Shown here: positions 1-34,316 of the stretch, piece after piece | Numbering within the stretch: position 1 is the first letter of the stretch | Layout of the letters: the number at the start of each line of letters is the position of its first letter | Assembly (NCBI GenBank): GCA_022774105.1 | Contig: JALFNY010000080.1 | Span: 1 to 34,316 of the forward strand | Origin: Prevotella sp. | Lineage (GTDB): Bacteria; Bacteroidota; Bacteroidia; Bacteroidales; Bacteroidaceae | Reading direction: 5' to 3' | DNA: 34,316 nt | Position numbers and translations under genes: made by a program | Notes under the pieces: generated by a model | Database searches by the model: none | What the model was told of the DNA's origin: nothing | Seen by the model: only the letters and a program-made list of their open reading frames with translations

Positions 1-1287
1 GTGGGTGAGAGTTACACCGCATCGGCAGCGGATATGGCATCGTTTCTTAGTGACGACGGACTAAAGAAGTATGTTTATAAGTCTGGTAACGAGACCAAAA
101 CAGCAGTAGAAACAGAGGGAAACAACGTTATAACACTTGTATATACTACGTATGAAAAGCAGGACTATACTGTCATTGCCAAGGCAGGAGGTGAAGAAAT
201 AGGCACAGTAAAGGACGGGCAGACCTTCTTTGATGGCTCCGATAAGGTGTATATAAGCAAGTATATGAAGGGTACAGACGGTACATGGTATAAGACAACG
301 GAACCGTCATACGCCGTAGTAATAGACAAGCCCACGATAGAGGTGAACTATGAGAAAGCAGATATAGACTACTTCTTCGAGGTAGAAGGCCTGTCTAACA
401 TTACAGGAACGGCCACAGGCGAATATTCTGGAGGCGCATATAGCGCAGTAAAAGGTGGATATACAGCATCTCTTGGAAAGCTTCCTGCTGGCAAATATAA
501 GGCAACGGCATATTTGGTAGGTAATGGTAATCGTGGAATTTTATATCAAACCGATAAAGAGGTTTATACAATACCAGGTCTTGATAGATACTCTGTTAAG
601 GCAGAATATTTTACAGAATTTACACTCACTGATAATGCTGAGGTTTCCCTCCACGGATATCTTCACGATGACAATACAACTAACCAGTCCGCAGACATTG
701 ACTATATCTATATCAAGAAGGTAGGAGAGGTTGTCAATCTTCCTTACGAATACAACACCTATTGCGCTGCAAATGATCTTGATTTCACCAACAACACTGC
801 CGTGGCAGCATACAAAGCGCAGATGAACGATGCCAAAACTGCCGTGATGTTGAAACAGGTAGATAAGGTGCCGGCAGGCGAGGGCGTGATATTGAAGAAA
901 CTTGGTGAGGACGCAACGGCTGTGGTGAACCTGACAACGGATGTTGCTCCCCTGGCAGACAACCAAATGAAAGGCGTGAAAGCGGATATGGACGCTGAGG
1001 CTCTTGTGGCTGACAACGCATATATCCTTGTCAATCAGAACTTCCAGAAGGTAGGAGCAGCGGCTACGGGAGTACTGCCCGCAGGTAAGGCTTACCTCTC
1101 TCTGCCTGCTGTGAAAGTGGCAAGCGTACTCAAAATGTATATCGTGGGAGAGCCGACAGGCGTGACAGACGTGGAGGAAGCGGTGCTGCCTACTGACAAC
1201 ATTATATATAATGTGCAGGGTATGCGCGTGAAGAAGCCCGTGAAAGGCGGTTTGTACATCGTGAACGGGAAGACCTATGCGTATTAA
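1..1287 (+). CDS. C-terminal part of a large secreted/cell-surface protein (5' end probably outside the window) with a T9SS-like C-terminal segment
   Basis: Open from the window edge. C-terminus ...TDNIIYNVQGMRVKKPVKGGLYIVNGKTYAY matches the C-terminal pattern common in Prevotella/Bacteroidales secreted proteins (IYNxxGxRV...GxYIxNGKK). Confidence 0.75.
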   Translation: MGESYTASAADMASFLSDDGLKKYVYKSGNETKTAVETEGNNVITLVYTTYEKQDYTVIAKAGGEEIGTVKDGQTFFDGSDKVYISKYMKGTDGTWYKTTEPSYAVVIDKPTIEVNYEKADIDYFFEVEGLSNITGTATGEYSGGAYSAVKGGYTASLGKLPAGKYKATAYLVGNGNRGILYQTDKEVYTIPGLDRYSVKAEYFTEFTLTDNAEVSLHGYLHDDNTTNQSADIDYIYIKKVGEVVNLPYEYNTYCAANDLDFTNNTAVAAYKAQMNDAKTAVMLKQVDKVPAGEGVILKKLGEDATAVVNLTTDVAPLADNQMKGVKADMDAEALVADNAYILVNQNFQKVGAAATGVLPAGKAYLSLPAVKVASVLKMYIVGEPTGVTDVEEAVLPTDNIIYNVQGMRVKKPVKGGLYIVNGKTYAY

Positions 1288-1317
1288 ATGATAACCAGAT
1301 AAAACAAGAAAAAAGCG

Positions 1318-1503
1318 ATGAACACAATGAAAAAGACATATATAGCACCAACGATAGAGGCTTACACCGTAGGAAACGTGAGGCTGATGCAGGCTTCAAT
1401 AAGTGTTCAGGAGGGAGATTACACAGGCGCCCTCGGAAATGGACAATCATTCCGCGACATCATGTTTGATGACGATGAGGACATAGCCTCTGGCGGTTGG
1501 TAA
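1318..1503 (+). CDS. Small 61-aa peptide with MKKTYIAPTIE N-terminus and acidic C-terminus ending GGW
   Basis: ATG ORF 30 bp after the upstream stop. The MKKtYiaPxiE start is a pattern I recognise in short Bacteroidales ORFs next to surface-protein genes. Confidence 0.6.
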   Translation: MNTMKKTYIAPTIEAYTVGNVRLMQASISVQEGDYTGALGNGQSFRDIMFDDDEDIASGGW

Positions 1504-1559
1504 AGAGACGAAGTGTGTAACAGTTTCCTATTGTTTACAAGTAAAACAAAACAAAGACG

Positions 1560-1595
1560 TGCGGTGCGTGGCCAGCAATGGCATCACGCACCGCA
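1560..1595. terminator. Intergenic stem-loop
   Basis: Perfect 11-bp inverted repeat TGCGGTGCGTG (1560-1570) / CACGCACCGCA (1585-1595), with inner GCCA/TGGC pairing. Confidence 0.5.
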
Positions 1596-1755
1596 ATTCG
1601 TTGACGATTGCACGGCAGTACATACCCAGCGACCTAGCAATCAGCACCCGATTGCATTGCAACGAAAACGCAGTGCAAGGATTAGAATAAAGAAAAAGAT
1701 AAACCGTCCATAGTCGTTAAAAAAAATTAACATAGCAATATTGTAGGTGGTTTAA

Positions 1756-1787
1756 TTTGGCTATACCAGAAAAAAGTAGTAATTTTG
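1756..1787 (+). promoter_or_regulatory. Bacteroidetes-type promoter upstream of rpsO
   Basis: TTTG (1756-1759), 20-nt spacer, TAATTTTG (1780-1787); matches TTTG-N19/20-TAnnTTTG. Confidence 0.7.
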
Positions 1788-1909
1788 CACCCGCTTAGCA
1801 AGAAAGGCAAGGCTTCATTCGGGTGATGACGAAGTGATTACGTGATTGGCGCGTCGGTCATCAGAAGGATGGAATGTTCAGAATCCCAACAATCACACAC
1901 AAAGAAACA

Positions 1910-2179
1910 ATGTATTTAGACAGCACAAAGAAAACAGAGATTTTCGGAGAGTATGGTAAGTCAGCAACAGACACAGGTTCAGCAGAGAGCCAGATAGCCC
2001 TCTTCACCTTCCGTATTAAGCACCTTACCGAGCATTTGAAGAAGAACCACAAGGACTTTAAGACTGCTCGCAGCCTGACAAAACTTGTAGGTAGGCGTCG
2101 TGCTCTCCTCAACTACCTCTACGATCGTGACATAACACGCTATCGTGCAATAATCAAGGCTCTTGGCCTGCGTAAGTAA
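1910..2179 (+). CDS. rpsO: 30S ribosomal protein S15
   Basis: MYLDSTKKTEIFGEYGKSATDTGSAESQIALFTFRIKHLTEHLKKNHKDFKTARSLTKLVGRRRALLNYL is typical S15. The in-frame internal ATG at 1910 is the better start; the 1874 start adds 12 non-S15 residues. Confidence 0.95.
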   Translation: MYLDSTKKTEIFGEYGKSATDTGSAESQIALFTFRIKHLTEHLKKNHKDFKTARSLTKLVGRRRALLNYLYDRDITRYRAIIKALGLRK

Positions 2180-2218
2180 ATGATTGTTTGCTGAGCGCGA
2201 CAAAGTAACGGAACAGGC

Positions 2219-2259
2219 AGAATCCCGCATGAGCAACAAGGTCGCTTATGTGGGATTCT
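2219..2259. terminator. Stem-loop terminator after rpsO
   Basis: AGAATCCCGCATGAGC (2219-2234) pairs with GCTTATGTGGGATTCT (2244-2259), with two G-U pairs. Confidence 0.6.
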
Positions 2260-2360
2260 TCGCTTACAGTAAGACTAAGGGGTGTTCCGCCACGGCATGA
2301 CATGAGCAGAAACCTCAACCACTACGGTACCCTCAAAGCCGTCATATAAACCATATTATA

Positions 2361-3611
2361 ATGTATCTATTCACATCAGAATCAGTATCAGAAGGTCACC
2401 CAGACAAGGTGGCGGACCAGATTAGTGACGCATTGTTGGACCAGTTCCTTGCATACGACAGCAAGGCACACTGCGCTATCGAGTCGTTTGTGACGACAGG
2501 GCAGGTGGTGCTCATGGGAGAAGTGACGTCAGAAGCCTATATAGACCTGCAGACCATAGCACGCAGGACAATAAACCGCATAGGATACACTAAGTCAGAA
2601 TACCAGTTTGACGGCAACTCCTGCGGCATACTGTCAGCCATTCACGAGCAGAGCAAGGACATAAACCGCGGTGTTTCACGAGCAGAAGAAGACGCACAAG
2701 GTGCCGGAGACCAGGGAATGATGTTCGGTTACGCCACCAATGAGACCGACCGTTACATACCCGTGACACTCGATTTGGCGCATTTATTGATGAAAACCCT
2801 CGCCGACATACGCCGTGAAGGAAAGGAGATGACATACCTTCGCCCCGATTCCAAGTCGCAGGTGACGGTAGAATACAGCGATGACGGTGTGCCACAGCGC
2901 ATAGACACCATAGTAGTGTCAACCCAACACGACGAGTTTGACGACGATGAGCCGATGCTCGCAAAGATAAAAGCAGACGTGGTAAATATCCTTATACCGA
3001 GGGTGAAGGCCCAGTTGCAGGACAAAAAGACGCTCGCACTGTTCAATGACGATATAAAATACTACGTAAACCCCACTGGAAAGTTCGTTATCGGAGGCCC
3101 GCACGGCGACACAGGACTTACCGGTCGCAAGATAATCGTTGACACATACGGCGGTCGCGGAGCCCACGGCGGAGGCGCATTCTCAGGCAAAGACCCCTCA
3201 AAGGTTGACCGTTCAGCAGCATACGCAGCGCGCCACGTGGCCAAAAACCTTGTTGCGGCGGGTGTGGCTGACGAGGTATTGGTGCAGTTAAGTTATGCCA
3301 TCGGCGTGGCAGAGCCAGTAAGTGTATATGTAAACACCTATGGAAAGAGCCATGCCAAGTTGTCAGACGGCGAGATAGCAGACAGGCTTAAGACGCTGTA
3401 TGACTTCCGTCCGAAGGCCATAGAACGTGCCCTGAAACTGCGCCAGCCTATGTATTTGGAGACAGCAGCGTACGGACACGTAGGACGTATGCCCCATACC
3501 GTGCGCAAAACATTCACCTCCGCATACCACGAAACGAAGACAATGGACATAGAACTGTTCACATGGGAGAAGTTAGACCTTGTAGATAAGTTCAGGAAAG
3601 AGTTCATGTAA
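2361..3611 (+). CDS. metK: S-adenosylmethionine synthetase
   Basis: [39 protein letters not shown] and [28 protein letters not shown] are diagnostic MetK motifs. Confidence 0.97.
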
Positions 3612-3677
3612 ACAGGCGGTCAGCGGCCTGCCAACCGTTGAAACACCCCTGCAAACGCACGGAAAACAAGGAAAACA

Positions 3678-4457
3678 GTGACCGTACACGATACGATATA
3701 CCGGGAATCATTCTTAAAAGGTACACCATTCTATCACGAAGAGATACCTGCCAGCAGGCTCGGCGTGTCGGGAGAACCAGTGCCTTACTCGCTGATTAAC
3801 GACAGTCTCGTGGCGATAGTGATGGTGTTATGCATCCTTGTAAGCATGATTACCGTGGCAAGGTCATGGCGATTGATATGCTTTCAGACCAAGAACCTGT
3901 TTCGTATGCCACGTAAAAACATGGCGGAGATGCGTGAAACGTCGGACGAGATGCGCTACCAGACGTACTTCTGCCTGCAAGGTGTGATGCTATTAGGTAT
4001 TCTTGCCACCTCGGTCACGGCCTACTACCTCGGCAGTGACTTCAAGATTGGCATCTATGCCGTGCTCGGAGTGTTCTGTTCAGTGTTCGCCGCCTACAGC
4101 GTCACGCGCGAATTGTTGACGATGATAGTGCAGAACGTGTTCTTTGAAAAGAAAGAACGCCACCTGGACAATATCTCACGACTGTTCTTTATGGCAGTAC
4201 AAGGTGTGGTACTTCTACCCATTACGCTGCTACACATATATTTCCAACTAAGCGTGGAGGCGACGTTGAGGTTGCTTGCGGTGGCTGTTGCTTTGCCAAT
4301 GGTGCTGCATTACTACAAGTCGTACAACATCTTTTTCCGCAAGAGAAACGCCGTTATGCCGTTCCTTTTGTACCTTTGCACCCTTGAAGCAGTCCCCCTT
4401 GCCCTGCTTGGCGGAGCCCTGCTCGTTATAGGTAACTATTTGACACAAAACATATAG
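3678..4457 (+). CDS. DUF4271-like integral membrane protein
   Basis: Multi-helix hydrophobic protein (GTG start) directly upstream of hemD, the usual Bacteroidetes position of DUF4271 proteins. Confidence 0.7.
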   Translation: MTVHDTIYRESFLKGTPFYHEEIPASRLGVSGEPVPYSLINDSLVAIVMVLCILVSMITVARSWRLICFQTKNLFRMPRKNMAEMRETSDEMRYQTYFCLQGVMLLGILATSVTAYYLGSDFKIGIYAVLGVFCSVFAAYSVTRELLTMIVQNVFFEKKERHLDNISRLFFMAVQGVVLLPITLLHIYFQLSVEATLRLLAVAVALPMVLHYYKSYNIFFRKRNAVMPFLLYLCTLEAVPLALLGGALLVIGNYLTQNI

Positions 4458-4467
4458 GAAGAAACCG

Positions 4468-5214
4468 ATGGTAAAAAAGATTCTGGTCTCACAGCCAAAA
4501 CCCTCAAGTGAGAAGTCACCTTACTACGACATTGCGCGTGATTTCAATGTAGAACTGGTATTCCGCCCCTTCATAAAGGTAGAAGGAATCACTCAACAGG
4601 AGTTCCGAAAGCAGAAAATCAACATACAGGAATACACCGCAATCGTCTTCACCTCACGTCATGCGATAGACCATTTCTTTCAGTTGACGAAGGATATGCG
4701 TATCACTATGCCTGAGACCACAAAGTATTTCTGCGTGACAGAGACCATCGCACTCTATATTCAGAAGTATGCCCCTTACCGTAAGCGTAAGGTTTTCTTC
4801 GGAGGGACGGGCAAGATAGACGACCTTCTGCCTTCAATGCAGAAGCACAAGGGTGAGAAATACCTTGTCCCGATGAGCGATGTGGCCAATGACACGGTAA
4901 CGAAACTGCTGGATTCAAAGGGCTTGCAGCACAAGGAGTGTGTGATGTACCGCACGGTAAGCAACAACTTCACCGAGCAGGAGATAGCAGAATTTGACTA
5001 CGACATGGCCATTTTCTTCTCTCCCGCAGGCGTGAAAGCATTGAAGGAGAACTTCCCCGACATCCGGCCTGACGAGATAAAAATCGGCACTTTCGGCCCT
5101 TCAACAGCGAAGGCAGTAAAGGAAATGGGCCTGAACCTTGACCTTGAAGCCCCCTCACAGAAGTATCCCTCAATGACGGGAGCACTAAGACACTTCCTGC
5201 AAGAGGAGGAGTAA
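4468..5214 (+). CDS. hemD: Uroporphyrinogen-III synthase
   Basis: MVKKILVSQPKPSSEKSPYYDIARDFNVELVFRPFIKVEGI..., YTAIVFTSRHAIDHFF, FFSPAGVKALKENF and IGTFGPSTAKAVKEMGL fit the Bacteroidetes HemD family. Confidence 0.85.
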   Translation: MVKKILVSQPKPSSEKSPYYDIARDFNVELVFRPFIKVEGITQQEFRKQKINIQEYTAIVFTSRHAIDHFFQLTKDMRITMPETTKYFCVTETIALYIQKYAPYRKRKVFFGGTGKIDDLLPSMQKHKGEKYLVPMSDVANDTVTKLLDSKGLQHKECVMYRTVSNNFTEQEIAEFDYDMAIFFSPAGVKALKENFPDIRPDEIKIGTFGPSTAKAVKEMGLNLDLEAPSQKYPSMTGALRHFLQEEE

Positions 5215-5225
5215 TAAGGCACAGC

Positions 5226-5606
5226 ATGGACAGGCACAACGCTTTCCCCAAGTCACAGAGGCTCTGCGAGCGACATCTCATAGACAGTCTCTTCGTTCCG
5301 GGCAACAGCAGGTCGTTTACATCATACCCGTTGCGGCTCGTAATCAGCGTGTCAGAGACGGCCGACAACCAGTTGATGATTTCCGTTCCGAAACGCTGTC
5401 TGAGGCATGCCGTTGACAGAAACAGGGTCAAGAGACAGGTGCGAGAGGCCTACCGCAACAACCGCAGGCTGCTCACGCTGCCAGAAGGGCAGCACGTTGT
5501 CATGGCAATGATATGGCTTGACAGCCACCATTACCCCTCTTCAAAAGTCACGGCAAAGGTGTGTAACCTGTTAAGAAAAGCCTCAGAGTCACTATGCGCA
5601 GACTGA
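5226..5606 (+). CDS. rnpA: Ribonuclease P protein component
   Basis: [29 protein letters not shown] is the RnpA signature (RNRxKRxxRE). Adjacent to yidD. Confidence 0.93.
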
Positions 5607-5815
5607 TTGTCACCATACTACTGTTGCCAATACTCTTCTACCAGCGGTGTATCAGTCCCTTCACACCCCCCTCCTGCCGTTTCACCCCTACCTGTTCAGA
5701 GTATGCACGGCAGGCAATAGTGAAGCACGGACCACTCCGAGGACTGTGGCTGGCGGTGAGACGGCTGCTCAGGTGCCACCCGTGGGGAGGCTCAGGATAT
5801 GACCCCGTGCCGTAA
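5594..5815 (+). CDS. yidD: Membrane protein insertion efficiency factor
   Basis: [58 protein letters not shown] is typical YidD. Overlaps rnpA. Confidence 0.95.
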
Positions 5816-5896
5816 TCAGCACCTGATAACAAAGTAAACAACGGCAGATTACACCGTAATCAGCACCTAATCACACCGCAATCAGCACCTGATTAC
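5811..5896. repeat. 22-bp palindromic intergenic repeat, locus A (3 units)
   Basis: CGTAATCAGCACCTGATAAC (5811-5830), CGTAATCAGCACCTAATCAC (5855-5874), CGCAATCAGCACCTGATTAC (5877-5896). Units 2 and 3 are 22 bp apart. Unit 1 contains the yidD stop codon TAA. Confidence 0.85.
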
Positions 5897-5944
5897 ACAG
5901 GGCATAGCGGCGTAAGCAAACGACAAAACAACAGAACAACAACG

Positions 5945-7243
5945 ATGAAGAACTTTATTGAAGAACTCAAATGGCGCGGTATGCTCGCACAGGTCATGCC
6001 GGGAGCCGAGGAACTTCTGCAGAAGGAGATGGTAACCGCATACCTCGGAACCGACCCTACTGCCGATTCCCTGCATATAGGACACCTTTGCGGCATCATG
6101 ATGCTACGTCACCTGCAACGCTGCGGACACAAGCCCATCATCCTCGTAGGCGGTGCCACAGGCATGATAGGCGACCCCTCAGGCAAGTCACAGGAGCGTA
6201 ACCTGCTCGATGCCGAGACACTTTACCACAACCAGGAGTGCATAAAGGCACAGGTAGCCAAGTTCCTTGACTTTGAAGCCGAAGGCCCTAACGCTGCAGA
6301 GATGGTCAACAACTACGACTGGATGAAGGACTTTACCTTCCTTGACTTCGCCCGCACCGTAGGAAAACACATCACCGTGAACTACATGATGGCCAAAGAC
6401 TCCGTCCAGCAACGTCTCAACGGCACCGCCCGCGACGGTCTCTCATTCACTGAGTTCACATACCAGTTGCTGCAAGGATATGACTTCCTCCACCTATATC
6501 AGACCAAGAACTGCAAGATGCAACTCGGCGGAAACGACCAGTGGGGCAACATGACCACAGGAACAGAACTCATACGCCGCACGCTCGGCAACGAGGCAGA
6601 GGCATATGCGCTCACCTGTCCGCTCATAACAAAGGCCGACGGCAAGAAGTTCGGTAAGACAGAGAGCGGCAATATATGGCTGGACCGCAACCGCACAACA
6701 CCATATAAGTTCTATCAGTTCTGGTTAAACGTCAGTGATGACGACGCAGAGAAGTACATAAAGATATTCACCTCCCTCGAAAAGGAAACAATTGACGCCC
6801 TCGTGGAGGAACACAAGCAGGACCCCGGACGCCGAATACTGCAGAAACGTCTGGCTCAGGAGGTGACGGTGATGGTACACTCACAGGAGGATTACGACAT
6901 GGCCGTGGAGGCAAGCGGCATACTCTTCGGCAAGAGTACAAAGGAAAACCTCGCCAAACTGGACGAGCAGACATTCCTCGACGTATTTGAAGGCGTTGAG
7001 AACTTCACCATCTCCGCTGACCAGTTGGGGCAGCCAGCAGTAGAGGTCCTTACCTCTGACAACTGCAAGGTGTTCCCATCAAAGGGCGAGATGCGCAAGA
7101 TGGTGCAGGGAGGCGGTGTCTCCATCAACAAGGAGAAGGTCACAGACCAGAACCGTCCCATAACATCTGATGACCTGATAGGTGGTAAATACATCCTTGC
7201 GCAGCGTGGAAAGAAGAACTACTACCTCATAACGGTAAAGTAG
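5945..7243 (+). CDS. tyrS: Tyrosyl-tRNA synthetase
   Basis: [66 protein letters not shown] and [18 protein letters not shown] are TyrRS class I motifs. S4-like C-terminus. Confidence 0.97.
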
Positions 7244-7313
7244 TCACAAAGGCTTTGCAACGCCATGTGTTACTGAATATTTAGTCGGTAATAGGCAAAA
7301 AAAGGCAGAAATA

Positions 7314-7345
7314 TTTGGTTATGTGAGAAATTCTCACTAACTTTG
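7314..7345 (+). promoter_or_regulatory. Bacteroidetes-type promoter for tRNA-Gln
   Basis: TTTG (7314-7317), 20-nt spacer, TAACTTTG (7338-7345), about 50 bp before the tRNA. Confidence 0.75.
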
Positions 7346-7394
7346 CACTCGCTTTCATAACTGTTTACGTTTTGAAAGTCATAAAAACGATGAT

Positions 7395-7465
7395 TGTCGT
7401 ATGGTGTAATGGTAGCACAACAGGTTTTGGTTCTGTTTGTCGTGGTTCGAATCCGCGTACGACAA
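7395..7465 (+). tRNA. tRNA-Gln (anticodon TTG)
   Basis: Cloverleaf by eye: acceptor TGTCGTA/TACGACA, anticodon stem ACAGG/TCTGT around loop TTTTGGT, T-loop GGTTCGAATCC. Confidence 0.9.
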
Positions 7466-7471
7466 CATACG

Positions 7472-7509
7472 GAAAACCGCAGGTCTGGCATCTCAGTCCT
7501 GCGGTTTTC
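7472..7509 (+). terminator. Rho-independent-type terminator after tRNA-Gln
   Basis: GAAAACCGCAGG (7472-7483) / CCTGCGGTTTTC (7498-7509), perfect 12-bp stem with T-rich 3' arm. Confidence 0.75.
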
Positions 7510-7525
7510 TGTATCTCCTTGTATC

Positions 7526-8062
7526 TTATCCCTTACCTATTGAGTGGGCGGTCAGGTAGTCATTGACCGCCTTTTTGCAGTTGTCGCTGACGGGTATTAC
7601 CGTGTCTTCACCTATTATTATGCGCATACGCTCGGTCTCTTTTATTCGTTTCATGTTGACAATGTATGAGCGGTGCACCTGTATGAAGTGCTCCGGCAGT
7701 TGGTCAAGCATCTGTTTCATAGTTGTATGTACCATCATCGGCTTCCTGTCAGATGGGAAAATCTGTATGTATTCGCTCATGCCTTTGATGTATAGAATAT
7801 CGTTTATGCGCAGGCTCACGTATTTATAGTCCACCTTTACGTACAGTGTGTCCGCCTGTCCCACCGTCTTTTTTGTGGTTGGCAGTGACTGTTTCTGTTG
7901 CAGGAGTTTGTTTGCCGCCTGCTGGAAGGTAGCGAAGTCAAAGGGTTTTAGTAGGTAGTCCACGGCTGACAGACGGTAACTCCTCACGGCATACTCTGTG
8001 TATGCTGTGGTGAAGACAACGGGAGGACTGTTTGCATACGTAAACGGCACGGTGTATGACAA
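7526..8062 (-). pseudogene. 5'-truncated LytTR-family response regulator (C-terminal part of receiver domain plus LytTR DNA-binding domain)
   Basis: PPVVFTTAYTEYAVRSYRLSAVDYLLKPF is the C-terminal half of a receiver domain; DTLYVKVDYKYVSLRINDILYIKGMSEYIQI...FIQVHRSYIVNMKRI is LytTR. The phospho-acceptor Asp half is absent, and the first ~12 residues (MSYTVPFTYANS) do not look like a receiver. Confidence 0.8.
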
Positions 8063-8277
8063 TTACACAGGCGCAGTTCACCGTACCGGAGAACTATAAC
8101 AGCAGCACCATCAGCGGCAGTCAGTCCAGCGGACGTGCAGGGTGGGGAGGCTCTGGCGGCACCAAGCCCGGTGGTAACAGCGGCGGGTCGGTGCTCATAA
8201 CCTGTGCCGGAATGACATCAGGCAGCAGTTACACCCTTACCAGTGGTACCACCAGCAGCACGGTGACTGCCCGGTGA
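8022..8277 (+). pseudogene. 3' remnant of a Ser/Gly/Thr-rich secreted (possibly carbohydrate-binding) protein with a likely frameshift
   Basis: One frame gives GGLFAYVNGTVYDNYTGA; the next gives QFTVPENYNSSTISGSQSSGRAGWGGSGGTKPGGNSGGSVLITCAGMTSGSSYTLTSGTTSSTVTAR*. This resembles C-termini of Prevotella carbohydrate-binding-domain proteins. No 5' end is present. Confidence 0.5.
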
Positions 8278-8311
8278 TGTGAGGGGTGGTTAGGAGTTAT
8301 GAGATATGAGA

Positions 8312-8379
8312 AAAGAGTTATGAGTTATGAGTTCTCCGCAGAAAAAAGTGCACGGAAGACTCATAACTCATAACTCTTT
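8312..8379. repeat. Perfect 21-bp inverted repeat with 26-nt loop
   Basis: AAAGAGTTATGAGTTATGAGT (8312-8332) / ACTCATAACTCATAACTCTTT (8359-8379), between convergent reading frames. May act as a bidirectional terminator. Confidence 0.85.
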
Positions 8380-8415
8380 GTTGACAACAGTTCACTGAAA
8401 GTGCTAACGGTAGCC

Positions 8416-10263
8416 CTAACGGTTGTGCGAACCGTAGGCAATACGCCGCTTCTGGAAGTCGTCGGCACGTCGCTCGGAGTCAGCGGACAGTTTGCCGTTG
8501 ATATACTTTTCCATCATCAGTGCGCCGATAGGCACACCGTAGTCGGCACCGAAACCACCGTTCTCAACATATACTGCTATTGCAATCTTTGGGTTGTCCA
8601 TGGGAGCGAAGCCCATGAATACGGAGTGGTCTTGCCCTCGGTTCTGCGCCGTTCCCGTCTTTCCGCAGACAAGGTAGTCAGCGCGGTTGGCGGCTTTACA
8701 CGTGCCTTTGATGACAGAGGAACGCATTCCCGCCACAACCCACTCGTATGCCTCACGTGATGCCATAGTGCGGTGCTTGGTGGTGAATGTTGTGTCGAGC
8801 GGTTCTCCTTCCACCTGTTTCACTACGTGGGGCGTGATGTAATAGCCGCGGTTGGCTATTGTCGCACCGAGGTTGGCTATCTGCAACGGAGTAAGGTTGA
8901 CCTCACCCTGACCTATGGATATGGATATGATGGTAAGGCCGTTCCATGAGCCTTTGTAGGCATTGTCATAGTAGTCGCCGTTGGGTATCAGTCCACGCTT
9001 TTCGCCAGGCAGGTCGATGCCGAGTCTGTACCCGAAACCCATTGATACCATGTAGTCACGCCAGCGATTCATAGCCATTAGCGGTTTGCCGTACTTGCCT
9101 TTGTTGCCTATCATGTAGTAAAGCCCCCAGCAGAAGTAGGCGTTGCAGGAGGTGGAAAGGGCATCAACGATGGCCACAGGAGAACTATGCCCGTGGCAAC
9201 CCACGTGCAGGCCGCGGTAGGAGAAGCCGTGATAACAGGGGAAAGCCGTGTGCGGCGTTATGATACCCTCGGTAAGAAATGTCAGGGCTTGGCTGGTCTT
9301 GAAAGTAGAACCGGGCGGGTACTGACCCATTATGCTGCGGTTGAGCAGGGGTTTCCAACTGTTTCGCTGCAGTGCGAGGTGGTTCTTGCTACGCTTGCGA
9401 CCTGTCATTATGCGGGGATCGTATGTAGGTGAGGACACCATGCACAGTATTTCGCCCGTTGAGGGCTCTATTGCCACGATGCTACCTATCTTACCTTCCA
9501 TGAGACGTTCGCCTAATGCTTGCAGTTCTATGTCCAGCGAGAGCGTCAATGACTTGCCGGCAACGGGCTTTTTGTCCAACTTGCCGTTCTGATAGCGTCC
9601 TTTTATGCGGCCGCGGGCATCTCTTAGCAGTATTTGCATGCCCTTAATGCCCCGCAACTGCTTCTCATAAGAACGCTCCACGCCCAGTTTGCCGATGTAA
9701 TCACCTCGCATATAGTAGTCGTCATCATCGATATCGCCCTGTGATACCTCTGCTACATCGCCGAGGACATGGGCTGCATAAGGGTATTGGTACTGCCTTA
9801 TGGTGCGCCGTTGTATGTAGAAACCGGGGAAACGGAACTGTTTTTCACGGAAGACGGAGAAGTCAACCTCATCCAGTTGGGTCATGAATACCTGCTGGGT
9901 GAAACTGGAATAGCCGGGATTCTTGTTGCGATCCTTGATGTCAGCCATGCGTTTGTCGTAGTATTCCCTTGTGATTCCGAGGGCATCGCATAGTTCCAGC
10001 GTGTCAATGCGCCCTTTTGCCTCGTTCATCACCACCATAATGTCGTATGATGGCTGGTTATATACAAGCAGTTTCTTGTTCCTGTCATAGATGACACCGC
10101 GTGCAGGGTACTCTACCTTCTTGAGAAAGGCGTTGGAATCGGCACTCTTACGGTAGTCATCACTCATTATTTGCAGCATGAAAAGGCGCACAATGTATGT
10201 CACAACGATAAGAATCGCTATGCCGCCTATGACGTATCGTCTGTTTGATAGTTCAGAGGTCAT
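8416..10263 (-). CDS. mrdA: Penicillin-binding protein 2 (peptidoglycan transpeptidase)
   Basis: N-terminal TM; ARGVIYDRNKKLLVYN; GQYPPGSTFK (SxxK); STSCNAY (SxN); CGKTGTAQN (KTG). Located after mreD. Confidence 0.95.
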   Translation of the reverse strand: MTSELSNRRYVIGGIAILIVVTYIVRLFMLQIMSDDYRKSADSNAFLKKVEYPARGVIYDRNKKLLVYNQPSYDIMVVMNEAKGRIDTLELCDALGITREYYDKRMADIKDRNKNPGYSSFTQQVFMTQLDEVDFSVFREKQFRFPGFYIQRRTIRQYQYPYAAHVLGDVAEVSQGDIDDDDYYMRGDYIGKLGVERSYEKQLRGIKGMQILLRDARGRIKGRYQNGKLDKKPVAGKSLTLSLDIELQALGERLMEGKIGSIVAIEPSTGEILCMVSSPTYDPRIMTGRKRSKNHLALQRNSWKPLLNRSIMGQYPPGSTFKTSQALTFLTEGIITPHTAFPCYHGFSYRGLHVGCHGHSSPVAIVDALSTSCNAYFCWGLYYMIGNKGKYGKPLMAMNRWRDYMVSMGFGYRLGIDLPGEKRGLIPNGDYYDNAYKGSWNGLTIISISIGQGEVNLTPLQIANLGATIANRGYYITPHVVKQVEGEPLDTTFTTKHRTMASREAYEWVVAGMRSSVIKGTCKAANRADYLVCGKTGTAQNRGQDHSVFMGFAPMDNPKIAIAVYVENGGFGADYGVPIGALMMEKYINGKLSADSERRADDFQKRRIAYGSHNR

Positions 10264-10745
10264 GACCTGCGCAGGCTGTCAATGGTGAGAATTAGTATAA
10301 GTGTAAGGGTGAGGCTGCCGGCAACGCTCTCTATCCACAGCAGCCAGTGGGTGAAGGAGAAGGCCTCAAGCGAGAAGAAGAGGAGGCAGTAGATGAGCGT
10401 AAGGAAGAAGGCATAGGAGAGATATCTGCCGAATCCCATGGAGGAAATGGAGGGTTGGAAGTCGGGATCATCTTCTCTTTTCAGGTAGAGTTCAAGCAAA
10501 TAGGGCTTTATGAAGCCGATAAAGGTCAGTGAGGCTGCCGCCAGGCCAGGGGTATTGGTGAACATATCCATCGCCAGTCCCATGATAAAGCAAAGTAACA
10601 TCTGCGCCCAGCGGGGGTAACTGCGGTGGAATAGCAACGGCAGATATACGTAAAGCAGTGGCGTTGCAACGCCGAATACGTGGATATGGTTAAGGAATAG
10701 GGATTGTATCAGCCCGAAGATGATTATGAAGAAGATATATCTCAT
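10260..10745 (-). CDS. mreD: Rod shape-determining protein MreD
   Basis: 161-aa multi-TM protein MRYIFFIIIFGLIQSLFLNHIHVFGVATPLLYVYLPLLF between mreC and mrdA. The start at 10745 is preferred over the upstream extension, which overlaps mreC. Confidence 0.88.
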   Translation of the reverse strand: MRYIFFIIIFGLIQSLFLNHIHVFGVATPLLYVYLPLLFHRSYPRWAQMLLCFIMGLAMDMFTNTPGLAAASLTFIGFIKPYLLELYLKREDDPDFQPSISSMGFGRYLSYAFFLTLIYCLLFFSLEAFSFTHWLLWIESVAGSLTLTLILILTIDSLRRS

Positions 10746-10761
10746 GATGCCAAGGGGGGGA

Positions 10762-11619
10762 TTAGTTCTTGCTCTTGTATAGGGAATCTTGCGCCGCCCG
10801 CAACACTTCGAGTTGCTCGCGCATTGCAGTGTTGTCAATAACATATACGTCTCGCAGGTTGGCGAAGTCGGTATATAGTTGTACTTGCAACCGGTATGAC
10901 ACTCCGTCGGCAGAGTTTAGCACGTGAATGATTTTTCCTACCGCCACGCCTTCGGGGAAAACGGAGGAGTAACCCGATGTGACTACTCGCTCATAGAGAC
11001 GAAATCGCGCATGACGTGGTATGTCATCAACATAGGCAAGGTTGCTGTAACCGCCCTCCCAGTGCAGATGTCCGAAGTAACCGCGCCGTTCTATTTTGCA
11101 GTTTATGCTTGACAGACTGGACAATGCGGGTATCACCACGGAGTAATGTCTGCCTGCCATATATACTATTCCTACCACACCGTGCCCTGATATTACTCCC
11201 ATGTCCTTGTGAACACCGTCTGCCTCGCCTTTGTTGATGGTCAGGAAGTTGTCTTTTTTGTGTACTGTGTTTGAGACAACCTTTGCTTCTATCAGTTTGT
11301 AGGGTGCTGGATTCTTCAGCGTAGTGAGTGTTGTGGAGTCCATTCCGCTGCGTTCCAGTTCGGCGGAGAGGTCTTTTACTTGCTGTTCGAGGTATATGTT
11401 GCGGCGTGAGAGTTGCTCGTTCAGTTTTGTAAGGGCGAAGAATGACTGTATTTTTGATTCTGCCTCATATACTATTCCTGCCATACTGTTGGCGGAAGAT
11501 ATCCACACTGAACTTTGATAACTGTTGTATTTGAACAGCAGTATCATGCTCACTGTCTCCAGCAGTACGAGTACGAACCAGTGACTGTGTGATATAATGA
11601 AGTCTATTAGGTTACGCAT
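10762..11619 (-). CDS. mreC: Rod shape-determining protein MreC
   Basis: MRNLIDFIISHSHWFVLVLLETVSMILLF... plus KVVSNTVHKKDNFLTINKGEADGVHKDMGVISGHGVVGIV is the MreC pattern. ATG at 11619. Confidence 0.92.
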   Translation of the reverse strand: MRNLIDFIISHSHWFVLVLLETVSMILLFKYNSYQSSVWISSANSMAGIVYEAESKIQSFFALTKLNEQLSRRNIYLEQQVKDLSAELERSGMDSTTLTTLKNPAPYKLIEAKVVSNTVHKKDNFLTINKGEADGVHKDMGVISGHGVVGIVYMAGRHYSVVIPALSSLSSINCKIERRGYFGHLHWEGGYSNLAYVDDIPRHARFRLYERVVTSGYSSVFPEGVAVGKIIHVLNSADGVSYRLQVQLYTDFANLRDVYVIDNTAMREQLEVLRAAQDSLYKSKN

Positions 11620-11782
11620 GTTGTGGTGTGTGGTGATAGAAGTGTGGTGTAAGGCATAAAGAATTATGATTACCTTGCGGTCGTTTATGGACGTAAAGGG
11701 TATTGTTTCGTCCATACACGCAACTGGTAATCATAATTCTTGGAACGCTTTTCCTTTGTTTATAGGTGTGGGATGGGGTGTG

Positions 11783-12805
11783 TTATCTCATCAGGAAGGA
11801 GAAGCGGCCTATGTTTTTCAGGGCCACGCCGGCTCCTTTTGCTACGCTGCGTAGTGGGTCTTCCGCTATGTGGAAGGGTATTCCTATCTTTGCTTGCAGG
11901 CGTCTGTCCAGACCACGCAGCAGTGCTCCGCCTCCGCTTAGGTATATTCCGTTCTTCACTATGTCTGCATACAGCTCGGGAGGTGTGTTTTCTAAGGCTG
12001 ACAGCACGGCGTTCTCTACTTTTGCTACGGTCTTGTCTATGCAGTGGGCTATTTCTTGATAGCATACTGGGACTTCCATAGGTAGTGCTGTTATGCGGTT
12101 AGGACCGTGCACAATGTAGTCTTCTGGTGCTTCATCACCGAGGTCTGTCAGTGCGGAACCTACGTTGATTTTTATTCTTTCCGCCATTCTTTCTGACACT
12201 TTCACGTTGTGTTGACGTGCCATATACTCCTGTATGTCTGCGGTAAGTTCATCGCCTGCTACTCTTATTGAGTTGTTGCTGACGATGCCTCCGAGTGATA
12301 TTACGGCGATTTCTGTTGATCCTCCACCGATGTCAACAATCATGTTGCCCTCTGGGGCTTCCACGTCTATGCCGATACCTACGGCTGCTGCCATTGGCTC
12401 GAAGATGAGATACACGTCTCGTCCGTCTGCATGTTCGGCGGAATCACGCACTGCTCGCAGTTCTACCTCGGTTGAACCAGAAGGTACTCCTATCACCATA
12501 CGCAGTGAGGGAGTGAAAAGGTGTCTTCCGGTATGTACCATTTTGATAAGTCCGCGTATCATCATTTCACACGCGGAGAAGTCTGCAATGACGCCGTCAC
12601 GTAGTGGTCTTACCGTCTTGATGCGGTCGTTGGTCTTCTCGTACATGCTTTTTGCACGTTCGCCCACGGCTATCATCTGGTTGGTGTCACGGTCAATGGC
12701 GACTACTGAGGGCTGATCCACCACAATTTTGTCACCTGACATGATTATGGTGTTGGCCGTGCCGAGGTCCATCGCTATCTCTTGTACGAAAGAAAAGAAA
12801 CCCAT
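11783..12805 (-). CDS. mreB: Rod shape-determining protein MreB
   Basis: MDLGTANTIIMSGDKIVVDQPSVVAID, IGVPSGSTEVE, MIVDIGGGSTEIAVISLGGIV and GIYLSGGGALLRGLD are actin-fold MreB motifs. Confidence 0.97.
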   Translation of the reverse strand: MGFFSFVQEIAMDLGTANTIIMSGDKIVVDQPSVVAIDRDTNQMIAVGERAKSMYEKTNDRIKTVRPLRDGVIADFSACEMMIRGLIKMVHTGRHLFTPSLRMVIGVPSGSTEVELRAVRDSAEHADGRDVYLIFEPMAAAVGIGIDVEAPEGNMIVDIGGGSTEIAVISLGGIVSNNSIRVAGDELTADIQEYMARQHNVKVSERMAERIKINVGSALTDLGDEAPEDYIVHGPNRITALPMEVPVCYQEIAHCIDKTVAKVENAVLSALENTPPELYADIVKNGIYLSGGGALLRGLDRRLQAKIGIPFHIAEDPLRSVAKGAGVALKNIGRFSFLMR

Positions 12806-12867
12806 ATAGTTTATATTTGTGTTTTATGCGACGTGTGGGGCGTTGTGCCTGTGCGCCGTCTTTGTTG

Positions 12868-13470
12868 TTACTTGCTGGTCTTTTCAAACCAGGCGTTGAT
12901 GGCAGTGTCGTAATGTGAACTAACGCCGAAGGCACGTGTGGCAAACATTCTGCGCTCCTCGATGTCGGTCTCTGCGCCTTTCTTGTTCAGAATGTCAAGC
13001 AGAACGCTGTACTCGGACTTTGAAGGAACAATGACAACGTCCTTAAAGTTCTTGGCTCCTGCGCGTATAAGTGATATTCCGCCGATGTCAATCTTCTCTA
13101 TGATGTCAGCCTCGCTGGCTCCGCTTGCTACCGTCTGCTCAAATGGGTAGAGGTCAACTATCACGAGATCTATTTCTGGTATCTCGTATTTTGCCATCTG
13201 GTCAAGGTCGCCCTGCAACTCGCGACGTCCGAGTATGCCACCGAAAATCTTGGGGTGTAGTGTCTTCACGCGTCCACCGAGTATTGAAGGGTATGTCGTT
13301 ACGTTCTCCACTGCTTCGCACTCGAAGCCGAGAGACTCTATAAACTTCTGTGTACCGCCGGTTGAAAGGAACTTCACGCCCTCCTCATTCAGTTTGCTTA
13401 GCAACTCATCGAGGCCGTCTTTGTGGAATACACTGACGAGAGCCGTCTTGATTCTTTTTGTTTCTGCCAT
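12868..13470 (-). CDS. purH: IMP cyclohydrolase domain of PurH only (no AICAR transformylase domain)
   Basis: KTALVSVFHKDGLDELLSKLNEEGVKFLSTGGTQKFIE...GGRVKTLHPKIFGGIL...DLVIVDLYPFE...EKIDIGGISLIRAGAKNFKDVVIV...FGVSSHYDTAI is the PurH N-domain. Stops at 200 aa, followed closely by mreB. Confidence 0.9.
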   Translation of the reverse strand: MAETKRIKTALVSVFHKDGLDELLSKLNEEGVKFLSTGGTQKFIESLGFECEAVENVTTYPSILGGRVKTLHPKIFGGILGRRELQGDLDQMAKYEIPEIDLVIVDLYPFEQTVASGASEADIIEKIDIGGISLIRAGAKNFKDVVIVPSKSEYSVLLDILNKKGAETDIEERRMFATRAFGVSSHYDTAINAWFEKTSK

Positions 13471-13538
13471 TGTCGTAATATGATAAATATTAGAAGTTTA
13501 GGGGTGACGCATGAATAACGTGACCTCTGTTTTGGCTG

Positions 13539-13569
13539 CAAAGTTAGTAAAAAATAGGGAAAACCCAAA
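13539..13569 (-). promoter_or_regulatory. Bacteroidetes-type promoter of the purH-mreBCD-mrdA cluster
   Basis: Minus strand: TTTG (13569-13566), 19-nt spacer, TAACTTTG (13546-13539). Confidence 0.7.
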
Positions 13570-13616
13570 ATTTTTACACTTTAATTAATTATATTGCCTT
13601 AAAAGTTGACGCATTT

Positions 13617-13648
13617 ATTGTCCGTTACCAATAAAAGCATTACCTTTG
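13617..13648 (+). promoter_or_regulatory. Bacteroidetes-type promoter upstream of the rlpA-like gene
   Basis: ATTG (13617-13620), 20-nt spacer, TACCTTTG (13641-13648). Confidence 0.6.
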
Positions 13649-13676
13649 CAACAATAAACCAACCCACCTAAAACCT

Positions 13677-14261
13677 ATGCTGAGACTTCCACCATTTGTC
13701 TGGCGTGTGGCTCTGATGTCTGTGCTGTTGCTGATTACAGCCATGTTGTTACCCGCACAACAGAGAGGCAAAGCCTCATATTATTCACGTCGTGCCAACG
13801 GTGCACGCACCAGTAGCGGCGTTCGCCTCAATAATGATTCGCTGGTATGTGCCCACCGCACCTATGCCTTCGGCACCCTGCTCGATGTCAAGAATCCAGC
13901 CAACGGCAAGCAAGTTGTGGTCAAGGTCATTGACCGTGGGCCTCATACGCGCGGCAGGGTGATAGACCTTTCATACGAAGCGGCACGACAACTCGGCATA
14001 CTCGCTGCCGGCGTTGCGCTGGTGGAGGTGTCAGTACATGAAGAACTGAACGTGCCTTTCAAGAGCAAGGAGCCACATCACACCGAACTGGACCTCGAAC
14101 TGCCAGCCGGCAATGAAGACTTCGGACTGAAACCAGAATGGCAGCGTGACATGGAGAAGAAGAAAAATGAGGCCAAGCAGCACGACACCAAGAGCCAGCA
14201 GCACACTGACAGCAAGGCAGGAAATACAAACAAGAACAATCATTCAGGGAAAAAGAGATAA
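13677..14261 (+). CDS. Septal ring lytic transglycosylase RlpA-family protein
   Basis: Signal peptide; GKASYYSRRANGARTSSGVRLNNDSLVCAHRTYAFGTLLDVKNPANGKQVVVKVIDRGPHTRGRVIDLSYEAARQLGI is a double-psi beta-barrel RlpA motif. Lys/Gln-rich tail. Confidence 0.9.
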   Translation: MLRLPPFVWRVALMSVLLLITAMLLPAQQRGKASYYSRRANGARTSSGVRLNNDSLVCAHRTYAFGTLLDVKNPANGKQVVVKVIDRGPHTRGRVIDLSYEAARQLGILAAGVALVEVSVHEELNVPFKSKEPHHTELDLELPAGNEDFGLKPEWQRDMEKKKNEAKQHDTKSQQHTDSKAGNTNKNNHSGKKR

Positions 14262-14339
14262 CAATCCCGCCGTCCATACAAGGAGGGACACCCCCGACGA
14301 GGCAACGAACAAACGGGGAAAGGGAAAAAAACAACAACG

Positions 14340-15806
14340 ATGAAAGAGTACACCGACGCCGAACTGGCGCATATACTTGACAAAGACATATTCCATAAAA
14401 TATCAGACGCGGCGGACGAACTGCGCCTTGAATGTTATGTCGTGGGCGGATACGTCCGCGACATTTTTCTTGAACGCCCCTCTGACGACATTGACTGTGT
14501 GGTAGTAGGCTCAGGCATTGCCGTGGCAAAACGTCTCACCGCCATGCTCGGAAAGCGTGCACACCTGTCCGTGTTCAAAAACTTCGGTACGGCACAAGTA
14601 AAATATTATCCCCCCGGCACACGCTACAACCCGGAGAATCCCGATGAAGGAGCGGTAGAAGTAGAATTTGTCGGCGCACGCCGCGAGAGTTATCAGCGCA
14701 ACTCACGCAAGCCGATAGTAGAGGACGGAACGCTGGAAGACGACCAGAATCGCCGTGACTTCACTATCAATGCCATGGCTATCTGTCTCAACAAAGAACG
14801 CTTCGGCGAACTGGTTGACCCCTTCGGAGGACTTGATGACCTATGGGACGGTATCATACGCACACCCCTCGACCCGGACATAACGTTCAGTGACGACCCG
14901 TTACGTATGCTGCGCTGCATACGATTTGCCACAAGACTAAACTTCCTGATAGAGGACGAGACTTTTGAAGCACTCGGGCGCAACGCCGAGAGACTGAAGA
15001 TAATCAGTGCAGAACGCATCAGTGAAGAACTGGACAAGACCCTTCTCACCCGCACACCATCACGGGGCTTCGTGGACTTGCAACGCTCTGGACTGCTCGA
15101 CATAATCCTGCCGGAACTCTCGCAGATGGACATTGTGGAGACACGCAACGGCAAAGCCCACAAAAACAACTTCTACCACACCCTCGAAGTGCTTGACAAC
15201 GTAGCCCGAACCAGTGACAACCTCTGGTTGCGGTGGGCCGCACTGCTGCACGACATCGGCAAACCAAAGAGCAAACGGTGGGACAATCTGCTGGGATGGA
15301 CATTCCATGCCCATAACATAATAGGCGCAAAAATGGTGCCGACAATATTCCGCAGGCTCAAACTACCACTCGACACAAAACTAAAATACGTGCAGAAAAT
15401 GGTGGATATGCACATGCGTCCCATAGCCATAGCCGACAACGAAGTAACCGACAGTGCCGTGCGAAGGCTCGTAAACGATGCCGGCGATGACATAGACGAC
15501 CTCATGCTGCTGTGCGAGGCCGACATAACAAGCAAGAACCACGTACGCAAACAACGTTTCCTCGACAACTATCAACTCGTGCGGGAAAAGATAGAAGACC
15601 TCAAACAACGTGACTTCAAACGCCTGCTTCAGCCCGTAATAGACGGCAATGAGATAATGCAGATGTTCAATCTCAAACCTTCGCGAGAGGTAGGAGAACT
15701 CAAATCATACCTAAAAGACGCCGTCCTTGACAACCGCGTAGAGAACGAACGCGAGCCACTCATGCAGTTACTCATGCAGAAGGCCAAAGAGATGGGGATT
15801 GCATAA
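14340..15806 (+). CDS. cca: CCA tRNA nucleotidyltransferase / poly(A) polymerase-family protein with HD domain
   Basis: VVGGYVRDIFLERPSDDIDCVVVG, RRDFTINAMAI, DPLRMLRCIRFATRLNF and RWAALLHDIGKPKSK (HD). Confidence 0.93.
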   Translation: MKEYTDAELAHILDKDIFHKISDAADELRLECYVVGGYVRDIFLERPSDDIDCVVVGSGIAVAKRLTAMLGKRAHLSVFKNFGTAQVKYYPPGTRYNPENPDEGAVEVEFVGARRESYQRNSRKPIVEDGTLEDDQNRRDFTINAMAICLNKERFGELVDPFGGLDDLWDGIIRTPLDPDITFSDDPLRMLRCIRFATRLNFLIEDETFEALGRNAERLKIISAERISEELDKTLLTRTPSRGFVDLQRSGLLDIILPELSQMDIVETRNGKAHKNNFYHTLEVLDNVARTSDNLWLRWAALLHDIGKPKSKRWDNLLGWTFHAHNIIGAKMVPTIFRRLKLPLDTKLKYVQKMVDMHMRPIAIADNEVTDSAVRRLVNDAGDDIDDLMLLCEADITSKNHVRKQRFLDNYQLVREKIEDLKQRDFKRLLQPVIDGNEIMQMFNLKPSREVGELKSYLKDAVLDNRVENEREPLMQLLMQKAKEMGIA

Positions 15807-15855
15807 GCAGCAGGACACTTACGTCATAAGTACGGACGGAGGGGCAGAGAAATAC

Positions 15856-15905
15856 AAAAACAGATGCGTCAGCACATTCACCTAATGGCAGACGCATCTG
15901 TTTTT
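15856..15905. terminator. Bidirectional terminator after cca
   Basis: AAAAACAGATGCGTC (15856-15870) / GACGCATCTGTTTTT (15891-15905), perfect 15-bp stem ending in T5 on either strand. Confidence 0.85.
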
Positions 15906-16108
15906 CGTTACCGTAACGCAGTATATCCCCTGACGTGTCATGCGTATGTAACCAAGGCCTACGGTTTTTCCACCTCCCCAAGATATCTTACAGAGAAAAA
16001 AGACGAACATAATAACTGTACATCAGGTAATGTCAGACCGCCAAGACATAGCCTTGCGCAGAGACCCTTAGCCATATCCAACCCTCCTGATGATATATAG
16101 GCTATTTG

Positions 16109-16240
16109 CAAACAAGTGCAGATTACGCAGCAATCAGGTGCAGATTACACAACAATCAGGTGCAGATTACACCGCAATCAGGTGCTGATTACGCCGCAAT
16201 CAGGTGCAGATTACACCGTAATCAGTACCTGATTATAATG
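16109..16240. repeat. 22-bp palindromic intergenic repeat, locus B: six contiguous units
   Basis: Exact 22-bp register: 16109 CAAACAAGTGCAGATTACGCAG; 16131 CAATCAGGTGCAGATTACACAA; 16153 CAATCAGGTGCAGATTACACCG; 16175 CAATCAGGTGCTGATTACGCCG; 16197 CAATCAGGTGCAGATTACACCG; 16219 TAATCAGTACCTGATTATAATG. Confidence 0.95.
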
Positions 16241-16294
16241 AACGTCACACTCGCTACACACCCAAGCGAGCGTCGAGGATAAGGCAATAAAAAA

Positions 16295-16340
16295 ACTTGC
16301 AGGCAACAGTCTGTATGTGACAGAACTGCAACCTGCAAGT
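16295..16340 (-). terminator. Terminator of tRNA-Pro
   Basis: ACTTGCAGG (16295-16303) / CCTGCAAGT (16332-16340), followed on the minus strand by a T-run, just 3' of the tRNA. Confidence 0.75.
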
Positions 16341-16344
16341 ATTG

Positions 16345-16418
16345 TCGGGATGACCAGACTCGAACTGGCGACCACACGCCCCCCAGACGTGTACGCTAAC
16401 CAACTGCGCTACATCCCG
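16345..16418 (-). tRNA. tRNA-Pro (anticodon GGG)
   Basis: Minus strand CGGGATGTAGCGCAGTTGGTTAGCGTACACGTCTGGGGGGCGTGTGGTCGCCAGTTCGAGTCTGGTCATCCCGA. Acceptor CGGGATG/CATCCCG, anticodon loop CTGGGGG. Confidence 0.92.
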
Positions 16419-16470
16419 ATTGCAATAAGAAAAACCGCGTTAAAACAACGCTTCTCCCCATAAGCGAGTG

Positions 16471-16502
16471 CAAAGTTACACAGAAAAAATGAGCCAGCCA
16501 AA
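16471..16502 (-). promoter_or_regulatory. Bacteroidetes-type promoter for tRNA-Pro
   Basis: Minus strand TTTG (16502-16499), 20-nt spacer, TAACTTTG (16478-16471). Confidence 0.75.
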
Positions 16503-16559
16503 TCTTTTCTCACCTTTTTGATGAAAAAATGTGAAATAGAAAAAATTTATATGATAATG

Positions 16560-16591
16560 TTTGTACGTGTGAGAAAGATGTCGTAATTTTG
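16560..16591 (+). promoter_or_regulatory. Bacteroidetes-type promoter for aroA
   Basis: TTTG (16560-16563), 20-nt spacer, TAATTTTG (16584-16591). Confidence 0.75.
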
Positions 16592-16661
16592 TCTTATAGT
16601 TGCAAGGCACGTAGAAACACGGCCTTGCAGGCACTAAAACAGACAAAAAAACAACAACGCA

Positions 16662-17918
16662 ATGCAATATATATTGACAGCACCTCGCACCATGAACTGC
16701 GAGATTACGTTGCCAGCATCAAAGAGTATCAGCAACCGCGCACTCATAATAAACGCCTTGGCCGGAGGCAAGGAGCACCCAGAGAACCTCAGCCAGTGTG
16801 ATGATACAGACGTGATGGTGGCAGCACTGCGAGATATGCCATACGAAATAAACGTAAAAGCCGCAGGGACAGCAATGCGTTTCACCACAGCACTGCTGTC
16901 GGTAGGTAGCGGCGAGCACGTAATCACGGGCACAGAGCGCATGAAACACCGCCCGATTACCGTGTTGGTGGAGGCATTGCGCGCACTCGGAGCAGACATA
17001 GAATATATGGAGGAACAAGGCTTTCCACCATTGCGCATACGCGGACGACAACTGGAAGGCGGCAGGCTGGACATAGCCGGCAACGTGTCATCACAGTACA
17101 TATCAGCACTTCTGATGATAGGCCCTGTGATGAAGAACGGGCTGACGCTCCATCTGACAGGCGATATCATATCACGCCCGTACATAGACCTTACAATTTG
17201 CACCATGCAGGAGTTCGGGGCAGACGTGGAGTGGGAAGACTCCGCCACCATAGCAGTAAGACCACAGCCGTACAAAGCAGTGCCGTTCTATATAGAAAAC
17301 GACTGGAGCGCATCATCATATTGGTATGAAATGCTCGCCCTCATGAGTGACGAAGACAGCGAGGTGCGCCTGCCAGGACTGATGGATGGCAGCAGGCAGG
17401 GTGACTCCGCAATACGTTACATCTTCATGATGCTCGGTATCAAGACACGATTCGGTGACAAAGCACAAGGAAAAACCACCATGGTGACGCTCAACTCACA
17501 ACGCAGAGCACTGCCACGCTTTGACTTTAACTTCATAAACCAGCCCGACCTGGCACAGACCGTGGTGGTGGCAACAGCCCTATGCGGCGTCCCCTTCCGC
17601 TTCAGTGGCTTGCAGACACTGCGCATAAAGGAGACAGACCGCATAGCAGCACTTAAATATGAAATGTCAAAATTAGGCTATGTGCTCGACGATTCAGAAG
17701 AAGGCGTGCTGTCATGGGACGGTACCCGATGCGAAGCAATGGCCGAACCCGTGATAGACACATACGAAGACCACCGCATGGCCATGGCATTCGCACCAGC
17801 AGCGATAGTATATCCCGGACTGGCGATAAACAATCCCGAAGTAGTCTCAAAGAGTTATCCACACTACTGGGATGACCTAAAAAAAGCAGGGTGGACCATT
17901 GACGAAATTAAGAACTAA
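16662..17918 (+). CDS. aroA: 3-phosphoshikimate 1-carboxyvinyltransferase (EPSP synthase)
   Basis: LPASKSISNRALIINALA, NVKAAGTAMRFTTALLS, GNVSSQYISALLMIGP, LRIKETDRIAALKYEMSKLG and TYEDHRMAMAFAP. Confidence 0.95.
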   Translation: MQYILTAPRTMNCEITLPASKSISNRALIINALAGGKEHPENLSQCDDTDVMVAALRDMPYEINVKAAGTAMRFTTALLSVGSGEHVITGTERMKHRPITVLVEALRALGADIEYMEEQGFPPLRIRGRQLEGGRLDIAGNVSSQYISALLMIGPVMKNGLTLHLTGDIISRPYIDLTICTMQEFGADVEWEDSATIAVRPQPYKAVPFYIENDWSASSYWYEMLALMSDEDSEVRLPGLMDGSRQGDSAIRYIFMMLGIKTRFGDKAQGKTTMVTLNSQRRALPRFDFNFINQPDLAQTVVVATALCGVPFRFSGLQTLRIKETDRIAALKYEMSKLGYVLDDSEEGVLSWDGTRCEAMAEPVIDTYEDHRMAMAFAPAAIVYPGLAINNPEVVSKSYPHYWDDLKKAGWTIDEIKN

Positions 17919-17927
17919 AACAACAAC

Positions 17928-20900
17928 TTGAGAAAGATACTGCCACATACCCTGCTGATGCTGTGCCTCGCCATATTCGCAGCCTCGTGTTCCACCAAAA
18001 AGAACACGAGCGCAACCCGTTTCTGGCACGGATTCACCGCAAGGTACAACACATATTATAATGGTACGCTGGCATATATCGACGCATCACTTGAAAAAGA
18101 AAACGGCAACAAGGACAACTACACAGAACGCCTGCCACTATACACCGTAGGAAACAAAGCCAGTCGCGAACTCGGAAAAGCCAACTACGACATCGCTATC
18201 ACCAAGAGTAAGAAAGCAATACAGATGCATAGCATCAAGGCCAAGCCCACATGGACAAAGAACCGGCGCAAGACAGCAAAAGACATAGAGTGGCTTTCAA
18301 GAAAAGAATACAACCCCTTCCTATGGAAAGCGTGGATGCTCATGGGACGATCACAATTCTATCAAGGCAATTTTGATGAGGCTGCCGCCACATTCTCATA
18401 CATGTCACGCCTGTATAAAGGCCAACCCGCCATCTACGGAAAGGCAAGAGCATGGCTGGCAAAATGCTACATAGAAAGCGATTGGCTGTATGATGCCGAA
18501 GACGTAATACGCAATATGCAGCGTGACAGCATAGACTGGAGAGCGCAAAAAGAATGGGATTACACCCTCTGCGACTACTACCTGCACACCAATGACCTGC
18601 CGAAAGCAGCAGAATACCTACGCAAGGTCATTAAGCATGAGATGCGTTCAAAGCAGAAAGCACGTGAATATTACCTGCTCGGACAAGTAGAAGCCGCGCA
18701 GGGAAACACGCAGGCAGCATACAAAGCATTCCAGAAAGTGGTGAGACAGAACCCTCCTTACGAGTTAGAATTTAACGCTCGCATCTCCATGACGGAAGTG
18801 TCTGCAAAGGGACAAGCACGTAAGATGATAGGAAAGTTGCGCAGAATGGCGCGCAATGACAACAACAAAGACTACCTTGATCAGGTATATTACGCCATTG
18901 GCAACATCTATCTGGCAGAGAAAGACACCGTAAACGCCATCATATCATACGAGAAAGGCAACGCTAAAGCCACGCGTTCAGGCATAGAAAAAGGCGTATT
19001 GCTGTTGCATCTTGGTGACCTTTACTGGCAATTAGAACGATATGGCGACGCAAGACGCTGCTACGGCGAGGCAATAGGACTGTTAGACAAGGAGCGACCA
19101 GATTACAATACCCTTGCCGAACGCTCGAAGGTACTTGACGAACTGGTGCCATACACCGATGCAGTGCACCTGCAAGACTCACTGCAAGCATTGGCAAAGA
19201 TGAGCGAAGAGGAGCGCAATGAGGCGATAGATCGCGTCATTGAAGCCCTAAAACAGCAGGAAAGGGAGGAGGAAGAGAAGGCTGCCGAGATAGAAGTGCA
19301 GCAGAGACAGCAGAAGTATGGGTCCAACCTCGGTAAAAAAACGGAACTGAACACACCGCGAAATGTCACTGCCCAGAACAGAAACGCAGCGTGGTACTTC
19401 TACAATCCGCAACTGGTTCAGCAGGGAAAGCAGATATTCCAGCGCACGTGGGGCAAGCGTGAGAACACGGATAACTGGCAACGGTATAACAAAACCGTGG
19501 TGGGCGACTTCGCAAATGGGGCTGATGACACCGCAATATTGACCGACGAACAACGTGATTCCATCATGGCGGTGGAGGAGCAGCAGCGCATTGAGGAGGA
19601 AAGAATGGACTCTGCGGTCAACAATCCGCACAAGAGAGAGTATTACATGGCGCAGATACCGTTCACGGAGGAGGCTGTTGCCGCCAGTAACGATATCATA
19701 AAGGACGGCCTTTTCCACTCTGCCGTTATCTTCAAGGATAAACTTGACAACCTGCCACTGAGCGAAAAGGCGTTCATGAGGCTACTGGAGCAGTATGAGG
19801 ATTTTACTCCTAAGGACGAGGTCTATTACCATCTCTACCTGCTTTACTCACGGATTGGCCGGCCGATGGAGGCTCGGCGGTATCTGGGTAACCTCAAGAC
19901 GGAGTACCCCGAGTCGCAGTGGACCAGGTTATTGTCAGACCCTTACTTTGCTGAAAATGCCCGTTATGGCAAGCATTTGGAGGATTCTATCTACGGAGCG
20001 ACATACACTGCCTTCAAGGAGGACCGTTTCCAGGAGGTGTATGACAATGCGGCGGTGTCAGAAGAACGTTTCCCTCTTGGTGCAAACCGTGACAGATTCA
20101 TTTTCATAAAGGGCCTCACCCGTCTCAATGACGGCTATCCTACAGAGTGCGTTGCGGCTATGGAGACCGTGGTGAAAGACTACCCGGAGAGCCCTGTGGC
20201 AGAGATGGCGGGAATGATAATAAACGGTGTCAGGGAGGGTAAGCGCCTGCGAGGTGCCAAGTTTGACCTCTCTGACGTGTGGAACAGGCGCAGCATGGTG
20301 CAGGAAGGGGCTGACAGCATGGCGAACAGGGTCTTCTCGCCAGAGCGTGAGACGGAGTTCATGTTCATTATGGCCTATCAGCCCGACTCGATAGACGAGA
20401 ATAAGTTGCTGTTCCAGATGGCGCGCTATAACTTTACGAGTTTCCTTGTGCGGAACTTTGACATCACCATTGAGGACGTTTACGGTATGCACCACCTCAC
20501 TGTCAGTGGTTTCCGCAACTTCGGAGAGGCTCGTCAGTATGCAAAGATGTTGTTACAGCAGGAGGGAATACGGCGGACAGCAGGCCACAGCAGGCCAATC
20601 GTGATAAGCAGGGATAACCTTGAACTGATAGGAAGCAGGTACAGTTACAACGATTATGACACGTTCTATGTCAAGAACTTCGCTCCGCTGCCTGTCACAA
20701 ATGTAGAACAACTCTACGAACCCGTGCTGACAAAGGACGAGAAGGTACAGGCTGACGATGCCGTACAACCACTGCTGCCAACCGAAGAGGTGGCACCAGG
20801 AGGCGCAAAGCCTGTTGAACCGAAGGGCGAAGAGGCACTTGACGAGGGGGAACTGATACCTCTGCCTGCCGAGACGGAGGTGGTATTGCCTGCCGAGACG

Positions 20901-21275
20901 GAGATAACACTGCCGACAGACAGCGTCGCCGAGCCCGAGAACACCATAGAACTGCCTGAGGAAAGGGCTCCGGAAAGGGTGGAGGAGAGTCTTATAACCC
21001 TGCCCGAGGAGGGTAAACCCACTGCTGGCAACAGCGATGTGCTGGAGATACAGGCCGAGGAGCCGGAGACGCAGCAACCTGATGACGACGAGATACTGAT
21101 TCCAGCAGAGGACAACAAGGCTGCGGAAACACCGCAGGAGGACACCTTCATCATTGACGACGGCAGCGAAAAGCCGCTGACACAGCCTGCTGACGAGGAG
21201 ATAATAGTAGTGGATGAGGGCAAGACCTCCACCGAAGGACTGGAGGACGAGTATTATGAACTGGACGGATTCTGA
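17928..21275 (+). CDS. porW: TPR lipoprotein of the PorW/SprE type (type IX secretion / gliding motility)
   Basis: Lipobox-like LCLAIFAASCS; CSTKKNTSATRFWHGFTARYNTYYNGTLAYIDASLEKE; multiple TPR-like segments; 1115 aa. Probable TTG start; acidic Pro/Glu/Thr-rich C-terminus. Confidence 0.85.
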   Translation: MRKILPHTLLMLCLAIFAASCSTKKNTSATRFWHGFTARYNTYYNGTLAYIDASLEKENGNKDNYTERLPLYTVGNKASRELGKANYDIAITKSKKAIQMHSIKAKPTWTKNRRKTAKDIEWLSRKEYNPFLWKAWMLMGRSQFYQGNFDEAAATFSYMSRLYKGQPAIYGKARAWLAKCYIESDWLYDAEDVIRNMQRDSIDWRAQKEWDYTLCDYYLHTNDLPKAAEYLRKVIKHEMRSKQKAREYYLLGQVEAAQGNTQAAYKAFQKVVRQNPPYELEFNARISMTEVSAKGQARKMIGKLRRMARNDNNKDYLDQVYYAIGNIYLAEKDTVNAIISYEKGNAKATRSGIEKGVLLLHLGDLYWQLERYGDARRCYGEAIGLLDKERPDYNTLAERSKVLDELVPYTDAVHLQDSLQALAKMSEEERNEAIDRVIEALKQQEREEEEKAAEIEVQQRQQKYGSNLGKKTELNTPRNVTAQNRNAAWYFYNPQLVQQGKQIFQRTWGKRENTDNWQRYNKTVVGDFANGADDTAILTDEQRDSIMAVEEQQRIEEERMDSAVNNPHKREYYMAQIPFTEEAVAASNDIIKDGLFHSAVIFKDKLDNLPLSEKAFMRLLEQYEDFTPKDEVYYHLYLLYSRIGRPMEARRYLGNLKTEYPESQWTRLLSDPYFAENARYGKHLEDSIYGATYTAFKEDRFQEVYDNAAVSEERFPLGANRDRFIFIKGLTRLNDGYPTECVAAMETVVKDYPESPVAEMAGMIINGVREGKRLRGAKFDLSDVWNRRSMVQEGADSMANRVFSPERETEFMFIMAYQPDSIDENKLLFQMARYNFTSFLVRNFDITIEDVYGMHHLTVSGFRNFGEARQYAKMLLQQEGIRRTAGHSRPIVISRDNLELIGSRYSYNDYDTFYVKNFAPLPVTNVEQLYEPVLTKDEKVQADDAVQPLLPTEEVAPGGAKPVEPKGEEALDEGELIPLPAETEVVLPAETEITLPTDSVAEPENTIELPEERAPERVEESLITLPEEGKPTAGNSDVLEIQAEEPETQQPDDDEILIPAEDNKAAETPQEDTFIIDDGSEKPLTQPADEEIIVVDEGKTSTEGLEDEYYELDGF

Positions 21276-21308
21276 TCAAATAATAACGTATTAACAAAAC
21301 AAACGATT

Positions 21309-21623
21309 ATGGAAGTAGTAATAACAAAAGAGAACTTTGAGGCTCTCAAAAACGGAAACCTGCCTTTGGTAGTGGACTTTTGGGCAGAGTGGTGCGGGCC
21401 ATGCAGGATGATTTCACCCGTGATATCACAGTTGGCAGAGGAGTATGACGGCAAGATGGTAGTAGGAAAGTGTAACGTTGAGGAGTGCGAGGACCTCGCA
21501 GCCGAGTTCGGCATACGCAACATTCCCACGCTGCTGTTCTTCCGTGACGGGCAACTTGTAGATAAACTTGTGGGCGCAGCCAACAAGAATAAGTTGCAGG
21601 AGAAGTTTGATGCCAACCTGTAA
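21309..21623 (+). CDS. trxA: Thioredoxin
   Basis: LVVDFWAEWCGPCRMISPVISQLAEEY (WCGPC) and IRNIPTLLFFRDGQLVDKLVGA. Confidence 0.95.
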   Translation: MEVVITKENFEALKNGNLPLVVDFWAEWCGPCRMISPVISQLAEEYDGKMVVGKCNVEECEDLAAEFGIRNIPTLLFFRDGQLVDKLVGAANKNKLQEKFDANL

Positions 21624-21693
21624 CCTTACCCTTCCCTCCGTCAAAGCAGACTGGCAGGCGCAGGGTGCGATGCTGACATTCTTGTAAAAGCAC

Positions 21694-21768
21694 GCTGATT
21701 ACATTGCAAACAGGTGCTGATTACTTGGTAAAAGAGCCCCTTTCACCAAGTAATCAGCACCTGTTTGC
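21694..21768. repeat. 22-bp palindromic intergenic repeat, locus C, folded into a 24-bp perfect hairpin
   Basis: GCTGATTAC at 21694 and 21716 (22 bp apart). GCAAACAGGTGCTGATTACTTGGT (21706-21729) is the exact reverse complement of ACCAAGTAATCAGCACCTGTTTGC (21745-21768), followed by TTTT. Lies between convergent trxA and tsaE. Confidence 0.92.
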
Positions 21769-21849
21769 TTTTCCACCGGTTATGCGTAGCAGTGTGATAG
21801 GTATCGGGAGCGGTGACGTAGGGCGTCATACCGCAGTGGCTTTTGTTGC

Positions 21850-22263
21850 TTAGAACTCTATTATGCGTGTCCCATCCTCCTGTGGAGTGATGGTAATCCT
21901 TATGGTTTCATCGGGCAGTGCCTCCTCAACCATTTCCGGCCACTCCATGAAGCAGTAACAGCCGCTGTAGAAATACTCCTCACCGCCCATGTCATACACC
22001 TCTTCCAGTTTCTTGATGCGGTAGAAGTCAAAGTGGAACACGGGCCTACCCCTGCCGTCAGTGTATTCGTTCACTATGGCGAATGTCGGTGACGTAATGA
22101 CGTCCTTCACCCCCATCACCTCGCAGAGCGCCTTTATGAATGTGGTCTTGCCTGCTCCCATCGGTGCGTAGAAGGCCAGACAGCAACCCTTCCCGTCAAT
22201 GGCGGCAAGAAACTCTCGTGCTGTCTCGTGGATTGTCTCTATGGATTCTATTGTCAGTCTCAT
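21850..22263 (-). CDS. tsaE: tRNA threonylcarbamoyladenosine biosynthesis ATPase TsaE
   Basis: FYAPMGAGKTTFIKALCEVMGVKDVITSPTFAIVNEYTDGRG...FHFDFYRIKKLEEVYDMGGEEYFY...CFMEWPE. Confidence 0.95.
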   Translation of the reverse strand: MRLTIESIETIHETAREFLAAIDGKGCCLAFYAPMGAGKTTFIKALCEVMGVKDVITSPTFAIVNEYTDGRGRPVFHFDFYRIKKLEEVYDMGGEEYFYSGCYCFMEWPEMVEEALPDETIRITITPQEDGTRIIEF

Positions 22264-22267
22264 GTCT

Positions 22268-23824
22268 TTATCTCCTTCTTCCCTTCATGCTAATCAGCGG
22301 AATAATCATCTCTTCCATCGAGATACCGCCGTGCTGGAAGGTGTCGCGGTAGTATTGTACGTAGTAATTATAGTTGTTCGGGTATGCGAAGAAGTCGTTA
22401 CCCGTGGCAAAGACGTAACTGGTCGAGATGTTTGGCGACGGCAGTTGTGCCTGCTTGGGGTTATTGATTCCAAACACATCCTTTGACTGGAAGTTGAGGT
22501 TCTTGCCCAGTTTATAGCGCAGGTTGGTATTGGTATTCTTGTCGCCCGCAATCTTTACAGGACGGTTACACCTTATTGAGCCGTGGTCTGTGGTGAGTAT
22601 CACGTGGTAGTCAGTCTGCGAGAGTGCCGTGAACAGTTCCCTCAGCACGCTGTGTCTGAACCATGACAGCGTGATACTGCGGTATGCCGCCTCGTCGTTT
22701 GCCAGTTCCCTGACCATCTTTGACTCCGTCCTTGCGTGCGAGAGCATATCTATGAAGTTTATTACCACCACGTTCAAGTCGTTCCTTGTGAGGCTGTTGA
22801 ACTGTTGCATCAGTTTGTCTGCCCCCTGTGAGTCGTTGATTTTGTGGTAGGAGAAGGTGTCTTTCCTGCGGTATCTCTCTATCTGTGTCTTTATCAGAGG
22901 CGACTCGTTGAGGTTCTTTCCATCCTCTTCGTCCTCGTCAACCCACAGTTCCGGGAACATCTCCGCTATCTGTTGAGGCATCAGTCCGGAGAAGATAGCG
23001 TTGCGGGCATACTGTGTTGCTGTTGGAAGTATGCTCAGGTACAGGTCCTCTTCAATGTCAAACATATCGCCAATTTCCTCTGCCAACATCCTCCATTGGT
23101 CGTAACGGAAGTTGTCTATCACTATCATAAACACCTTCTCGCCGTTGCTTAGCGTTGGGAACACACAGTCCGGGAATATCCTGTTGGACATCAATGGCTT
23201 GTCGGTAGCCTTTGCTCCCGGTGTCACCCAGTCAAGATAGTTCTTCTTTATGAACTTCGCAAAGCCGTTGTTGGCATCCTCCTTCTGCATTTTCAGCATC
23301 TCGGTCATGGGGCTTCCGGTCGCTGCCAGTTCCAGTTCCCAGTGTACCAGCCGTTTGTACACGTCCCTCCAGTCGCTGAACGTGCGGCAGTCCGCTATCT
23401 GCATCGCTATGTCTTGGAACGACTGTTGGTAGCCCTGCTGTGTCACCTCGGTCACTATCTCCTTCTGGTGAACGTGCTTTTTCAGCGTAAGCAGTATCTG
23501 CATGGGGTTTACTGGCTTAATGAGATAGTCGGCAATCTTTGCTCCTATCGCCTGATCCATGATGTCTTCTTCCTCGCTTTTGGTCACCATTACCACGGGA
23601 GTCTGTGGCTGTACCTCTTTGATGCGCTGCAAGGTCTCCAGTCCTGTGATGCCAGGCATCATCTCGTCAAGCAGAACAAGGTCGAAGGTCTGCTGCTGAC
23701 ACTGCTCTATTGCGTCAATGCCGTTGTTGGCAATGACTACGTCATAGCCTTTCTTTTCAAGGAAAATTATGTGGGCGTGCAGATGTTCTATCTCGTCATC
23801 CACCCATAGTATCTTCACGTTCAT
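22268..23824 (-). CDS. porX: Response regulator with PglZ domain (PorX, T9SS regulator)
   Basis: N-terminal CheY-like receiver (ILWVDDEIEHL, LVLLDEMMPGITGLE, MVTKSEEE, DYLIKPVNP) fused to a PglZ/alkaline-phosphatase-like domain (VFMIVIDNFRYDQWRML, ILTTDHGSIRC). Confidence 0.93.
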   Translation of the reverse strand: MNVKILWVDDEIEHLHAHIIFLEKKGYDVVIANNGIDAIEQCQQQTFDLVLLDEMMPGITGLETLQRIKEVQPQTPVVMVTKSEEEDIMDQAIGAKIADYLIKPVNPMQILLTLKKHVHQKEIVTEVTQQGYQQSFQDIAMQIADCRTFSDWRDVYKRLVHWELELAATGSPMTEMLKMQKEDANNGFAKFIKKNYLDWVTPGAKATDKPLMSNRIFPDCVFPTLSNGEKVFMIVIDNFRYDQWRMLAEEIGDMFDIEEDLYLSILPTATQYARNAIFSGLMPQQIAEMFPELWVDEDEEDGKNLNESPLIKTQIERYRRKDTFSYHKINDSQGADKLMQQFNSLTRNDLNVVVINFIDMLSHARTESKMVRELANDEAAYRSITLSWFRHSVLRELFTALSQTDYHVILTTDHGSIRCNRPVKIAGDKNTNTNLRYKLGKNLNFQSKDVFGINNPKQAQLPSPNISTSYVFATGNDFFAYPNNYNYYVQYYRDTFQHGGISMEEMIIPLISMKGRRR

Positions 23825-23839
23825 GCTTGTAGCGTTTAA

Positions 23840-24325
23840 TTATTCGGTCACTTTCACCCCCACGTCAGTCACTCCCGGCATTGTCTCGCGCCTCATGTTG
23901 TGCGCCACTTTCACCGTCAGCGAGTCACCGGGACGCAGTGTTACCCTCCCGATGGGAGCCTCGTAGGTGTAGTATGTTATGCCGTCTGCCGTCTGTGTGC
24001 CGTTCTTCTGCCTTATATCCATGTCTATTGTGTGTGTGGACAGGTGTCCTCCGGGCTCCAATATCTGCGTGGCTCTGACGGAAAGGTTACGGTATGGGTA
24101 TGTGGCATCGGTCCTTATGCACAGTGTTGTAGTGTATTCCCCAGCGTGAATCACGGTGTCTGTCTTGAAGATGAGGGTGTCTGTCTTGTCCCATCCGCCG
24201 TCTGCCGTATGTTCATAGTGATGATATAGCGTGCTGGTGGTGCATGACATAAAGAGACATACTGCCGTTATCACGGCCGTATGTCCCTTTTTCAGGAGTG
24301 TCATTATGCTGCTTTTCTTTGTCAC
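23840..24325 (-). CDS. gldH: GldH-like lipoprotein
   Basis: Lipobox-like VCLFMSC; YHHYEHTADGGWDKTDTLIFKTD...; sits between ricT and porX genes. Start may be the internal ATG at 24304. Confidence 0.8.
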   Translation of the reverse strand: MTKKSSIMTLLKKGHTAVITAVCLFMSCTTSTLYHHYEHTADGGWDKTDTLIFKTDTVIHAGEYTTTLCIRTDATYPYRNLSVRATQILEPGGHLSTHTIDMDIRQKNGTQTADGITYYTYEAPIGRVTLRPGDSLTVKVAHNMRRETMPGVTDVGVKVTE

Positions 24326-25587
24326 TGTGCCTTGTTTTCCGCGTTGGTGTTGCTGTTACCCTTTTGTTTTCCGCCGTTCTCCTTGTTGTGATGAGGTTTC
24401 CCTTCTCCTGCATCATTGTTCTTTTGCTTCTTCTTTTTCTTCTTTTTCTTGGCGGAATCAAACCTTGTCAGGTCTGCGTCATCGAGCAGGTCTTTGGGTT
24501 TCTCGGGCATTTTCTGCCGTGTATCCTCAGCGAGTGACAGGGGTTTCCTGCCCTCTTTGTTCATCTCTATTATCTCTTTTGCTCTTTCGGCGGTTATGGT
24601 TTCGAGGTTTGCTGCTATGCGTTTGCCGGTGGAGTAGGTCAGTAGTCCTGAGAGAATGTCTTTCTTGAACAGGTAATAGTCGTTGTCCTGGGTCTGCAAT
24701 ACGGTGTCATGCGGCGGCAGTTTCTTACCTGCTTCTATGTAGTTGTCTATTTCATAGTTGAGGCAACACTTCAGTTTTGCGCACATTCCAGCCAGTTTTT
24801 GCGGGTTGGGTGATATGTCTTGATAGCGTGCGGCGTTGGTGCTTACGCTGGAAAAGTTCTTCATCCACGTTGCGCAGCATAGTTCTCTGCCGCATGGTCC
24901 GGTGCCTCCTATTCGCCCAGCCTCCTGCCTTGCGCCTATTTGTTTCATCTCAATGCGTACGTGGAAGGTGTCTGCCAGCACCTTAATGAGTTGCCTGAAG
25001 TCCACGCGTTCGTCTGCTATGTAGTAGAATATGGCTTTGTTTCCGTCGCCTTGGTATTCTACGTCTCCGATTTTCATTTCCAGTCCGAGGTCTTTTGCTA
25101 TCTGTCGGCTTTGTATCATGGTTGCTTCTTCTCTGCTTTTTGCTTCGTAGTAGCGTTCCATGTCGTTGTCTTTTGCTATGCGATAGACTCTTTTTACGTC
25201 GTCTTCTGACCTCAGGTTTGCTTTTCTCATTTGTAGTTCTGCCAGTTTTCCTGTCAGAGTGACGATGCCGATGTCGTGTCCTGGTGCTGATTCTACTGCT
25301 ACCCAGTCGCCTTTTTGTAGGTCAAGGCTGTTGATGTTGTGGTAGTATGCTTTGCGGGTGTTTTTGAATTGCACTTCTACTATGTCTGTGCTCTCGGTGT
25401 TTCCGGGCACGTCTGCCAGCCAGTCGTATGTGTTTAACTGGTGGTCGCTGCGTGATACGCCGCGTCGGCACAGGCCTCTTGCGCAACTGGTGCCCAGTGT
25501 GAATCTCATATTTTGGTAGGAGTCGCCTTTGTTTTCTTTCTCGGGCGTGTTGTTTTGTGGCTGCTCCTGTGTTTTGTTTTCGTCCAT
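24322..25587 (-). CDS. ricT: PSP1-domain protein (RicT/YaaT-like)
   Basis: VEVQFKNTRKAYYHN, KAIFYYIADERVDFRQLIKVLADTFHVRIEMKQIGARQEAGRIGGTGPCGRELCCATWM and NPQKLAGMCAKLKCCLNYE. Lys-rich C-terminal tail. Confidence 0.92.
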   Translation of the reverse strand: MDENKTQEQPQNNTPEKENKGDSYQNMRFTLGTSCARGLCRRGVSRSDHQLNTYDWLADVPGNTESTDIVEVQFKNTRKAYYHNINSLDLQKGDWVAVESAPGHDIGIVTLTGKLAELQMRKANLRSEDDVKRVYRIAKDNDMERYYEAKSREEATMIQSRQIAKDLGLEMKIGDVEYQGDGNKAIFYYIADERVDFRQLIKVLADTFHVRIEMKQIGARQEAGRIGGTGPCGRELCCATWMKNFSSVSTNAARYQDISPNPQKLAGMCAKLKCCLNYEIDNYIEAGKKLPPHDTVLQTQDNDYYLFKKDILSGLLTYSTGKRIAANLETITAERAKEIIEMNKEGRKPLSLAEDTRQKMPEKPKDLLDDADLTRFDSAKKKKKKKKQKNNDAGEGKPHHNKENGGKQKGNSNTNAENKAQ

Positions 25588-25628
25588 ATTGTTGTGTGGG
25601 GTTGTGGTTTGTTGATGGTGTTGGCTTG

Positions 25629-26729
25629 TTATGTGGTGTGTAGTAGTACTGCTACTTTCATTGTAATGTCAAAGAATACCATTCTGGCGTTGGCGTTTTG
25701 GCCGATGTCTCGCAGTGCGGTTTGGTAGAGTTCTTGGAATCCCAGCACGTTGCCTTCGTTGACAAAGCGTGCGAATTTCTTGCAGAATTCTTCTTCGTTG
25801 TGTGTCATGTATGATAGTTCCGGGTTGTGGAAGTTATACATGAAGGCTTCTCTTGTCATGCGCATGAAGTATGTTAGCAGTCGTTTTTGTTCTTCTCTGC
25901 CCAGTGTTGCGGTGTTTTCGCTCCAGCGTTTGAGGTCTTTTACGTCGCGCAGGTATGCTTTTCTCATCAGTGCCACGAAGTAATCAAAGAAGAGGCGGTT
26001 CTCGTTTCCGGCGTCAAGTTCTTCTATTGCTGTGAGCCAGTTGCCGTTGGCAAGGCGTGTTATGCGTCGTGCGTCCTCTGTGTTTAACATTCTGCGCTGC
26101 ATGAGTGCCTGCTGCATATCGTCGGCGGCGATGGGTTTTACGTCGAAGCGTTGTACTCGGGAGCGTATGGTTTCAAGTAGTTTTTCTGGCTCGCGGCACA
26201 CCATTATGAAGAGTGTCTGTGCTGGTGGTTCTTCAATGAGTTTCAACATCTTGTTGGCACATTCTTGATTCATGCGCTCTGGTAGCCATATTATGCTGAT
26301 TTTCCACCCGCCTTGGTTTGACTTCATGTTCAGTTTTTTTATCAGCTCGTTGGCTTCTCCTACGGTGATGATGGCTTGTTGTTTGTCGGCTTCCATTGCT
26401 TTCATCCACTGTGCCAGTGAGAAGTATGGCCCGTCAGCCATCAGGTTGTGCCACTGTTCTATGTAGTCGTTGCTTATGGGCTTGTATTCTGAACTTTCTT
26501 TTTGTGGCTTTATGGTGGGGAATGAGAAGTGAAGGTCGGGGTGTCTGGTTCCTTTTACCTTGAAGGTGCCTTTGTTTAGTATGTGACAGGCGAGTGCGAG
26601 TGCGAGTGCGAGTTTGCCTGCGCCGTCTGGCCCGCATAACATCATGGCGTGTGGCAGACGGTCTTCGTCTGCCAGCCGCATGAGGCGTTGTGCCATGTCG
26701 TGCTGTCCTATGATGTCAGAGAAATCCAT
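25629..26729 (-). CDS. holB: DNA polymerase III subunit delta'
   Basis: MDFSDIIGQHDMAQRLMRLADEDRLPHAMMLCGPDGAGKLALALALACHIL...MNQECANKMLKLIEEPPAQTLFIMVCREPEKLLETIRSRVQRFDVKP. ATG at 26729 is preferred; the longer ORF starts at a TTG lying inside the promoter -7 box. Confidence 0.92.
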   Translation of the reverse strand: MDFSDIIGQHDMAQRLMRLADEDRLPHAMMLCGPDGAGKLALALALACHILNKGTFKVKGTRHPDLHFSFPTIKPQKESSEYKPISNDYIEQWHNLMADGPYFSLAQWMKAMEADKQQAIITVGEANELIKKLNMKSNQGGWKISIIWLPERMNQECANKMLKLIEEPPAQTLFIMVCREPEKLLETIRSRVQRFDVKPIAADDMQQALMQRRMLNTEDARRITRLANGNWLTAIEELDAGNENRLFFDYFVALMRKAYLRDVKDLKRWSENTATLGREEQKRLLTYFMRMTREAFMYNFHNPELSYMTHNEEEFCKKFARFVNEGNVLGFQELYQTALRDIGQNANARMVFFDITMKVAVLLHTT

Positions 26730-26738
26730 TAATCTGTG

Positions 26739-26746
26739 CAAAGTTA
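26739..26746 (-). promoter_or_regulatory. Promoter -7 element of holB
   Basis: Minus strand TAACTTTG, about 10 nt from the ATG, implying a very short leader. Confidence 0.55.
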
Positions 26747-26848
26747 CGAAATTTTTTTCGTAAAATGTGCAATAATGGGTAAAAAGTGTGGGTTAAAATC
26801 TGATTAGGTCTGACGCCTTGTCTTGGCTGTTGTTGTGGGGGGAGATGT

Positions 26849-26930
26849 GAACAGGTGCTGATTGCGTTGTAATCAGGTGCTTTTCACTGTGTAATCAGCA
26901 CTTGTTTGCTATGTAATCAGCACTTGTTTA
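26849..26930. repeat. 22-bp palindromic intergenic repeat, locus D (two forward and two reverse units)
   Basis: AGGTGC at 26853 and 26875 (22 bp apart); GTAATCAGCACTTGTTT at 26891 and 26913 (22 bp apart). Confidence 0.88.
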
Positions 26931-26964
26931 CGGCGTTGTGGGGGTGTTATGGTGTTGTGGTGTG

Positions 26965-27678
26965 TTATTCGTCGTGTTCTGCCAGTGCTGCTATTATCCT
27001 TGCGTTGGCTTCTGTCAGTGCCGTGGCGGCGTGGTGTAGGTTTTCTTGAAATGCTGTCATGTCTTCTTGTTCTGCATCGCGCAGGTTGGTTACTGCCTTT
27101 ACAAGCAGAACGGGTTTGTTGTAGAGGCTGCATACGAAGGCTACTGCCGCACCTTCCATCTCTTTCAGTCGTCCGCCGTTTTGGTCTATTATGGTTTCTT
27201 CTTCGGCTGTCATGTCGAAGGAGGAGCCTGTTGTTACTTTTGCGGTTGGCAGTTGCAGGCTTTCTGCCAGTGCTTCTGTGCCTTGCCATACGGGGTAGTT
27301 GCCCAGTCCCTGTGTGCCCCATTTGTTGTCGCCAGGCACACGGCGGTCGTGGAACATTGCTCCGTTGCCGAGATATACCTGCCCTGTCTTTGCTCCGTAG
27401 CGTTTCCATGCGCCGCAGGTGCCGCTGCTTATCACGATGTCGGGGTGAAGGTGTTCTATGGCTGCCATGGTGGTGACGGAGGCTGCTTCACAGCCTACGA
27501 GGTCACGCTGGTGCTGTGTGCCGTTGAGCACCACGTACAGTTCGCTGTGGCCTGTGCTGCCTCTGTACAACTGGCAGGGCAGGGGAGAGAAGTAATCGGG
27601 TACGTGGCGCAGGTTGAAGTGTTCTATCAGCGGACGGGCTTCGCTGTGCTTGGCTATTATGTAACATATTTTCTTCAT
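26965..27678 (-). CDS. Nucleoside phosphorylase-superfamily protein, probably 5'-methylthioadenosine/S-adenosylhomocysteine nucleosidase-like
   Basis: IAKHSEARPLIEHFNL, DIVISSGTCGAWK, GSSFDMTAEEETI and LKEMEGAAVAFVCSLYNKPVLLVKAVTNLRD (EMEGAA motif). Confidence 0.82.
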   Translation of the reverse strand: MKKICYIIAKHSEARPLIEHFNLRHVPDYFSPLPCQLYRGSTGHSELYVVLNGTQHQRDLVGCEAASVTTMAAIEHLHPDIVISSGTCGAWKRYGAKTGQVYLGNGAMFHDRRVPGDNKWGTQGLGNYPVWQGTEALAESLQLPTAKVTTGSSFDMTAEEETIIDQNGGRLKEMEGAAVAFVCSLYNKPVLLVKAVTNLRDAEQEDMTAFQENLHHAATALTEANARIIAALAEHDE

Positions 27679-27796
27679 TGTTTGTGGTTTTTTGTTGTGA
27701 CGGGGTGGGTGGCTTGTTGTTTTGTGGTTGTATGGTGCAGGGGGTGTTGCCTGCGGTTGTCGGGGTGGCGGAGCGTGCTGCTTTGTTGTCTGACTG

Positions 27797-27804
27797 CAAA
27801 GTTA
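27797..27804 (-). promoter_or_regulatory. Promoter -7 element upstream of the nucleosidase gene
   Basis: Minus strand TAACTTTGCAG, about 120 bp upstream of the ATG. Confidence 0.5.
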
Positions 27805-27897
27805 GTAAGTTTGGGCGAATTGTGCAATTTTATCTCTGTTTTTTCTTTTTGCAGTGGTTATGTACCGTGTGTGGGGAGGGTATGGGGCATACGAAAA

Positions 27898-27950
27898 CCC
27901 CTGACCCGTATGTTTTGCACCGTGGGGGTGCGTTCATCGTGGGTCAGGGG
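27898..27950 (-). terminator. Strong GC-rich branched stem-loop
   Basis: CCCCTGACCC (27898-27907) / GGGTCAGGGG (27941-27950) enclosing GCACC/GGTGC. On the minus strand it is followed by TTTT. Confidence 0.6.
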
Positions 27951-28230
27951 AAAATATTATCCTATTAATCTTTTATAAAAACTATAACCTTTTTGTGTTT
28001 TTCTTTTATGAGATATTTAGAGTTGATATGTTTCAAACTAGATTGTTCATTGGACCGCTGCTGACTGTTTTATTCTTCTTACAGTGGTTTTCCTGTCTTT
28101 TTACGCTTCTCTATGCACCGTCTTGCGCCCTGCTTTGTCTCGTCATCACCCGTTATGCTTGTGATGAAGCATGACACTGTCTTGTGCGTAGATAAATGAA
28201 ATAGTCCGAAATCTAATGACCGTTTCTGGT

Positions 28231-28935
28231 TTAGGCGTGTCTGCCAGTGTGCCTGCGAGCCTTGGGCTGGCGCATGGGTTGTGCCTGACGGGGCTGCTGG
28301 GAGAGTTTCTCGAGATACTCAATGTATTTCTCGTCACCGAGAATCTTGCGCAGTTCAGCACGGTAACTCTTTGTTACGGCTTGTGTCTTCTCTCTGTTCT
28401 CTTTCAGTTTTGCCATGAATTGCTCGCGTCTTGCCTTTCTCTCGTCAGGTGTAGCGGTCGTAGGCTTGCTGGCTTCTGCTTTCTCTCCCTTCTTTATTTT
28501 CTTCTTGTCAGCCTTCTTGTTCTTTGCTTCGGCCTTGTTGTCTTTTGCTTCGGGGGCAGTGACTGCCACGGGTTTGTTGTCTCTCATGGACTGGCGTATG
28601 GCGCGCATCTCTTCTGTTTTCTGTTTTTTCAGTTCCTTTATGGCGTTGATTGTGGTGCTGTCAATGCCGAGAGTCCTTATTACGCGCATATTGACCACCA
28701 TGTCATTCCTGCTTTGTTTTATGCCGCCGCGCTTCGTGGGACGCATCTTTTGTTGGCAGCATTGCCTGCCACGCTGCTTCTGTTGGCACTGTTGCTGCGT
28801 GTTCTGGCAGCATTGTTGCTGGCACGTTGCGCCTGCTTCGGGCTGGGCTGGGCATACTTCTTTATTGTTTTTAGGCTGGGCTTGCATGGTGAGGGCCATG
28901 CTGATGCACACGAGTGCCATAATGATTTTCTTCAT
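28231..28935 (-). CDS. DUF4890-like small secreted/periplasmic protein with Cys/Gln-rich N-terminal segment
   Basis: Signal peptide MKKIIMALVCISMALTMQAQ; CQQQCCQNTQQQCQQKQRGRQCCQQK; C-terminal helical REQFMAKLKENREKTQAVTKSYRAELRKILGDEKYIEYLEKL. Confidence 0.7.
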   Translation of the reverse strand: MKKIIMALVCISMALTMQAQPKNNKEVCPAQPEAGATCQQQCCQNTQQQCQQKQRGRQCCQQKMRPTKRGGIKQSRNDMVVNMRVIRTLGIDSTTINAIKELKKQKTEEMRAIRQSMRDNKPVAVTAPEAKDNKAEAKNKKADKKKIKKGEKAEASKPTTATPDERKARREQFMAKLKENREKTQAVTKSYRAELRKILGDEKYIEYLEKLSQQPRQAQPMRQPKARRHTGRHA

Positions 28936-29045
28936 AGTGTTGATGGTTTTGTTTTTAAGGGGTTGTTAATTGGTGTTGCTTTTGAGAACGTTCTGTTTAT
29001 ATGACGTATGGGATTGCTGAGGGTTTAACGTATTGAAAAAAAATA

Positions 29046-29074
29046 ACCCGCCGGCGATTGTCTCGCCAGCGGGT
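29046..29074 (-). terminator. Terminator of the pectate lyase gene
   Basis: ACCCGCCGGCGA (29046-29057) / TCGCCAGCGGGT (29063-29074) with one mismatch. T-rich tract follows on the minus strand. Confidence 0.8.
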
Positions 29075-29114
29075 CGGTTGTGGGTTGTTGTTGGTTGTAT
29101 TACATTCTCTGCTT

Positions 29115-32100
29115 TTATTGTGCGATGAATGTTTTTTTGTCCTTTATGTATATCTGTCCCCTTATTGGTATGAGGATAGTACGGCCTGACAGGTCATAGA
29201 TTACGCTGCTCTTCTCTGCGTTCTCTGCCTTTACGTTGTCTGTTCCAGTGCTGTTGCCGGTGATGGTGACGCTGGAAACGAATGTTGAACAGCCTTCGTT
29301 ACGCACGATGTAGAACTCTTTTATACCTGCCATTGCCTCTGTTACGGTGATGGTCAGTGCCTCCTCAGTGTTCTTCTGCGTGCAATTAACACTTGCGATG
29401 GCTGCTGCAGCCTGACTGGTATAGAGGCTTACGCCGTAGGGTTTTGTTGCACTTGGGTTGGAGGTGGCGTGACAGGCTATCGTAATCTTGTCTCCTGCCT
29501 CTAACGGGGTGTTGAGGCTGATGAGTATGTACTTGGTGTTTGTCGCGCTGGCGTTACCGTCTAACTTCACAGCGTAGCCTGTGCTAGATATTGTAGAGGG
29601 CTCGATTCTGCTGACATTTCCATACTGGAACAGTCCTCCCTGAGTGGTAATAGGCTCGCTGTAGTTCTTGGTTGAACCTTCAACTACCGCTGCCGGTACT
29701 ATTTCCTTGACCGTAAACTTGTATTTTGCCGTTGCGTCAGTGTCGCCACTGCCTGGTGCCGGGTCTGGTGTCGGGTCAGGGTCAGGTGTTGGGTCGGGCG
29801 TTGGTTCAGCGGCAGAGGGCTCTTTCTCTGTCGCATCTTTCTTGTTAAGAATACGTATTCCCTGTATGTTAAGACCGCCAGTAGAGGTATTTTCTATCTT
29901 TACAAATACGCAGTGTGTGGTGTCAGCAACAGTTGATGAGAAGTTCTTTTCATATATTCCCGATGCGCCCTTGTTCACGTCTGCCACCTTTTTCCATGTA
30001 ACACTGTCAGTGGAGGTGTACAGGTTGAGATATACTGAGCCTGTGCGGTAGAGGTAAACAGCGAATGTTGTGATGCCTTTCTTGCAGCGGAATACTGCTG
30101 AACCGCCGTTGGTAGCACCTGCAGCACTTGCTTTTGCAAGTTGTAGTGAACCGGTATAAACGGTGGAGGAGAAGGTCTTGCCGTTGGCCTCGGCATCGTA
30201 TGCGTAGTCAGGAACGAATGATGAGGTCTCTGAACCTGCCACTGTTCCGTTGGCAAGGGTGATGGTTCCGTCGGCAAGGTATGCCTCTACCTGCGTCTGG
30301 TTGTCGGCATTGAAGAAGAAATAGTCGTCGGCAGTGCCGATGTAAGGCTCTTCTTCCAATGTGCTGTCGATGCCACTGTCATCTGTTCCGCTGTCTGAGC
30401 CGCTGTCACCACTGCCTTCGTTGGAACCGCCGCCTTGCTCCTCGTTGGCACCTCCGTTGGAGATGGTTTTGCCGAAGAAGCCTACAAGCGTGGACTTATA
30501 TGCGTTGATGGCGTCGGAGAGTGCCTGTATCACCTCGGCATTATTGTCTTCGTTGGCTCCGAAGGTCCATGTGAAGTCTCCGTGTTGGCAGCGACCAGCA
30601 CCTAATTCGCCCTTGATTATGGCGGGAACGTCGGCTGCTGCGTCAACTTTATAGTCTGAATACATCAGCGATGGGTCAGTGTCGAAGTTGCTGTAAGTGT
30701 CTGAACCAAGCAGGGCTGTAACCGTTGAGGGTACTTTTTCACTCTTGTTTTCAACTACGTAGGCGTCGAAGTGGGTGCTATAGGTGGCATCTCCCTCTAC
30801 GTATGGCTCAAAACTCTTCTGCCCTGTCATTATGTTTCCGTAGGCCTTGATGCTTCCGCCTGCCTCGCCGGAGAACGTTCCCTTTGTCTCGTCGCTGCTG
30901 CCTACGCCGTTATGAACGTCGGAACCCTGCTTGGAAGCGAGCATCGGGTACTTACAGTTGCGGAAGTAGTTGCTCTCAGCGAATACGTCTGAGCCTGTGG
31001 TAGCACCGATACCGTACTTGGAGTTGCCGTCAAAATAGTTGTTATAGACGTGTACTGACATGGTGCGGATGCGTGGATGACGTGAGTCAGAGTGGTCAAA
31101 CCAGTTGTGATGATAGGTCAGATAGTTAGGGCCTGACTCTGATGTCATGCCGCAGAGGCTTGACTTTCCGCTGTCCCAAAGGTGGTTGTAGGAGATGGTT
31201 GAGTACTTGGAGTCTCCCTTTATGTCAAGTGTTCCGTCGCCTTTCTTTTGGTCTGCCGCGCTGCCGGGCTTGCCATAAAAGAGGTCGAGGTTATGAACCC
31301 ACAGGTTACTGTTGTCTGTGTCCATTGACACGGCATCGTCCATGCACCACATTATGGCAAAGTTGCGCAACTCAACGGAGCACGCATTGCGTATGAGGAA
31401 ACCGAAACCGTGTATCGTGGCGTCCTTGCCTATGCCCTCAATGGTGATGTTTAACTCGGAGTAAGCGTTCTTACCCTTTATCTGCAAGCCTTCCGCAGAA
31501 CTGGAGAAAGCGTCCATGTCGGTGGCTTTCAGCGTGCCTATGATACGGAAGTCGATAGGAGTCTTGTCGTAACCTTTTTGGTATGCGTCGATGATGTTCT
31601 GCAAACCGGTGCACTCTGTGACGTTAGTAGCGTTGGAACCTGTCTGCACCTTGGTGGTGATTGTCTTGGCATTGTCCGCTGTTACATAGAAAACCTTGGC
31701 TCCGTCCTTTAAGGTTCCATCGTTCTTGTAGGCTCCTATGCCTCTGGAAGGGTCGAAAGTGGATGATGCTGTCTTAAAGTGTGCAAAGCCACTACGGTCG
31801 TATGCTGTTGCGGTGAAGGCTGCTGTCTCTGTTGCTTCGGCACTTATCTCAACGTTATTCTGCACTGGTACTACCTTGAACAGGTACTGTCCGGCTTTCA
31901 ATCCCACTGCATCGGCACGGCCGTAAGTGCCATATTCGCGTACTAATTCGGTGTCAAGTTGTTTCCATGTGCTTTCAGTAGTGCTACGAACATAGACGTT
32001 GTAGGCGTAGCCTGCTTCTTTTGTCCATGTTACATAGCCACCTTCGAACCAGCCACCAACGCTTATGTCTGTTATGGTAGCATTTGCAATGCTGCACAAA

Positions 32101-32144
32101 AGGGTAAGCATTGTGGCTAAAACTGTGCGTTTTAGTTTTCTCAT
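29115..32144 (-). CDS. Secreted multidomain polysaccharide lyase family 1 (pectate lyase) with T9SS-like C-terminus
   Basis: Signal peptide; N-terminal Fn3-like segment; VHNLDLFYGKPGSAADQKKGDGTLDIKGDSKYSTISYNHLWDSGKSSLCGMTSES...YHHNWFDHSDSRHPRIRTMSVHVYNNYFDGNSKYGIGATTGSDVFAESNYF is the PL1 beta-helix core. Low-complexity linkers (PTPDPTPDPDPTPDPAPG); C-term VIYDLSGRTI...GQIYIKDKKTFIAQ. Confidence 0.92.
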   Translation of the reverse strand: MRKLKRTVLATMLTLLCSIANATITDISVGGWFEGGYVTWTKEAGYAYNVYVRSTTESTWKQLDTELVREYGTYGRADAVGLKAGQYLFKVVPVQNNVEISAEATETAAFTATAYDRSGFAHFKTASSTFDPSRGIGAYKNDGTLKDGAKVFYVTADNAKTITTKVQTGSNATNVTECTGLQNIIDAYQKGYDKTPIDFRIIGTLKATDMDAFSSSAEGLQIKGKNAYSELNITIEGIGKDATIHGFGFLIRNACSVELRNFAIMWCMDDAVSMDTDNSNLWVHNLDLFYGKPGSAADQKKGDGTLDIKGDSKYSTISYNHLWDSGKSSLCGMTSESGPNYLTYHHNWFDHSDSRHPRIRTMSVHVYNNYFDGNSKYGIGATTGSDVFAESNYFRNCKYPMLASKQGSDVHNGVGSSDETKGTFSGEAGGSIKAYGNIMTGQKSFEPYVEGDATYSTHFDAYVVENKSEKVPSTVTALLGSDTYSNFDTDPSLMYSDYKVDAAADVPAIIKGELGAGRCQHGDFTWTFGANEDNNAEVIQALSDAINAYKSTLVGFFGKTISNGGANEEQGGGSNEGSGDSGSDSGTDDSGIDSTLEEEPYIGTADDYFFFNADNQTQVEAYLADGTITLANGTVAGSETSSFVPDYAYDAEANGKTFSSTVYTGSLQLAKASAAGATNGGSAVFRCKKGITTFAVYLYRTGSVYLNLYTSTDSVTWKKVADVNKGASGIYEKNFSSTVADTTHCVFVKIENTSTGGLNIQGIRILNKKDATEKEPSAAEPTPDPTPDPDPTPDPAPGSGDTDATAKYKFTVKEIVPAAVVEGSTKNYSEPITTQGGLFQYGNVSRIEPSTISSTGYAVKLDGNASATNTKYILISLNTPLEAGDKITIACHATSNPSATKPYGVSLYTSQAAAAIASVNCTQKNTEEALTITVTEAMAGIKEFYIVRNEGCSTFVSSVTITGNSTGTDNVKAENAEKSSVIYDLSGRTILIPIRGQIYIKDKKTFIAQ

Positions 32145-32254
32145 TGTGGTATTTTTATGTGGTTAGTATTGCTTAGTTATATTTGTTTCTTTGTGTTTTT
32201 TATGGTAGGGCAGGGTGCAGTCCGCTTGTAATAACTGCCCCCTGCCTTGTTGTT

Positions 32255-33673
32255 TTAGAACTCTGCGTTGTTCGGGGTGCGTGGGAATGGTATCACATCG
32301 CGTATGTTTTGCATGCCTGTAACGAAGAGAATGAGACGCTCGAAGCCCAGTCCGAAGCCGGCATGTGGGCATGATCCGTACTTGCGTGTATCGAGATACC
32401 ACTCCATATCCTTCATTGGTATGTTGCGGGCGGTTATCTCTCCCATCAGTTTGTCGTAGTCTTCCTCTCGTACAGAGCCTCCGATTATCTCGCCAATCTG
32501 TGGGAAGAGCACGTCAGTGCCTTGTACTGTCTGTCCGCTTTTGCCGTTATAGCCTGATTCTTCCTTGTCTATCTTCATGTAGAAGGCTTTTATTGCCTTT
32601 GGATAGTTTGTCATTATGACGGGTTTTTTGAAGTATTCTTCTACGAGATAGCGTTCGTGTTCTGATGCGAGGTCGTCTCCCCATTCGCATGGGAACTCAA
32701 ACTTCCTGCCGTTCTTGATTGCTTCTTGCAGTATGCGTATGCCTTCTGTGTATGGCAGTCGCACAAATTCTGAGTTGAGAATGGATTGCAGTCGTTCTAT
32801 CAGTCCTTTGTCAATCATCTTGTTAAGGAACTCGATGTCGTCCTTACAGTTGTCTAATGCCCATTTTACGCAGTGTTTTATGAAGTCTTCTTCGAGGTCC
32901 ATCAGTTCCTCAAGGTCCATGAATGCTATCTCGGGTTCTATCATCCAGAACTCTGCAAGGTGCCTTGGAGTGTTGGAGTTTTCTGCGCGGAACGTTGGTC
33001 CGAAGGTGTAAATGGCGCCCAATGCGGTTGCTCCGAGTTCGCCTTCCAGTTGTCCTGATACTGTTAATGACGTTTGTTTCCCGAAGAAGTCATCGCTATA
33101 ATCTATCTTTCCGTCATCGTTTTTTTTCAGGTCATAAAGGTTTTTCGTTGTAACTTGGAACATTTGGCCTGCTCCTTCGCAGTCACTGGCTGTTATAAGA
33201 GGAGTGTTGAAGTAGAAATATCCATGCTCATGGAAGTAGGTGTGTATTGCCATTGCCATGTTATGGCGTATTCTCATCACCGCTCCGAATGTGTTTGTGC
33301 GCAGGCGGAGGTGTGCATACTGTCTCATGTATTCAAAGGATTGTCCTTTTTTCTGCATGGGATAGTCGTTACCGCATAGTCCGTATATTTCTATTTCGTT
33401 GGCTTGTATCTCTGATGTCTGCCCTTTTCCGAGGCTTTCAACGAGTGTTCCCACTACGTGTATGCATGAGCCTGTTGTTATTTTCTTTAGTGTTTCGGCA
33501 TCAAACTTGTCTGGTTCTACTACTATTTGTATGTTGTTGATGGTTGAACCGTCGTTTAGTGCTATGAAATCTACTGCTTTGCTTGAGCGGTGTGTGCGCA
33601 CCCAGCCTCTTACGTCTATTGTCTTTCCGAAGTTTTTTTCGGCAAGTGCGTCGATGATTTTTGTTCTTTTCAT
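32255..33673 (-). CDS. asnS: Asparaginyl-tRNA synthetase
   Basis: [84 protein letters not shown] and [29 protein letters not shown]. Confidence 0.97.
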
Positions 33674-33768
33674 TGTTATCCGTTTGTTGGTTGTGGGTAT
33701 GGGGTGTGTGGGTTGTGGTGCTGTTGTTGTTTTTTTCTGCCCTGATACCTTACACCTTATATATATGT

Positions 33769-34316
33769 TTATTCAAAAGCGCCCATGCGGAGCATATCAA
33801 CTTCTTTTGGTGTGAGGAATCTCCAGTCTCCTCGGCGTAGGTTTTTCTTTGTTAAACCGGCAAACTGTACGCGGTCGAGTTTTATTACTCTGTATCCGAG
33901 GCTTTCGAATATGCGGCGTACTATGCGGTTTTTTCCGGAGTGTATTTCTATTCCTACTTGTTTTTTGTCTGTCTGATGGGCGTATTCTACTGCGTCAGCC
34001 TTTATTTCTCCGTCGTCTAATGATATGCCTTCTGCTATTTGTTTCAGGTCGTTGAGGGTCACGTTTTTGTCGAGATATACGTGATATACCTTCTTTTTCA
34101 TGAACTTGGGGTGTGTGAGTTTTGATGCGAGGTCACCGTCATTGGTGAGCAGCAGTACGCCTGTGGTGTTGCGGTCAAGTCGTCCTACGGGGTATATTCT
34201 TTCTGGGCAGGCTCCTTTTACCAGGTCCATCACGGTGTGTCTCTGCTGTGGGTCGTCGCTTGTGGTGACGCAATCTTTTGGTTTGTTCAGCAGTACATAT
34301 ACTTTCTTTTCCAGTG
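33769..34316 (-). CDS. rluB: RsuA/RluB-family pseudouridine synthase (N-terminus beyond the window edge)
   Basis: Frame stays open to the edge ([32 protein letters not shown]). [29 protein letters not shown] is the catalytic GRLDxxTxGLLLLTNDG motif. Confidence 0.92.

Follow-up and report, generated by a model that had tools for sequence, protein, structure and literature searches.

Tandem 22-bp arrays as candidate phase anchors for a kilobase-range 10.98-bp A/T periodicity in a gut Prevotella

A six-copy tandem repeat between cca and a tRNA-Pro gene in a gut Prevotella sp. belongs to a family of phased, usually four-copy, 22-bp elements with hundreds of units in the genome. Each element appears to set the phase of a precise 10.98-bp alternation of A/T and G/C content that reaches at least 2.6 kb on both sides, passes through genes, and switches to the phase of the neighbouring element near the midpoint between the two. 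These data suggest that the arrays could be sequence-specific anchors of a continuous DNA-wrapping or DNA-bending nucleoid structure, as if the chromosome were laid on a regular chromatin-like scaffold pinned at these sites. Genomes are denoted here as G000 (the genome studied, a 2.2-Mb draft, 84% complete), G021 (a sister, about 94% identical) and G438 (Prevotella sp. RGIG8630, about 78% identical in coding DNA); other congeners carry analogous numbers, and L numbers denote individual sequence stretches. The window is the whole 34,316-nucleotide stretch of G000 that was analysed.

A family of phased arrays with a rule of four

The starting point was an earlier note describing six contiguous, gap-free 22-bp units in the window, and this observation proved correct. 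Six such units are present (tandem repeat detection with TRF, 16108-16225, period 22), and their natural register is a 19-bp near-palindrome, G[TC]AATCAG-GTG-CTGATTAC, plus a 3-bp linker, with cores on the plus strand at 16108, 16130, 16152, 16174, 16196 and 16218 (array 16108-16240; five '+' centres and one '-', orientation string +++++-). The finer details also hold: three of the four inner units have GTGCAGATT, and the GATTAC...GTAATC dyad is complete only at the junction of units 5 and 6. The array lies between the convergent cca (tRNA nucleotidyltransferase, 14340-15806, plus strand; PF01743/PF12627/PF01966) and tRNA-Pro (GGG; 16344-16418, minus strand). Each gene has a visible hairpin with a T-run (15856-15905 for cca; about 16290-16340, minus strand, for the tRNA), although a simple consensus terminator scan did not list these two, whose loops exceed its limit. 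The repeat is far beyond chance, with 16 matches to the unit in the window at up to 3 mismatches versus 0.15 expected, and 346 in the genome versus 2 for the reversed pattern.

Two corrections to the note are required. First, the array is not unique, as the window contains three more: a four-unit array at 5812-5896 (-+--) between yidD and tyrS, a four-unit array at 21684-21768 (one unit degenerate) between the convergent trxA and a minus-strand gene, and a four-unit array at 26847-26931 (++--) between two minus-strand genes. The latter two are shared with G021. Second, six units are atypical. In 399 kb of G000, in stretches chosen because they hold hits so that density there is biased upward, arrays average one per about 7 kb and 46 of 60 have exactly four units, with sharp borders. 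Unit phase is near-absolute, with 172 of 179 neighbouring units exactly 22 bp apart and none at 21 or 23, even though the asymmetric centre (GTG or CAC) points either way. In G438, 74 of 82 multi-unit arrays have four units, and 42 multi-unit arrays lie in 320 contiguous kb, one per 7.7 kb. The note had proposed copy number at the syntenic locus as a check for VNTR behaviour, and had named variable phasing and a lack of conservation in close relatives as grounds for rejecting its reading. The orthologous locus in G021 has four units in orientation ++--. The site is shared with the closest relative, the phasing is constrained, and copy number can change by whole units; six is most likely a recent local expansion. 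Freely variable copy number, as for a typical VNTR or simple tandem repeat, is not what we observe, since four units dominate in three genomes.

The interpretation offered in the note, that selection or duplication acts on one dyad and that termination alone does not explain the array, is only partly supported. Termination alone indeed does not account for it, but selection on one special dyad is not supported. Across 133 four-unit elements of three genomes, neighbouring half-sites are anti-correlated at their variable positions (z about -3 to -5), the opposite of compensatory pairing, so neither the intra-unit nor the cross-unit hairpin is what is conserved. Adjacent half-sites avoid being perfectly complementary, perhaps to prevent hairpin instability or because the reader protein needs asymmetric units. 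The same result makes it very unlikely that the arrays are RNA elements, i.e. tandem hairpins acting as terminators or mRNA 3'-end stabilisers. The idealised consensus does fold extremely well and many arrays lie close to stop codons, but an Rfam search gave no match, and a transcript-level role cannot phase flanking genes.

Arrays are mostly intergenic, enriched between convergent genes (17 arrays against 20 such gaps) and scarce between divergent ones (6 against 25), and several overlap stop codons. The yidD stop codon TAA lies within the first unit of the second array (window 5811-5830), and several genes elsewhere end on the TGA of GCTGATTAC. Many positions are shared between G000 and G438, although their noncoding DNA is barely alignable. 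Sequence at a shared position can nevertheless be replaced, as orthologous elements of the two sister species range from 94% to 62% identity, the latter (L049:1441/L174:619) being the level of unrelated copies. Two elements, at L038:10957 and L038:16536, flank a ~5.9-kb segment that G438 lacks (L211), where it has a single element; arrays may be recombination or insertion borders.

The dispersed and intergenic occurrence and the sequence turnover could suggest REP/BIME-like repeats, spread by a transposase or by copying and acting at most as 3'-end or supercoiling elements, with the periodicity being a separate property of these genomes. While the elements are indeed short, dispersed, multicopy extragenic palindromes, no Y1/RAYT transposase (PF01797) was found in the 84% complete G000, the unit consensus has no GTAG- or CGTC-type tag at one end (PMC3733652), and the four-unit rule and shared positions hold over deep divergence. 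Phase-locking of kilobases of flanking coding DNA and the midpoint switch described below are not expected of passive repeats either, and we consider this explanation unlikely. No copies were found in viral contigs (exact pattern), plasmids or phages. For a MITE or other inserted element, we observed that the outer half-sites GYAAAAGG are inverted in G438 but detected no target-site duplication, which leaves this possibility undecided; clean empty sites could not be found because the noncoding DNA is too diverged. In G438 elements (e.g. L197:1498, L216:4636) the outermost half-sites are GYAAAAGG and the inner ones GYAATCAG, resembling the unit of another species (G419, GTAAAAGG-TGC-CCTTTTGC), possibly a snapshot of changing specificity.

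A 10.98-bp periodicity in phase with the arrays

Scanning the flanks showed base preferences in phase with the units far outside the arrays. A flank motif seen at first in G438 turned out to be the weak in-phase continuation of this pattern, and a reading of the flanks as degenerate extra units was replaced when half-unit offsets also scored. The preferences resolve into an ~11-bp alternation of A/T and G/C content, with an amplitude of about 0.05 near the element and 0.03 at 2.6 kb. Measured coherently from all elements, the spectrum peaks at 10.98 bp in both G000 and G438, with amplitudes of 0.039 and 0.036 versus 0.006 and 0.004 for random anchors; as with all our statistics, these come from draft genomes and our own gene calls. 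The sister G021 gives the same phase (amplitude 0.042, -139 degrees). All four arrays of the window show the signal, and taken alone they give the same phase. The territory of the focal array, taken as the midpoints to its neighbours (11001-18959), gives an amplitude of 0.043 at -127 degrees, 4.8 sigma on a phase fixed beforehand from the genome-wide data, which include this window.

The periodicity is strongest at codon position 3 (0.070-0.073) and weaker at positions 1 and 2, strong at fourfold-degenerate sites (0.066-0.082), and of similar phase for genes pointing either way, ruling out protein amphipathicity as its source. AA and TT peak together and GC half a turn away, with a relative amplitude of about 0.2, the pattern known for DNA bent around protein. 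The A/T peaks fall where a continuation of those in the units would put them. Between sisters, no periodicity in substitution rate was detected, while A/T content at codon position 3 runs from 0.35 to 0.55 with phase in both, so that the composition and not the overall rate is phased.

An important question is whether the elements set this phase, or settled as passengers into a pre-existing helical lattice such as a supercoiling or curvature code. The latter draws support from the ~11-bp periodicity at third codon positions described for bacteria and cyanobacteria (PMC4132750, PMC3940949). However, a pre-existing continuous lattice would stay coherent across the next element. Instead, within gaps between neighbouring elements, the left part follows the left element and the right part the right one, crossing over about halfway, and distances between elements are not multiples of the period, which also led us to reject a global quantised lattice. 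Moreover, previously described signals have about 100-bp coherence (PMC4132750). We therefore read the elements as setting the phase, and the passenger explanation appears improbable. As an anchor-free control with elements masked, plain autocorrelation of A/T content holds the 10.98-bp period to lags of 2.5–4 kb in G000 and 4–6 kb in G438, whereas 100 kb of E. coli K-12 shows little beyond 130 bp and twelve non-periodic congeners do not show it.

Distribution across the genus

In 20-kb samples of other species, the same period is present in G012, G017, G026, G046 and G053, weakly in G006, and absent in twelve others, i.e. about a third of the sampled congeners show it. Most of the periodic species carry their own 22-bp tetrads with different cores, for example GTAAAAGC-TAT-GCTTTTAC in G012 and GCAAAACC-TAC-GCTTTTAC in G017. 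In G053, long 22-bp and 44-bp GC-rich tandem repeats (GCTCGTCCCTCGTTTGCTTGTC; L313:13172-13287 and 17146-17277) lie next to a normal tetrad. A core-independent frame, GYAA-N11-TTRC-N3-GYAA-N11-TTRC, finds such arrays in 122 of 398 congeners, with up to 252 pairs per genome and a clean control in most, and is at background in the other sampled genera of the family. Some congeners (G058, G235, G276, G224 and G265) have 100–290 hits of the reversed control frame CRTT-N11-AAYG at 22-bp spacing, suggesting tetrads with a different frame.

The link between tetrads and periodicity is incomplete. Phase tests on the foreign tetrads point the same way in most cases but are only modestly significant (p about 0.03; G006 and G026 fail). 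G001 has many arrays but a very weak lattice (amplitude 0.008), G016 and G010 have frame arrays but no periodicity in the 20 kb sampled, and G012, G026 and G046 show strong periodicity with few frame hits. G003 has a clear four-unit 22-bp palindromic array (GTTAACACATACGTGTCAC type, L295:3696) without a detectable lattice. No trans-acting factor was found: HU (PF00216) and AsnC/Lrp (PF01037) proteins occur in all 18 genomes compared, periodic and non-periodic alike, so that their presence is uninformative, and the histone fold (PF00808) occurs in 0 of 18. Protein binding at the arrays was not assayed.

A possible nucleoid scaffold and its closest parallels

Our preferred explanation, to which we give a probability of roughly 0.6, is that each array is a sequence-specific anchor of four adjacent 22-bp dyad sites, two helical turns each, on one face of the helix. 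The anchor would fix the rotational setting of a regular nucleoprotein structure that extends outward in both directions, at a constant 10.98 bp per turn, until it meets the structure from the next anchor, giving domains of roughly 7 kb. In this view the extra two units of the focal array, adding 44 bp or about four turns, leave the phase unchanged. What the sequences themselves demonstrate is the four-unit rule, the phase lock, the 10.98-bp period, the AA/TT-versus-GC alternation, the midpoint hand-over and the strength at synonymous sites. By contrast, it is our inference that a protein, as yet unidentified, binds the tetrad (probably as four dimers), that a regular protein-DNA lattice and not naked DNA carries the phase for hundreds of turns, and that the base pattern is its evolutionary footprint, through either selection for bendability or a face-dependent mutation/repair bias; whether mutation or selection writes the pattern is open.

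The helical repeat of 10.98 bp, above the 10.5 of relaxed DNA, fits untwisted or right-handedly wrapped/plectonemic DNA. This could also suggest that each tetrad is the strongly bent apex of one supercoiled loop, whose arms interwind to the midpoint base, with the period reflecting negative supercoiling rather than a protein coat. A period above 10.5 bp is the expectation for plectonemic DNA (PMC4132750), and the territories are symmetric and span several kb. However, naked DNA should lose rotational register through sequence-dependent twist and thermal fluctuation well before 2–4 kb, an argument from general polymer physics that we did not test, so some regular protein scaffold still seems needed and the apex model is doubtful. 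The most far-reaching version of our explanation, which we regard as about as likely as not, is a true bacterial chromatin, in which a rapidly evolving, species-specific DNA-binding protein nucleates at 22-bp tetrads and organises the chromosome into domains of several kb of continuously, rotationally positioned DNA, leaving its footprint in synonymous sites.

If our reading holds, DNA in these gut species is held in a fixed rotational setting over kilobases with sequence-defined anchors, making the long-standing question of what the 11-bp periodicity of bacterial genomes means directly testable. It would also provide a genomic readout of nucleoid architecture, a constraint on codon choice unrelated to translation, and a system in which hundreds of binding sites and their unknown protein change together between species. 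Literature searches, within an open-access library, found no description of these arrays or of kilobase phase locking.

Among known systems, phased multi-dimer operators and centromeres (Lrp/AsnC octamers, ParR-parC) likewise have several adjacent, helically phased palindromic sites for dimers, but here there are hundreds of copies per chromosome and an effect reaching kilobases; no link to AsnC was found, and ParR was not examined. REP/BIME extragenic palindromes (PMC3733652) are also short, clustered, species-specific and present in hundreds per genome, but the present elements differ in their fixed 22-bp phase, four-unit rule and phase-locked flanks. The nucleosome positioning signal shares the antiphase of AA/TT and GC dinucleotides along the helix, but has a period of about 10.2 rather than 10.98 bp, whereas the pattern described here is bacterial and continuous over kilobases without linkers. 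Finally, the ~11-bp A/T periodicity or 'structural code' of bacterial and cyanobacterial genomes (PMC4132750, PMC3940949) is similar in period, in its strength at third codon positions and in its link to nucleoid structure. Those signals are described as ~100 bp long, with no sequence-defined origin that we could find, while here the register holds for kilobases at 10.98 bp and appears to be set by specific repeat arrays.
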